64,000 bases of DNA from Candidatus Scalindua arabica (GTDB lineage: Bacteria > Planctomycetota > Brocadiia > Brocadiales > Scalinduaceae). The position numbers and the translations under genes are program-made. Numbering within the stretch: position 1 is the stretch's first letter; every line of letters begins with the position of its first letter. Where the stretch lies: assembly GCA_018263435.1 (NCBI GenBank), contig JAANXD010000077.1:21031-85030 (forward strand), read 5' to 3'. This document shows positions 1-64,000 of this stretch, in pieces. The notes under the pieces are model-generated. The model had not been told where the DNA came from and did no database searches. It saw only the letters and a list, made by a program, of their open reading frames with translations.

Positions 1-340
1 TTTGCTCAGCTCCTAGGATAATAAGATTGGCACCAGCCGCCTGAACCTCACTGGCCTTATGCATAACGTATTCGTGGGACACATCGCTATAGGAAAAAAC
101 CACTTCATCAATCCTGTGGTCCTTGATAAGTCCCGTTAGCTCTTTTTCATCGTAAATGGGAATACCGTCAGGATATAATCTACCGGCAAGCTCAGATGGA
201 TATTTTCTGTCAGCAATGTTCGGGATTTGAGTTGCTGTGAAAGCTACAACTTCATAGTCTTCGTTATTCTTATAGAAGACATTGAAGTTATGGAAGTCTC
301 TCCCTGCTGCCCCCATTATTATGGTTTTTATCTTTTTCAT
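1..340 (-). CDS. Cyclic 2,3-diphosphoglycerate synthetase / P-loop GTPase-like protein, N-terminal part, truncated by window edge
   Basis: Reverse complement from ATG at 340 reads MKKIKTIIMGAAGRDFHNFNVFYKNNEDYEVVAFTATQIPNIADRKYPSELAGRLYPDGIPIYDEKELTGLIKDHRIDEVVFSYSDVSHEYVMHKASEVQAAGANLIILGAEQ with no stop to the edge; not in the ORF track because it is open-ended. Confidence 0.8.
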   Translation of the reverse strand, partial: MKKIKTIIMGAAGRDFHNFNVFYKNNEDYEVVAFTATQIPNIADRKYPSELAGRLYPDGIPIYDEKELTGLIKDHRIDEVVFSYSDVSHEYVMHKASEVQAAGANLIILGAEQ

Positions 341-565
341 ATTTATTTCCATACTTTTGTTAATATATCTTTAACCATCTTACGTGATATATCACTGCTC
401 AAAACTACTATAGTGTTTAACAAATATCAATAGAAAACAGTTTCGTTTGTTGTATCTTCAAAATCTCCTTGCCTTGATTCTGTATTGGGAATACAATCAG
501 CCTTTGCAAAGGAAAGTTCCTACCTTACATATGTTTCTTTCAACATAAAAATATATAGTGGTATA

Positions 566-1924
566 ATGTTAAGGTTATCCGTACTATGTCTACTGGTTAT
601 TTCACACTTGCTTATTTATATGCATACTTCAACTGCAGAACAAATAAAATTTGATATTAAGGAACACCGTCTGGAAAATGGTTTGAGGCTGCTTATACAT
701 CAGGACCATTCATCGCCCATTATAAGTTTCCAGGTATGGTATAACGTGGGTTCCATAAACGAGAGACCAGGTATAACCGGTATTTCACACCTGTTTGAAC
801 ACATGATGTTCAAGGGATCAAAGAATGTTGATTCGGAAGAGCATAGCCGTATTATTCAACGGAATGGTGGTACGGATAATGCCTTTACCACTGAGGATAT
901 GACCGCTTATTTTGAAAATCTTCCCAGTTCCCAGCTTGAATTAGCAGTAAAACTGGAGGCAGACAGGATGGCTCACCTTCGGCTTACGGCTGAGACCCTG
1001 GCGTCTGAAAGACAGGTGGTAAAGGAGGAGAGGCGCATGCGGGTAGATAATTCACTTTTTGGTAAACTGAATGAGGGCCTTTACTCAACTACATTTACCA
1101 AACACCCGTATCGATGGCCAGTAATAGGGTGGATGTCCGATATAGATGCCATAACTCTGGATGACTGCAAGGCTTTTTACAGTACGCACTATGCACCAAA
1201 TAATGCTACCGTCATAATACTTGGAGACATAGATTTTGATAAAACCATATCCCTGGTGGAGAAGTATTTTGGACATATACCTTCTGCAGAGCGTCCGGAA
1301 GAGTTGATCCAAATGGAGGACCCACAAAGTCAGGAAAGGCATAAAGACCTTTATGTTGATACCCAGTTTCCCTGGCTTGCTGTTGCTTATCACATACCGG
1401 AGGCAGCCCATGATGACATTCCGGTATTAGAACTTATTGAGAATATACTTACGGAAGGACGCAGTTCCAGACTCTACAGGAAGATCATATATGAAGATCA
1501 GTCTGCCCTTTCTGTCTTCGCATCTGTTGATAAGTACAAAGACCCGGGGTTATTTGTCATTACGGTCAGAAGTATAAAACAAGGGCATACTCCTGAAGAA
1601 GTTGCATCCGTGATTAATGAAAGTCTGGAACAATTCAAGACTGAAAAAGTAACGGACCGTGAACTTGAGAAGGCAAGAAATAAAATGGAAACAAACCTGA
1701 TCTTTGGTCTCCAGACCAACTTTGTCAGAGGTATGCGGTTAGGGTTCAGTATGGCAAGGACTGGTGACCCTCTGGGGTTTTTTAAGAATCTGGAAAAGTA
1801 CAGACATACAACTGCAGAAGAAATACAAAAGGTAGCAAGGAAATATTTTACACATGAAAATCGAACTATAGTGAGGTTGCTTCCTAAAGAGGAGAAGTCA
1901 GAAACAGTTGAGAGTAGTCTGTAG
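566..1924 (+). CDS. M16 family zinc metallopeptidase (catalytic type), signal peptide
   Basis: Inverse zinc motif HLFEH (HxxEH) in GISHLFEHMMFKG; M16 C-terminal domain; hydrophobic N-terminus. ORF opens at 485 (TTG) but ATG at 566 is more plausible. Confidence 0.9.
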   Translation: MLRLSVLCLLVISHLLIYMHTSTAEQIKFDIKEHRLENGLRLLIHQDHSSPIISFQVWYNVGSINERPGITGISHLFEHMMFKGSKNVDSEEHSRIIQRNGGTDNAFTTEDMTAYFENLPSSQLELAVKLEADRMAHLRLTAETLASERQVVKEERRMRVDNSLFGKLNEGLYSTTFTKHPYRWPVIGWMSDIDAITLDDCKAFYSTHYAPNNATVIILGDIDFDKTISLVEKYFGHIPSAERPEELIQMEDPQSQERHKDLYVDTQFPWLAVAYHIPEAAHDDIPVLELIENILTEGRSSRLYRKIIYEDQSALSVFASVDKYKDPGLFVITVRSIKQGHTPEEVASVINESLEQFKTEKVTDRELEKARNKMETNLIFGLQTNFVRGMRLGFSMARTGDPLGFFKNLEKYRHTTAEEIQKVARKYFTHENRTIVRLLPKEEKSETVESSL

Positions 1925-2112
1925 CGGAACGGCTTTAGCCTTCCATTTATACACTTAGACATGGTAATGGAAACCTGAAGGTTTCCGCTACGTCTTAATT
2001 TAATGACATTGCATCCAGTAGGCAGGGTAATAGTACAAAGAATAAGGCCCAATCTATTAAATTATAAGATTATTGATAACAGTGTAAAAATCCATATTCA
2101 TATAAATTGCGT

Positions 2113-3528
2113 ATGTTAAAGATCGCAAATTCTTATTTATGTCGCTATGTGCTCACAATTATTCTGATTCCATTCACAATCCTTATTAGTGGTATATACC
2201 TGCAGGGTGCAGGAATGGATGAAGGAAACGTAGTACCTATGAAATACCAGAAGGCAAAACTTGATAACGGATTAAGCATAATCATGGTCGAACACCATGA
2301 ATTACCAGTTGTGGCTATAGAGTTGCTGGTGAAGGCCGGTTCTGCACATGACCCGCAGGAGAAGTTCGGACTTGCACATATAGTTGCACAACTTCTCCGT
2401 GAAGGTACACGTTCAAGAAATTCTCTGGAGATATCTGAGGAGATAGACTTTATAGGTGGCTCACTGAGTGTGGATTGTGATTACGATTCATCATCAGTTA
2501 CCACTACGGCACTTGTAAAACATTTTAAGACTATACTTGACTTGGTTTCTGAGGTTACAAGATTTCCTGTATTTCAATCAAAGGACATAGAATTTCACAG
2601 AGATAAGACCATAACATCTATACTAATGGAGAAGGATGATAAGTCGTTTATAGCCAGCAGGCATTTCAGTGAGATGCTTTACGGTGCTCACCCTTATGCT
2701 CATCCTTCCATTGGGACGGTAGAAAGCCTTAAGGAGATTTCAAGAGATGAAATCATACATTTTCACAAGACTAATTTTCTTCCCAACAATTCTATACTGA
2801 CAGTGGTTGGTGATATCGATCCTGCAAACACACTTGCTGCCATTAAAGAAACCTTTGGTGATTGGAAGAAAGGTAACGTTCAGGAATTAATATTACCGTC
2901 TATACCAGAAATAAACGGATATAAGATAAGGATTGTAGATAAGCCGGATTTGACACAGACAGAGATACTCCTGGGGCATCCGGGTATTACCCGCGATGAT
3001 CATGATTATTTCCCGGTTATGTTATTGAACTATATTCTTGGCAGGGGGCCTACGTCAAGGCTCTATACAAGGATAAGAGCGGAGAAGGGTCTTACCTATG
3101 GTGCTAACAGTCGTTTTGCGATGAGAGAATTACAGGGGCCATTTTATATTAGGACTTACAGTAAGAATGAAACCGCAATTGAAACTCTCAGGCTGGTTCT
3201 GGATGAGTTGAGGAAACTGAAGTCAAACGGTGTGACAAAGGAAGAATTAGATAGTTCCAAATCATATTTCGTTGGACACTTTCCCTTGAGTATGGAGACA
3301 CCTGCCCAGATAGCTGCTAAGATAATAGATCAGGAATTTTATGGCCTGCCTGAGAATTATCTGGATAAATACCTGGATAATATCAAGGCTGTTTCCATGG
3401 AAGACATTGAACGTACAATAAAAAGGATACTGGACCCCGGTAATATCGTAATCACACTCGTAAGCAGGGCAGAAGACATCATGGAGGAGGCGAAGGCATT
3501 GGGAGAAGTGGAATTAAAGGGGCTGTAA
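2113..3528 (+). CDS. M16 family peptidase homolog, non-catalytic partner type
   Basis: M16 fold, but the HxxEH position reads AHIVAQLLREGT (degenerate); adjacent to the catalytic M16 gene. Confidence 0.88.
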   Translation: MLKIANSYLCRYVLTIILIPFTILISGIYLQGAGMDEGNVVPMKYQKAKLDNGLSIIMVEHHELPVVAIELLVKAGSAHDPQEKFGLAHIVAQLLREGTRSRNSLEISEEIDFIGGSLSVDCDYDSSSVTTTALVKHFKTILDLVSEVTRFPVFQSKDIEFHRDKTITSILMEKDDKSFIASRHFSEMLYGAHPYAHPSIGTVESLKEISRDEIIHFHKTNFLPNNSILTVVGDIDPANTLAAIKETFGDWKKGNVQELILPSIPEINGYKIRIVDKPDLTQTEILLGHPGITRDDHDYFPVMLLNYILGRGPTSRLYTRIRAEKGLTYGANSRFAMRELQGPFYIRTYSKNETAIETLRLVLDELRKLKSNGVTKEELDSSKSYFVGHFPLSMETPAQIAAKIIDQEFYGLPENYLDKYLDNIKAVSMEDIERTIKRILDPGNIVITLVSRAEDIMEEAKALGEVELKGL

Positions 3529-3918
3529 ATAGTGTAGGTTTTCGTGATAAGCACTTAATTGATTCTCGTATATAAAAGATGAAGATCTAAGGCATGCTGA
3601 ACCGTTTTCTTATCATAATAATGCTGTTAGTTCTCTTACAATACTATCATTTTTTAAAGACTTTTAAGTTAAAGGAAATAGTAATAAAAAAATAATTGCC
3701 ATCTACAGAAATTGTGTTATATATATTGAGTACTTTATGTCGAAAAAATACATCAATCCACAAACTCACCTTTTATATCACATATTCAATTGAAGTAATG
3801 TCAGAAGCAAAATCTTTCATAATCCATAAGAGAATACTGTTTGAATAAGCAATTTAATAAGCTATATTTACAAAATTTACATTATTTGTTTATAACCCAA
3901 ATTATTGGGAGAGAATGA

Positions 3919-5172
3919 ATGAGTATACAGCCGATAAAGAATGTTGGATTCATTTCAACAAGAATCGCCGGAACGGACGGCGTTTCTTTAGAGATTGAAA
4001 AATGGGCAGAGGTACTGAAACGAAATCGATTCGATTGCTTTTATTTTGGGGGGGAAATTGATCGCGATGAAGAGATTTCGTTCAAAGTCGATGAGGCTCA
4101 TTTTGAACATCCAGACATTTGTGACATAAATAAAAGCCTGTTTGGTGTTACAAATCGAACGAGAAAAATTTCAAAGAATATTCAAAAGATTCAAGAGAAA
4201 CTAAAATCAGCACTATATGATTTTCGTAAAAAGTTTAAGATCGATTTAATAATACCCGAGAATGCATTAACAATACCTTTGAATATTCCATTGGGTATCG
4301 CCATTACTGAGTTCATTGCTGAAACAGGCATCCCGACAATAGCACATCATCATGATTTTTATTGGGAGAGAGATCGTTTTCAAATCAACGCCTGTCAGGA
4401 TTATCTGGACAAGTCTTTTCCTCCTGACCTTCCTTCGATTCGTCATGCCGTAATCAATTCCCCGGCATCTAAACAATTGAGTCATAGATTGGGAATTTCA
4501 AATACGATTATTCCAAATGTCTATAATTTTGCTGAAGAACCAGAAGGTCTAGAGAATTTTCCCTGCGAGCTAAAGAGTAAAATCGGCATTAAGAAAGATG
4601 ATCTTTTTATTTTGCAACCAACCCGTGTTGTGCCAAGAAAATGGATCGAAAGGTCAATTGAGATTGTACATAATTTAAAATTACAAAATCCAACTCTCGT
4701 AATCTCTCATGCATCTGGAGACGAAGGAGATGATTATTATCATCGGATTATGGAATATGCAAAATTTATGGGAGTTAAGATCATTACTATCGATAATCTT
4801 ATAGGCGGCTATCATGGAAACGGAAATAAAAAGTATACGATTGCTGATGTATATAAATGTGCTGATATTGTCACATATCCAAGTGGCTATGAAGGGTTTG
4901 GGAATGCGGTTCTGGAGACCATCTATTTTAATAGGCCGATCGTTGTTAACAGGTATTCAATCTATATTGCTGATATAGAGCCTAAGGGCTTCGATGTAAT
5001 TACGATAGACGGAGTTGTCACTACAAAAACAGTTAAGAAGATAAGGCAGGTATTGAAAGATGAAGAGCTTCGGGAAGAAATGGTTAGAAAGAATTTTGAT
5101 CTGGCAAAACGGTTTTTTTCATTTGAAGTTCTGGAAAAAAGATTAATGTACATGCTTAGTACATTCGATTAA
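3919..5172 (+). CDS. Glycosyltransferase family 4-like
   Basis: GT-B C-terminal pattern YPSGYEGFGNAVLETIYFNRPIVVNRY. Confidence 0.8.
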   Translation: MSIQPIKNVGFISTRIAGTDGVSLEIEKWAEVLKRNRFDCFYFGGEIDRDEEISFKVDEAHFEHPDICDINKSLFGVTNRTRKISKNIQKIQEKLKSALYDFRKKFKIDLIIPENALTIPLNIPLGIAITEFIAETGIPTIAHHHDFYWERDRFQINACQDYLDKSFPPDLPSIRHAVINSPASKQLSHRLGISNTIIPNVYNFAEEPEGLENFPCELKSKIGIKKDDLFILQPTRVVPRKWIERSIEIVHNLKLQNPTLVISHASGDEGDDYYHRIMEYAKFMGVKIITIDNLIGGYHGNGNKKYTIADVYKCADIVTYPSGYEGFGNAVLETIYFNRPIVVNRYSIYIADIEPKGFDVITIDGVVTTKTVKKIRQVLKDEELREEMVRKNFDLAKRFFSFEVLEKRLMYMLSTFD

Positions 5173-5277
5173 TTATCCACTTTAGAGAGGATGTCATATT
5201 AGCCAGTTTGTTATTGTAAAAAATATAACTACTACTTTAAGCCTTTCCCGCGGCTTAAACACGAAGAAAGATGGTTG

Positions 5278-6525
5278 AAGATGATCAATGTAGCGATTCT
5301 TCATTATTCATGTCCACCTGTTATTGGGGGTGTTGAAGAAATTGTCAGACAACAGGCATCTCTTTTATATAGATACTATCATCCGGTTAAAGTTATTGCT
5401 GGCAGTGGTTCGCAATTTACTGAAGATTTTGCCGTAGAAATAAATCCTCTACTCTCTTCCCGTAATTCTGAAATTTTGCAGTTACAACAAAATCCTACTG
5501 AAAATCATGAAGGAATTCGGGAAATGACTGGTACAATTCTTAAATATTTGAAAGGTAGTCTCCAGAATTTTGATATCCTTATCGCTCACAATGTGCTTTC
5601 GATGCATTACAATCTACCTTTAACGTTAGCATTGCATAAGTTGGCAAATACGAAAACTATTAAGGTGGTAAATTGGAATCATGATTCGCCGTATTTTTAT
5701 AAGAATTATTCAAAGGAAATTGAAGAAAAACCGTGGTTGATTCTAAAGAAATATAATCCAAATATATCTTACATAACTATCTCACCAAGCCGGGCAAAAG
5801 AATTTCAAGCGTTGTACAAAACAAAAAAAGAAATAACTGTTATTCCAAATGGAATAGGCCCCATTCGTGTTTTTTCTTTAGGAAAAACTGCCATGCGCTT
5901 AATCAAAGAAAATAATTTATTTACTGCCGGATTATTAATGATACAACCTTCGAGATTGCACTCCCGGAAAAATGTAGAGCTTTCTATTGAAGTTTTGAGG
6001 GCCTTTCATGGCAAAGGTATTCAGGCCAAATTAATTCTGGCCGGAGCATATGATCCACATGAAAGAAAAACATCACATTATTATAACAAACTAAAAGATT
6101 TAGCAGAATCCTTACAAGTACAAAAACATATTATCATACTTGGTGATTATGTTTTTGAGAGTGGCGAGAAAATGATAGCAGACTGGGATACGATACGTGA
6201 TCTTTACCAAATCTCAGACTTACTTTTTATGCCAAGTAAACAAGAAGGATTTGGTATTCCATTATTAGAAGCTGGAATGTTGAAATTACCGATTGCCTGT
6301 TCCGATATAGACCCATTTAAATCTATTGCCGGAAAGGATGCATTCTATTTTTCATTAAAAGACCGTCCAAAAGAGATTGCGGAAAATGTTTTGGAATATT
6401 TGGAACAATTGCGGCCGCACCGTATGTATCGAAAAGTATTTCGTAATTATTTGTGGGATAATATATATAATGATTTACTAAAACCTTTTTTAGAGAAAAA
6501 TGTAAATATATCGGGATCAGTTTAA
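5278..6525 (+). CDS. Glycosyltransferase family 4-like
   Basis: GT-B fold motifs VIPNGIG, PSRLHSRKNVELSIE, MPSKQEGFGIPLLEAG. Confidence 0.85.
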   Translation, partial: KMINVAILHYSCPPVIGGVEEIVRQQASLLYRYYHPVKVIAGSGSQFTEDFAVEINPLLSSRNSEILQLQQNPTENHEGIREMTGTILKYLKGSLQNFDILIAHNVLSMHYNLPLTLALHKLANTKTIKVVNWNHDSPYFYKNYSKEIEEKPWLILKKYNPNISYITISPSRAKEFQALYKTKKEITVIPNGIGPIRVFSLGKTAMRLIKENNLFTAGLLMIQPSRLHSRKNVELSIEVLRAFHGKGIQAKLILAGAYDPHERKTSHYYNKLKDLAESLQVQKHIIILGDYVFESGEKMIADWDTIRDLYQISDLLFMPSKQEGFGIPLLEAGMLKLPIACSDIDPFKSIAGKDAFYFSLKDRPKEIAENVLEYLEQLRPHRMYRKVFRNYLWDNIYNDLLKPFLEKNVNISGSV

Positions 6526-6623
6526 AATTAATAGGACGCAACCGCCTATTAGCCTGTCGGGCTATAATCTGCGTTTATCCATGTCTTATTAATTTATTCT
6601 CTAGTATTTAGAAAGGGTATAAA

Positions 6624-7235
6624 ATGGCAGGACAAAAAGCAACTAACATCAAATGGCATCATGGCAAGATTACACGAGAAGACAGGGTGAAATTGCTGAA
6701 TCAGAGGGGTGTAACCATATGGCTTACAGGCCTCTCAGGTTCTGGTAAATCAACAATTGCTGTTGAGCTTGAACATGCCCTCATTGAGAACAGACATCAG
6801 GCATACATACTTGATGGTGACAACATACGTCATGGCCTGAATAAAAATCTTGGCTTCTCGCCTGATGACCGTACTGAGAATATTCGCCGGATTGGTGAAG
6901 TTGCAAAACTGTTTACGGAGGCAGGCATAATAACAATTACCGCCTTTATTTCTCCATATAGAGAAGATCGGGATGCTGTCAGGAGATTGCTGAATGATGG
7001 TGAATTTATAGAGGTACATGTTAAATGCCCTCTTGATGTTTGTGAGGAGCGTGATACAAAAGGTTTATATAAGAAGGCACGTGCAGGTGAGGTGAAGGAT
7101 TTTACCGGCATTTCAGCACCCTATGAAGAGCCGCTCAATCCTGAGATAACAATTGACTCGTCAAAGCTGACAGTTGAGGAATCAACAAGAGCAGTATTAA
7201 ATTATCTTGAGGAAAAAGGATATGTGAAGTTTTAG
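6624..7235 (+). CDS. cysC: Adenylylsulfate kinase
   Basis: Walker A GLSGSGKST, LDGDNIRHGLNKNLGFSPDDRTENIRRIGEVAKLF, FISPYREDRDAVR, KGLYKKARAGEVKDFTGI. Confidence 0.96.
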   Translation: MAGQKATNIKWHHGKITREDRVKLLNQRGVTIWLTGLSGSGKSTIAVELEHALIENRHQAYILDGDNIRHGLNKNLGFSPDDRTENIRRIGEVAKLFTEAGIITITAFISPYREDRDAVRRLLNDGEFIEVHVKCPLDVCEERDTKGLYKKARAGEVKDFTGISAPYEEPLNPEITIDSSKLTVEESTRAVLNYLEEKGYVKF

Positions 7236-7294
7236 ACGATGGTGAAAAAATGAAGTGGTAATAAAAATGTTATTCTGAAAAAGGAGAAGCTTGT

Positions 7295-8095
7295 ATGAAA
7301 ATTTCCAGGGGCTGTATTAGTCTGATCATAGTTATTTTGTTTCTTTCACTATCCTGTACTACTGTACCAATTACAGGCAGGCAGCAGTTTAGTATACTTC
7401 CAGATTATGCAATGCTTTCTATGAGCCTTCAACAGTACAATGAATTCCTTAAAACCAATAAAATCAGCCGTAATCAGGAACAAACTAAAATGGTCAAAAA
7501 GGTTGGCAGAAAGATTCAAATGGCAGTGGAACAATATTTTACCGACAAAAATATGTCTCATGCATTAAAAGATTACAAATGGGAATTTAATCTTATTGAA
7601 AGTGAAGAAAAAAATGCATGGGCGATGCCGGGAGGGAAAGTTGTTGTATATGAGGGAATTTTGCCGATTACTAAAGATGAGGCCGGCCTGGCAGTAGTTA
7701 TGGGACATGAAATAGCTCATGCGATTGCCAAACATGGTAATGAGAGAATGAGTCAGGGCTTAATTGCACAAATAGGTGGGATGACACTCTCAAAAGCCCT
7801 GGCAGAAAAACCTGAAAAAACAAGGCAACTCTGGATGACTGTCTTCGGTGTTGGTGCTCAATACGGAGTCATGCTTCCTTTCAGTCGTCTCCAGGAATCT
7901 GAAGCAGACCACCTTGGTTTAATATTTATGGATATAGCCGGTTACAATCCAGATGAAGCTGTAGAAGTCTGGAAAAGAATGGCACAATTGAAAGAGGGTC
8001 AGGCGCCACCGGAATTTTTGAGCACACATCCCTCTGACGAGACCAGGATAAGAAAGATTAAAGAAACAATACCGAAAGCGAAGCAGTATTTATAA
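7295..8095 (+). CDS. M48 family metallopeptidase, lipoprotein
   Basis: HEIAH zinc motif, ESEADHLGLIFM, lipobox-like LSLSC, VPITGRQQFSILP. Confidence 0.93.
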   Translation: MKISRGCISLIIVILFLSLSCTTVPITGRQQFSILPDYAMLSMSLQQYNEFLKTNKISRNQEQTKMVKKVGRKIQMAVEQYFTDKNMSHALKDYKWEFNLIESEEKNAWAMPGGKVVVYEGILPITKDEAGLAVVMGHEIAHAIAKHGNERMSQGLIAQIGGMTLSKALAEKPEKTRQLWMTVFGVGAQYGVMLPFSRLQESEADHLGLIFMDIAGYNPDEAVEVWKRMAQLKEGQAPPEFLSTHPSDETRIRKIKETIPKAKQYL

Positions 8096-8150
8096 AGAAG
8101 GTATTCTGTTTTTCAGGTAAAGGAAAAATAGCAAACCTTGAAATGGGGAC

Positions 8151-10310
8151 TTAAGCTGGATTTGTCTCTCGCTGTACATAAGCTCTTACAAGTTTTGCCT
8201 CATCATAGCTTACGGCGCCTTTGGAATGTTCGACAACAGGCCCTGTATTCCACGTCTTGAGGGTTAAAAATAGCTTCTCGATTGTGTTTCGATTTGCGGG
8301 TTCAACGAGGCGGTCTATTTCGATATCACGGCCATTCCTTATCAGGTTTTCAAGGTGCCCTGTGATAGTAGAGACTGCAAGGTTGCGTTCTTTTGAAATT
8401 TCCTCAATTGAAAGCCCTTCCTTGAAAAGATCATAGGTTTTTTCGATTGTTCCCACTTTTACCTTTTTCGGTAACGTGCCAGCAGGTATGGTAACGGGTT
8501 TTCTGTCAGGGATTGAAATCCCGGGATTTTCATCAAGATGTGCCTTTATCTCCTCTGTAAAATCAGTACCGTATCGTTCAAGTTTGGTATCACCGACACC
8601 GCTGATAGTTTTCATATCGGTTAATGTTGCGGGGTAGTAAATGCACATTTCATGAAGAGTCATGTCAGAAAATATTATGTATGGAGGAACCCTGTGCTCA
8701 TCAGCAAGTCTCTTTCTGAGTACGCGAAGCCTGTCAAAAAGGACTTCATCATAAGGCTCAAATCCACTCACTTTAAATGCTTTGGGTTTTTTCTTTATCT
8801 CTTCCCTTTTTAATCCCTCTATCTTTTCTTTACCGTAGAGTATGTCTGTACCCTTTTTTGTCAGTATTAACACCGGATACTGTCCGCCGTCCTGTACGAT
8901 AGCATCCTGTGCCAGGAGTTCGTTGATAATGAACTGCCAGTGTTTCTTTTCTTTGTGCCTGCCTGCGCCGTAGGTCTTGATCTCATTATGTTGAAGTTCC
9001 CTGATACGTTTTGTATCAGCGCCGGCTACAATATCAATGATATGTCTGATTCCAAAATGCTGGCCTGTCCTTGATATAGCCGACATTACTATCTGTGCAT
9101 CAGTTGTTATATCAATCTTCTCAACATTACCCATACAAATGTCGCATGCCCCGCAGTTTTCATTAGTATAATTCTCGCCAAAATATTCAAGAAGCTGTCT
9201 GCGCCTGCATACATTGTGTGAAGCATACTTGACCGTCTGATTCAGCTTTTCCATGGAGATTGACCGCTCATTCTCACTGGGCATCTGATCTATAAAATAC
9301 CTGATCTTAGGAATGTCCTGTCTGCCAAAGAAGAGGAGACAATTAGCAGGCTCTCCATCTCGTCCTGAACGTCCTGTTTCCTGATAATATCCTTCTATGT
9401 TTTTTGGCAAATCGGCATGGATTACAAAGCGCACGTTTGACTTGTCTATTCCCATACCAAATGCAATTGTTGCTACAATTACGGTAACTTTGTCCCGGCT
9501 GAAAGCCTCCTGGTTTCTCTTGCGTTCCTCTGTAGCCAATCCGGCGTGATAAGGCAGAGCGCTGATGCCTTGATCTACCAGAAACTCGGCTAATCTGAAA
9601 ACTGAGTCGCGTGTAGTACGGTAAATTATGCCCGGTTCGTCCTTATGTTCTTTGAGAAATTCCAGTATTTGTGATTCTAACTCTATTTTACTTTTTACCT
9701 GATAAAAGAGGTTCTGGCGATTAAATGATGCACGGATAACATATGGAGATCTCAGTCCGATCTTATTGATTATATCTTCCTGAACCCTCGGTGTGGCGGT
9801 TGCCGTAAATGCTGTTACCGGAATGTGTGGAAAGGTTTGAGTAAGGCCGGAGAGGCTCAGGTAATCAGGGCGGAAGTCATGTCCCCATTCTGAAATGCAA
9901 TGTGCCTCGTCTATGGCAAAAAGAGATAAGGGAATAGTTTTCAGAGTTTCTATGAAACCCTGCATAGCGAAACGTTCGGGTGCAATGTAGAGTAATTCTA
10001 ATGTATGATTCTTCAGTCTGTGGTATATGTCAGACATCTCTTGCGTACTCAGAGAACTGTTAATAAAGGCTGCAGAAATTCCATTCTCAATGGCCGCATC
10101 AACTTGGTCCTTCATCAGGGATATCAGTGGACTTATAACAACCGTAGTCCCGGTCATCATTTTGGCAGGTAATTGATAACAGAGCGATTTCCCTCCCCCG
10201 GTAGGCATCACGGCAAAGACATCTTTTTTGTCCAGGATGTTCCTGATTATCGTTTCCTGATTAGGGCGAAAAGATTGAAACCCAAAAACCTTTTTAAGTG
10301 TGTTATGCAT
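8151..10310 (-). CDS. recQ: ATP-dependent DNA helicase RecQ
   Basis: PTGGGKSLCYQLPA, DEAH box, Q..GRSGRDG, RQC zinc-binding cysteines, HRDC domain. Confidence 0.96.
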   Translation of the reverse strand: MHNTLKKVFGFQSFRPNQETIIRNILDKKDVFAVMPTGGGKSLCYQLPAKMMTGTTVVISPLISLMKDQVDAAIENGISAAFINSSLSTQEMSDIYHRLKNHTLELLYIAPERFAMQGFIETLKTIPLSLFAIDEAHCISEWGHDFRPDYLSLSGLTQTFPHIPVTAFTATATPRVQEDIINKIGLRSPYVIRASFNRQNLFYQVKSKIELESQILEFLKEHKDEPGIIYRTTRDSVFRLAEFLVDQGISALPYHAGLATEERKRNQEAFSRDKVTVIVATIAFGMGIDKSNVRFVIHADLPKNIEGYYQETGRSGRDGEPANCLLFFGRQDIPKIRYFIDQMPSENERSISMEKLNQTVKYASHNVCRRRQLLEYFGENYTNENCGACDICMGNVEKIDITTDAQIVMSAISRTGQHFGIRHIIDIVAGADTKRIRELQHNEIKTYGAGRHKEKKHWQFIINELLAQDAIVQDGGQYPVLILTKKGTDILYGKEKIEGLKREEIKKKPKAFKVSGFEPYDEVLFDRLRVLRKRLADEHRVPPYIIFSDMTLHEMCIYYPATLTDMKTISGVGDTKLERYGTDFTEEIKAHLDENPGISIPDRKPVTIPAGTLPKKVKVGTIEKTYDLFKEGLSIEEISKERNLAVSTITGHLENLIRNGRDIEIDRLVEPANRNTIEKLFLTLKTWNTGPVVEHSKGAVSYDEAKLVRAYVQRETNPA

Positions 10311-10459
10311 ATCACGATTTTATGACATCGGCATAAAACATGTCAAGAATAGAAATGATAAGTTTACTTTAAATTCTATTTGATTTGATTCTAAAATAAG
10401 AATACAATTTCTGCTAACGAAATTATAAATGCTTTATTGTAATACAAAGGAGAAGTTAT

Positions 10460-10759
10460 ATGTCTACAAAAACATCAAAACAAACGATTCATTCTTATAT
10501 CACAAGCGATCCCAAAATTTGCGGTGGAGAACCAATAATTATTGATACCAGGATATCTGTTAGACTGATTGTAAAGTTAGAGAATATCGGGAAAAGTGTA
10601 GACGAGATTGTGGCTATGTATCCGCATATAACCCACGCCCAGGTGCACGATGCCCTCTCCTATTATTATGACAACAAGGAAGAGATAGACCGGTTTATCG
10701 AGGAAAACAGTGAGGAATATATTAGAAAAAGATATAAAGGATCGCCGTGGCTGAAATAA
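10460..10759 (+). CDS. DUF433 domain protein (antitoxin-like)
   Basis: SDPKICGGEPIIIDTRISVRLIVKLENIGKSVDEIVAMYPHITHAQVHDALSYYYDN. Confidence 0.9.
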   Translation: MSTKTSKQTIHSYITSDPKICGGEPIIIDTRISVRLIVKLENIGKSVDEIVAMYPHITHAQVHDALSYYYDNKEEIDRFIEENSEEYIRKRYKGSPWLK

Positions 10760-10908
10760 AGCTGTATCTGGATGAAGATATTTCTCATACAGTTGCAGAG
10801 GTGCTCAGGAGCAGGGGATATGTTCTCAAACTAGGCAAGGTTGTCTTTGAAGGCACACCTGATGAACTAAGGCAAGAAGGGAATATACAAAAACTGTATT
10901 TGACCTGA
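10747..10908 (+). pseudogene. DUF5615-type (PIN-like) N-terminus fused in frame to a LivF-like C-terminal tail, 53 aa
   Basis: Hand-translated from GTG 10747: (V)AEIKLYLDEDISHTVAEVLRSRGYVLKLGKVVFEGTPDELRQEGNIQKLYLT*; overlaps the DUF433 stop; below the ORF-track length cut-off. Confidence 0.75.
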
Positions 10909-11104
10909 TTCTGTCAATAGTGGCGCTACTTAGCTTTGATTGCAAGAAAGCTAATTTACATAGTATTTGGATCAAAATTATTGTTAAGCTTAAGATAATT
11001 TTGTTATAAGTATTGTATACTTCAAGTTGAATATATACGAGGAATATAAAGATAGAGACTAGGCAGATTACTGTCTACGGAAATCAATTTAAAAAGTTTA
11101 AAGC

Positions 11105-11689
11105 ATGAATATTTGGCAGATAGACAAGTTAGCATTATTTCTAACTTTTTTTATACCAGGTTTCATATCAATAAAAATATATGATTTATTAGTACCAAGT
11201 GAATTAAGAAATTTTCCAAAAACTTTATTTGAAGCGATTGGTTATAGTGCTTTAAATTTTGCTGCGTTATCTTGGTTGATTTATTTAATTCATTCAGGAA
11301 ATTTTTATAGTAATCATGGGTTCTGGTACTTTGTTTTCTTGTTTATCATAATGTTCCTTGCACCTATTTCCTGGCCATTCCTTTTTATCAAGTTATCATT
11401 ATGGAAACCTGTTGCTAAATATATTATACATCCTATACATAAACCCTGGGATTATGTCTTTGGAAAGAAGGAATCATTTTGGATTATTGTTCATCTTAAA
11501 GATGGAAGAAAAATAGGCGGTAAGTTTGATACAAATTCTTTTGCTTCTTCTTATCCTGCTGAAGAACAGATATACTTGGAAGAAGTGTGGAAATTAAAAG
11601 AAAATGGTGGGTTCGTAGAACCTATTGATAGATCTCAAGGAATACTCATCTCAAGCAAGGAAATTTTATCAATAGAATTTTTTAAATAA
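11105..11689 (+). CDS. DUF6338-like membrane protein
   Basis: KLALFLTFFIPGFISIKIYDLLVPSE followed by TM segments and a soluble C-terminus WIIVHLKDGRKIGGKF. Confidence 0.75.
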   Translation: MNIWQIDKLALFLTFFIPGFISIKIYDLLVPSELRNFPKTLFEAIGYSALNFAALSWLIYLIHSGNFYSNHGFWYFVFLFIIMFLAPISWPFLFIKLSLWKPVAKYIIHPIHKPWDYVFGKKESFWIIVHLKDGRKIGGKFDTNSFASSYPAEEQIYLEEVWKLKENGGFVEPIDRSQGILISSKEILSIEFFK

Positions 11690-11708
11690 AAAATTAGGAG
11701 ATAATGTT

Positions 11709-11888
11709 ATGTCAGAAGAAGGAAAACAGTCAAAAAAGGAAATACCATTAAAAGAAGAATATCAACCTATCGAAAAAGGGTATCAACCAACACAAGGGAA
11801 TATAGATACTTCGAAGCCCCCTCAAGGTGGTTCAGGAGTTGCATCAGATACTTCTACTGAAAGTAACGAGACTGACGAGAAGAAATGA
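11709..11888 (+). CDS. Small 59-aa hydrophilic protein with repeated YQP motifs
   Basis: Hand-translated: MSEEGKQSKKEIPLKEEYQPIEKGYQPTQGNIDTSKPPQGGSGVASDTSTESNETDEKK*; GGAG-like RBS upstream; 19 nt after the DUF6338 gene; absent from ORF track (under 60 aa). Confidence 0.65.
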   Translation: MSEEGKQSKKEIPLKEEYQPIEKGYQPTQGNIDTSKPPQGGSGVASDTSTESNETDEKK

Positions 11889-11961
11889 GTAGGGAAAACT
11901 TTTTTACCTAGCATAAGAAACAGAAAAGAAATATACCAATATATGCAGTAAATGTATATTA

Positions 11962-12070
11962 TCAGATATGGACTGCTTTGCCTTCAATAGCATAAAAGGT
12001 TTCGGTGAATACTTCTGAGAGTGTGGGGTGTGGGAATATGTTGGCACTGACTTCCAGATTCGTCACTTCC
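11962..12070 (-). pseudogene. Remnant of the lpdA (dihydrolipoamide dehydrogenase) 3' end
   Basis: Reverse complement reads EVTNLEVSANIFPHPTLSEVFTETFYAIEGKAVHI*; gapless over 109 nt with 15575-15683 (22 mismatches counted by eye, about 80% identity). Confidence 0.92.
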
Positions 12071-12208
12071 TCTATTATAATTACATGTCTATATTATGCA
12101 GAAGATTCTGCAAGTAAGATTTTTCATCTATGCATTAGATAGAACCGTGCAAGAAAGAAATAATAAGAGATACCGAATCAAATATTGTGTTCCTAGAATT
12201 CAAAGATT

Positions 12209-13945
12209 ATGAAATTAGATATAAAATCAACTGGTGCAACTTTTACACCAAGGAAGTTGGCTGATTTTTTAGCTGAAAAAATTATTAATGAATTTGATTT
12301 TGATTCAACCTCACACGAACTGAAAATATTAGATCCAGCTTGTGGTGACGGTGAGCTGTTGCTATCAATATCTAAAAAACTTAATACTTTTGGAATTAGT
12401 AAATTTAAAACTATTGGGTTTGATTCTAATGGCAAATATGTCGCCGAATCAAAGAAAAGATTAGATTTAAGTAGTATTCAAAATAAGGAAATAATTCAAG
12501 CTGATTTTCTTCAAATGTCAACTGGTTCAGATCCACAATTGGAATTTAATTTTGGTAAGTCTAAAACAGGTGATTTAAAAAGTTTTGTAGACATAATTAT
12601 ATCCAATCCTCCATATGTACGAACCCAAATACTTGGTTCAAAAAAAGCCAAGCTACTTGCTAAAAAGTTCAAATTAAAAGGTAGAGTCGATTTATATTAT
12701 CCATTTTTAATTTCAATGACTAAAAGTTTGAAAACAGGCGGAATATTGGGAGTAATTACTTCAAACCGTTTCTTGTTTACTAAAAGTGGGGAAAGTGTCA
12801 GGAAATTTCTAATTGATAATTACGAAATAATCGAAGTTATTGATTTAGGAGACACAAAATTGTTTGATGCAGCGGTTCTACCTGCGATTTTTATCGGCAG
12901 GAAGGAATTGAAGAAAACCAACGGCAAATTGGATAAAACGAAATTTTTAAGAATTTATGAAGCATTAAATGGCTCAAATCGAAAACAGTTTTATATTGAA
13001 TCTGTCTTTGATGTTTTAAATGTTACTAAAGATGGGATTTATAATACTGCTACTGAACACAAAAAATATAAGAAAATAAAAGAAAAAATAAAAAAAAAAA
13101 AAAAAAAGGGTGAAACATGGACAATGCTTACAAATGATGAAGCAAAATGGACAAAAAAGATAGAGTCAAATTCTGAATATACGATAGGTGATTTGTTTAA
13201 AGTTAGGGTAGGGATTAAAACAACTGCCGATGAAGTCTTCATTCGTAAAAATTGGGATGAATTAGGAAACGAAAAACCGGAAAGAATCCTTCTTAAAGAA
13301 TTAATATCTCAAGAAAATATAGACAGATGGAGAACACACCCCAATTGTAAAATGAAGGTTTTGTATCCGCATGATTTTAAAGATGGTAAAAAGGTAGTAA
13401 TTAATATCAATAAATATCCAAAAGCTAGAAAGTATTTAGAGAAATACCAAGAAAAGTTAAAATCGAGAAAGTATCTTATTGCAGCTGGCAGAAATTGGTT
13501 TGAGATTTGGGTTCCGCAAAATCCATCTTACTGGAAAAAACCAAAACTAGTTTTCCCTGATATTAGCTCTAAACCAAGATTTTTCCTTGATGTATGCGGC
13601 TCTATTGTAAACGGAAATTGTTACTGGATTGTAAACGAAAACAACGAAAGTATTGACCCTTTATTATTAATACAAGGCATTGCTAATAGCAATTTAATGA
13701 CTAAATATCATGACCTTTCATTTAATAACAAGCTATATTCCGGAAGAAGAAGATATTTTACACAATATGTTGAAAGATATCCTTTTCCAAAATTAGATTC
13801 GATAGAATCGCAAGAAATTATACAAATAGTTAAAGAATTAAATATAGATTCGATTGATTCAACTTCAATTAAAGTTTTGGAAGAAGAACTAGAAATTAAG
13901 GTTGCTAATGCATATGGGGTTAAGCCTATATCTAATCCGGGTTGA
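12209..13945 (+). CDS. N6-adenine DNA methyltransferase (Eco57I/TaqI-like) of an RM system
   Basis: LDPACGDGELLLS (motif I), DIIISNPPYVRTQ (motif IV NPPY), C-terminal TaqI-like specificity region. Confidence 0.92.
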   Translation: MKLDIKSTGATFTPRKLADFLAEKIINEFDFDSTSHELKILDPACGDGELLLSISKKLNTFGISKFKTIGFDSNGKYVAESKKRLDLSSIQNKEIIQADFLQMSTGSDPQLEFNFGKSKTGDLKSFVDIIISNPPYVRTQILGSKKAKLLAKKFKLKGRVDLYYPFLISMTKSLKTGGILGVITSNRFLFTKSGESVRKFLIDNYEIIEVIDLGDTKLFDAAVLPAIFIGRKELKKTNGKLDKTKFLRIYEALNGSNRKQFYIESVFDVLNVTKDGIYNTATEHKKYKKIKEKIKKKKKKGETWTMLTNDEAKWTKKIESNSEYTIGDLFKVRVGIKTTADEVFIRKNWDELGNEKPERILLKELISQENIDRWRTHPNCKMKVLYPHDFKDGKKVVININKYPKARKYLEKYQEKLKSRKYLIAAGRNWFEIWVPQNPSYWKKPKLVFPDISSKPRFFLDVCGSIVNGNCYWIVNENNESIDPLLLIQGIANSNLMTKYHDLSFNNKLYSGRRRYFTQYVERYPFPKLDSIESQEIIQIVKELNIDSIDSTSIKVLEEELEIKVANAYGVKPISNPG

Positions 13946-15050
13946 AAATTGACAATCCAGCATACTTTTCAAAGTAGTTCATCGGGATTGCTCTTTGACA
14001 TTTGTAGCTTTTGTCACTAACATATGAAAACGCGTCACCAAGTTTTTCGCCAGGTGCAAGTATAATTCCTTCAATTATGCCTGTTTTTTCATTCGTTAAT
14101 GCAATTAAGTATCGTACATCAAATGTTGTTAGATTATTCTCCTCTATAACAATTTCCTCAACTTCAGGTGAAAATTTTCCCAAATCAACAGTTGGCGAAT
14201 CTTGAACTTTTACTTCTAATAATTGATTCCGAATATCAGGAAAGGCTCCATATAAAAGAGATTTTTTGTTCGTTTCATAGCCTAATAAATTCAAGACAAG
14301 CCTTTCTAATGCTTGACCTCTATTTTTTGTTGCACCAAAATATAATTTCTGCCCAATTAATTTTTTTGCGACCATTTCATTTAAAAGTTCAATAGAATAA
14401 AGTTTCTCAAATTCAGGTTCTTGAACCATTGGTAAATTTGGTGGTTTGTATTTATGAGTTATTAAATATGACAGTTTTTTCGTATCGTCATAACTCAAAA
14501 CTCTAGTCTCACTTTTATAAATCTTTTCTCTCACCTTTGATGAAATTAGAAGTTGATGTTTGAATGTTGGCTTCCCAAATTTTCCAAATTTAGTTTCAAT
14601 ATAATCATCTGTTAAAATTATAATTGAAGCAATTACTTTCTTTGATGGGATAATTCTGACAAATACAAATCTTACATCATTGCAATACAGAGATTTACCC
14701 GATTCATATTTGATTAATAAAGTTTTACTAGCAGGAATTCTATTCCAAACCTGCAAATTATAAGACTTACCTGTTGTTACTATATAAGTGTCTATAAATT
14801 CTCTTGTTATTTTAGGGATACCTTTACCTCTTGGTGGTACAACTTCATACTCACATTTTGGACACTTTTCAGGCAAGTCATATTTTCCTAAAGTCTTTTC
14901 TATTAACTTCCTGGCATTTGAACCATCTGTTCGTGTTTTGCCAGATAAAATAAATTTTACCCCTACTAATTCTTTTAATCTATCTGCAAGAACTTTAGGG
15001 TTAGTAAGATTGCTTACTGATTTAGGTGGTATTTTATATTCACCTTTCAT
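13932..15050 (-). CDS. Probable type II restriction endonuclease, PD-(D/E)xK-like
   Basis: GAFPDIRNQLLEVKVQDSPTVDLGKFSPE nuclease-like motif; convergent 14-bp overlap with the methylase; directly abuts an HTH regulator. Confidence 0.78.
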   Translation of the reverse strand: MKGEYKIPPKSVSNLTNPKVLADRLKELVGVKFILSGKTRTDGSNARKLIEKTLGKYDLPEKCPKCEYEVVPPRGKGIPKITREFIDTYIVTTGKSYNLQVWNRIPASKTLLIKYESGKSLYCNDVRFVFVRIIPSKKVIASIIILTDDYIETKFGKFGKPTFKHQLLISSKVREKIYKSETRVLSYDDTKKLSYLITHKYKPPNLPMVQEPEFEKLYSIELLNEMVAKKLIGQKLYFGATKNRGQALERLVLNLLGYETNKKSLLYGAFPDIRNQLLEVKVQDSPTVDLGKFSPEVEEIVIEENNLTTFDVRYLIALTNEKTGIIEGIILAPGEKLGDAFSYVSDKSYKCQRAIPMNYFEKYAGLSIFNPD

Positions 15051-15287
15051 TTATGATTTATATTCAGAAAATAATTGTGAAATCTTTATATCAAGTGCAT
15101 CTGCAATTTTTTTTAAATTCAAAACAGAGATATTTCTTTCACCTCTTTCAACTGAACCTATGTAAGTTCTGTCCAAATCACATTTAAAAGCTAGTTTTTC
15201 TTGTGACAATTCTTTTTGTAGTCGGAATTCTTTTATCGCAAGACCTATTTTTAATAGAAATTGCTTTTCGAAATTCTTATAAGGCAT
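15051..15287 (-). CDS. XRE-family HTH regulator (controller-protein-like)
   Basis: GLAIKEFRLQKELSQEKLAFKCDLDRTYIGSVERGERNISVLNLKKIADALDI; immediately upstream of the REase gene. Confidence 0.9.
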   Translation of the reverse strand: MPYKNFEKQFLLKIGLAIKEFRLQKELSQEKLAFKCDLDRTYIGSVERGERNISVLNLKKIADALDIKISQLFSEYKS

Positions 15288-15574
15288 AGTAAACTCCTTT
15301 AATAAAATAATAAGATGTAAATAATAATATTAGATGACAATAAGTCTACTGACTATAAGTAGCCAGTGGAAAGTGGAACATACATCGTACCCACCCCTAG
15401 TTAAGATATTGATATTAGGAAGGAATGGTATGAGGAATTAAGGGATTGGAGAAAGATTATTCGAATGACCCAGATGAAAACACGTTGGGATTGACAGAGG
15501 TTAAAAAGGCCAATGCCAGTTAGAAAAAATTAGATCATTTAAGGAGAAATAATAGAAATAAGAGCAAAATGTTT

Positions 15575-16984
15575 TCAGATATGAATCGCTTTGCCTTCAA
15601 TAGCGTGAAAGGCTTCAGCAAAAACCTCAGAAAGGGTTGGATGTGGGAAAACGTTGGCGCTGACTTCCAGATTTGTTGCTTCCAGATTCATGGCAAGAGA
15701 CATGCCGCCTATCAATTCTCCTACTTCATGGCCTATCAGGTGTACGCCCAGGATCTCTCCGCTTGATGCATCAGTTATAACTTTTATGAAGCCTTCCTCA
15801 CCCTCACCCATTATATGAGTCTTAGAGTTAGCCATGAAGGGGAATCTGCCAATCTTTATATCGTAGCCTTCCAATTCTGCTGCTTCCTGACTCATACCGA
15901 CGCTTGCAACCTGTGGATTGGTGTAGGTTACACCCGGGATTGTGTTATTATTTATCGGCGGGAAGTCTCTGCCGGCAATATTGTGTGCAACGAGCAGGCC
16001 CTGTGCAGATGCCAGATGTGCAAGTAGAGGCGGCCCGTTTACATCACCAATTGCATAAATGCCGGACTGGCTTGTCTGCATGTTCTCGTCTACGTTTATG
16101 AACCTTCCATTAAATTCAAGATTAAGTTCCTCCAGGCCTGAATCTTTCGTTTCAGGCTTTCTGCCCAAGGCAAGCAGAACTTTTTCGCTTTGAAGTATTT
16201 CCGTATTACCGTCACTATTTCCATCATTTCTCTTGACCGTTGTTTCGGCCGAGTTTTCTTTTATTTCAATAAGGTTTAGATTGGTCTCAGTGAGAAAATT
16301 TACACCTTTCTTCGAAAGACTCTCTCTCAGCGCACTTCCTACATCTTTGTCATTTGTAGGAAGGATTTCGTCCATCATCTCAATCACTGTTACCTTGCTT
16401 CCAAGCGCATTATAGATATAAGCAAATTCCACCCCTATTGCGCCTCCCCCGATAATCAGGAGTGAAGATGGTATCTCTTCCAATTCCAGAATATCATCAC
16501 TCGTCAATACATTTTTTTTGTCATAGGGAAGACCGTCAAAAACCATAGGGGAAGAACCTGTAGCAACAATTATATTCTTTGCAGATACTTCTTCTTTGAT
16601 TCTATCGCCTTCCTTGATCAGAACTTTATCGGGAGATACTACTTGGCCAGTGCCATTCAACATGTCAACTTTGTTTTTCTTGAGCAGGTGTTTGATGCCG
16701 CCGAATAGTCTGGTTACTATTGTTCTCTTTCGTTTGTGGAATTCACTGAAATCTGCACTGACACCTTCTGTAACTATACCGTACTCTTTGCTCCTTTTAC
16801 ATAGTTCGTATAAATGGGTGGACTGAATCAATGCCTTTGTGGGAATACAGCCTCTGTGCAGGCACGCTCCTCCAACTTTATCCCTTTCTACCAGTCCTAC
16901 ACTCAGCCCCAGTTGTGCGCCCTTAATCGCCGCAACATAACCTCCGGGTCCGCCACCAATAATCAATAAATCATATTCTTTCAT
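15575..16984 (-). CDS. lpdA: Dihydrolipoamide dehydrogenase
   Basis: GGGPGGYVAAIKGAQLG, GGACLHRGCIPTKAL redox motif, C-terminal dimerisation HPTLSEVFAEAFHAIEG. Confidence 0.96.
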   Translation of the reverse strand: MKEYDLLIIGGGPGGYVAAIKGAQLGLSVGLVERDKVGGACLHRGCIPTKALIQSTHLYELCKRSKEYGIVTEGVSADFSEFHKRKRTIVTRLFGGIKHLLKKNKVDMLNGTGQVVSPDKVLIKEGDRIKEEVSAKNIIVATGSSPMVFDGLPYDKKNVLTSDDILELEEIPSSLLIIGGGAIGVEFAYIYNALGSKVTVIEMMDEILPTNDKDVGSALRESLSKKGVNFLTETNLNLIEIKENSAETTVKRNDGNSDGNTEILQSEKVLLALGRKPETKDSGLEELNLEFNGRFINVDENMQTSQSGIYAIGDVNGPPLLAHLASAQGLLVAHNIAGRDFPPINNNTIPGVTYTNPQVASVGMSQEAAELEGYDIKIGRFPFMANSKTHIMGEGEEGFIKVITDASSGEILGVHLIGHEVGELIGGMSLAMNLEATNLEVSANVFPHPTLSEVFAEAFHAIEGKAIHI

Positions 16985-17060
16985 AAAATAGTCTTACCTC
17001 TTCCTTTATTCTTTCTTTAGGCGGAAGGATCAAAAAATCCACTTTGTTGCTTTCTATTCA

Positions 17061-17081
17061 TCCCCTCCTTGCGAAGGAGGA
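17061..17081. repeat. Palindromic CCCCTCCTTnnnAAGGAGGGG-type repeat, copy 1
   Basis: tcccctccttgcgaaggagga. Confidence 0.7.
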
Positions 17082-17111
17082 TTGAAAAGTTTTCATTTTA
17101 TCACCTCCCCT

Positions 17112-17294
17112 TTAATCCCCTCCTTCGTAAGGAGGGGGATGAGGGGTGGTTGCAACAATATCACACAAAACACCTTCAATATTATTTAAAACATCATTGT
17201 TTGTATATCTTAACACTTTAATTCCTAATGCTTCTATTTCTTTTTGTCTTTTCTTTATATACTCTTTTTTATTGAATACTTCCGTCATATTCAA
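17112..17294 (-). pseudogene. DUF559 (endonuclease-like) gene with internal deletion, ending inside a palindromic repeat
   Basis: MNMTEVFNKKEYIKKRQKEIEALGIKVLRYTNNDVLNNIEGVLCDIVATTPHPPPYEGGD: N- and C-terminal DUF559 signatures with the central domain missing. Confidence 0.7.
17117..17138. repeat. Palindromic CCCCTCCTTnnnAAGGAGGGG-type repeat, copy 2
   Basis: cccctccttcgtaaggaggggg. Confidence 0.75.
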
Positions 17295-17362
17295 AATACC
17301 TTTTATTTGACTCTTCTCAAAAAAGGAGCGATATAGAACTTAATTTATAACCACCCCTTTGT

Positions 17363-17383
17363 CCCCTCCTTCGCAAGGGGGGG
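17363..17383. repeat. Palindromic CCCCTCCTTnnnAAGGAGGGG-type repeat, copy 3
   Basis: cccctccttcgcaaggggggg. Confidence 0.7.
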
Positions 17384-17453
17384 ATATCTATTGTCCGCAT
17401 TTAGAAGTATAACAAAGCTTGTAGATTTTATCCGCAAGGAATTCCGGTCTCTC

Positions 17454-17504
17454 GTCGCCTGAGGACGACCCTGTGGGCAGATCACAGATCCGACTCAGTA
17501 GGGA
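17454..17504. repeat. Dispersed 51-bp repeat, copy 1
   Basis: gtcgcctgaggacgaccctgtgggcagatcacagatccgactcagtaggga; 3 mismatches to 56723-56773. Confidence 0.85.
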
Positions 17505-17628
17505 AACGCAGAAAATAATACAAAACAAAGCCTTGGCCTTTTTGACTCTTTCTGTAATTCCTGCTTTCTTAAGAGGCATTATTATTCGTGTCAATTCGTG
17601 TAATTTGTGTCTAGCGCCTTTTTGGGAT

Positions 17629-20337
17629 TTACTGAATCTTTTCTACTTTAGCCGCACAGATTTTGTATTCTGGCATCAGGTTTGAATTGCCGTTTGTACG
17701 TGAAGTACTGATGGGATCTTTTGTAAGCAAGTTTGCCGGAGCGCTTATGAAATGGAATGGGATCCAGACTTGTTTTGACATTACCCTGTTTGTGATATTA
17801 GCTGCAAGAGAAATCTGTCCGCGTTTAGTCGTTATCCTGACCATTTCTCCATCTTTTATTCCGGTATCTTTGGCATCTTTCTGTGATATTTCTACAAATG
17901 GATAAGGTTGCTTTTGTATGCTTCCCTTCGCCCTGTGAGTCATGGTTCCACTGTTAAAATGATAAAGTGTGCGTCCTGTGCTGAGGATAAAAGGGTAACT
18001 CTTGTCAGTTTTCTCAAGAGACGGTTTGCTTTCTGTTGTTGAAAATGTTGCTTTTCCATTGAGGAACTTTTTCTCGTACAGAAACTTTGTGCCGGGGTGA
18101 TCAGCTTTTGGACATGGCCACTGAATTCCACCGCTTTCGAGTCTGTAATAATTAATTCCGGCAAAGTTAGGTGAAACCTTCCTGATCTCCTCCCAGACGG
18201 CTTCTGGTGAATCATACTTCATTGGATATCCCACGTAAGTGGAGAGTTCAGATATTATGTTCCAATCCGCTTTTGCTTTGCCCGGTGGTTCAACACTCTT
18301 TTTTATCCTTTGTACTCGTCTTTCAATATTAGTAAACGTACCATCTTTTTCAGCAAAACAGGCTGCCGGTAGTATTACGTCAGCATATTGAGCCGTATTT
18401 GACATAAATATATCCTGTACTATTAATAGCTCCAGTTTGTTCAGTGCCTTCTTTACTTTTGTTGTATCTGGTTCACTCATCAGGGGATCAGCGCCCATAA
18501 CGTACATCGCCTTGACCTTCCCTTTTTGTGCGCCATTAAACATCTCTCTGATTTGCAGGCCCTTTTTGTTAGGTAATGAGGTTTTGTAAATCTTTTCGAA
18601 TCTCTTACGAACTGTATTATCTGAAATAGGCTGGAAATCTGTGTAGAAATCAGGTACAGCGCCCATGTTGAAAGCTCCCTGGCCATTGTTCTGGCCTAGG
18701 AGTGGATATATTCCCGCGCATTCCTTACCAATATTACCAGTCAATAGGGCGAGGTTTACAAGGCTTTTTACATTATCAATACCAGACCTGTGTTGTGTTA
18801 TGCCATTTCCATATAATATTATAGCGTTCTCTGCATTTGCATAGGTTCTGGCGGCTTCCCTGATTGCCCCTTTTGGTATACCGGTTAGTTTTACGGTTTT
18901 CTCAATATCATCTTTTGCAACAGTCCTTTTAAGCGTGTTAAACTTCTCTGTCTTCTTTTCTATAAACTTTTCATCATGGAGTTCTTCCTCGATGATTACG
19001 TTAATCATGGTGTTGATGAGAGCGGTATCTGTTCCTGGTTGAATATTTAAGAAGGTGCTTGCAATCCTTTCCAGCCATATCTTGCGCGTGTCAGCTACAA
19101 TCAGAGTTTTTCCATTACGCACTGCCTTCTTTACCTCAAGCCCTATTATGGGATGAGATTCTGTAACATTGGCGCCAATCACAAAGATTACATCAGATTT
19201 TGAAATTTCCTCGATTGAATTTGTTGTAGTGCTCAGGCCAAGAGTACTTCTCAGGGCGTTTAAGGTTGGGGAGTGGCATTCTGTTTCTGACTGGTCAATA
19301 TTATTAGTACCGATTGCGGCCCTTGCGAATTTCTGCATCAGGTAATTCTCTTCGTTCGTACACCGTCCTGAACTTATAAATGATATGGAGTCTTTTCCAT
19401 GTTTTGATTTAATACCTTTCATCTTTTCGGAAATAACGCTATATGCCTCTTCCCAACTTGCCTTTTCAAGGTTTCCATTCCTTCTTACCATCGGGGTATC
19501 AAGCCTGTCCGGATGATTTACGAAATCATAGGCGAATCTGCCTTTCATGCAGAGGTTACCGTTGTTTGGTGTAGACCCCACTTCCGAGGTTATTTTATTT
19601 ATTCCCTGATGATCAACGTGGATATCAATCTGACACCCGATACTGCAGTAGCCGCATGTTGTCCTGACTTTCCTGATCTGGAAAGAGCGTCCTCTGCCGG
19701 TTGCCTGTTTCTCGCGTATGGCGCCTACCGGACACGTGGATACACATTGTCCGCAAAAGACGCACGGGCCATCCAGCAACGACTCACCAAAAGGAGTGGA
19801 AACCCACATCTGGAATCCTCTGCCTCCGAACTCTATTGCGCGTTCCTGCGTTACTTCATCACAAATCCTTACACAACGACCGCACCTTATACATTTGGGT
19901 GTTTCTCTGTAAATAAGCGCGTTTCTATCCTGGAGTTCTCCGCCTCTTTTTTCATCACTTCTGAAATTTTCTCCCTTGATGCCCATTGAATATGCGACAT
20001 CCTGAAGCTCGCAGCAGCCTGTGGCCTCGCAGGTCATACAGTCAAGTGGATGGTCTGACAGGATATATTCCAGGACTCCTTTCCTCGTCTTGCGTACATC
20101 CTCAGATTCAGTATTTACGACCATGCCTTCATTGATTTTGGATACGCATGATGGCAGTAGCTGTCTTGCCCCTTCGACTTCGACCAGACATATTCTGCAC
20201 CCGCCATATGGATCGAGGCGTTTATCATAGCAGAGAGTTGGAATCGATATGTCGTTTTCCCTGGCTACTTCGAGTATGGTCTTGTCCTGCTCCGCTTCAT
20301 AAGTTTTATCGTTAATGGTTAATTTAACCTTTGCCAT
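17629..20337 (-). CDS. Formate dehydrogenase-like molybdopterin oxidoreductase alpha subunit with N-terminal Fe-S domains
   Basis: 2Fe-2S domain (CYDKRLDPYGGCRICLVEV), CIRCGRCVRICDE and CVFCGQCVSTCPVGAI, CGYCSIGC 4Fe-4S, molybdopterin domain; active-site region SETECHSPTL (Cys type). Confidence 0.88.
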   Translation of the reverse strand: MAKVKLTINDKTYEAEQDKTILEVARENDISIPTLCYDKRLDPYGGCRICLVEVEGARQLLPSCVSKINEGMVVNTESEDVRKTRKGVLEYILSDHPLDCMTCEATGCCELQDVAYSMGIKGENFRSDEKRGGELQDRNALIYRETPKCIRCGRCVRICDEVTQERAIEFGGRGFQMWVSTPFGESLLDGPCVFCGQCVSTCPVGAIREKQATGRGRSFQIRKVRTTCGYCSIGCQIDIHVDHQGINKITSEVGSTPNNGNLCMKGRFAYDFVNHPDRLDTPMVRRNGNLEKASWEEAYSVISEKMKGIKSKHGKDSISFISSGRCTNEENYLMQKFARAAIGTNNIDQSETECHSPTLNALRSTLGLSTTTNSIEEISKSDVIFVIGANVTESHPIIGLEVKKAVRNGKTLIVADTRKIWLERIASTFLNIQPGTDTALINTMINVIIEEELHDEKFIEKKTEKFNTLKRTVAKDDIEKTVKLTGIPKGAIREAARTYANAENAIILYGNGITQHRSGIDNVKSLVNLALLTGNIGKECAGIYPLLGQNNGQGAFNMGAVPDFYTDFQPISDNTVRKRFEKIYKTSLPNKKGLQIREMFNGAQKGKVKAMYVMGADPLMSEPDTTKVKKALNKLELLIVQDIFMSNTAQYADVILPAACFAEKDGTFTNIERRVQRIKKSVEPPGKAKADWNIISELSTYVGYPMKYDSPEAVWEEIRKVSPNFAGINYYRLESGGIQWPCPKADHPGTKFLYEKKFLNGKATFSTTESKPSLEKTDKSYPFILSTGRTLYHFNSGTMTHRAKGSIQKQPYPFVEISQKDAKDTGIKDGEMVRITTKRGQISLAANITNRVMSKQVWIPFHFISAPANLLTKDPISTSRTNGNSNLMPEYKICAAKVEKIQ

Positions 20338-20568
20338 TTAATAGAAACTGCCTTTCTGTTAATTATATTGTTCAAGAATTATATAAAAAAGAAGTATAAT
20401 TTTACAAAAACATGCAGAGAATGCAAATGAAACATTTGTGATAGATTTATTTACTTGAAATCAGGGAACTAATCAGGCATATTCTATGTTCACTATTATA
20501 TGTTTGTAGCAATTCAGTTTTACACGAAATTTTGTCAATTTTATGTTTTTTAAAGAAGGAGAGGCCTT

Positions 20569-20892
20569 ATGAAGCGTATGGGAATTTTAATGGGTGCTGT
20601 CGTTATTGCATTTTTATTAGTGGCTTTTAACTCTAGCAATCCGGTATTTGCCAACAGTTGTTGTGGTGTTAAGAAAGATGCTCATGAATGTGATAAAGGG
20701 TGTGAAACTGGATGTGTTAAGAAAACTTCTGCCAGTGAAAGTTCGGACAATACATGCCCGGTCTGTGGAAATGTTTCGGACAGTAAGGGGCAACAGGTGG
20801 ATGTAGAACACGGAGGAGAGACTGCTCATTTATGCTGTGAGGGTTGTGCAGACGCATATAAAGAAAATCCTGATAAATATTCAAAGTCCTAA
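20569..20892 (+). CDS. Secreted small Cys-rich YHS/TRASH-like metal-binding protein
   Basis: Signal peptide; CPVCGNVSDSKGQQVDVEHGGETAHLCCEGCADAYKENPDKY. Confidence 0.8.
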   Translation: MKRMGILMGAVVIAFLLVAFNSSNPVFANSCCGVKKDAHECDKGCETGCVKKTSASESSDNTCPVCGNVSDSKGQQVDVEHGGETAHLCCEGCADAYKENPDKYSKS

Positions 20893-20985
20893 AAGCTCCG
20901 GCAGAGTCAACAGTACCCATAAAGAAAAGAGAACGTGGAGCAGGGTATTATTAGTAAGCCGTAATGTAGTATCAAAAAGTATTCT

Positions 20986-21030
20986 AAAAAAGGCGTTCCT
21001 GTGTTAGTCAGATGCATGAACGCCTTTTTT
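20986..21030 (+). terminator. Rho-independent terminator
   Basis: aaaaaaggcgttc ... gaacgcctttttt, perfect 13-bp stem with T tract. Confidence 0.85.
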
Positions 21031-21190
21031 GTTTATCAGCTTATTTGATTAGAGCTGATTGTAAATAGAAGTAGTATAGGTTTTTTCATGGTCTTTATTT
21101 TCTGCTTAGGGTATAGTGCGGAGTACATAGTTTATGGAAAAGACGTATATTTTGCTTACCCTTAACATCTTTTAATCAAAAGATTAGTTC

Positions 21191-22732
21191 ATGAAAATTT
21201 ACCTCATTTACATCCGAGACGAGGATTATTACAATATTCTTCCTGAAAAACTCAGGAGGCGAGGAAACAGCGACCGGGTTGAGGTGATGGCTTTCCCACC
21301 ACTTGGCATTCAAACACTTGCACCGATAATCCGCAGTCACGGACACGATGTAACCATGTTCGATACTTGCCATCCACAGATGAAAGAAGAGCACATCGAG
21401 CAGGCAGTGGAAAATGAAAAACCTGATGTAATTGTCCTTTCATTTCTTTCAACTACTTGTTACCTCCTCGTGAAGAGTATGGCACAAAGGCTGAAGAAGG
21501 TCGCCCCAAAAACACCCATTATTATCGGAGGCGCTTTTGCGACGGTGAACGCTGTTAAGATACTGAATGATGCGCCATACATCGATTGCGTTGGCAGGGG
21601 TGAAGGTGAAGAGCTTATTCCTGAGTATCTCGACAACCTGGATAATCTGAAAGTAGTCGGCGGCCTGACTTGGCGATCCAATGGTGAAGTGATCCAAAAT
21701 CCTGACCGTCCACTGATCAGTGACCTTGACAAGTTTCCTTACCCTGACCGCAAAAGCTTACCCATCGAATACATCGAATCGATGCCAATGGATGCGCCGG
21801 CAGTTCTTTCTCTCGATCGTTTCTGCACAATGCAAACCACACGCGGCTGTCCTTTCAAATGTATTTATTGCGACATTCCATCCCTCGCACGTGGCAAGTG
21901 GCGGAACCGCTCACCGGAGCATGTCCTGGGTGAAATGCAGCAGCTGCATGATGAAGGCTACAGATCAATCTACCTGACCGATGACCATTTCCTGATGCAG
22001 CGTAAACGCATAGAGGCCATTTGCAACGGTATCATAGACAAAAAGCTGGAGTTTCATTGGGGATGTGAGGGTAGAGTTGATTCGCTGGCGGTTGAGGAAC
22101 TTCCATTGATGGTAAAGGCTAACTGTACTTTTCTCGCCTTTGGCGTAGAAGCCGGAACAAAGAAAGTACTCGACCGCCTGAAAAAGAATCAGACCCTTGA
22201 ACAGATAGAATATGCCGTAAAACAAGCCAAAAAAGACGGAGTTGAAACGACGCACGGCTTTTTTCTGGTTGGCTCGCCGGATGAAACCTTTGAAGATATT
22301 CTGGAGAGTTTTCGATTTGCCGTCCGGCTTAAACTCGACACATTTAGCTTTAGCCGGTTATGCGCCTACCGCGGAACTCCTCTATGGCAGGAATATGTGG
22401 AAAGGGGTATTATTGATGATGAACGCGACTGGCATAAGTGGTTCAAGTGTTCAGACATCGATCCAACAATTCTTCCGAGTGAAGTGATTCAGCAGGCAAG
22501 GATAAAGGGATATAAGCAGTTGTTTGGTTATCTGTTACTCCGTCGTCCCATTGCCACATTCAGGCTCCTTCGCAAGTTCGGCCGGTATATGACGGTCTCA
22601 GATATTTTCAAATTGTTATTAAGTCCGTTTATCAAAAAGGCTAAAACCAGAAAACCTGAACTTCCTGAGTGGATGATTGAGCAGGGACTGGAAGCACCGG
22701 TCAGGATTGGATTCACTGCGAAAGCAGGGTAA
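21191..22732 (+). CDS. B12-binding-domain radical SAM protein
   Basis: Cobalamin-binding-like N-terminus (PPLGIQTLAPIIRSHGHDVTMFDT), CxxxCxxC as RGCPFKCIYCDIPS. Confidence 0.92.
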   Translation: MKIYLIYIRDEDYYNILPEKLRRRGNSDRVEVMAFPPLGIQTLAPIIRSHGHDVTMFDTCHPQMKEEHIEQAVENEKPDVIVLSFLSTTCYLLVKSMAQRLKKVAPKTPIIIGGAFATVNAVKILNDAPYIDCVGRGEGEELIPEYLDNLDNLKVVGGLTWRSNGEVIQNPDRPLISDLDKFPYPDRKSLPIEYIESMPMDAPAVLSLDRFCTMQTTRGCPFKCIYCDIPSLARGKWRNRSPEHVLGEMQQLHDEGYRSIYLTDDHFLMQRKRIEAICNGIIDKKLEFHWGCEGRVDSLAVEELPLMVKANCTFLAFGVEAGTKKVLDRLKKNQTLEQIEYAVKQAKKDGVETTHGFFLVGSPDETFEDILESFRFAVRLKLDTFSFSRLCAYRGTPLWQEYVERGIIDDERDWHKWFKCSDIDPTILPSEVIQQARIKGYKQLFGYLLLRRPIATFRLLRKFGRYMTVSDIFKLLLSPFIKKAKTRKPELPEWMIEQGLEAPVRIGFTAKAG

Positions 22733-22782
22733 GTCCTTCCTTTTGGAAGGAGTCCAGCTTATTTTCGGATTAAAGAAGTATT

Positions 22783-23538
22783 TCAAACCTCAATAGTCAT
22801 TAAGTCCTCAGCTAATACTACCTCTCCGTCAAATTCTTCTCTTCTGCATTGACCCAAAATATCGTAATCATCACAGATTGGATAAAAGTGTGTCAGTATG
22901 AGTTTCCTGCAGTTCGATTCTCTTGCTATCCGGCCTGCAAGCGTTGAATTAAGGTGTCCGTCCACCTTTATGTGTTCGGGGTAGGAACATTCCAGTAACA
23001 GCACATCTACGTCACGTGCCAGATCAACAATACTTTCGCAGTAATCCGTATCACCGGAATATACAAGGCTTTTTCCGTCTTTTGATTCTACACGGTATGC
23101 GAGACTGCCCTCGTGGTGATTAATAAGGCTTGAAGTAAGACTGAAGTCTTTAAAGTCTAGATGACCTCCCGGTAATTCATTGACAGTAAGATCGTATCCT
23201 CTGGCCTCGATGAAATTACTGAAAACCTTTGTCAGGTTCCTGTGAAATTCCTTCATACCCGCAGGGCCGATTACTGTCAGATCTTTGCCCTTATAGTTGC
23301 TGGGAATCCTCAGTGCAAACAGGAGCGAAATAAGGTCTACAACATGGTCAGGATGGAAATGTGTGTAGATTGCATAGTCTATGTCTTTGAAGTTTACAGA
23401 CGCCTCTGCAATCTTCTTTAAGGTCCCTGAGCCGCTGTCAAGCAGCAGTGTCTTGTTGGCAATGTTTATAAGGTAGCCGGAAGGTCCTCTTCTTGCCGTA
23501 ACGATACCTGTTCCTGAACCGAGAATGGTAAGTTTCAT
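22783..23538 (-). CDS. MBL-fold hydrolase (RNase Z/PhnP-like)
   Basis: GSGTGIVTARRGPSGYLI, YTHFHPDHVVDL, YSGDTDY, LTHFYP. Confidence 0.9.
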   Translation of the reverse strand: MKLTILGSGTGIVTARRGPSGYLINIANKTLLLDSGSGTLKKIAEASVNFKDIDYAIYTHFHPDHVVDLISLLFALRIPSNYKGKDLTVIGPAGMKEFHRNLTKVFSNFIEARGYDLTVNELPGGHLDFKDFSLTSSLINHHEGSLAYRVESKDGKSLVYSGDTDYCESIVDLARDVDVLLLECSYPEHIKVDGHLNSTLAGRIARESNCRKLILTHFYPICDDYDILGQCRREEFDGEVVLAEDLMTIEV

Positions 23539-23645
23539 AATAAATTACTCCTTCTTTAGTTCTGCGGAAAGGAGGTATGTTACTAAATTTCCCTGATAAC
23601 GTACAGAAATATTAATCTCAATATATTATTATGAAATCTTCTGTA

Positions 23646-23689
23646 TAAACAAAGTAAGCCTACCAAATAATGTGGACTTACTTTGTTTA
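23646..23689. terminator. Hairpin between convergent/tandem genes, terminator-like
   Basis: taaacaaagtaag ... cttactttgttta, 13-bp perfect inverted repeat; no strong T tract. Confidence 0.45.
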
Positions 23690-23819
23690 CAAATCAACTG
23701 CTCAACTCCGCCGGTATCTATTTAATTAATGGTTATATATTTTAAACCGGCATCATTTTACTTGTTTGAGCAGTCCCGTACTTTTAGTAATCGCTATCAG
23801 GTAATGATAACACTGACAT

Positions 23820-24245
23820 TTAACCACCCGATATATTAATAAACGGGATGGTATAAATAATTCTTACTGCTTCGTACTTTCCATCCTTCTTTGAAAAGTT
23901 GCATTTTATATAGTCACCTGCTTCGAGATCAGTAATGTCAAATTTGTCTGACGTCTTAAATTCAGTACCGCCTCTTATTGACGTTATATTTGTCACTTCA
24001 TCTCCTATATAGCAAGCTGTATCCTCAGTGACCATTAATGGTGCATCACCCAGCAATTCACATCTTTCAAAACAGATTTCATTCTTTTCAAGATCAATAC
24101 TCTTGATTGTACCTTCAATTACTGCAAGGTGTGAACCTCCGGCGTAACCTGGCCAATCAACAGACTTTCCTGCAAATGCATTAAGTCCGAATATAAAAGC
24201 TCCTAAAAAGAAGGCTAACATTGTATATGTCGTTAGTCTACGCAT
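23820..24245 (-). CDS. Hypothetical secreted protein
   Basis: N-terminal signal sequence MRRLTTYTMLAFFLGAFIFGLNAFA, intact ORF. Confidence 0.6.
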   Translation of the reverse strand: MRRLTTYTMLAFFLGAFIFGLNAFAGKSVDWPGYAGGSHLAVIEGTIKSIDLEKNEICFERCELLGDAPLMVTEDTACYIGDEVTNITSIRGGTEFKTSDKFDITDLEAGDYIKCNFSKKDGKYEAVRIIYTIPFINISGG

Positions 24246-24460
24246 CTTCTTACCCTCCTTTTTTCACTACTCATTAATTGAACAATTGATTTTTCCCTCT
24301 TGTATAAACAACAATTATCACGTCAATTTAGTTCCTTAGCCCAATAAGGAAAGCATGGTAATAAACTTCTCTGGAACAAAGTGCTATAACTACATTAGAA
24401 AAATCCAGATTCTCAGATTATGTCTTAGAAAATGTATACTGTTTCTGATACCATTTTGTT

Positions 24461-25612
24461 ATGGAAATTCCGGCTCTAAAGAAAGAGATTATAGATTTGA
24501 TAAATAAGAGAGGGAAGATAACGTTTGCTGATTTTATGGAGTTGGCGCTTTATCATCCTGCACACGGGTACTACGCCTCCGGGAAGGAGAAGATAGGTAA
24601 AAAGGGTGACTATTACACAAGCTCAGATGTTCATCCCGTATTTGGTGAGCTTATTGCCAGACAGTTGGAACAGATGTGGCGGCTGATGGGGAAAGGCCGG
24701 TTTACGGTAGTAGAGATGGGAGCTGGTAAGGGCTGGTTTTGTTATGATATACTTAATTTTATAAAAAAGAAATTTCCAGAATTCTTTGAGGAGATTGATT
24801 ATAAGATAGTAGAGATAAGCCGGAACCTTATTGAGAGACAATCCAGTGCCTTGAAGGGACTGGAAGAAAAAGTATCATGGGAATCTTTTTCTGAAGATGG
24901 CTTTTTGTTTGAACCCATAGTGGGGAGCTTTTTATCAAACGAATTTGTTGACTCGCTTCCGGTACATCAGGTGGTGGTAGAGGATGATTGTCTTAAGGAA
25001 ATATATGTAACGATTAAGGACGATAAATTTTGTGAGGTAATTGATGATCTGTCAGATCCGGTACTGGAGGACTACTTTGCAAAGCCTGAAATAGACCTGA
25101 AAGAGGGGCAGAGGGTAGAGGTGAATCTGAAGGCACTGGATTGGATGAAGAACATACCTCATTACTTAAACAGGGGTTTTGTTATTACGATAGATTATGG
25201 ACATCTTGCCGAAGACCTCTATTCTGAACAACGGTACAAGGGGACATTGATGTGTTATTACGAGCACACTACAAACGAGAATCCGTATGAGAGAGTCGGT
25301 AGTCAGGATATAACATCTCACGTGAATTTCAGCAGTTTAATGGATGCAGGAAAAAGATGTGGATTAAACACAACCGGCTTTACCAGACAATCAAACTTTT
25401 TAATAGCACTTGGCATTCTTGATGAGATGAACAAGGCGCAGGGAGACATCGGCAAGCTCCTGACAATAAAAAACCTTTTCCTGCCGGGCGGGATGGGTGA
25501 TGTATTTAAGGTATTAATCCAGCATAAGGGAGTAGATAACCCGGAATTAATCGGTTTAAGGAGTATGTCCGAACCCGGGCTTGTAGGGGAGGTTGAGGGA
25601 TTGGGAGGATAG
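24461..25612 (+). CDS. SAM-dependent methyltransferase, MidA/NDUFAF7-like (DUF185)
   Basis: TFADFMELALYHPAHGYYASGKEKIGKKGDYYTSSDVHPVFGELIARQLEQMW, VVEMGAGKGWF, ITIDYGH. Confidence 0.92.
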   Translation: MEIPALKKEIIDLINKRGKITFADFMELALYHPAHGYYASGKEKIGKKGDYYTSSDVHPVFGELIARQLEQMWRLMGKGRFTVVEMGAGKGWFCYDILNFIKKKFPEFFEEIDYKIVEISRNLIERQSSALKGLEEKVSWESFSEDGFLFEPIVGSFLSNEFVDSLPVHQVVVEDDCLKEIYVTIKDDKFCEVIDDLSDPVLEDYFAKPEIDLKEGQRVEVNLKALDWMKNIPHYLNRGFVITIDYGHLAEDLYSEQRYKGTLMCYYEHTTNENPYERVGSQDITSHVNFSSLMDAGKRCGLNTTGFTRQSNFLIALGILDEMNKAQGDIGKLLTIKNLFLPGGMGDVFKVLIQHKGVDNPELIGLRSMSEPGLVGEVEGLGG

Positions 25613-25764
25613 AAGTAATATTCACCGCAGACCTGCCCGCCAGTTTGTTAGGCGGGGACGCAGAGAACGCAGAGAAAAGAAATAGATGGGAGATATTGTT
25701 ATTTAGGAATTACGATTTTAGATTTACGATTTGAAAACACATAAGTTTTGATTAAAGAATTAAA

Positions 25765-26658
25765 ATGAGGCATAAAGAAATCAGCTCAATGCTACGAGTC
25801 TTGTTGTGGGCTTTAGTGGCAATCTATACTTTCGTGCTCCCATATTTAATTGTTATCTACAATGCTATTGTGAAGCACTTCTCAGCTGCAACAGCGGGGA
25901 AAGTTCCCATCACCATCGTCATCGTTATGGGGGTTGTCTTTTCTATTGTGGTCCTGGCCCTGAAAAAGAATATAAAGACCCTGATACTGTTAATTCCCTG
26001 TACGATTATCGTTTGGATCTCTATTTCTTTGCAACCCAACCCTAACAAATATATCCACATACCTGAATATGTGGTCATGTCATGGATTCTGTTTGAGGCC
26101 CTTTCTACTGATTACAAGGGTAGAGGGATATTTTGTCTTGTTTTCATATGCGGTGCTTCACTAGGTGTTGTTGATGAAATGATGCAGGGGATTTTACCTG
26201 GCCGATTTTATGGTTGGCAAGATATGATCATGAACTCTGCTGCAACCGTTATTGGAGTCCTTACACTCGTTGGCCTTAGAGCGCCGCCGGCAGGCGATTG
26301 GACCTGGATCGGATGTCTGAAGCAATACAAGAAGGCTCTGGGAATTACACTCTTTGGAGCTGCGGGAGCAGTCCTGATGTGCGTATCTCTTTTCAATGTT
26401 CAAGCACACAGGACGTTTGAGGGTGTTTATCCCGGTTGGTTACTGGGCTGGAGCGGCCTGTTTGTGGTTGCAGGCCTGGTTGTTTTTATTTTTCCCGGAC
26501 ATTTTTGTATGCCGCAGCGCACCTCCAGCTACAATGGTTCAGCCCCATCCGACCAGGTAGTTACAACCCGTCTTTGGACCCTGTGCCCGCTTGTCATCCT
26601 TATCGTTATGCATGGCATGGTGGTGTTTACAATCGCTAAGGGACTGGCCTTCTTGTGA
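25765..26658 (+). CDS. VanZ-like membrane protein
   Basis: KYIHIPEYVVMSWILFEAL ... GVVDEMMQGILPGRFYGWQDMIMNSAATVIG. Confidence 0.8.
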   Translation: MRHKEISSMLRVLLWALVAIYTFVLPYLIVIYNAIVKHFSAATAGKVPITIVIVMGVVFSIVVLALKKNIKTLILLIPCTIIVWISISLQPNPNKYIHIPEYVVMSWILFEALSTDYKGRGIFCLVFICGASLGVVDEMMQGILPGRFYGWQDMIMNSAATVIGVLTLVGLRAPPAGDWTWIGCLKQYKKALGITLFGAAGAVLMCVSLFNVQAHRTFEGVYPGWLLGWSGLFVVAGLVVFIFPGHFCMPQRTSSYNGSAPSDQVVTTRLWTLCPLVILIVMHGMVVFTIAKGLAFL

Positions 26659-26741
26659 GACTCCCCCTGGACTGGAAAGCGCTGAGGACAAGCGAGGACA
26701 AGGAGACGCAAAGGACACAGAGAAAAAAATAGGGACAAGAT

Positions 26742-27032
26742 GTGGCACTCATGTCATTATTGATTAGACATCTTATGACAAAGCTGAAACTGGATTTGCA
26801 TGAAATATGCAAGAATGGGAATTTGATTGAAAAAGAACTCCATCGAATAATCGAGGAGGCCAATGAGAAAAGGATAGCCCTCGTGGAAATTATTCCCGGG
26901 AAAGGGAGCGGCCAGTTAAAGAAAACCGTTCTACGCTTTCTGGACCGCCCTGAAATAAAAAGGAAATATCATCGTATTAAAAAGGACAGTAAAAATTATG
27001 GAAGAGTTTTTGTGCATTTTAAACATGATTAA
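26742..27032 (+). CDS. Smr-domain protein
   Basis: KLDLHEIC ... VEIIPGKGSGQLKKTVLRFL ... GRVFVHF. Confidence 0.8.
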   Translation: MALMSLLIRHLMTKLKLDLHEICKNGNLIEKELHRIIEEANEKRIALVEIIPGKGSGQLKKTVLRFLDRPEIKRKYHRIKKDSKNYGRVFVHFKHD

Positions 27033-27072
27033 CTGCCGAGTAAATCTTAAGAAATGATAGGCCTATCTTGCT

Positions 27073-27372
27073 GTGAGCAACAATAAAGTGAATAATTGGT
27101 TTTTGTATTTGATAAGATGTAAACATGGGCGACTATATACTGGCATAACAACAGATGTAGAAAGACGATTTGAAGAACACAATGGCCATGATACGAAAGG
27201 ATCAAAATACTTAAGAGGAAAAACCCCTTTAAAACTGGTTATGAAAAAGAAGATAGGAAGCAGAAGTTTGGCGTTAAAGATTGAAGCAAAAGTAAAGAGA
27301 TTATCAAAAATAAAGAAAGAGTTGCTGGTAGACGGCAAAATCAATATAAGGGATATAAAGGAAAATATTTGA
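27073..27372 (+). CDS. GIY-YIG nuclease domain protein (UPF0213-like)
   Basis: WFLYLIRCKHGRLYTGITTDVERRFEEHNG..KGSKYLRGKTPLKLV. Confidence 0.92.
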   Translation: MSNNKVNNWFLYLIRCKHGRLYTGITTDVERRFEEHNGHDTKGSKYLRGKTPLKLVMKKKIGSRSLALKIEAKVKRLSKIKKELLVDGKINIRDIKENI

Positions 27373-27476
27373 TACTAGGGGATAGAGTCCTCTCCTTTAT
27401 GCTAAAGTTGTCCTTGTTTTGTCAACCTGTTCTAGGACATGATAATAGTATTTAGCATCTGATTGAGGTTCTTAGA

Positions 27477-28292
27477 ATGTATGTAAAAAATATGAACTCG
27501 TTCAGGATCTTATTGGCCTCTTTCTTATTCCATATCATATGTATTAATAATGCATTTGCACTTCGCCCCTTTGTAACAACTAATGCTGGTGTTGTAGAAA
27601 AGGGGAAGGAAGAACTGGAACTTGGATACTTCGGTATAAAGGAAGAGAAGAATCCCGGCAGAGACGAACTTACAATCGAATTTCCTAAAATAAGCCTTCA
27701 TTACGGTTTATTCTGGGATATAGAGTTTACTATGGAAACGGTGGGAGAATTTGTAGACGACAGGCAAAAGGGAGATTTCGAACTTAGAGAACAGCAGTTT
27801 TCTGACACTGCAGTATTCCTGAAAAAAATCTGGCATCGGGGGAAAGGGATCATTCCAAATTTTGCCACTGAAACAGGCATACTCTTTCCCACAGAAAAAG
27901 GTGGTGAAAGGATTGATTTTAAGGGAATAGGTATATTTACCTGGGAGTTTAAAAGTTTAACATTTCATACAACCATAGGTGGTGCTACAGAGAGAAAAAG
28001 AAGGCCAGAGAAGCTTGGAGATGAAGAGATCGAAGTTGAAGAAACCAGAGAGGTTTTTATATACGGAAGTATAATTGATTACGAAGTTAGTAAGGAAAAA
28101 GGGCTTCATCTCGTATCGGAATACAGTCTGGAGAAGGTGGAAAAACAAAACATCGAACATCAGGTATTAGGTGGAATTGTGTGGGAGGGTCCATGGAATA
28201 TGGAGTTTGATGCTGCTACATTCTGGGGGCTTAACAGTGATAGTATCGATTGGGGAATGACCACCGGTATAACTATATTAATGGGAAAATGA
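27477..28292 (+). CDS. Hypothetical exported, outer-membrane-beta-like protein
   Basis: Signal peptide; alternating beta-rich sequence. Confidence 0.55.
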   Translation: MYVKNMNSFRILLASFLFHIICINNAFALRPFVTTNAGVVEKGKEELELGYFGIKEEKNPGRDELTIEFPKISLHYGLFWDIEFTMETVGEFVDDRQKGDFELREQQFSDTAVFLKKIWHRGKGIIPNFATETGILFPTEKGGERIDFKGIGIFTWEFKSLTFHTTIGGATERKRRPEKLGDEEIEVEETREVFIYGSIIDYEVSKEKGLHLVSEYSLEKVEKQNIEHQVLGGIVWEGPWNMEFDAATFWGLNSDSIDWGMTTGITILMGK

Positions 28293-28630
28293 ATACTTCT
28301 AGTTGTTACATGACAATTTTAACTGTTTTCCTGTTGCTTATTCAACAAATCCTTTCCGGCTGTGCAATGACGGCTTCACAGGGTATTTACAATGAAGACG
28401 CAGGATTAAGTGATCGACACGTTTTTCAAGATAAATGTTCTAAATGTCATGAATTGCCGGACATTAAGGCGTATCCTTATTCTGCAGACGACTGGGCAAA
28501 GATAGTTGACTTCATGCTCGATACAAAAGAGGCCGAACAACATATATCAATGAAAGAGGCAGAAGTGATAAAGAATTTCCTTAGAAGGCATTCAATTCTC
28601 AATCATCCACCATTGTTCAATGAAAAATGA
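28289..28630 (+). CDS. Small lipoprotein with CxxCH c-type heme motif
   Basis: Lipobox-like ILSGC; FQDKCSKCHELPDIKAYPYSADDW; ATGA overlap with the preceding gene. Confidence 0.75.
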   Translation: MNTSSCYMTILTVFLLLIQQILSGCAMTASQGIYNEDAGLSDRHVFQDKCSKCHELPDIKAYPYSADDWAKIVDFMLDTKEAEQHISMKEAEVIKNFLRRHSILNHPPLFNEK

Positions 28631-28824
28631 AAGGTGCAAGTAGTTTTTGTTGTGGAAATGCTAAATTGTCACCCTGAACTCGTTTCAGGGTCTTTGATCC
28701 TTAATTTGATTAAGGACTGAAATATATAGATTCTGAAACAAGTTCAGAAGACATTTTTAGGTATTTACGTCTTCCAAACAAAAATAAGTAAAATATACAA
28801 AGTTTTTAAAAGGAGGTAAGTAAG

Positions 28825-29919
28825 ATGAATGAAGACACAGCAAAAAATACAACTTCACAACTGGAAGAAAGATTAAATCGAAGGGATTTTGTGAAGTTTG
28901 GTTTAACCATTGGTAAAGCCGTATTCATTGGAGGGGTATTGATAGGGAATTTCACAGGTTGTACGACTGCGTCAAAAAAAGCTGATAAAACAAAAGCTGG
29001 TAAGGAGGCGCCTGTCAAGTTTGTCCACATAACAGACACCCATGTTACATTTACCGGCAGAAACAAAACATCTCTCTTCGAGGAAAGCTTTAATATCTTC
29101 AGGGATATCATAGGCCAGATCAACGAGATGGGCGATATAGATTTCATCCTCTTTGGCGGCGACAATATAAACAACACAGACCCAGGTACAAAAGGATTTG
29201 ACGAATTTATGAATATCATGTCGAGTGTTAAGATCCCCTACTTTGCCCAGTTCGGCAATCGTGAGGTATCTCCCATCCCTCCCGGAGTCGCACTTTCAAA
29301 GGAGCAGTATGCCGAAAAGATGAAGGGTCACGGACTGGACATAAGCAGTTATTCATGGAGCGTGTCGCCGGTACCGGGACTGAGAATTCTGGGATTAGAC
29401 ACCACTATAGAGGGCCACGATAATGGTAAAATTTCTCAAACAGAAATCAAATGGATTAAGGAAGAAGTTGCAAAGTATCCAAATGACATGATTATCACAC
29501 TCGGCCATCATCTCCTTCTTCCTACATGGGGGAACAGGGATATACCAAAATGGAAGAAGAAATATCTCCTGAAGAATTACCTGGAAGTCAATACGATCCT
29601 TGAAGGTGCTCCTCAGGTCAAGGCGTGTCTGATGGGACATCACCATATCTCGAAAGTCCAAACAGTTAATGGACTACATTACATCGCTTCCCCTGCAGCA
29701 GTTCAGTATCCGCACGCCTTCAGGACAATAACGATTAATGATAACGAAGCCAAGCTACAATTCCATCAGGTCAGGAACAAGAGAATTATAGAACTGGGGA
29801 AGCATAATCTGTTAACAAGTAAAAATGCTGAAGAATACGCAGGCGGCAAAGCTGATGACATACTGGCCTATTGTCACGGCAGTGAGGGTGATAATAATGT
29901 TACTCTGAAGATAAGGTAA
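28825..29919 (+). CDS. Calcineurin-like metallophosphoesterase, exported
   Basis: LNRRDFVKFG Tat-like signal; VHITDTHVTF, LFGGDNINN, FGNRE, LGHHL, GHHH motifs. Confidence 0.88.
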   Translation: MNEDTAKNTTSQLEERLNRRDFVKFGLTIGKAVFIGGVLIGNFTGCTTASKKADKTKAGKEAPVKFVHITDTHVTFTGRNKTSLFEESFNIFRDIIGQINEMGDIDFILFGGDNINNTDPGTKGFDEFMNIMSSVKIPYFAQFGNREVSPIPPGVALSKEQYAEKMKGHGLDISSYSWSVSPVPGLRILGLDTTIEGHDNGKISQTEIKWIKEEVAKYPNDMIITLGHHLLLPTWGNRDIPKWKKKYLLKNYLEVNTILEGAPQVKACLMGHHHISKVQTVNGLHYIASPAAVQYPHAFRTITINDNEAKLQFHQVRNKRIIELGKHNLLTSKNAEEYAGGKADDILAYCHGSEGDNNVTLKIR

Positions 29920-30195
29920 GGGATTGACGATTGAAGATTTAAACCTAAGTTGAGCGATTTTATGTTACATACCGTTGTAGCCGCTGGCTTTAGCCTGCGT
30001 TGTTCATCACTTGATGGGGCTACGTAAGTTACGCAACCTCAAGGTTGCGGCTACCAGCCCGATACTCATTCTGGCAGGCAAAATCGCTCTATTCAGGTTA
30101 CATATAATCCAGTTTATTATGTGTTATTCAGTACATTCTTGGCAAGTCTTTTGGACAGGTTTTTCCTAGGAATTGCTTAGCTGTTCCAAAGGTAT

Positions 30196-30600
30196 TTATG
30201 GTGATATGAGTTTGACGGTTGGGAAATATGACTTGTATCGCGGCGTATCTCTTGTCATTAATTCCAGTTTGTCTACGGCGGCATGAGCGCCTATAAAAAA
30301 GTCCGGCAGTGGAGACAGCTTGGTTCCCTTACGCTTCCTGTATTTAAGATATGTCTTTCCGGCGAGGAAAAGAGCCTCTTTCGGTATTTGCAAGGGTTCG
30401 AAGCCGCATCCTGATAAAGCATCTTCCAGTTCTTCAATACGTTTAAAACCTATAGAAACCTCGGAATAAATAATAGGATTTATGTATATAGTGTGAGTAT
30501 AACTGTATTGGTGGAGCATTGTTTCCGACCATTCTACCCAACCGGAATCTTCTTCAAATAGATCCAGTATAACATTGGAATCAATCAATATTCCGGTCAT
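30196..30600 (-). CDS. PIN-domain ribonuclease toxin (VapC-like)
   Basis: GILIDSNVILDLFEED ... LPDFFIGAHAAVDKLELMTRDTPRYKSYFP. Confidence 0.9.
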   Translation of the reverse strand: MTGILIDSNVILDLFEEDSGWVEWSETMLHQYSYTHTIYINPIIYSEVSIGFKRIEELEDALSGCGFEPLQIPKEALFLAGKTYLKYRKRKGTKLSPLPDFFIGAHAAVDKLELMTRDTPRYKSYFPTVKLISP

Positions 30601-30824
30601 TTTCTGCCTCTGGTTAAGGCCATAATTTCATCCGTAGTCATCTTGACAGTTGCAATACCCCGGTAACGGCGAAATTTGTTGTTCTCCGGAACTGTTACCT
30701 TTTTCTTTGTTAAATACACTCGCCTGCCTTCTTCCTGAAAATTAATGTCCGTATTTGGCGTAATCCCCAGTTTTTCACGAATATGGCGGGGGATTGTTAC
30801 CTGCCCTTTGACTGTTACCTTCAT
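30597..30824 (-). CDS. AbrB/SpoVT-type antitoxin
   Basis: MKVTVKGQVTIPRHIREKLGITPNTDINFQEEG; 4-bp overlap with the PIN gene. Confidence 0.9.
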   Translation of the reverse strand: MKVTVKGQVTIPRHIREKLGITPNTDINFQEEGRRVYLTKKKVTVPENNKFRRYRGIATVKMTTDEIMALTRGRK

Positions 30825-30881
30825 TATTCCACCTCCTTAGAAAAGTAATACCGGTAATAGTATTACTTCAGTATAGTCTTG

Positions 30882-31393
30882 TCAAGTATTATTGTTTTCT
30901 GTGTTATTCAATGTCAGATACATTTCATACCATTCGAAACCGCCATGTGTTGATTTTGATTTTCCCTTGCTTAAGAAACCATAGTTTTGATAGTAGGAAA
31001 TGAGTTCGGATTTACAGAGTAGTAGAATCTTCTCTTTTTTAAGTCCTTTGATACTTCAATAAACCTTGTCATCAGTTTCTTAGAGACATCATTTCTCTGG
31101 AATTCTGGCAAGACGGCCAGTGAGAAGATAACCATGTTTTTGCCATCTTTAACATGTCCGACCATGTCCTTAAGTTCTTCGTCGGTTATATCTTCTTTGT
31201 CTGTGGATGCGCTATTAACGAGTCCTATTATATTACCACTGGATTCAGCAACCAGAAATCCGTCCGGAAACAGACTTATCCGTTTTTGAATTTTTTCCCT
31301 TGTTGCACCGTCAGAAGTATAGCAGGCGGATTCCACTCTATAACAATTATCTAAATCATTATCCTCAACTTGTCTGATTACCAAATCGTTCAC
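30882..31393 (-). pseudogene. GNAT N-acetyltransferase split by a -1 frameshift (zero-frame ORF ends at 30971)
   Basis: Zero frame ..VSKDLKKRRFYYSVNP..; -1 frame from the A6 tract (31035-31040) continues KKEKILLLCKSELISYYQNYGFLSKGKSKSTHGGFEWYEMYLTLNNTENNNT*, a typical GNAT C-terminus. Confidence 0.75.
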
Positions 31394-32061
31394 TTAGTAC
31401 TGTCGGGATTGTCGTCAAAAATGTCTGCAATACCGTCGCCATCCTTGTCTCTCAGGAAATCAGTATCATTGTCATTGTTTAATACCCCCTCTCCAAACGG
31501 GTTGGATATTTTGCTATGTCCTCTGAAAAAGCCCGGTGATTCCTGATAACCGGTTTCAATCTCTGTTACAGTGATTTCTCCATTAACTATAAAACTGAAG
31601 ATACTAGAACGATTGCCCGGCTTTATTGTTGCATCCGGCTTTTCAACTGTAAATTTAGTTTTACTGCCTGCGCCGAAATACCCGCCATACGTCCAGACAA
31701 CTTGTTGATCTTTACCTCGTATAGTAACTTTGGAGTCCCAGAGTTTTGGGCCTGTAACATTGTTCCTGAATAGGTGATCAGCTGCCGTTGCATCTTTGGA
31801 TATAAATTTTATAGTTACTGATGCAATATTTTCGGCATGATGCTTCGGGTCGGGTTCATTCTGGTCATCATTGGTTATCTGAAAACAGTATCTGATGAAT
31901 CCGGGTACATAGGTTGCGTTAACATCCGCTCTGACAGAATCGGCAACAACACTCTTTGCCCCTGTAAAAATACTGAGGCACAGCGTGGTAAAAAGTAATA
32001 TTTTGCTAAATTTCCCTTTCATTGAAGGTGTCTCCTTTCTGTTTGCTAGATTATTATTCAT
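31390..32061 (-). CDS. Hypothetical secreted protein with C-terminal DxDxDG calcium-binding-like repeat
   Basis: Signal peptide; DKDGDGIADIFDDNPDSTK. Confidence 0.65.
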   Translation of the reverse strand: MNNNLANRKETPSMKGKFSKILLFTTLCLSIFTGAKSVVADSVRADVNATYVPGFIRYCFQITNDDQNEPDPKHHAENIASVTIKFISKDATAADHLFRNNVTGPKLWDSKVTIRGKDQQVVWTYGGYFGAGSKTKFTVEKPDATIKPGNRSSIFSFIVNGEITVTEIETGYQESPGFFRGHSKISNPFGEGVLNNDNDTDFLRDKDGDGIADIFDDNPDSTK

Positions 32062-32346
32062 GTTGACATTATGCTATTTTACAGATTCTTATGAAGCACA
32101 AAATTGTTATTGAAAGTATCATGAATCGGACAAAAAATCAAGGGGAGGTAATAAAAAGTAAAAAGATTGTAAACTAAAACTTGACATTTTATAAAAAGTA
32201 TATACTATTAAAAGCCTCATAATGTATTAGTACTCACCCACATACCCATTAATCAACAAATTGGGCACCAGTTGCATCTGCAAAAATCAGTTTGAACAAA
32301 TCTGGAAGAAACGTTATTTTTATAGTTAATTAAATTTCACAGGTTT

Positions 32347-33381
32347 ATGGCAAAGAAAACAACATTAGCAATCTTAATTGCGTTTTTAACTTTTTCTCTG
32401 ATCGTACCGTTTATAAGTTACAACAAATATAAAGAGGCATTAAAAGCGGAGTGCTTCAGGCATCTTATTACTACCAGGGATGTCCTTAAACATGAGATTT
32501 GGAATTATTTTAACAATAGATACGGCGATATAGATGTGCTCTCGAGGAATCCGGTAATTTCCAAGGGTTTTACCCGATTATCCGGTGCATTTCACGCTTA
32601 TGGCATTGAAGGCCCCCAATTCCAGAAGATAAAAAGTATTTATCAACCATTAATGGAATATTATGTCGCTGATTACGGCTATGCAAATATATTCTTTATT
32701 GAAAGGGATGGAAGCGTAATATATTCAGCGCTGAGAGAGGACTTTAGCGGCACAGATTTGTTTATCGGAGAATATAAAGACCACAATATTGCCCATATAT
32801 TTAAACTGGCGTTGGAAGACGTAAGTTTTGAGGATTATAGCTGGAATGACAAGGTAAATGATTTCACTGCTTATTTTGCTGCTCCGGTCTTCGAAGCTGA
32901 AAGTTTATTAGGAGTTATAGTAATAGAACTTCCTTTCTCCCATCTGGACTCCATATTGACACATAAAGCAGGCCTGGGAAAAACTGGTGAAATGTACCTG
33001 GTTGGTGATGACGGTCTTATGCGATCGAATTCAAGATTTTCTGTTAAACCTACAATGCTTAAGCAAGTGGTAGATACAGAAGCAACGCGGGAGGCGTTTG
33101 AAGGGTATGTTGGCCAGAAGATCGTTAAAGATTATCGAGGTGTGCCCGTATTATGCGCATATACACCGCTTAATCTAAATTTTATTAACTGGGCTCTTCT
33201 GGTTGATATTGAAGAGGCAGAGGCATTTGCCCCGATATTTGAAGTAGAAGGTTTACTTGGAGTAATTGCATCTGTAATTGGTACAATAACAATTGGATAT
33301 ATCTATTTTACTCGTAGAGCATATAAAAGAGCAGAAGAAGAACATGATATTTTAGAATCTGAAGAACAATCCGAAGCATAG
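32347..33381 (+). CDS. Membrane-anchored double-Cache sensor protein without visible output domain
   Basis: Two TM segments flanking a dCache-like domain (GKTGEMYLVGDDGLMRSNSRF); ends soon after the second TM. Confidence 0.7.
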   Translation: MAKKTTLAILIAFLTFSLIVPFISYNKYKEALKAECFRHLITTRDVLKHEIWNYFNNRYGDIDVLSRNPVISKGFTRLSGAFHAYGIEGPQFQKIKSIYQPLMEYYVADYGYANIFFIERDGSVIYSALREDFSGTDLFIGEYKDHNIAHIFKLALEDVSFEDYSWNDKVNDFTAYFAAPVFEAESLLGVIVIELPFSHLDSILTHKAGLGKTGEMYLVGDDGLMRSNSRFSVKPTMLKQVVDTEATREAFEGYVGQKIVKDYRGVPVLCAYTPLNLNFINWALLVDIEEAEAFAPIFEVEGLLGVIASVIGTITIGYIYFTRRAYKRAEEEHDILESEEQSEA

Positions 33382-33556
33382 TTACGAACAGATTAAAATC
33401 TTACGGCAAGTCCCAAAATACATTCCATCAAGATAACTAAGACTGAAGTCTCTCCTGCACATGAATAATGTTTTTCATCCCGGCAATATTATTTCTAGAC
33501 ACAAGGTTGTTTTGTTGCTGTAGATGTTAACCTGAATACTGAAAGGATAAATTATT

Positions 33557-33994
33557 ATGGCCGTAGTACGTGAAGTCAAAGCTGTGAAGATGTTCATGGG
33601 AAAGCTTGAATGTGGAGCAGATTTATTAGAAGAAATTACCAGAATCTGTGTCGATAAGGGTATACATCTGGGTCGGGTTGAAGCATTAGGTGCTGTGAAG
33701 AAAGCCAGATTAGGGTATTACAATCAAAAAGAACGTGAATATCATTTCTATGAACTTGATCAAACGCTTGAGATTACAAACTTAGTTGGAAATGTTTCGA
33801 TCAAGGATGGTGCGCCAATTGTTCACGCTCATGTAACATTTTCAGATAAGGACGGCCATGCCTATGGAGGTCATCTTGCACCGGGGACGATAGTTTTTGC
33901 TTGTGAGGTAATTATTCAGGTCTTAGATGGCTCAAAGTTTGAGAGAGGGCTTGATCAGGAAACTGGCTTGCCATTATGGAACATGAATGAATAA
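33557..33994 (+). CDS. PPC/DUF296 domain protein
   Basis: RVEALGAVKKARLGYYN ... APIVHAHVTFSDKDGHAYGGHLAPGTIVFACEVIIQ. Confidence 0.9.
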   Translation: MAVVREVKAVKMFMGKLECGADLLEEITRICVDKGIHLGRVEALGAVKKARLGYYNQKEREYHFYELDQTLEITNLVGNVSIKDGAPIVHAHVTFSDKDGHAYGGHLAPGTIVFACEVIIQVLDGSKFERGLDQETGLPLWNMNE

Positions 33995-34004
33995 AATAAT
34001 GTTA

Positions 34005-34478
34005 TTATTCATGCCGATCTTTTCGAGTCTGATTATGTCTTTCAATGATTTCATTTAAGTGTTGTGCATAGTTCTTGGATCCACCTTGCAGGTATCCGGT
34101 CTTGGCAACAGGTTCTCCATCCGGGCCGAGAATGATAATAGTTGGGTAACCTTCAATCCCGTACTTATTCGCTAGTTCCCTGTTTTGTTGTTTCTGTTCC
34201 CCGGTCTGCTTCTTATTTCGCGGAAAATCTACTAATACACAAACAAGATTTTTCTCCGCAAAATCCTTGAAAGCGTCTTGAGAGAATACTTCCTTTTCCA
34301 GTTTTATACACCATCCGCACCAGTCTGATCCACTGAAGTCAAGCATAATGTATTTACCGGAAGCCTTGGCGGTTGAAGATGCTTTCTTAAAATCTGTTTC
34401 CCATTCTAAGGCTTCAACCCTGGTACAGTACAGCATTGCGATTACAATCAATAGATATATGGCAAGATTTCTTCTCAT
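34005..34478 (-). CDS. Exported thioredoxin-fold protein
   Basis: DFSGSDWCGWCIKLEKEVF (WCGWC), GIEGYPTIIILGPDG. Confidence 0.9.
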   Translation of the reverse strand: MRRNLAIYLLIVIAMLYCTRVEALEWETDFKKASSTAKASGKYIMLDFSGSDWCGWCIKLEKEVFSQDAFKDFAEKNLVCVLVDFPRNKKQTGEQKQQNRELANKYGIEGYPTIIILGPDGEPVAKTGYLQGGSKNYAQHLNEIIERHNQTRKDRHE

Positions 34479-34541
34479 GATCTCTCCTCTATTTAGTTAT
34501 ATTCTGCTTTTAGGCTATTAATATACACGTCTTTTCACCTC

Positions 34542-34775
34542 TCACTGCTTTTTTATCGCTTTCCTGTAAGCCTCCTCAGTCCAGCATGACCTGAAATGTA
34601 AGCATATTTTACAGTCCTTGAGCAATCCTCTCCTTTCCATAAGTTTCTTTCCGGAAAGAGATCTTTCGTCTTCTTCACGTTTCATAAGCAGGCACAAAGG
34701 TTCTTCTGTCAAACAACCATGCTGGTTGTAACAATTAATACATATATTTTCTTTTCCTGGTTTTTTCCTTGTCAT
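34542..34775 (-). CDS. Small Cys-rich hypothetical protein
   Basis: ENICINCYNQHGCLTEEPLCLLMK..GLLKDCKICLHFRSCW paired Cys motifs. Confidence 0.55.
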   Translation of the reverse strand: MTRKKPGKENICINCYNQHGCLTEEPLCLLMKREEDERSLSGKKLMERRGLLKDCKICLHFRSCWTEEAYRKAIKKQ

Positions 34776-34895
34776 AATCTTTTAGAAAAGGAATCTTTAG
34801 GAGCTTCACATGGTAAAGTTGTCTGTGTCCATCTTAATGTTTCCTTTTATTCTGTCATACTTTATTTGTTCCTGTTTGTCAATTGTCCTGAAAGC

Positions 34896-34932
34896 AAAAA
34901 AGGCTTGTACTTAACTAAGTACAAGCCTTTTT
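34896..34932. terminator. Bidirectional Rho-independent terminator
   Basis: aaaaaggcttgtactta act taagtacaagccttttt, strong stem with A/T tracts. Confidence 0.85.
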
Positions 34933-34938
34933 AATACA

Positions 34939-35013
<75 letters not shown>

Positions 35014-35041
35014 GGAACAATTTACTACAGCAGTATTCATA

Positions 35042-35114
35042 TGAGGGCAGAAGGACTCGAACCTTCGACAATCGCCTTAAAAGGGCGGTGCTCTACCAGC
35101 TGAGCTATGCCCCC
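35042..35114 (-). tRNA. tRNA-Lys (anticodon TTT), CCA not encoded
   Basis: GGGGGCATAGCTCAGCTGGTAGAGCACCGCCCTTTTAAGGCGATTGTCGAAGGTTCGAGTCCTTCTGCCCTCA. Confidence 0.95.
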
Positions 35115-35125
35115 AATATTATTTG

Positions 35126-35686
35126 TTATATTTTTAAGATTTCCTCAGATTTCTGTTTTAGGAGTTCAGTCAGTTTTGTTTCATTGTCATGTGTAAGTTT
35201 TTGTACTTGCTCCTTTGCCTTTTTTGCCTCATCCTCAGTCAATTTAGAATCCTTTTCCTCTTTATCAATGTGTTTGTTTGCTTCGCGCCTTATATTCCTG
35301 ATAGATATCTTGTTTTCTTCTGTCAGTTCTTTAATTTGTGTAACTATTTGTTCTCTTCTATCACCACTTAAAGGTGGTATGGGAATGCGAATGACCTTTC
35401 CATCACTATTGGTTGTTAACCCCAACTCTGATTGTTGAATGGTCTTTTCTATGTCCTTAAGAATGGAAGGATCGTAAGGGCTTATAACTATTAATTGTGC
35501 TTCCGGAGCAGCTATGTTTGCAAGTTGTTTTAATGGAGTGAGAGAACCATAGCAACTGATTTTAAGATTTTCAACAAGGCCCGGTGTTGCCCTGCCCGTC
35601 CTTATACTCTTTAATTCCTCTTTCATGATTTCAAGAGTTTTTTCCATCTTTCTCTTTGTCTCAGTTTGTATTTCTGTCGAACTCAT
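35126..35686 (-). CDS. frr: Ribosome recycling factor
   Basis: LKSIRTGRATPGLVENLKISCYGSLTPLKQLANIAAPEAQLIVISPYDPS. Confidence 0.97.
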   Translation of the reverse strand: MSSTEIQTETKRKMEKTLEIMKEELKSIRTGRATPGLVENLKISCYGSLTPLKQLANIAAPEAQLIVISPYDPSILKDIEKTIQQSELGLTTNSDGKVIRIPIPPLSGDRREQIVTQIKELTEENKISIRNIRREANKHIDKEEKDSKLTEDEAKKAKEQVQKLTHDNETKLTELLKQKSEEILKI

Positions 35687-36420
35687 TTACCTCTTCCTAT
35701 GTACGTGCCGATTTCATTACCGGCTATAGCTCTCTTTATATTGCCTTTTTTGCTGAAGTTGAACACAATTATTGGAAGTTTATTTTCCATGCTTAGAGAT
35801 ATAGCAGTTGAATCCATCACGCCGAGATTTCTTGTCAGTACATCCATATATTCTAATTTAATGTACTTTTTTGCCCTTGGGTTGGTTACCGGGTCATCAG
35901 AATACACACCATCAACCTTTGTCCCTTTAAGAAAAACATCAGCGCCTATTTCTACTGCTCTTAATGCGGCGGCAGTATCAGTTGTAAAATAAGGATTTCC
36001 TGTCCCGCCTGCAATAATAACGACATAATCCTTTCCCAGAAAGCTCCGGCATTTTTGTACTGTATAAGATTCTACAATGTTCTGTATTTGTATTGCACTT
36101 AAAACACTTGTTGGTATTTTCAGTTTTTTAAGTGAATCCTGAAGGATGATTGCATTGATGTTTGTAGCAATCATGCCTAACTGATCAGCCCGAGCGCGAT
36201 CTACGCCTGATTTACTTAATTCTGCTCCCCTTATTATATTGCCGCCACCCACGACTATGGCAATTTCAACTCCAGCTTTTCTTGCACTGCTGATTTCTTT
36301 TGCTATAAGGTTGCACTTTGAATTATCTATTATTGTTGATTTTTCTGAGCAGAATCCCTCGCCGCTAATTTTTAAAAGAACGCGTTTGTGTCTTTTGATT
36401 GCAATGGTACTATTCTCCAA
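35683..36420 (-). CDS. pyrH: UMP kinase
   Basis: RVLLKISGEGF, AIVVGGGNIIRG, GTGNPYFTTDTAAALRA; start probably TTG at 36420 rather than 36471. Confidence 0.96.
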   Translation of the reverse strand: MENSTIAIKRHKRVLLKISGEGFCSEKSTIIDNSKCNLIAKEISSARKAGVEIAIVVGGGNIIRGAELSKSGVDRARADQLGMIATNINAIILQDSLKKLKIPTSVLSAIQIQNIVESYTVQKCRSFLGKDYVVIIAGGTGNPYFTTDTAAALRAVEIGADVFLKGTKVDGVYSDDPVTNPRAKKYIKLEYMDVLTRNLGVMDSTAISLSMENKLPIIVFNFSKKGNIKRAIAGNEIGTYIGRGK

Positions 36421-36997
36421 TAGCGAATCTTGCAAAACGGTTAATCCTGATGTTTTCTCCCAGCTTTGCAATTGCTTTTTTTAGTATATCTTCTATTGTC
36501 TGATCGTTGTCTTTTACAAAAGGCTGATTAATAAGGCAGACTTCTTTATAAAAGCTTTCCATTTTGCCGTCAATTATCTTTTCCCTTACATTGTCAGGTT
36601 TATCTTTGAATTCTTCGCTATATGCCTTTCTTTCTTTGTCAATGATGTCTTGAGGAACAGTCTCTCTGCTTACGGCCGTCGGGTCGGTTGCTGCCACCTG
36701 CATGCAGAGGTCTTTTATCAGGTCAGCGAATACGTCATTTTTGGCCACAAAATCAGTTTCACAATTTACCTCGATCAGAACTCCAATTTTACCGTTAGTG
36801 TGTATGTACGAGCCCACTCTACCCTCTGGCGTTCCACGCGAGCCCTTTTTGATGGCTTTGGCCAACCCTTTCTTTCTTAGAATTTCACCTGCTTTCTCAA
36901 AGTCCCCATTTGCTTCTTCGAGTGCTTTCTTACAGTCTAAGAAACCTGCACTTGTACGATCTCTTAATTCTCTTACGCTGGATGCATCAATAGTCAT
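36410..36997 (-). CDS. tsf: Elongation factor Ts (short form)
   Basis: VRELRDRTSAGFLDCKKALEEANGDFEKA, GRVGSYIHTNGKIGVLIEVNCETDFVA. Confidence 0.97.
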   Translation of the reverse strand: MTIDASSVRELRDRTSAGFLDCKKALEEANGDFEKAGEILRKKGLAKAIKKGSRGTPEGRVGSYIHTNGKIGVLIEVNCETDFVAKNDVFADLIKDLCMQVAATDPTAVSRETVPQDIIDKERKAYSEEFKDKPDNVREKIIDGKMESFYKEVCLINQPFVKDNDQTIEDILKKAIAKLGENIRINRFARFAIGE

Positions 36998-37110
36998 CTG
37001 AATTTAACTCCATATATATTTATTAAATTTTATTGATAATAAAGATCTTGTTTTGAGGAGTGATATTAACTGCTACAAGATGTTATTTCGCGAGGATAAG
37101 ATAAAAACAT

Positions 37111-37842
37111 TTAAACACTTTCTTGTTCTTGCAAGACCTTACTCTCTTCTTCTGTTTTTACTGAAGGTTGCTCCTCTAATACTGCATCTGCAGTTTTACT
37201 TAAGAAGAGTCTTATTGCCCTGATAGCATCATCGTTTCCCGGTACACATATGTCTATAAGATCCGGGTCACAATCTGAGTCTGCCAGGCATATTGTTGGT
37301 ATCCCCATCTTAATGGCTTCTTTAATTGCTATGTGTTCTTTCTTGGGGTCTACGACAACCAGCACAGAAGGCAGTTTGTTCATATTCTTTATGCCTTCAA
37401 GATTTTTTGTAATTTTCTTTCTCTCGCGAGTGAGTGAAGAAATCATCTTCTTGCTGTAATTATGAATTGAACCATTACTCTCCATTTCCTCAAGTTCTTC
37501 CAGTCTTTTCAATCGTTTGCGTATCGTTTCAAAGTTCGTCAATGTGCCACCAAGCCACCTTTCACAAACGTAATGCATATTGGAGCGTTTTGCTTCAGCG
37601 ACAATGGCATCCTTTGCCTGCCATTTTGTACCTACAAAAAGGATTTCTTCTCTGTTGCTGGAAACCTTATTGAGAAATTTGCAAGCCGTAATCAAACCTC
37701 TTACGGTTTCCTTTAAGTTGATTATGTGAATTAAATTACGCTTCCCAAAAATATAAGGTTTCATTCTTGGGTTCCAACGGCTGGTTCTATGTCCGAAATG
37801 GAAGCCAGCATCAACTAATTCCTGAAGACTCACTATTGGCAA
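37111..37842 (-). CDS. rpsB: 30S ribosomal protein S2
   Basis: [37 protein letters not shown] start likely. Confidence 0.97.
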
Positions 37843-37954
37843 ATTCTACTCCTTTTTGTTTACTCAATTTAAAAAGCGAAAGACTACATTTATATCAAAT
37901 AAACTGTATTTGTGTCAAGAATAATTATTGTAAAACCCTTTTCCTGGCAGTATG

Positions 37955-38974
37955 TTAACAACTAACATTCGCTAATTTTAAGTTTTTATCAATTTCTTCA
38001 TTTATGATTGCAGCAGCTTTTATGGCATTAATCCCATCTTCACCGGAGACAACAGGTTGTTCACCGTTATTTATACAACTAACAAATGATTCCAGTTCTT
38101 TTCTCAATGGTTCCTGGTTGTTCATTTTTATTCGTTCGATTTTTAACATATCTCCAAATGAAAAGTTCTTGAGATCTGTAATGGTTGAAACGCCTTTACT
38201 TTCAGGATCAATAGATTTTAAGGTTAACTTTGGAGATTTCTTGTAAATAAGAGCATCTTGTCTTTGATAATCAAGCGATATATAGGAATTTTCAGAGAAA
38301 AGACGAATCCTTCTCATTGGCTCAAAAGAAACCCTGCTTGCCGTGATGTTTGCTACGCAACCATTTTCAAATTGGATGCGAGCGTTTGCAATATCTTCTT
38401 TGTCAGATATTACACCTACACCAACAGCATCTATCTTTTTTACTTTAGACTTGGAAAGGTCCAGTATAATATCTATATCGTGAATCATCAAGTCTAAGAC
38501 CACGCCTATATCGGCAGAGCGGAACGTAAATGGACTTAACCTGTGGCATTCTATGAATTTTACAGTAATATCAAGTTTCTGGATTGCCTCTATAGCAGGA
38601 TTAAATCTTTCTATGTAACCCGGTTGCAATATTGTAGAGGTTTCTTTACTTAATTTTATTAAATCTTCTGCCTCAGATACTGTTCCGGTCATGGGTTTTT
38701 CTACTAATACATGAATACCGTTTTTAAGCAGCTCTTTGGTGATTTCATAATGAGACTTGGTAGGAACAACTACACTGGCGGCATCAACCTTGTTTAAGAT
38801 GTCTTTGAATGAACTATAATATTTGGTATTGCAACGCTGTGCTACTGCTTCACCCGCATTCTTGTCAATGTCTACAACCCCGACAAGGCTTACTTCCGGT
38901 ATCTCAGAATAGATTCGTGCATGTTCTTTGCCGAGATGGCCTGTTCCAATAACTGCGATCTTTAATTTTTTCAA
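37955..38974 (-). CDS. Gfo/Idh/MocA family oxidoreductase
   Basis: AVIGTGHLGKEHARIYSEIPEVSLVGVVD, VEKPMTGTVSEAEDL, located directly downstream of lpxA. Confidence 0.9.
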   Translation of the reverse strand: MKKLKIAVIGTGHLGKEHARIYSEIPEVSLVGVVDIDKNAGEAVAQRCNTKYYSSFKDILNKVDAASVVVPTKSHYEITKELLKNGIHVLVEKPMTGTVSEAEDLIKLSKETSTILQPGYIERFNPAIEAIQKLDITVKFIECHRLSPFTFRSADIGVVLDLMIHDIDIILDLSKSKVKKIDAVGVGVISDKEDIANARIQFENGCVANITASRVSFEPMRRIRLFSENSYISLDYQRQDALIYKKSPKLTLKSIDPESKGVSTITDLKNFSFGDMLKIERIKMNNQEPLRKELESFVSCINNGEQPVVSGEDGINAIKAAAIINEEIDKNLKLANVSC

Positions 38975-38987
38975 AGCCTTGTATCTC

Positions 38988-39806
38988 TTATGATGGATTT
39001 GTTAATGCTGACCGTAATGACTCTCTGTATCTACCAAATTTTCCTTTATCAACGTTTCTAAAGAAATCTATTAATGCCTTTATTTCTGGCATCAAATTAT
39101 CCTGATTCTCTAACTCAGAAAGTATCTGACTTCTGTTCAATTGTTCTGTACGAAACAGCTGTTTAAATGCCCCCTTTATGGCATTTATACTATCCTGTGA
39201 AACCCCGGCCCTTTCTAAACCTATTGTATTAACCTTTCGTACCTTGGCAGGGTTTCCTTCCACTATCATGTAGGGCGGTACATCCTGGACAATTCTGGTG
39301 AGCCCGCCCACATATGAGTGTTGGCCAATGGTAGCAAAAGGTTGTATACCTGCAAGACCCATTAACTTTGCATGATTTTCTATCTTTATATGTCCACCTA
39401 CAAGTACACCATTAGCGATAAGGACGCGGTCTTCAATGATACAATCATGTGCTATATGTGAACATGACATAAAAAGGTTATTATTGCCAATAAGTGTTTC
39501 GCCTCCTCCTACTTCTGTGCCGGTATTGATTGTGACACATTCCCGAATAACATTGTTGCTGCCAATTATGAGTCTTGATTGTTCACCGTAATATTTTAAA
39601 TCCTGTGGTTCAGAACCTACCACGGCGTTGTGAAATATTACATTATTGCTGGCCAGAGTGGTATTGCCGGTGATTGTGACATTATTTTTAATAACGTTTC
39701 CATCGCCAATATTCACGTTTTTGTCAATTACAGACAGGGGTCCGATTTCAACGTCTTTACCGATTATAGCTTGAGGATGAATTATGGCGGTTGGATGTAT
39801 TTTCAT
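38988..39806 (-). CDS. lpxA: UDP-N-acetylglucosamine acyltransferase
   Basis: IHPTAIIHPQAIIGKDVEIGPLSVID; hexapeptide repeats; SCSHIAHDCIIEDRVLIANGVLVGGH; MIVEGNPAKVRKVNTIGLERAG. Confidence 0.96.
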   Translation of the reverse strand: MKIHPTAIIHPQAIIGKDVEIGPLSVIDKNVNIGDGNVIKNNVTITGNTTLASNNVIFHNAVVGSEPQDLKYYGEQSRLIIGSNNVIRECVTINTGTEVGGGETLIGNNNLFMSCSHIAHDCIIEDRVLIANGVLVGGHIKIENHAKLMGLAGIQPFATIGQHSYVGGLTRIVQDVPPYMIVEGNPAKVRKVNTIGLERAGVSQDSINAIKGAFKQLFRTEQLNRSQILSELENQDNLMPEIKALIDFFRNVDKGKFGRYRESLRSALTNPS

Positions 39807-39932
39807 TTGTTTTGTGTTTATTAGATTAGTAATAAAGTTAATGCGAAGGAAACTTTTTATAAACGAAAATTATAATGAGCCTTGGCGTAAGTTAATTGAA
39901 TTGTACAATAAATTAATGTGGTGTGCTTTGGC

Positions 39933-40805
39933 TTAATTATGTACTTGCTTCTTAGAACTTTTAAAGATTTTCTCGGCCATACATGTGTTTAAATAGTGTC
40001 CTGATTTAGTTGCAACTATACGAGCGTGCAATGTAAGATTAGTCAGATAAAGATCGCCTATAATGTCCAGTATCTTATGTCTGACACATTCATCTGGAAA
40101 CCGCAGATTAGCAGGGGTCATAGATAAAGGCTTTGTTATTGTGCCGTCCTCATTCAAGATAAGACTGTTTTCGTCAGTTACTCCTTTTCCCCATCCTCGC
40201 TTTCTGTATTCTTCAATAATTGTGCTAAGCCCGAATGTCCTTGCAGGTGCTATTTCCGTGCTAAAATTGTTTTCTGTCATTTCAATTTCAAAACATTGTC
40301 TATTCAGGAAAGATCCGTTGAAATCAAGGATATAAGAAAGGGATAGTCCTTTGTCATATGGTACAGCTAGTATACTTGAGTCGCCGTCACTTACCTTTAA
40401 TTCCTCTTGTAGGCAGAAAATATTTTTTGGCTCTCCAAGAGTTTTAATTCCTGTACCTTTTAACAGTTGTGTAAATACAAGAGAACTGCCGTCTCCTGCT
40501 GGTACTTCGTTGCCGTTGATTTCAATTTCTATATTGTCGATACCAAGTCCGGCTAAAGCCGCCATTACATGCTCAACACTTTTTACGCCGACTCCCTTTT
40601 CTCCTAGTGATACCATCCGATTCGAGCCAGAGAGTGCTTCAACATTTGCCGACACCTTTGGTTGGCTTGCAATGTCTGTGCGTATGAATTTTATGCCAGT
40701 ATTTGCAGGAGCAGGTTTAAAGCGAAGTTTAACTCCCTCACCAGTAAAAAGCCCTACTCCAGAATACTCTACTATCCTTGAGATTGTTTTTTGTTGATTG
40801 TTCAA
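39933..40805 (-). CDS. lpxC: UDP-3-O-acyl-N-acetylglucosamine deacetylase
   Basis: GVGLFTGEGVKLRFKPAPANTGIKFIR, SVEHVMAALAGLGIDNIEIEINGNEVPAGDGSS, RTFGL, HKILDIIGDLYL. Confidence 0.97.
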   Translation of the reverse strand: MNNQQKTISRIVEYSGVGLFTGEGVKLRFKPAPANTGIKFIRTDIASQPKVSANVEALSGSNRMVSLGEKGVGVKSVEHVMAALAGLGIDNIEIEINGNEVPAGDGSSLVFTQLLKGTGIKTLGEPKNIFCLQEELKVSDGDSSILAVPYDKGLSLSYILDFNGSFLNRQCFEIEMTENNFSTEIAPARTFGLSTIIEEYRKRGWGKGVTDENSLILNEDGTITKPLSMTPANLRFPDECVRHKILDIIGDLYLTNLTLHARIVATKSGHYLNTCMAEKIFKSSKKQVHN

Positions 40806-40808
40806 ATT

Positions 40809-41501
40809 CTATTTCTTTTCTTTTTCTTTGGAATACTCTGAATTTAAATGTTCAATTACACTTGCCGTGATGTCAACGGCTTTTGAATGGTATAATACAG
40901 TCCTGATACCTATCTTAAATTGAAGGTCAGAGATTTGTCCGCTGTCCAGTTCTGGTTCTTCCTTCTTGATAATAAGATCATAGCTCTCGCTCTCCCCGAT
41001 TTCTTCAACCTTTTTTACTACTTCACCATAGATTTGTTCGAAGAAAGTTTTATATCTTTTAAGCAGTTGTCTTTCTGCAAATTTTGCATAGCCTTCCAAT
41101 TCTACATTTTTTCTTTCCAGCATATCTTCGTTTTTCCTTCTGGTTTCACTGCCTAAATCCAGTAGCTGTGTCTCTTCGTTCAGATCTATCATTTCCTTCC
41201 TTTTTTTGTTTATTTCATCTTGAAGTTCTTTTTCTAAATCCTTCAGGCCCTGGTCTAGATCGGTTCTTTTTTCGTACTTTTCAAATACCCTGCTTATATC
41301 AACTATACCGATCTTAAACCCCTCTGCATTAGCGTCCATGGGATTCATATTCATGGTAGCGATACTTGCAAGCAAAACAAATACTAAGCATATAATTGGC
41401 GTTCTTGTAAATAAGTTTTTCATAATAGTAAGTTCCTCTCCTTTCCTGATTTTTAAAGAAGCAGACAATAAAGGGTTTTCCTTACATCCCACTTCCACCA
41501 A
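40809..41501 (-). CDS. OmpH/Skp-family periplasmic chaperone
   Basis: Signal sequence; KIGIVDISRVFEKYEKRTDLDQGLKDLEKELQDEINKKRKEM coiled coil; start probably inside the ORF (MKNLFTRTP). Confidence 0.88.
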   Translation of the reverse strand: MVEVGCKENPLLSASLKIRKGEELTIMKNLFTRTPIICLVFVLLASIATMNMNPMDANAEGFKIGIVDISRVFEKYEKRTDLDQGLKDLEKELQDEINKKRKEMIDLNEETQLLDLGSETRRKNEDMLERKNVELEGYAKFAERQLLKRYKTFFEQIYGEVVKKVEEIGESESYDLIIKKEEPELDSGQISDLQFKIGIRTVLYHSKAVDITASVIEHLNSEYSKEKEKK

Positions 41502-43860
41502 AATTAAATGTTATAGTTTGTTCATCATCAGAATCTTTTCTTACAAATGGGAAACCAAAGTCAATTGCGACCACTGAGTTTCCTAAAAATGGTACACGTG
41601 CCCTGAAGCCGAAACCCAGTGAAGCACGCAGGTTGGTGAAATTTATGTCATTTACATCGGTGTCGACTTTTCCTACATCAACAAAGAATGCACCTCTAAC
41701 CATGTCTGCGTAAACAGGCATGGTGTATTCAGTTGTTCCAGTTATTAATGCTTTGCCGCCTATTTGTTCTCTTGATGCCGTGTCGATCGGTCCCACACCT
41801 CTGAAGCTAAAACCTCGTATGGAATTAGAGCCTCCTGCAAATAGTCGTTCGAAGATCGGTACACCTTCATCTGTGGTTGACTCTACTATACCAAAAGTTC
41901 CTCCGTATGAGAGGATATGTTTGCCCCAATTAGGAAAGTCAAACATAGTATGATATTTCTTGCCTTTTGTTACAAATTTCACTATGTCAACATCAAGGCT
42001 TGAGACTTCTAAAGATGAATTGATTTCATAACCTTTGGTAGTGAAGTAACGGCTATTCCGCCTGTCTAACTTTGCGCTTAGTGCCAGGCTTAATTTTTGA
42101 TTACTTCCTTCTAACTCTTTAACAGATTGAGGTGCATTATCGTCAACGTCTTGTACTCCTATTACTTCGTAGTTTGGGGAAAGTCCCAATCTTAATCCCC
42201 TGAACCAGTTTACCTGCTTGCCAACACTTAATTTTCCGCCCTTTCTTTCCTCAATATAGTCTTCCCTCTCACGGAGGAAAGCATTAGCGCTGAGACCAAG
42301 ACTATAGCCTGTGTCGTAAACTGAAGGATTTTGGAATGATAACATTCCTTCTGTTCTTTGAAATCCAGGGCTAAATCTTAAAGTTATTACGTGTCCTGCA
42401 CCACGAAATGCATTACCAGAAGTAAAGTCTTTCCAGTCTTTAGGCAGATCAAATAAATCGAAGTTTTTGTTAGAATACGAAACATCTGCGAAGAGGCCGG
42501 CATTGGCACCAAAACCTCCACCAAATCTTAACATTCCGGTCCTTCCCTCTTTTACATTGACGATTACGTTCTTAGTATTATGTTTTGTGCCGGGTTCGTA
42601 GCTGATTGCAGTTGGTGTGCCGGATTCTTGATCGAAATACCCTGTACCTGTTAACCTTTGTTCGCTAATATGAACTTTTTCAGTATCAAGCCTTTCTCCA
42701 GGAAAAAAGAGTAATTCCCTGCGTATTACAGTGTCTTTTGTCTTGTCGTTACCGGTAACAATAATTTTTTCTATAAAAAACCTTTCATTCTCTCGAATAT
42801 CATAGGTTATATCTATTTTGGGTTCAACCTGTTTATAGGTATAGTCGGTTTTCACACTTGCATTAATATAACCTTGTCTGCCATAAGCCTTCCGTATCAT
42901 TTGAGTATCTTTTTGAAGAGATTCTGGTAGGAAGGCACTTCCTTTCATTAATTCGAGCATGTTGCTTATTTCAGTGTTTGTGAAAAGTGTATTTCCTTTT
43001 ATGTTTATAATATCAACATGGTACCTTTCCCCTTCATCTATTAAAACGTTAAGGAACATTTTTGATTTGTCAGGGCTATATTGCTCTTTCCATTTCACGT
43101 CGGCATCTAACCAGCCCCCACTTCTGTAAAATCCCTTTATGTTTTCAATATCTTCATTAAATTTGTTTTTATCGAATTGGCCTTTGAAGAAAAAGCGAGG
43201 AAACTTCCTTCTTTTCGTTTTCATGAGTTTAGAAAGTCTTTTACCAGAGAAGGTTTTGTTCCCTTCAAAGCTTATCTCTTTTATGTAGACCTTAGATTCT
43301 TCATGAATATTGTATGTTATATCAACATAACCATCTGCTCTTTTCTCTTCACTCTTGACAGTGACGAAGTGAAATCCTTTTGCCTGATAAATTTCCCGGA
43401 CTTTGTCTTCGCCCAGTTTAAGTAGATATTGTTTTAAATAATCACCCTCTTTTAATTCTACGGCTTCTCTGAGTTTTTTTGTCTTAACATTAGCGTTACC
43501 TACAAAACTTATATTTTTTACAACAGGACGTTCTAATACAAGGAAGATTATTTTAATGCCATCTTGATACGGTTCTACTTCAACTTCTATATTGTCAAAG
43601 AAACCCAGCAGCCAGATAGCATCAACATCCTGGCTTATTGCTTGAGGGTCGTATAAATCACCCTCATTAGTTTTTATGGCAGCTTTAATTGTGTTGCCAC
43701 TTATTCTGTGATTACCTTTGTATTCAATCTTCCTTATGATAGCCTGTGGTGGTGCTTCATTTTCCTGTGCATTTAACAGGCTATTGTTCTCCAGCGGAAG
43801 AAGGATAATAAAAGCAACAACTAAAATTATATATTTTCTAGACATAAGTTTAGTCTTCAT
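41482..43860 (-). CDS. bamA: Outer membrane protein assembly factor BamA
   Basis: POTRA repeats, C-terminal Omp85 barrel with LFAGGSNSIRGFSFRGVGP and terminal aromatic-type strand. Confidence 0.96.
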   Translation of the reverse strand: MKTKLMSRKYIILVVAFIILLPLENNSLLNAQENEAPPQAIIRKIEYKGNHRISGNTIKAAIKTNEGDLYDPQAISQDVDAIWLLGFFDNIEVEVEPYQDGIKIIFLVLERPVVKNISFVGNANVKTKKLREAVELKEGDYLKQYLLKLGEDKVREIYQAKGFHFVTVKSEEKRADGYVDITYNIHEESKVYIKEISFEGNKTFSGKRLSKLMKTKRRKFPRFFFKGQFDKNKFNEDIENIKGFYRSGGWLDADVKWKEQYSPDKSKMFLNVLIDEGERYHVDIINIKGNTLFTNTEISNMLELMKGSAFLPESLQKDTQMIRKAYGRQGYINASVKTDYTYKQVEPKIDITYDIRENERFFIEKIIVTGNDKTKDTVIRRELLFFPGERLDTEKVHISEQRLTGTGYFDQESGTPTAISYEPGTKHNTKNVIVNVKEGRTGMLRFGGGFGANAGLFADVSYSNKNFDLFDLPKDWKDFTSGNAFRGAGHVITLRFSPGFQRTEGMLSFQNPSVYDTGYSLGLSANAFLREREDYIEERKGGKLSVGKQVNWFRGLRLGLSPNYEVIGVQDVDDNAPQSVKELEGSNQKLSLALSAKLDRRNSRYFTTKGYEINSSLEVSSLDVDIVKFVTKGKKYHTMFDFPNWGKHILSYGGTFGIVESTTDEGVPIFERLFAGGSNSIRGFSFRGVGPIDTASREQIGGKALITGTTEYTMPVYADMVRGAFFVDVGKVDTDVNDINFTNLRASLGFGFRARVPFLGNSVVAIDFGFPFVRKDSDDEQTITFNFGGSGM

Positions 43861-45196
43861 CTGACGAAATATTATGTTGGTAATTTTCGAATCTTAAGAT
43901 TTCTCGTAAGAAAGTAAGCTTTACTTTACCAGTCGGCCCATTTCTCTGTTTTGCTATGTTCAGATCAACTTCGCCCGGCCTTTTAGTTGGGTCGTAATAG
44001 TCTTCTCTATGTATTAATATAATCACATCAGCATCTTGTTCGATAGATCCGGATTCTCGCAGGTCAGACATTCTTGGTGTATGTCCATCTCGTGTTTCTA
44101 CTGAGCGATTTAATTGGGAGACAGCAATCACCGGTACCTCTAATTCTCTGGCCAATGCCTTCAGTCCTCTTGAGATTCCGGATATTTCCTGCTGCCTGTT
44201 TTCTGCTTGTCTCCCCTCCATTAATTGCAAATAATCGATAATAATCATCTGAATATCATGTTGTAATTTAAGACGCCTGGCCTTGGCGCGTAGTTCAAGA
44301 AGGCCAAGCCCCGGGGTGTCGTCGATATATATTTCTGATTCTGATAAATCGCCCATAGCCAAAGAGAGGTTTGAGAATTGGTTGTCGTCAAGTTTGCCTG
44401 TACGCAGAAGATGTGCATCTATCTTTGCGGTAGAGCACAACATGTTTTGTGCAACCTGCTGGGCCGACATTTCCATCGAGAAGATTAATGTTGGTTTTTT
44501 CTCTTTTGTGCCGGCATGTTCCGCAATATTTAAGACTAAACTTGATTTTCCCATACTTGGCCTTGCCGCTATAATTATTAACTCGGATTTTTGAAGACCT
44601 GAGGTGATGTCGTCAAGGTCGTAGTAACCAGTTGATACTCCGGTTAATCTACCTTCTCTGTCGTGCAAATTGCTAATGTGGTCGAATGTATCATGAAGTA
44701 TGTTAAATAGTTTTGTTGTTGGAGAGGAAAATTTACGTTGTGTTATGTCAAATATTTCTTTTTCGGCTACATCTAAAAGTTCGTCAGATTCCAGAGAATC
44801 ATTATATGCCTCCTGCTGAATCTTTGCAGTTGCAGTAATCAAATCTCTTTTTATTGTCTTTTCTCGAACAATCTTTGCGTAATATTCTACATTTGAGGCT
44901 AGTGGAACTGATTCTTCCAGTTCCATCAAATACTCTGCACCGCCTACCTTCTCAAGTAAAGATTGCTTTTTAAGTTCATCCTTCAAAATAACAAGATCAA
45001 CTGCGGTGTTCTTATTATATATATCTACGATAGTATCAAAAATATGCTGATGAGCGGTTTTGTAGAAGTTGTCTGTTCTTAATATTTCTGTAACAAGATT
45101 AATTGCTTCATTATCCAGTAACATAGAGCCGAGGACGCTTGTTTCAGCTTCTATGTTGAATGGCTGTGTCTTTTGTTGTATTAGTCCCGTTGTCAT
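43850..45196 (-). CDS. dnaB: Replicative DNA helicase
   Basis: NIEAETSVLGSMLLDNEAI, IIIAARPSMGKSSLVLNIAEHAG, FSMEMSAQQ, IIIDYLQLM. Confidence 0.97.
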   Translation of the reverse strand: MTTGLIQQKTQPFNIEAETSVLGSMLLDNEAINLVTEILRTDNFYKTAHQHIFDTIVDIYNKNTAVDLVILKDELKKQSLLEKVGGAEYLMELEESVPLASNVEYYAKIVREKTIKRDLITATAKIQQEAYNDSLESDELLDVAEKEIFDITQRKFSSPTTKLFNILHDTFDHISNLHDREGRLTGVSTGYYDLDDITSGLQKSELIIIAARPSMGKSSLVLNIAEHAGTKEKKPTLIFSMEMSAQQVAQNMLCSTAKIDAHLLRTGKLDDNQFSNLSLAMGDLSESEIYIDDTPGLGLLELRAKARRLKLQHDIQMIIIDYLQLMEGRQAENRQQEISGISRGLKALARELEVPVIAVSQLNRSVETRDGHTPRMSDLRESGSIEQDADVIILIHREDYYDPTKRPGEVDLNIAKQRNGPTGKVKLTFLREILRFENYQHNISSDED

Positions 45197-45244
45197 TGTT
45201 TTGCAGCTTTAAGAAGGGTAACCAAAACAGGATATAATTAGTGA

Positions 45245-45763
45245 TTAATTTTCGTCTGTTTCCTGGTCGTTCTCAGAAGGAGATGTAGATGATTCTGTCT
45301 GGGGGTCTGCTGATTTTTCAGATTCGCTTACAATCCATACTCTGCATTGCGCTTTTACCTCAGGATGCAACATCACAGTAACATTGTATAAATCGCATTT
45401 TTTGATCGGTGTTTCAAGGACTACCATGTTCTCATCAATTTGATACCCTTTTTCAGATAGTACTTCTGCAATATGATTCGCAGTTACAGAACCAAAAAGT
45501 TTCCCTTCTTTGTTTGTTTTGACAGTAATGGTGCATGATACATTTGAGATCTCATCTGCTAATACCTGGAGCTTTCTAATTTCTTCTTTTTGCATCTCCT
45601 CATTTTTCATTCTTTGAAACTTGATCTGTTCAATATTTCCCCGGGTCACAGTTGTTGCAAACTTTTTAGGCAATAGATAATTTCTTGCGTAGCCATTTGC
45701 CACATCAACTACCTCGCCAATCTTACCTAATTTCTGAATATCTTTTTTTAGTAATATTTTCAT
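45245..45763 (-). CDS. rplI: 50S ribosomal protein L9
   Basis: MKILLKKDIQKLGKIGEVVDVANGYARNYLLPKKFA. Confidence 0.98.
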   Translation of the reverse strand: MKILLKKDIQKLGKIGEVVDVANGYARNYLLPKKFATTVTRGNIEQIKFQRMKNEEMQKEEIRKLQVLADEISNVSCTITVKTNKEGKLFGSVTANHIAEVLSEKGYQIDENMVVLETPIKKCDLYNVTVMLHPEVKAQCRVWIVSESEKSADPQTESSTSPSENDQETDEN

Positions 45764-45859
45764 GTATAAAAGTTCCTATAGCTTGAATATCAAGACAAGC
45801 CGTTTTTAAGCTGTAATAAATAGATTTACCCCTGGTGTTTTCAGGTGAAACCTTTCAAT

Positions 45860-46120
45860 TCAAGACAGTAATGCCATATGCCTGGCTCTTTTCAGGGCAG
45901 TCTTGACAGAGCGCTGGTGCTTTGTGCAGTTCCCTGAACGCTTCTTTGGGAGCAGTTTGCCCTGACTTCCCACCAACTTTTGCAAATAATGCATGTCTTT
46001 ATAGTCGATCGAATCTACCTTGGATCTGCAAAAGCGACACTTTGTAGTAAATTCCTGATATTTCTTTTTCTTGTGTGTTGGTTCGAACGTTTTCTTTTTT
46101 TGAAATTTTCTTCGTTTCAT
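45860..46120 (-). CDS. rpsR: 30S ribosomal protein S18
   Basis: CRFCRSKVDSIDYKDMHYLQKLVGSQGKLLPKKRSGNCTKHQRSVKTALKRARHMALL. Confidence 0.97.
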   Translation of the reverse strand: MKRRKFQKKKTFEPTHKKKKYQEFTTKCRFCRSKVDSIDYKDMHYLQKLVGSQGKLLPKKRSGNCTKHQRSVKTALKRARHMALLS

Positions 46121-46159
46121 TAATGCAGTTCTTTTTAAAGTTGTTATAAATGCTATTTT

Positions 46160-46591
46160 TTAAAATGGTATTTCTTCGTCGTTAATGTCTGTTGGTGGCT
46201 TAGACTGTTTGCTGTTGAACCCTGTTTCATCAGGGAAATCAGCCCCTTCACCTTTTTTTGTTTTGCCTCCTATAAATTGAAAATCCTCGGCTACTACACG
46301 CAAGGTGTTACGTTTTTGACCGTCTTTTGTTTCCCACTGGTTAAATTGCAGGCGTCCTTCGATAAATATAGGATTACCCTTGCTAAAGTATTCATTTATA
46401 ACTTCTGCACGCCTGCCAAACATGTTTATATCCACAAAACATACTTCTTTTTTTTGCTCTCCATCTGGACTCTTCCATTCCCTGTTAGTAGCGATCCCAA
46501 AACTGGCAATGGCAGTGCCGCTTGGTGTATACCTCAGTTCAGGGTCTCTTGTGAGATTTCCTATTAGAAAGACTTTGTTAAGGTTAGCCAT
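46160..46591 (-). CDS. ssb: Single-stranded DNA-binding protein
   Basis: NLNKVFLIGNLTRDPELRYTPSGTAIASFGIATN; C-terminal acidic tip DDEEIPF-like (INDEEIPF). Confidence 0.98.
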   Translation of the reverse strand: MANLNKVFLIGNLTRDPELRYTPSGTAIASFGIATNREWKSPDGEQKKEVCFVDINMFGRRAEVINEYFSKGNPIFIEGRLQFNQWETKDGQKRNTLRVVAEDFQFIGGKTKKGEGADFPDETGFNSKQSKPPTDINDEEIPF

Positions 46592-46651
46592 ATTTCCTTT
46601 CTTACGAACTTTTGTTTATATATATCCTAGTATACTGAAGACCACACACTA

Positions 46652-47035
46652 CTATTCAGATGCTACCGGTGCAGGGCTTGTGTCCTCACTTTCAGTAGCA
46701 ACAGGTTCTTCTTCAGGTTTTTCAGTGTCTTCAGGTTTCGATTCTCTAATTTTATCTGTCTTGACAATCAGGGACCTTAAAACATTGTCTGAAAGCTGCA
46801 AATCCCTTTTCATATGTATTATAGAGTCTTCGGGCGCATTAAAATATATCAGCAAATAAGTGCCACGTTTATGCCCTTTAAGTTTATATGCAAATTTTCT
46901 TTCATCCCACTTTTGAGTGTCAAGGATTTCAGCGCCCTTGTTTTTCAAAAGATCCTGGATGTGTTTAACAGCTCCTTCCCAATCTGCACCTGCAATCGTA
47001 TCGCTAATTATGAACATACCTTCGTATAATCTCAA
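46652..47035 (-). CDS. rpsF: 30S ribosomal protein S6
   Basis: RLYEGMFIISDTI ... DTQKWDERKFAYKLKGHKRGTYLLIYFNAP. Confidence 0.96.
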   Translation of the reverse strand: MRLYEGMFIISDTIAGADWEGAVKHIQDLLKNKGAEILDTQKWDERKFAYKLKGHKRGTYLLIYFNAPEDSIIHMKRDLQLSDNVLRSLIVKTDKIRESKPEDTEKPEEEPVATESEDTSPAPVASE

Positions 47036-47049
47036 GTTTACCTTCCCTC

Positions 47050-47607
47050 CTAGTTAATCATACTCATACAATTATTAATGTCTGTTGTAATCCAATATCT
47101 TATTGCATTACATGCCTTATCTAAAGCGTCTTCTATCACATTTTTCTCTTCTCTCGTAAAACGTGATAGAACAAAATCCTTTGTGTCCTCTGATGATACG
47201 TTTCCTATGCCGATCCTTAACTTGGGAAAATCTGTGGTCTTCAAATGATCTGAGATTGATTTCAATCCATTGTGTCCGCCACTGCTTCCCTTTTCCCTAA
47301 TCCTGACTTTCCCCAAAGGGAGATTAATATCATCCAGAACTATAAGGATTTCGTTCAGGTTGCAATTATTTTTTTCTGCGATTCTTTTTGTAGGGATACC
47401 GCTCAGATTCATAAATAATTGAGGCTTTACAAAGAGTATTTCTTCCCCTTCAATAAGACATTTGTTTACGATAGAATCGCGATATTTCTTTGTAAAGCTT
47501 ACTTTGCAATCCTTGAGAAACTTGTCAATAACCATGAAGCCAATGTTGTGCCTGGTCTTTGTATATTTTGTCCCTGGATTTCCAAGTCCAATAACAATTT
47601 TCATCAA
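47050..47607 (-). CDS. pth: Peptidyl-tRNA hydrolase
   Basis: IGLGNPGTKYTKTRHNIGFMVID, FVKPQLFMNLSG, LDDINLPLGKVRIREKGSSGGHNGLKSI. Confidence 0.98.
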   Translation of the reverse strand: MMKIVIGLGNPGTKYTKTRHNIGFMVIDKFLKDCKVSFTKKYRDSIVNKCLIEGEEILFVKPQLFMNLSGIPTKRIAEKNNCNLNEILIVLDDINLPLGKVRIREKGSSGGHNGLKSISDHLKTTDFPKLRIGIGNVSSEDTKDFVLSRFTREEKNVIEDALDKACNAIRYWITTDINNCMSMIN

Positions 47608-48245
47608 TCCTTATTTTCTGGCTCTTCCTCTTTTTCCGGTTTGCGGGCACTAATTATTTCCGGTTCGGACGATTCTTCTTCTTCAGGTGCTTCTTTTTCT
47701 TCTGTAGCGAAATGGACAGATACAACAATAGCATCAGGATTTCCTAAGACTTTAGCATTCGCAGGAAGTTCTAAGTCGCTTATATGTATAGTATTTCCTA
47801 TGGCCAGTTCTGAAATATTGATACGAATATTTTTTGGGATTTCTGTCGGAAGGCACTCTATCTCAATTTCTTTCAGTGCATGATCCAGGATGCCACCCTC
47901 TTTGACCCCTTGTGAAGTTCCATATAACACTATAGGCACATTAGTCGTGACTTTCTCTGTTAAGGCAATTCTGACAAAGTCAACATGTAGTATTTTCCTG
48001 CCAAATGTATCAAATTGCACATCTTTAATTAGCGCTATCTCCTCTGAGCTGTCCCACTTCAAATTAACCATTTTGGCCTCGGTGTTGAGTGCTTTTGAGA
48101 ATTCCTTTTCGTTTAGCAGGAACATTATACTTTCCTGTTTGTGGCCGTACAGGATAGCGGGTATTAAGCCTGACTCTCTGTTCTTTCGCGCTTTCAGAGA
48201 ACCTGTGTCTTTTTTTATTTTTACCTGTAGTTGTTGCGTTTCCAT
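47604..48245 (-). CDS. rplY: 50S ribosomal protein L25 (CTC-type)
   Basis: RKNRESGLIPAILYGHKQESIMFLLNEKEF, HVDFVRI, acidic C-terminal tail. Confidence 0.96.
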   Translation of the reverse strand: METQQLQVKIKKDTGSLKARKNRESGLIPAILYGHKQESIMFLLNEKEFSKALNTEAKMVNLKWDSSEEIALIKDVQFDTFGRKILHVDFVRIALTEKVTTNVPIVLYGTSQGVKEGGILDHALKEIEIECLPTEIPKNIRINISELAIGNTIHISDLELPANAKVLGNPDAIVVSVHFATEEKEAPEEEESSEPEIISARKPEKEEEPENKD

Positions 48246-48294
48246 TTGATCCTTCTTAAATATCTTGAAAAGTTTAAAAATGAAAAATTATAGT

Positions 48295-49269
48295 TTACTG
48301 TTCGGTAAACATTGAACTAATCGACGTATTAGTATGTATTCTTTTTATGGCTTCACCCAAAAGACTTGATACTGATAAGACCTTAATCTTTGAGCCTAAA
48401 CCTTTTGCCTCTTCGCTTAAAGGAATAGTATCCGTTACTGCTATTTTCTTGATTGGGGCGTCTTTCAGCTTTTCAACAGCAGCACCGCACAGTACCGGGT
48501 GAGTTGCGGCCACGTAAATATCTTTGGCCCCCTTTTCCTTCAACACCCTTGCTGCCTGACATATAGAGCCTCCAGTAGCAATCAGGTCATCGATTATGAT
48601 TGCATTTCTGCCTTCTACGTCACCAATAACAAAGCCAACTTCTATATCTTCCGGCCCAAATCTTCTTTTGTCTACTACTGCCAGTCTCATGTTCAGATGG
48701 TTTGAATACAGTCTTGCTATTTTAATTCCACCCACATCAGGTGACACTACCACAAAATCAGATAAATCATTTTCCCTAAAGTAATCTGAAATTACAGGGA
48801 ATGCGAGAAGATGGTCTACCGGTATATCGAAAAATCCCTGTATCTGTGCCGCATGCAGGTCCATTGTAAGTAATCTGTCTGCACCTGCCTCGGTAATAAG
48901 GTTTGCAACCAGTTTTGCCGTAATTGGTACCCGGCCTTCATCTTTTCTATCTTTTCTTGCATATCCATAGTAAGGCAAAACAGCAGTTATCCTGGCTGAA
49001 GATGCCCTTTTGAAACAGTCTATTAAGATCAGTAATTCCGCAAGGCTGTCATTAACCGGCGGACATGTAGGTTGAATAATAAATATATCAGCTCCACGCA
49101 CGTCTTCGTCAACCTTAACGTCTATTTCGCCATCCGGAAATCTCCCCACAGTGGCATTGCCAAGTGGAATTGAAAGATAATCACACACTCTTTCTACAAG
49201 TGCCCGATTTGAGTTTCCAGTGAAGATTTTTATATCATTTAACGTATCTATACGGTTTTTTTCGTCCAT
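48295..49269 (-). CDS. prs: Ribose-phosphate pyrophosphokinase
   Basis: IKIFTGNSNRALVERVCDYLSIPLGNATVGRFPDGEI, PYYGYARKDRKDEGRVPITAKLVANLI, IIDDLIATGGSI. Confidence 0.98.
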   Translation of the reverse strand: MDEKNRIDTLNDIKIFTGNSNRALVERVCDYLSIPLGNATVGRFPDGEIDVKVDEDVRGADIFIIQPTCPPVNDSLAELLILIDCFKRASSARITAVLPYYGYARKDRKDEGRVPITAKLVANLITEAGADRLLTMDLHAAQIQGFFDIPVDHLLAFPVISDYFRENDLSDFVVVSPDVGGIKIARLYSNHLNMRLAVVDKRRFGPEDIEVGFVIGDVEGRNAIIIDDLIATGGSICQAARVLKEKGAKDIYVAATHPVLCGAAVEKLKDAPIKKIAVTDTIPLSEEAKGLGSKIKVLSVSSLLGEAIKRIHTNTSISSMFTEQ

Positions 49270-49605
49270 CCTGATTGAGATCTGGTATATTTCCTATTTA
49301 CACCAGTCTGGCAAAACCTTTTGCATGTACGGTGTCATATGCGCACTCTTACATGCTGCCAAAATAACAGTCACATTTTTTATGGATGTTTTTCCTTATT
49401 CCAGCCATAAGTTATATGTAACTATTTATTTTAAATACAGTTAACATTTCTCCGTTCTGGAATTGACACAGAGGAGGAATGTTAACAAAAAAAGGTATTT
49501 ATTGCAAGGAAAAACCAATTATTCCAAAAGTTGCCATATATTGTTACAAAATGTGCGTTATATGCGTTATTATAGCTATTTATATGCTTTTTCCTCACTT
49601 TTTAT

Positions 49606-49759
49606 CAGCGTCGTCCGGTTAGGTTTTTGCAGGTACGGTTTTTATACCAGATTTGTCGAAAAATACGTGGGCGAGGCTTTAGCCTTGCGTGTATTGCACG
49701 AAAGCAAACCCTAAAGGATTGCCCTACGTGTTACACGCAAAAACCTAACCGGACTACTG
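49606..49759. mobile_element. MITE-like element: near-perfect terminal inverted repeats, flanked by 9-bp direct repeats
   Basis: Perfect 18-bp IR gtccggttaggtttttgc (49613-49630) / gcaaaaacctaaccggac (49737-49754), both preceded by CAG at the tip; ACTTTTTAT at 49597-49605 and 49760-49768. Confidence 0.7.
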
Positions 49760-50016
49760 ACTTTTTATAGAAAAAAGGGGTAAAACATCCAATTTTGGTA
49801 ATATTTTGGTTTGAGAACATATTTTGTTAATTATCAGGTTTACAAAAGCGATTCAGTCCTTAGAATAGATCCTGCCGGGAACATTTTCTGGGCGATAAAG
49901 AGTATTCTTGAGAAAAATTCTGTAAAATTACAAAATTACAGGTTTGAAAAGATATCAAGGAAAACGAGATTGGGTTGGGAATAATTGTTAAATAAAAAAG
50001 GGGGTAGTAGATTGCC

Positions 50017-50529
50017 ATGAAAAGAATTCTTATATTTCTCATTCTCTGTTTTACGCCTTCATTCTTTTTGTTGGGTGCTTCGGACTCACAACCGGTTCTC
50101 GAAAAACTGGATTCCCTGAAAAAAGCAATTTCTGATTTATCGTTTAGAATCCTTGCTTTGGAGAAGAGGATTATCTCACTTGAAGAAAAAATCTTTCTGC
50201 AGGCAACCAGGCAGGATAAACACCCCGGAAAGATTCCTGAAAGCTTTGAACAGACTGCTGATGATTTTTCCATAGAAAGCGTTACTTGCGAAACTCGTTA
50301 TAATGATACAATCTTTAAAGGTGATGTCACAAATAATACAAATCAGGATTTCAGGTATTCACTTTTTAAGATTACAGTCTACGACAAGAATGGTTCAGTT
50401 GTGTCAAGCAACGATTTCTATATATTGAATATGGACAGGGGAACAACAAGAACATTTGAAGCAACAATACATGGCTTCAAGAAGAAAGAGTTTGAAAGAT
50501 ACGAAATTACATTTACCAAAGGTTCTTGA
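50017..50529 (+). CDS. Exported coiled-coil protein with FxLYD-like C-terminal domain
   Basis: Signal peptide; EKLDSLKKAISDLSFRILALEKRIISLEEK; TIFKGDVTNNTNQDFRYSLFKITVYDKNGSVV. Confidence 0.6.
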   Translation: MKRILIFLILCFTPSFFLLGASDSQPVLEKLDSLKKAISDLSFRILALEKRIISLEEKIFLQATRQDKHPGKIPESFEQTADDFSIESVTCETRYNDTIFKGDVTNNTNQDFRYSLFKITVYDKNGSVVSSNDFYILNMDRGTTRTFEATIHGFKKKEFERYEITFTKGS

Positions 50530-50621
50530 TGGTGGATTTTTGATTTGATTCAGTTGTTATTTGAGGTTAGTATTGTGCCATTATTTTATGTTTGTTTTAA
50601 TTTCGAGGAGGATATCAATCG

Positions 50622-52547
50622 ATGAAGTTTGAGCACTTGTTTGAACCTATAGACCTGAATGGGTTTTTACTGAAAAATCGTATTACAATGTCGGCTATGC
50701 CTACTGGCTTTAGTAGTACAAAAGGTTATGTTACAGATAAGATGGTTTCATATTATGCAAGAAGGGCCAAAGGAGGCGCTTCGCTGATTGTGGTTGAGGG
50801 AGCTGCAGTCGAAGATAGAGGCAGGATTTATTCATCACAGCTTATGGCCAGTGATGATACATATTTATCAGGACTTAACGAGTTGGCAGAAGGTATCAAG
50901 AAAAGTGGAGCTTTCGCTGTATTGCAGCTTCAGCATGGTGGAAGATTTGCAATGGGTTCAAATCCAGTGTCTGCATCTGATGTTTCTTTTACGTGTCCAT
51001 GTACAAGGAGAAATATAGTTTCTACACCTATGACCGAGGATGATATAAATGCGACGATTACCTCTTTTACAAATGCGGCTGTTTTGGCAAAAAAGGCAGG
51101 TTTTGATATGGTTGAAGTGAGTGGAGGGAATGGCCATCTGTTGAGCCAGTTTCTTTCACCAAGGACTAACAAGAGAAATGATAAGTATGGGGGCGGCCTT
51201 GAAGGAAGAATGAAATTGCCTTTAGACATAATAGAATCAATAAAAGGAGCGCTGGGAGATGGCTTCCCGATAGGATATCAGTTAATGGCAGACGAACTGC
51301 TCGATGATGGGTTTTCATTAGATGAGGCAAAGGCTTTTGCCGGAAAGCTCGAAGACAGTGGTGTTGCTTATTTATCGGTAACCTGTGGCACTCCGGAATC
51401 ATTCTTTAATGGTGACGGCCTCTTTGCAATGAGGTCTCCTGAGGGCGGTGCTTCTCAACAATGTAAGGATATTAAGGGTGTGGTCTCCATTCCGGTATTT
51501 GCTACCGGAAAGATGACAGGTGTTCAGTTGCTTGAGGATATACTTGCTTCAGGGAATGCGGATGCTGTAGCGGTTGACAGAGCGTTGTTTAGTGATCCTG
51601 ATCTTTCGGTGAAGGCTCGTTCAGAAAAAACCGGTGACATTATCGAGTGTGTTTCATGCGCAAATTGTAATGACCGTGTTATGAAGGGGCTTGGCGCTGA
51701 CTGTACGGTTAATCCCAGAGTAGGGCGAGAGAGTGAAAGTGTCAGTACAGAAGCAACTGTTAAAAGAAAAATACTTATTGCCGGCAGCGGGCCCGGTGGG
51801 ATTATGGCAGCCCTCACGGCTTCTGAAAGGGGCCATGATGTTACTTTGTTGGAGAAGGGGCCTAAGCTGGGCGGCCATCTGAAGGCAGCACCAAAGGCGC
51901 CGGGAAAAACACCCTGGATAAAAATGTTGGAATACCTTTCAAACCAGCTTAAAGAGTCTAGGGTTGATGTTAAGATGGAAACTGCAATAGATGAGGAATC
52001 TTTGAAAAACAATTCTCCCGATGTCCTTATCATAGCGACGGGAATTAAGCTCAAGAAAATAACTGTACCTTTTCCTGAAGGCAGAATAGACGGTCCTGGC
52101 GCTGTGTTATTCGGAAAGAAGGAGCCGGGGGAGAATAACGTGGTTATTGGCGCCGGTTTTATAGGTTCAGAGATTGCAGAGTGTATAGCAGAAAAAGGTA
52201 AGAATGCAACACTCGTTGAGAAGCTACCAACGGTTGCACGTGATATGGATCTGATTAACAGGACAATCCTGTTGAATAAGCTTGAGGGATATGGTGTTCA
52301 GCTCTGCCTCAACAGTAAACTTCTGGAAATAACAGAGGATAAAGTAATAATTGAGGATGACACCGGAAAGCAGGTGGCTCTTAAGGCTGATTTAGTTATT
52401 AATGCAAGCGGCTTTAATCCTGCGAATGATTTTTATAATAAGGCAAGGGGTCTGGTAAATGAAGTTCACCTTATAGGTGACGCAAAGGTGCCGAGGAACA
52501 TTCATGATGCAATGCATGAGGGATATCAGATAGGTTTGGATATTTAA
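50622..52547 (+). CDS. Old-yellow-enzyme family NADH:flavin oxidoreductase (2,4-dienoyl-CoA reductase-like)
   Basis: TIM-barrel OYE motifs (FDMVEVSGGNGHLLSQFLSPRTNKRNDKYGGGLEGR), CVSCANC Fe-S region, GSGPGGIMAALTASERGHDVTLLEK. Confidence 0.92.
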   Translation: MKFEHLFEPIDLNGFLLKNRITMSAMPTGFSSTKGYVTDKMVSYYARRAKGGASLIVVEGAAVEDRGRIYSSQLMASDDTYLSGLNELAEGIKKSGAFAVLQLQHGGRFAMGSNPVSASDVSFTCPCTRRNIVSTPMTEDDINATITSFTNAAVLAKKAGFDMVEVSGGNGHLLSQFLSPRTNKRNDKYGGGLEGRMKLPLDIIESIKGALGDGFPIGYQLMADELLDDGFSLDEAKAFAGKLEDSGVAYLSVTCGTPESFFNGDGLFAMRSPEGGASQQCKDIKGVVSIPVFATGKMTGVQLLEDILASGNADAVAVDRALFSDPDLSVKARSEKTGDIIECVSCANCNDRVMKGLGADCTVNPRVGRESESVSTEATVKRKILIAGSGPGGIMAALTASERGHDVTLLEKGPKLGGHLKAAPKAPGKTPWIKMLEYLSNQLKESRVDVKMETAIDEESLKNNSPDVLIIATGIKLKKITVPFPEGRIDGPGAVLFGKKEPGENNVVIGAGFIGSEIAECIAEKGKNATLVEKLPTVARDMDLINRTILLNKLEGYGVQLCLNSKLLEITEDKVIIEDDTGKQVALKADLVINASGFNPANDFYNKARGLVNEVHLIGDAKVPRNIHDAMHEGYQIGLDI

Positions 52548-52579
52548 TATTAGAAAATAAACGTTACTAAAAACAGCAA

Positions 52580-52622
52580 ATCCCTTTTGCTTCGATAGGG
52601 CCATTCAAGCAAGGGGGATTTT
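52580..52622 (+). terminator. Rho-independent terminator
   Basis: aaatcccttttgctt ... aagcaagggggattttta stem with T tract. Confidence 0.65.
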
Positions 52623-52625
52623 TAT

Positions 52626-54116
52626 TTAGCCGAGGAACCCGGCTATGTTATCCAGTTGTACATTCCTCACCGCGATCTCCGGGGCGATCACTACCTCCCC
52701 CGATCCCCACACCAATGTAGACCTCTTTTTCTTTGTGATTCCGATTATGTTGTTAAGTATATGCTTTATGTTTGTGTTTATCCTGATGGTGTTAGGCTTT
52801 AAAGGGCTGGAAATCTTTCCGTCCTTTATAGAAAAAGAATCTGCGATTATGGTACTCGTAAAATCTCCCATGGACAATCCATTGATTGCATAGGTGTACC
52901 ATATCCTGCCTATGTAAACGCCGTTGTCTGCCTGTTTAAATAAGTTGTCTCTGGTAGTTTCTTTGTTTCCTCCTATTACCACGTTTGTTGGAGAAATGCC
53001 CGCCTTGTTTTTATAATCCCTGCCGTTTGTTGAGTATCTGAAGCCGTTTCTTGGTATTGGATTGTACAGATTGCTTTTAAATTTTCTTGCGAAGTAGTTG
53101 TCTGCAAGGAAGCCGATAAGTGTACCGTTCTTGACAAGGTCAGTCCTTCCTGTTGGTACTCCCTCACACGTAATTCTTTTGGTGCCGGTTTCTCCCTTTA
53201 TGGAGCCGTCATCGTATATATTTAAGTTTCGCGATGCTATTTCCTGCCCCAGCATTCCGAGGAATGGTGTGTTGGATGCATTGACTGACGACAGGTCTAA
53301 TGATGGTATCAGTACGTTTGAAGCAATGTCGGTGAGGGGCTGGTTTCCAAAAATCACATTGTGTTTGCCAGACCTGATTTTCTTTCCTCCAATAGTCCTC
53401 ATTGCACTCTCTGCCGCCTCTCTCCCTGCTGCTTCCGGCTTAAAAGTTGCAAGGTGCGTACCCATACTCCATCCAGTACCCTTGACATTTTTGTTCTCGA
53501 TCATTGCAGTTATATTTGCGGTAAGGCTGGTTGTTTCGTCAAAGTCATCTATCCCTTTTGTAGTCTTTATGGCCATTCTCTCTCTCAGGATGGTGACGTC
53601 TCCTCCGATAATGATTGATTTCTTGTGTCCCTTATTATTAAGGGCTTTAAGGGCACCATCAAGAGCCTTCCATCCTAAATCAACGGTATCCTCTCCGCTG
53701 ATTTTCATGACGTTATTGTCGTGATAGTTTTTCAGGGATGGTTTATCTATTGGATCGGGTAGTGTTTTGAAATCCGGGTCGTACACCTTGTTTCTTTTCG
53801 CCTTCATCAAGGCATCAAGAACTCCCTCTTTTGTCAAATCGTTTGTGACTGATCCAAACCCAACTTCAATTCTGTTTCCTTTCTTGAACGTGGCCAGTAT
53901 TCCAAGTCCATACGATTGGATTGATTTGGGTTCGTAAACTCCATTGCAGGGGATATCTGACGTGTAGTTAAGCCTTATCGTTATCAGGTCGTTCCATGAT
54001 GCAAATACCTCTGCATCGATAACGTCCTTATGCTTTTTTATGTATTTGAGTGCGTTGGAAACATCTGTTCGTAGATCTTCTGTTTTTATCATTGTAAATT
54101 CCCTGTGTTTCAACAA
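52626..54116 (-). CDS. TldD/PmbA-family metalloprotease subunit (PmbA/TldE-like)
   Basis: U62/TldD-PmbA C-terminal pattern; GVYIGRIWYTYAINGLSMGDFTSTIIADSFSIKDGKI; lies beside the TldD gene. Confidence 0.85.
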   Translation of the reverse strand: MLKHREFTMIKTEDLRTDVSNALKYIKKHKDVIDAEVFASWNDLITIRLNYTSDIPCNGVYEPKSIQSYGLGILATFKKGNRIEVGFGSVTNDLTKEGVLDALMKAKRNKVYDPDFKTLPDPIDKPSLKNYHDNNVMKISGEDTVDLGWKALDGALKALNNKGHKKSIIIGGDVTILRERMAIKTTKGIDDFDETTSLTANITAMIENKNVKGTGWSMGTHLATFKPEAAGREAAESAMRTIGGKKIRSGKHNVIFGNQPLTDIASNVLIPSLDLSSVNASNTPFLGMLGQEIASRNLNIYDDGSIKGETGTKRITCEGVPTGRTDLVKNGTLIGFLADNYFARKFKSNLYNPIPRNGFRYSTNGRDYKNKAGISPTNVVIGGNKETTRDNLFKQADNGVYIGRIWYTYAINGLSMGDFTSTIIADSFSIKDGKISSPLKPNTIRINTNIKHILNNIIGITKKKRSTLVWGSGEVVIAPEIAVRNVQLDNIAGFLG

Positions 54117-55666
54117 CCAGCCAGCCTTGCCTTGCCCCGGATTGTCGGTCCTCCGTTTCCTACCCTCATGATCTGCATCGGTTGTCCCTTTCCACAGTTT
54201 GGAATAGGAAACATTTTGAAATCATTCCCTACCGCATCAACACTCATGAGAAAGTCTTTTGAATTTGCCATTATGCCGCCGCCTCTGTATAGCTTGACGA
54301 GTTTGCCATTTTCAATCTTGTAAACCTTTTTAGCAGAGATTCTGAAGTTTTCTCTGGATTCGCTTATGGACGGTATTCTGTGGCTGACGATGTAATATCC
54401 ATTCTTTACTTCTTTGATTATGCTTTTTGGATTCTTTTTGCCGGGGCCGAATGCGGTATTTGTCATCCTGACTATTGGCACCATTGCTGATGTCGTTGCC
54501 CTCATTGAACCATTCGGTTCATGTCCAAGGGTTGCAGCGTTTTCACGTCCATTCAGGAAAGTCTTAAGAATACCATTCTTGATCACGTCTATGCGTCTGG
54601 CGGGCGTTCCTTCAGCATCGTATTTATAATATCCATATCCCATTACAGTAGGATCTGAGAATGCATTTACGAGTGGCGATGCTATCCGGTTTCCTAATTG
54701 ATTTTCATCACTGCTCTTATAAAGCCAGGACCTTCCTGCGTAGGCAGTTTCCATTTTCAATATCCTGTCTGATTCGGTAGGGTGTCCGACGATTTCGTGT
54801 ACGAGCAGTGTATTAAAGTGAGGGTCAGTTACAACGACAACTTCACCTTTGCTGGTTTTAAGAAACTCTGCTCCCGACAGTTCGATAGTCTCTTTTGTCC
54901 TCTCAAGTGCAAAATCGAGAAAGCTCTGGTCGTAGCAGTTTTTGCCCTCAATTATTTCCCATCCTTTTAAATCACCAATATAATCATAACAGACTTCCGG
55001 ACTTGATTCGCCTTTCTGTGCAGACACATAGACAACACCCTGAGTCAGAGGCAGTGACTGGTCTATATTTGCACCTTCAGAACTGCAGAATAACTCCCTT
55101 GTTATGCCGGTCTTTATCCCGGTAGCCGCATATAATACAGATGGATCAAGCTCCTTCATTTGCCTGGAAACGTTTATGCTCGTTTTTAATACCTTTTGAA
55201 GGGGAATTTTTCGAGGGTCTATTTCAAAATCTGCCGGTACCGTATCCTGACAAACCTTAATCTTTGCCAGCCTGACGCCCGTTAATGAATCAGCTTTCTT
55301 TTTAAACGCTGATTTCTTCTTTGCGTTGGCCATCGCCCGCTCATAGGCTGTATTTATGGCGGTTATAATTAAGTTTGTTATTTCTTTATTCTTGAAATCA
55401 TTTCTGCCCAGGGACTGGCCGTAAAATCCCCAGGACGACATTTCTCCCGCAATAACCCTTATGCCGAACGAGGCATCATAATCATCCGTTACATCCTTTG
55501 ATTGTCCATTTTCAGAACTGGCTGATTTAAATTCGCTGATCCCGAGTCTTAAGTCAGCGTATTTGCAGTTATCTAAGGATTGATAATGTGCTGATAATGT
55601 CTTAAAGACGTGTGCTTTTAACTTGTCCAGGATTTCTATGTGTGGTTGCATTGTGAGGAATTTCAA
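54110..55666 (-). CDS. tldD: TldD-family metalloprotease
   Basis: LLVHEIVGHPTESDRI (HExxxH), GYYKYDAEGTPARRIDVIKNGILKTFLNGRENA. Confidence 0.9.
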   Translation of the reverse strand: MKFLTMQPHIEILDKLKAHVFKTLSAHYQSLDNCKYADLRLGISEFKSASSENGQSKDVTDDYDASFGIRVIAGEMSSWGFYGQSLGRNDFKNKEITNLIITAINTAYERAMANAKKKSAFKKKADSLTGVRLAKIKVCQDTVPADFEIDPRKIPLQKVLKTSINVSRQMKELDPSVLYAATGIKTGITRELFCSSEGANIDQSLPLTQGVVYVSAQKGESSPEVCYDYIGDLKGWEIIEGKNCYDQSFLDFALERTKETIELSGAEFLKTSKGEVVVVTDPHFNTLLVHEIVGHPTESDRILKMETAYAGRSWLYKSSDENQLGNRIASPLVNAFSDPTVMGYGYYKYDAEGTPARRIDVIKNGILKTFLNGRENAATLGHEPNGSMRATTSAMVPIVRMTNTAFGPGKKNPKSIIKEVKNGYYIVSHRIPSISESRENFRISAKKVYKIENGKLVKLYRGGGIMANSKDFLMSVDAVGNDFKMFPIPNCGKGQPMQIMRVGNGGPTIRGKARLAGC

Positions 55667-55788
55667 TTTTGGACACGGATAAACACAGATAAGGATTTAG
55701 GTTGAGTAAAAAAACTAAATTAAAAATTATTTTTTATCTATGATCATCTGCGAAAATCCCTGCCTGCCGGTAGGCAAGTGCGTCCTAC

Positions 55789-56511
55789 TTAATTTAATTT
55801 CTTTTTATCTGACTTCCTGATTGTAATATTCATTACAATAGTAACAAAGGTTACCATGAATACCATTCCTATGGTAGTTATAAGAGTCATATGTATCAGG
55901 TTGCCTTTGATTTCAGCTTCGGCCCTGTCTATGGGAACAGTCACCGAGATAGCACCTCTCAGGTCTCCAAACACGTAATCTGTGGCCTTGTCTTCAGGAT
56001 AATTTCCCTTTATAAAATCCGGCACGGTTTCTTTTGCAGAGTGGCATTTAAGACACGCTTCCTCTATGTAGAGGGGGATGAGATATCTCAGCACTTTCTG
56101 GCCGTCTATCTTATCAACTCCTCTGTATTCAGAGAGGTTATTGTCTTTCTCGAATTCAGTAAGGGCTTCTTCCTCAAAGCTGTCGGGTTTGTTTTTAGGG
56201 TTTCTATATTTTGAACTGACCTGTCTTAGTTGATAACCTGTTTCATTATAAAACTTTTTACCAATCTCATTTCCTGCCATTGCCGGCATGAGCCTTCTGG
56301 CCTCTTCATGATGCTGCAGATTTGCAATTGCAATTGTTTCCGCAAGATATTCCCTCGTGTGTTTAAGCTCGACTGCAATCATCTCGCATTTGTCGAATAT
56401 CTCCTCCCGCAACAAGGTAGACTGTTTCTGGAAGTTTGTAATACTTATGGAAAGTATCACTACCGCCACTACAAATATAATGATCCCATATAATTTGAAA
56501 TTCTTTTTCAT
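55789..56511 (-). CDS. DUF3365/Tll0287-like heme-binding membrane protein
   Basis: TM, LIPLYIEEACLKCHSAKETVPDFIKGNYPEDKATDYVFGDLRGAISVTVP, TM. Confidence 0.88.
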   Translation of the reverse strand: MKKNFKLYGIIIFVVAVVILSISITNFQKQSTLLREEIFDKCEMIAVELKHTREYLAETIAIANLQHHEEARRLMPAMAGNEIGKKFYNETGYQLRQVSSKYRNPKNKPDSFEEEALTEFEKDNNLSEYRGVDKIDGQKVLRYLIPLYIEEACLKCHSAKETVPDFIKGNYPEDKATDYVFGDLRGAISVTVPIDRAEAEIKGNLIHMTLITTIGMVFMVTFVTIVMNITIRKSDKKKLN

Positions 56512-56722
56512 TTTAAACCCATAGTGTTTTGGCCAATGGGTTTTAGTCTAACATAAAATAGATAGGTTTTCTAAAAAAATTAAAGATAAATTACTAATCC
56601 TCACACAAAGACACAGAGATCACTAAGAAAGCGAAATTAAAAAATAAAACAAAAGATAATTGTTTTTACCCTTTGTGTTATTGTGCTTGTCCTCGGCGCC
56701 TTTTGTCCGGGGAGCTACGTGT

Positions 56723-56773
56723 GTCGCCTGAGGACGACCCTGTGGGCAGCTCACAGATCCGACTCGGTCGGGA
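56723..56773. repeat. Dispersed 51-bp repeat, copy 2
   Basis: gtcgcctgaggacgaccctgtgggcagctcacagatccgactcggtcggga. Confidence 0.85.
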
Positions 56774-57108
56774 TTACTTTTTTAATCTTTAGGTGAAAGT
56801 CAGGTTTGTAAGAAGGCCAGACGATCGACATGATGCAGATGGCCTCTGTTGTCGGCGCAAACATAGAATAAGCTTAAAGTGTCGGGCCTGCATTTGAATA
56901 ATGCAGGCCCGACTCCATCTGTTAGTGGGGAAATGTCCTTTGCTGGTGCCTGATCCCACCCCCCATCAATTTGCTCAAGCATATATGTAGTCATGGAAGG
57001 ACTTGATCCCTTTCCCCCTTTTCCTTTTTAAAGAAACCATACTCTTTCCGTTATTATTTAGAAAAGTAATAAGGTTGAAAATTTCAATATTATTAATAAA
57101 ATTACTCT

Positions 57109-57819
57109 ATGCTGCCCAAACACCACAAAACCAGTTTCTTCCTTAAAGCAGGGTTATTTGATAATCTTTCAAGCTTTGCACAGCTGGAAGAACGCATATC
57201 CGGGTTACCCACAACAGTAGAAGAAGGCGATGCCTTTGAGGTATTTGCCGAAGCTTATTTCTTTACTCAAAAGATTGAGCAGGCAGAAGAGGTATGGCCG
57301 TTTAAATCTATCCCTAACAAAATAAAGGATGACTTATCCTTAGGTACTAATCAGAAAGACATGGGTGTTGATGGCGTTTACAAGACGACATCAGATCAAT
57401 TCAATGCATATCAAGCTAAATTTCGTACAGGTCGTCCATCGCTTACTTGGAGAGAAATATCAACATTTATGGGGCTTACTGATAATGTCAGCCAACGTGT
57501 CTTGTTTACTAACAGCAATGATATGCCGTCAGTAATAAACGACCGTACAGGATTCCATTGCATACGAGGTAATGATCTTGATCGTTTGGACAAGAGTGAT
57601 TTTGAGACTATTTTAAGATGGCTAAAAAGCGGTGACGTAAAAGTAGAGCGAAAGACACCTCAACCTCATCAAGATGAAGCCATAAAGGATATAGTCAATA
57701 CCTTAAATGATGAAGACCGTGCAACCGCCCTTATCTTGAAAAGCTGCCGTGGATACAGGCTTCCGGAACCGGTAAGACAGGCACATAACCTGGTTAAAAA
57801 AACAGCAACAAAAAAATAG
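57109..57819 (+). pseudogene. Remnant of a REase-domain/DEAD-like helicase (N-terminal part, frameshifted at Walker A, C-terminus lost)
   Basis: Nuclease-like N-terminus (NQKDMGVDGVYKTTSDQFNAYQAKFRTGRPSLTWREISTF), PHQDEAIKDIV helicase start; Walker A QASGTGKTGT readable only in the +1 frame just before the end. Confidence 0.7.
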
Positions 57820-57861
57820 GGACACATCCAGTTTTTAAAAAACGGGTTGTGTCCCTATTTT
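57813..57861. repeat. Hairpin, 14-bp perfect inverted repeat aaaatagggacaca/tgtgtccctatttt
   Basis: Directly read; terminator-like or dispersed-repeat-like. Confidence 0.75.
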
Positions 57862-57875
57862 CTACGGAAGGTGAA

Positions 57876-58235
57876 TTAGCCGTTTGAATCTTTTTCTTTC
57901 TTCGCTTTCTCTTTTGTCTCAGCGCACTCTTTCTCTTTCTTGATTTTATCTCCTACCTGAGAAACGAAATCAGGGTTTCCTTCTGCAGATGCCTTCTTCT
58001 TTGCATCTTCCTTCAACTTTTTAACATCAAAAATATCACCCAGGCACTCTTCTGCAGCACTACACCATACAACACACGTAGGAGCAGCGTCTTTAAATAC
58101 AGTTGCACCGCATTTACAATCGGCCTTCTCTTCGTCACTCCAAATCTCAATCATTTCGCCGCATTCCGGGCACTTTCTTTCAAGTGGTTCAGGTACCATG
58201 GTTTTCATACTACCCGGACATCTGACTTTTGCCAT
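57876..58235 (-). CDS. Hypothetical zinc-ribbon protein with charged C-terminus
   Basis: CPGSMKTMVPEPLERKCPECGEMIEIWSDEEKADCKCGATVFKD; internal start MAKVRCPG favoured. Confidence 0.65.
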   Translation of the reverse strand: MAKVRCPGSMKTMVPEPLERKCPECGEMIEIWSDEEKADCKCGATVFKDAAPTCVVWCSAAEECLGDIFDVKKLKEDAKKKASAEGNPDFVSQVGDKIKKEKECAETKEKAKKEKDSNG

Positions 58236-58460
58236 TTTATTTACCGTCCTAAAAATTGTAAATGTAATTATAATATTAATATTAAAAGAAATACAATGTA
58301 TCGTCAAGTAGTTTTTAAAGATGATTTATGGTTCGTTAAAAGTATTGACAACTAAAGTGTTTTGTGAGACAAATAATCGATATTGGAGTTTTATTAGAAG
58401 TTGAAAATGCCTACCTGTCCGCCAGTTTGTTAGGCGGAAAGTTTAAAGTGAGCTAAAGTT

Positions 58461-59153
58461 ATGGACAACGCAAAAAAAGCATTAAAGAGGGATGAGGTAA
58501 GAGAGATTGACCGAAAGGCAATTGAGGAATATGAAATTCCAGGGATAATCTTAATGGAAAATGCAGGCAGAAATGTCGTAGAAGAGATTTTAAAAATGCT
58601 GCCCGATCCGGCTAAGGCCAAAGTTGCAATCTTTTGCGGGAAAGGAAATAATGGCGGAGACGGTTATGTAATTGCCCGGCATTTGTATAACAAAGGCGTA
58701 AATATATCTGTGTTTTTAACAACACAGATATCTAACGTTCTTACCGATGGAGATGCCTCTACAAACCTGAAAATCCTGCTGAATATGAATATAAAAATAA
58801 AGGAATTGCAGGAAGACGACATCGAGGAGATTGGGAAAGAGCTTCAAGGCTGCAATATAATTGTTGATGCAATATTTGGGACGGGTCTAAGTGGTGAGGT
58901 AAGAGAACCTGCAAGGTTCCTTATAATGAAAATTAATGAATCCAACATACCTGTTGTATCTGTCGATATACCTTCCGGGTTGGATTGTAACGAAGGTGTC
59001 GTGCTCGGAACGGCAGTGAAAGCAACTAAGACAATTACATTCGTTGCTGCCAAGGCTGGTTTCTTTAAGGAATGCGGTAGAGAATATACAGGGGAATTGA
59101 TAGTGTCAGAAATAAGTGTACCTAAGGAATTGATTGAAGAGCATCAAAAATAA
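58461..59153 (+). CDS. nnrE: NAD(P)H-hydrate epimerase
   Basis: REIDRKAIEEYEIPGIILMENAGRNVVEEI, FCGKGNNGGDGYVIARHLYNKG, SVDIPSGLDCNEG. Confidence 0.95.
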   Translation: MDNAKKALKRDEVREIDRKAIEEYEIPGIILMENAGRNVVEEILKMLPDPAKAKVAIFCGKGNNGGDGYVIARHLYNKGVNISVFLTTQISNVLTDGDASTNLKILLNMNIKIKELQEDDIEEIGKELQGCNIIVDAIFGTGLSGEVREPARFLIMKINESNIPVVSVDIPSGLDCNEGVVLGTAVKATKTITFVAAKAGFFKECGREYTGELIVSEISVPKELIEEHQK

Positions 59154-59182
59154 TTAAGTTCGAATGCCTCTAATGGCTTGCA

Positions 59183-59464
59183 CTAAATAAAGCCGCCGGC
59201 GATTGCAGGTACTATTGAAATTTGATCTCCATCATTGACCGCAGTTTCCTGATTATCCTTAAACCTTATATCTTCATCATTAAGGTAGAAGTTGATAAAC
59301 CTTCTAATTTGTCCGTTTTCGTCACAAAGCCGCTCTTTAAATCCATTGTAATTAGTTTCTAGGTTATCAATCACTTCTTGAATGGATTTACCCTCAGCAG
59401 TAACTTCTTCTTCTCCATTTGTTAATGACCTTAAAGGGGTAGGGATTCTTACTTTAACCGGCAT
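59183..59464 (-). CDS. MoaD/ThiS-family sulfur carrier protein
   Basis: Beta-grasp pattern KVRIPTPLRSLTNGEEEVTAEGKSIQEVIDNLE ... VNDGDQISIVPAIAGGFI (terminal GG plus FI). Confidence 0.92.
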   Translation of the reverse strand: MPVKVRIPTPLRSLTNGEEEVTAEGKSIQEVIDNLETNYNGFKERLCDENGQIRRFINFYLNDEDIRFKDNQETAVNDGDQISIVPAIAGGFI

Positions 59465-59572
59465 AATGTTACCTCTTTCTTTTTAAATTAAATTATCTCT
59501 GAAGAATTATACATATTATTTCGCTGGATTCGCTTTGCATTTTATTCAATCTTATGTGTATTGTCAAAAGGT

Positions 59573-60823
59573 TTAAGCAGTACAAACCTCTTTCTTTTCC
59601 ATAAGCGCATTAAATTCTTCTATGTTTGCCTCAATAACGGGTGCTTTCTCTACTTTGTCCATTACTGCTTCCAGCGTTTTAAGGCCGTTGCCGGTAATAC
59701 TGATTACTATAGACTCATCTCTTGGTATTCTCTCCTGTTCTAAAAGTTTCTTTGTCACGGCTACTGTTACTCCTCCCGCTGTTTCTGTGAAAATTCCTTC
59801 TGTAGACGCCAGGAGTTTTATTCCCTCAACAATCTCGTCATCAGAAATATCTTCAGCCCAACCGCCGCTCTCATTAATAGCCTTTATAGAATAATATCCA
59901 TCTGCAGGATTTCCAATTGCGATGGAATGTGCTATTGTATTTGGTTTTACAGGTTTAATAACATCACTTCCGTTTTTGACTGCTGTAGATATCGGTGAAG
60001 ATCCGGAAGCCTGAGCGCCGTAAAGGCTTGTATCAGAATCATCAATCAGTCCTAATTTTGCCATTTCCTTTATTGCTTTACCTATCTTAATTATCAGAGA
60101 ACCTCCTGCCATAGGCACTATTACGTGCTTGGGAGCCTTCCACCCAAGCTGCTCCACAATTTCATGACCATATGTTTTAGAACCTTCGGCGTAATAGGGG
60201 CGAAGGTTGATATTTGCAAAGGCCCAACCGTATTTATCTGCGATCTCTGAACACATCCTGTTTACACCGTCGTAATTACCGTTTATGCCGACTATATTTG
60301 TTCCATAAATTGAGGTGCCTATGACCTTTCCCTGTTCCAGGTTGGCAGGCATAAAGATATAGCTTTCAAGGTTGCCCTGAACTGCTTGTGCGGCAACAGA
60401 ATTTCCCAGGTTGCCGGTTGTAGCGCATGCAACTGTCTTAAAGCCGAGTTCCTTGGCCTTGGAAAGGGCGGCAGAAACTACTCTGTCTTTAAAAGAAAAT
60501 GTGGGGTAATTTACCGCGTCATTTTTTACATACAGTTCATCTACACCAAGTTTCTTGGCCAGGTTATCAGCCTTCACCAATGGTGTAAAACCAACCTGAG
60601 TTCCCACGGTAGGCTCACCATCAATGGGTAAAAGTTCCCTGTACCTCCACATGGTTTTTCCCCGTGATTCAATCTTTTCCCTGCTGATTATTTTTTTAAT
60701 TTCTTCATATTCATAATCTACTTCCAATGGGCCAAAGCAATAGCTGCAAACATGAAGAGCTTCTTTGGGATAATCTTTTCCGCATTCTCTACATTTAAGA
60801 CCTTTAACAAAACTCATTTTCAT
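59573..60823 (-). CDS. Threonine synthase-like PLP enzyme with N-terminal zinc ribbon
   Basis: LKCRECGKDYPKEALHVCSYCFGPLEVDYEYEEI; VKNDAVNYPTFSFKDRVV (PLP Lys); ATTGNLGNSVAAQA. Confidence 0.93.
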   Translation of the reverse strand: MKMSFVKGLKCRECGKDYPKEALHVCSYCFGPLEVDYEYEEIKKIISREKIESRGKTMWRYRELLPIDGEPTVGTQVGFTPLVKADNLAKKLGVDELYVKNDAVNYPTFSFKDRVVSAALSKAKELGFKTVACATTGNLGNSVAAQAVQGNLESYIFMPANLEQGKVIGTSIYGTNIVGINGNYDGVNRMCSEIADKYGWAFANINLRPYYAEGSKTYGHEIVEQLGWKAPKHVIVPMAGGSLIIKIGKAIKEMAKLGLIDDSDTSLYGAQASGSSPISTAVKNGSDVIKPVKPNTIAHSIAIGNPADGYYSIKAINESGGWAEDISDDEIVEGIKLLASTEGIFTETAGGVTVAVTKKLLEQERIPRDESIVISITGNGLKTLEAVMDKVEKAPVIEANIEEFNALMEKKEVCTA

Positions 60824-60835
60824 CTCCAGATATAA

Positions 60836-60876
60836 ATAAAAAAAGCCTCTTCTTAACCATAAGATAAGAAGGGGCT
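60836..60876 (-). terminator. Expression-platform terminator of the SAM riboswitch
   Basis: Minus strand: gagccccttcttatcttatggttaagaagaggcttttttt. Confidence 0.85.
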
Positions 60877-60891
60877 CAGTAACGTTCTTAT

Positions 60892-60996
60892 CTTATCTTC
60901 CCCTAACAGGTAGGAGTTAGCACCGACATCCTGACATTCTGTCAGGGCCGGTTGCTGTGGTTTCCCAGGGCCAGTCCCTCCACCACTCTTGATAAG
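60892..60996 (-). promoter_or_regulatory. SAM-I (S-box) riboswitch aptamer
   Basis: Minus strand: CTTATCAAGAGTGGTGGAGGGACTGGCCCTGGGAAACCACAGCAACCGGCC...GGTGCTAACTCCTACC...GATAAG; S-box consensus blocks and P1 pairing. Confidence 0.95.
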
Positions 60997-61205
60997 TCTT
61001 AATTTTCGAATATTTTAGTTAAAATCCGGTTTAAAGTCAACAAATATTATGTGAAAATATATCTCTTGTCTAAAAACTATTAAATATGTAAAATCACTGA
61101 GTTAGTACCTTTTAAACAAATAACTTATGAGTGAGAAATTTTTAATTGCTCATTTGTTTTACTAGACTAAAAGAGGATTCTTCTCAGTTATATACAAATA
61201 CTAAA

Positions 61206-61442
61206 ATGCCAACTATTCTTAATGTAGGTCCGTATAGATTTTTCTTCGTCTCTCTTGACTATAATGAGCCGCCACACATTCACGTAAAGCGAGAAAATAA
61301 GGTAGCTAAATTCTGGACTGATCCGGTTGCGTTGCAAAAAGCAGGCGGATTTAACAGAATAGAAATAAACAAAATCGGTAAACTGGTAAATAAGAATCAA
61401 AAATGTTTTTTGGAGAAATGGTATGAATACTTTGGTAAGTGA
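61206..61442 (+). CDS. DUF4160 domain protein
   Basis: MPTILNVGPYRFFFVSLDYNEPPHIHVKRENKVAKFWTDPVALQKAGGF. Confidence 0.88.
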   Translation: MPTILNVGPYRFFFVSLDYNEPPHIHVKRENKVAKFWTDPVALQKAGGFNRIEINKIGKLVNKNQKCFLEKWYEYFGK

Positions 61443-61722
61443 AATTTATGAAGCGCATGCTCAAACTATTAGTATTAGCGAAGAATCATTGACAGTTGAT
61501 ATGGTCGATGGCCGTACTATTATCGCTCCTCTTTCCTGGTATCCACGTTTGTGGTATGGCAAACCGGAAGAACGGGCCAATTTTGAGATAATTGGTGACG
61601 GCACAATTATACATTGGCCTGACCTGGATGAAGACCTTAGCGTATCTGGTATTTTGGCAGGACGTCGCTCAGGTGAAAGTCAACAGTCATTGAAAAAATG
61701 GCTTGAAAAACGAACTGTATAA
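61423..61722 (+). CDS. DUF2442 domain protein
   Basis: LTVDMVDGRTIIAPLSWYPRLWYGKPEERANFEIIGDGTIIHWPDLDEDLSVSGILAGR. Confidence 0.9.
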   Translation: MNTLVSEIYEAHAQTISISEESLTVDMVDGRTIIAPLSWYPRLWYGKPEERANFEIIGDGTIIHWPDLDEDLSVSGILAGRRSGESQQSLKKWLEKRTV

Positions 61723-61825
61723 CTAAATTTCCCCTACATGACACAGACTCTTTGAGCCACGAAGTACGCGAATAATGGGCTTAGCTTAACAGCCATCAGT
61801 TATAGAAAGATTAAAGTAGAATAAA

Positions 61826-62125
61826 ATGGCTTACAAAATCGAATTTGCCAAATGCGTAAAAAAGCATTTTAAGCATTTATCGGCAAGTCAGCGTTAATTA
61901 GTAATAAATGGAATAGAAAAACAACTTATTCATGATCCTTTAAAAGAAACAAGAAGTAGAAAACCACTTCGTCCTAATCCAATTGCGCCATGGGAACTAC
62001 GAATAAGTAATCTTCGTGTATTTTACGATATTACATCTGATGAACCAAATATTGTAAAAATCCTCGCCGTGGGTTATAAGAAAGGAAATACATTATTTAT
62101 TGCTGGAAAGGCGGTCAAATTATGA
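61826..62125 (+). pseudogene. RelE/ParE-family toxin interrupted by an in-frame TAA at 61895-61897
   Basis: MAYKIEFAKCVKKHFKHLSASQR*LVINGIEKQLIHDPLKETRSRKPLRPNPIAPWELRISNLRVFYDITSDEPNIVKILAVGYKKGNTLFIAGKAVKL*; single frame across 100 codons; ATGA overlap with the antitoxin gene. Confidence 0.85.
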
Positions 62126-62379
62126 AAACAATTGATTTAGAAAAGGCTATTAAACCACTATCGGAGTATGCTAAAGACGTTAATAAGGAAATACTGGTTC
62201 TAAAATCCAAGAACAAAGCTGTTGCTGCAATTGTTTCCCTGAAAAACGTTGATAAAGAATCAATATGTCTAAGCACAAATCCTGAATTTCTTGAGATTAT
62301 TGAAAATTCAAGAAAGGAATTTAAACTTGGGAAAAAAGTATCCCTTAATGCCATGAAAAAAGAAATATCAAAAATGTAA
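62122..62379 (+). CDS. Antitoxin-like protein (Phd/YefM-type or similar)
   Basis: MKTIDLEKAIKPLSEYAKDVNKEILVLKSKNKAVAAIVSLKNVDKES; overlaps the toxin stop. Confidence 0.75.
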   Translation: MKTIDLEKAIKPLSEYAKDVNKEILVLKSKNKAVAAIVSLKNVDKESICLSTNPEFLEIIENSRKEFKLGKKVSLNAMKKEISKM

Positions 62380-62420
62380 AAAGCATAAAATTTGCCACTG
62401 ATTCACACAGGCTCTTTGAA

Positions 62421-62490
62421 CCACGAAGCGCATTCACCCTGTGAAATAGAGTAGAAAATATTTTACAGAGTAGGGGAACACAAATAATAA
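62421..62490. repeat. 70-bp repeat copy 1 with internal hairpin
   Basis: ccacgaagcgcattcaccctgtgaaatagagtagaaaatattttacagagtaggggaacacaaataataa; 13 mismatches to copy 2. Confidence 0.8.
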
Positions 62491-62571
62491 CAGAAAACTA
62501 TAAATCCTGATATTGCGTTTATCTTGTCTAAAATAAAATAATTTATAGGTACGGAAACTTGAAAATAGGAG

Positions 62572-62892
62572 ATGAATATAATGGAGCAGACATTAACAAA
62601 GGTTAAAAATCTGGAGAAATTTATACAGAAACATGGAGAGGATACTTTCTTCTCTCAGTCTATCTCAAAAATGCTTGATTATAAAATTCAAAATTACGAA
62701 GAAGAAATTAAGCGATTGAATAGAGAGCTAAAGAAGTATGAACGTAAATACAAAAAAGACTCATCAGTTTTCTTCAAGGAGTTTAAGGCAGGTAAAGCAG
62801 GAGATGATATGAATTTAATTGAATGGTCATCTCTATATCAGATGCGTAAGCGTCTTTTTGAAAAAATGGTGGAACTTAAAGGTAAAAAATAA
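62572..62892 (+). CDS. Small coiled-coil protein, possibly orphan TumA-like antitoxin
   Basis: ELKKYERKYKKDSSVFFKEFKAGKAGDDMNLIEWSSLYQMRKRLFEKMVEL pattern. Confidence 0.5.
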   Translation: MNIMEQTLTKVKNLEKFIQKHGEDTFFSQSISKMLDYKIQNYEEEIKRLNRELKKYERKYKKDSSVFFKEFKAGKAGDDMNLIEWSSLYQMRKRLFEKMVELKGKK

Positions 62893-62914
62893 TAGAAAAC
62901 ATAGCGGTTATTAG

Positions 62915-62984
62915 CCACGAAGTACGTTCACCCTGTGGAATAGAATAGAAAGCATTCCACAGGACAGGGGGACACAAATAATAA
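62915..62984. repeat. 70-bp repeat copy 2 with internal hairpin
   Basis: ccacgaagtacgttcaccctgtggaatagaatagaaagcattccacaggacagggggacacaaataataa. Confidence 0.8.
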
Positions 62985-63027
62985 AACTTCGTGAAGCCAT
63001 TTTAACTTTTAAATTATATATAAAAAA

Positions 63028-63345
63028 ATGAAAAGACCTGAAATTTTAAAAGAAATAGAAAAGATCAAAGAACAGATTATTGAAAAGTATAGGCCTGAAA
63101 AGATAATTCTTTTTGGCTCGGCTGCCTGGGGAGATAAAGAGATAAATGATATTGATTTTTTTATTGTAAAAAAGGATGTTCCTTACTACGGCGGGGAGAG
63201 AATGAGCGAGTTGTATAAATTGATCAGGGCGAATGTGGCTGTAGATTATATTGTTTACAAACCAGGGGAAGTGGAGGAAAGACTTGCTCTAAAGGATCCT
63301 TTTGTAAAAAAGATTTTCCAGAAAGGAACCATTCTTTATGGCTGA
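63028..63345 (+). CDS. MNT-type nucleotidyltransferase (antitoxin-like)
   Basis: KIILFGSAAWGDKEINDIDFFIVKKDV (GSxxxG...DxD). Confidence 0.92.
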   Translation: MKRPEILKEIEKIKEQIIEKYRPEKIILFGSAAWGDKEINDIDFFIVKKDVPYYGGERMSELYKLIRANVAVDYIVYKPGEVEERLALKDPFVKKIFQKGTILYG

Positions 63346-63754
63346 TACAAAGGTTGTTCAGGAATGGCTCGAAAAGGCAGACGAGGATTTCAATTTTGCT
63401 TCTTCAAATCTGATTGAAAAAGACAGTTTTTTTGCACAGATATGTTTTCACTTCCAACAGGCAGCAGAGAAATACCTTAAATCCTTTATCGTTGCCTATG
63501 ATCTTGAGTTTGAAAAGATTCATAACCTTCTCCATCTATTAGAAATATGCGCCAGGAAAGATTCTTCTCTTAATTCGCTTCAAGGGGAATGTGATCTCCT
63601 GAATTCTTCATATATTGATACACGCTATCCTGCCCACTGGCCAACCGACTATACTAAGGATAAGGCTTTAAAAGCGCAGGAAGCTGCCAGGAAGATAAGC
63701 GAAGCAATAAAAAATCTATTAAAGGACGCAGGGATAATCAATGAAGATGAATAG
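63338..63754 (+). CDS. HEPN domain protein
   Basis: WLEKADEDFNFASSNLIEKDSFFAQICFHFQQAAEKYLKSFIVAYDLEFEKIHNLLHLLEIC; 8-bp overlap with the MNT gene. Confidence 0.92.
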   Translation: MADTKVVQEWLEKADEDFNFASSNLIEKDSFFAQICFHFQQAAEKYLKSFIVAYDLEFEKIHNLLHLLEICARKDSSLNSLQGECDLLNSSYIDTRYPAHWPTDYTKDKALKAQEAARKISEAIKNLLKDAGIINEDE

Positions 63755-64000
63755 ATTTAAATGGAACAATCTACATGATATACAGGTGGTGTATAAAATA
63801 CCGAAGTGACGCGAAGGAACATGAATAATAAAAAAACTTAGCGCTCTTAGCCTGCCTGTGCGTCGCACGCAGACAGGCGGCTTCTTGCCCGACGTACAGT
63901 TTGGCGGGCGCGTGAGGATAAATAATTGTAGAATTAAAGGGAATTGGTGCATATATTGACAATAATCTATATACCCGCTTATTAAATGATGTAGGGGAAA

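Follow-up and report, generated by a model that had tools for sequence, protein, structure and literature searches.

Genes and Features between recQ and lpdA

The window, a stretch of 64,000 nucleotides taken here at its full length, comes from a Candidatus Scalindua MAG of 2.69 Mb in 102 contigs, and the nearest named genomes to this source genome are Candidatus Scalindua, anammox Planctomycetota. Between recQ and the dihydrolipoyl dehydrogenase gene lpdA it carries a DUF433 block, a gene for a DUF6338 protein and a C-regulated Type II restriction-modification (RM) cassette, the last lying between two copies of the lpdA 3' end. The features used below are as follows.

8151-10310, minus strand: recQ, the core gene bordering the hotspot on the left, adjoining lpdA in 12 genus and family relatives (13 copies)
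10311-10912, plus strand: DUF433 gene (10460-10759; Pfam DUF433) with its flanking block, common to the cargo-bearing alleles of relatives
11105-11689, plus strand: DUF6338 protein (Pfam 1e-37), cargo of the left allele
11962-12070, minus strand: remnant of the lpdA 3' end, 36 codons including the stop, from the repeat search and comparison with the intact tail
12209-13945, plus strand: N6-adenine DNA methylase of the M.BseCI kind (M.BseCI structure match E = 2.2e-157; PADLOC MTase_II, 653 bits)
13932-15050, minus strand: Type II restriction endonuclease (PADLOC REase_II, 6.6e-24), convergent with the methylase gene and overlapping it
15051-15287, minus strand: HTH controller gene, coding for the C protein and lying upstream of the endonuclease (PADLOC Control_protein, 9.5e-24)
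15367-15457, no strand assigned: low-copy dispersed repeat of about 90 nt at the right edge of the cassette
15450-15574, minus strand: native 3' flank of the intact lpdA, aligning with the short gap that separates recQ and lpdA in G004 and with the lpdA end there
15575-16984, minus strand: intact lpdA, right core gene (TIGR01350, 549 bits), with an affinity mosaic around nt 916

The preliminary description had reported a direct, gapless and degenerate duplication of the lpdA 3' end, and this duplication is real. The repeat search returned a direct ungapped repeat of 11956-12070 and 15569-15683, 79% identical over 115 nt. The remnant at 11962-12070 (109 nt) lies 3.6 kb away from the intact lpdA end at 15575-15683 and differs from it at 22 positions in the last 108 nt, with 5, 1, and 16 of the differences at codon positions 1, 2, and 3 and six amino-acid changes. 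When LpdA was compared with the whole genome by tblastn, the remnant was recovered with E = 1.5e-12 (83% identity, residues 435-469) and no further lpdA fragment like it was found; the similarity is therefore far beyond chance. The two copies had also been said to bracket the RM genes exactly. The cassette does lie between them, but the wording was slightly generous, as 138 nt separate the remnant end from the methylase start and 287 nt separate the HTH gene from the lpdA stop, about 125 nt of the latter being native lpdA 3' flank.

The Restriction-Modification Cassette

The N6-adenine methylase, the endonuclease and the C protein stand in the order that is characteristic of C-regulated Type II RM systems (BseCI-like), and the same order of methylase, convergent endonuclease and HTH gene is found on Thioclava and Shewanella plasmids. 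The methylase is close to M.BseCI; the cassette differs from others of the M.BseCI type in being chromosomal, in an anammox planctomycete, and in having an endonuclease with only distant similarity (27-36%). No homologue of the endonuclease was found in the other genomes of the genus, and the 392 sampled genomes of the phylum held two distant relatives only (33-36%). The GC content of the cassette is around 30%, versus around 42% for recQ and lpdA. A search for the donor of the cassette gave no phage match and only distant plasmid relatives. M.BseCI targets ATCGAT, and from homology to this enzyme the cassette is predicted to recognise the same site.

A run of 18 A at 13090-13107, within the methylase coding sequence (a lysine run), is a possible slippage or phase-variation tract. 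Ten of 13 Scalindua genomes carry the repeat of about 90 nt, with 1-3 copies at intergenic sites that are unlinked, and in the window its end falls precisely on the cassette's right edge. No structured RNA was found at the junctions. The only candidate, a weak sub-threshold match to an Rfam miRNA model, fell outside the recQ-lpdA interval, on three palindromic, GC-rich repeats (CCCCTCCTTCGCAAGGAGGGG-like) that lie at 17053-17385, between lpdA and fdhA.

The recQ-lpdA Interval in Related Genomes

The gene recQ is followed by lpdA in the 12 relatives that have both together (13 locus copies); in G013, which belongs to the family, the two genes are not neighbours. A check of relatives for an empty site had been proposed, and five copies proved to be near-empty, with gaps of 45-201 bp (G009a 45, G003 75, G006a 85, G012 140, and G004 201). 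The gap of G006b is 197 bp and partly unread (N), and that of G010 is 702 bp without a recognisable gene. The cargo of the remaining copies is varied: an 834-aa N6-methylase/TaqI_C protein and a PIN protein in G007, DUF433 and DUF5615 in G008, an MNT nucleotidyltransferase in G009b, a DUF433 remnant with MNT/HEPN in G001, a UVR-motif protein in G014, and, in G002 (L119, 4125-7436), DUF433 with an 1103-aa HD-CE/STAND-like/TPR/SEC-C protein that is a candidate defence gene. The DUF6338 protein has only a 45% relative in the genus, located elsewhere in G002. In G009 the whole cysC-recQ-lpdA-fdhA region is present twice, as diverged copies on different contigs (L116 and L117); either the region was duplicated or the bin contains two strains.

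No integrase was present among the annotated proteins of the relatives' gaps, and no second lpdA tail was found in them, short matches being at chance level only. An ancient tandem lpdA duplication, the arrangement that the preliminary description had set against its own reading, was not seen in any relative. Flanked by conserved genes, empty in part of the genomes and filled with unrelated cargo in others, the gap between recQ and lpdA is a defence/toxin-antitoxin hotspot in which no integrase is seen. A literature search on RM systems and horizontal gene transfer in Scalindua returned no description of it.

Flanks and Divergence of the Two Tails

The sequences next to the two tails were compared with the alleles of the relatives. 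The short gap of G004 aligns to 10254-10364 of the window and then to 15450-15638 (85% for the latter). Roughly 10365-15449 is therefore extra relative to a near-empty allele, and the flank 15450-15574 belongs to the intact lpdA. On the left side, 10337-10766 is 95% identical to G002, 10410-10822 is 90% identical to G008 and 10833-10910 is 94% identical to G001. Next after the remnant come the DUF6338 gene and the DUF433 block, and this block stands beside recQ in G001, G002, and G008. The remnant is joined to a left side of the DUF433 type and so shows where the lpdA of a cargo-bearing allele ended; the intact lpdA ends as it does in another kind of allele, the near-empty one of the G004 type. 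The noncoding stretch 12071-12208 had no convincing homologue in the genus.

The affinities of the tails agree, though weakly, with the two alleles as read from the flanks. The remnant tail is closest to G001 and G002, from which it differs at 15-16 of 108 nt (versus 22 from the intact tail), and the intact tail is closest to G004 and G008. A phylogeny of the remnant had been suggested as a way to find the donor. The nearest tails could be named, but the 108-nt tree had no supported branch, and an AU test did not reject remnant and intact tail as sisters (p 0.33). Tails of 108 nt were too short and the AU tests undecided, and phylogeny was rejected as a discriminator.

Of the 22 differing states of the remnant, 18 are found in relatives, whereas a neutral copy of the intact tail would be expected to share few. 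When such a copy was left to decay neutrally in 5000 simulations, with all changes falling on it, neither 18/22 shared states nor 16/22 third-position changes was ever reached, and a lenient half/half model reached them in 1.5% and 7.7% of cases, respectively. Most of the divergence between the two tails thus probably arose while they were functional genes. All four private changes of the remnant are nonsynonymous and both private changes of the intact tail are synonymous, a pattern that is consistent, in small numbers, with decay of the remnant after truncation.

The core genes are themselves mosaic. The lpdA gene resembles that of G009a up to around nt 916 and not beyond (maximum z 3.7, permutation p 0.006, uncorrected for the uneven constraint along the gene), and recQ loses its G009a affinity at the 5' end, beside the gap. 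Recombination signal was detected in recQ, in lpdA and equally in fdhA, the next gene and sole control; as proof of hotspot-specific exchange the test was dropped. The shift in lpdA is what a homologous crossover predicts, and since recQ and the control are mosaic too, we count it as support and not as proof.

Origin of the Duplication

What was observed is two tails with differing flanks, sites that are empty in relatives and a cargo that varies; from these we infer a mechanism, a direction (that is, which allele was resident) and an order of events. We think it reasonably probable that, in this integrase-free hotspot, two divergent alleles were fused with the RM cassette at their seam, likeliest by homology-facilitated illegitimate recombination. 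Recombination through the core genes on either side would exchange the alleles of the hotspot. The left part, from recQ-DUF433-DUF6338 to the last 109 nt of lpdA, would come from a cargo-bearing allele of the G001/G002 type, and the right part, made of 125 nt of 3' flank and the lpdA 3' end, from an allele of the G004 type, with the M.BseCI-like cassette placed where they meet. An incoming RM-flank-lpdA fragment would have paired with the resident lpdA and undergone a homologous crossover inside this gene or upstream of it, and the other end of the fragment would have been joined illegitimately at around 12070, inside the resident lpdA tail. The outcome would be an lpdA that is whole but mosaic, with the displaced old end as a decaying remnant. 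That the remnant is the displaced resident end is more likely than that it is a tail carried in by the cassette. The two parent alleles predicted by this scheme, recQ-DUF433-DUF6338-intact lpdA and RM-flank-lpdA without a remnant, were present in none of the sampled genomes. The entry of foreign DNA with a divergent lpdA tail, put forward in the preliminary description, thus survives in part: the RM cassette probably came in at the lpdA 3' end together with such a tail, but what was called foreign is better described as another chromosomal recQ-lpdA allele.

In homology-facilitated illegitimate recombination, DNA is added by one homologous and one illegitimate end, as described in Streptococcus pneumoniae, Acinetobacter baylyi, and Pseudomonas stutzeri (PMC3240628). 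The process predicts both added DNA and a truncated part of the resident gene in direct orientation, and it would leave, in this order, a chimeric lpdA, the flank of the donor, the cargo and the truncated tail of the resident. At the illegitimate end it predicts a few bp of identity; the search for a donor sequence at 12070 found none. It is known experimentally, whereas here it is deduced from sequence in an uncultured bacterium. The genome encodes a homologue of ComEC, which serves in DNA uptake in known systems; its presence does not show competence.

A simple insertion of the RM cassette into the lpdA 3' end, duplicating a target of around 110 bp of which the orphan copy then drifted, appears unlikely. 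Long, variable target duplications are reported for insertions of RM genes (Nobusato et al. 2000, as cited in PMC3031569), and the locus has in common with them that RM genes stand between direct repeats of about 100 bp; the length and position of the repeat fit such an event, and the AU test does not reject the tails as sisters. The copies at lpdA, in contrast to that account, are 79% alike and show allele-like differences, most of them third-position states present in relatives, unlike the neutral drift of a copy. From an ancestral order flank-tail-lpdA, moreover, a duplication should place the native flank outside the left copy (flank-copy-insert-copy-gene), but it is found, G004-like, inside the bracket between the cassette and the intact copy.

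It is quite unlikely that the metagenome assembler joined the alleles of two Scalindua strains that occurred together. The assembly is a MAG in many contigs, and the relative bin G009, with its two copies of the whole locus, indicates that strain mixtures occur. The private nonsynonymous changes of the remnant, however, would be unexpected in a functional strain allele, and neither junction consists of a long stretch of common sequence such as could mislead an assembler, the repeat copies being too far apart in identity. The reverse direction, in which RM-flank-lpdA was resident and an lpdA tail-DUF6338-DUF433 fragment came in anchored in recQ, would account for the lost affinity at the 5' end of recQ next to the gap, but it does not explain why lpdA loses its resemblance to G009a in its 3' third, and we regard it as distinctly improbable.

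Site-specific integration into the lpdA 3' end by an element supplying a replacement tail, in the tRNA-like mode, is highly improbable even if an insertion at a gene 3' end that keeps the gene whole would suit it: no integrase lies in the interval (the seven integrase matches of the genome are all on other contigs), the copies have no identical core, the ancestral flank is on the intact copy and not on the remnant, and no tail copies stand beside the other cargo of relatives. On the same evidence, the suggestion of target-gene capture by an integrative element is not supported. Both site-specific integration and simple target duplication are disfavoured because they predict another flank order.

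A broader proposal is rather doubtful: that recQ-lpdA is a genus-wide defence hotspot kept by transformation-like allele exchange, with the remnant as the scar of one exchange and the repeat of about 90 nt as a preferred joining site.

Meaning for Scalindua

Hotspots diversifying through homologous recombination in the core genes on either side tend to border recombination or repair genes (PMC5635113). The locus resembles them in its variable defence/toxin-antitoxin cargo between two conserved genes without a visible integrase, in the mosaicism of the flanking core genes, seen here equally in the control fdhA, and in having a recombination/repair gene, here recQ, as a border. It differs in that one exchange appears to be still readable from its scar, which is the lpdA end that was displaced, and in that species of one genus were compared here and strains of one species there. 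The process, allele recombination with the gain of an RM system in a hotspot, is ordinary; the scar is unusually legible, and the locus is a well-documented instance of known processes. It gives a concrete trace of the way in which an anammox lineage, slow-growing and uncultured, may have gained a defence cassette with no mobile element involved, and it names recQ-lpdA as a hotspot in which to seek further defence genes of Scalindua.
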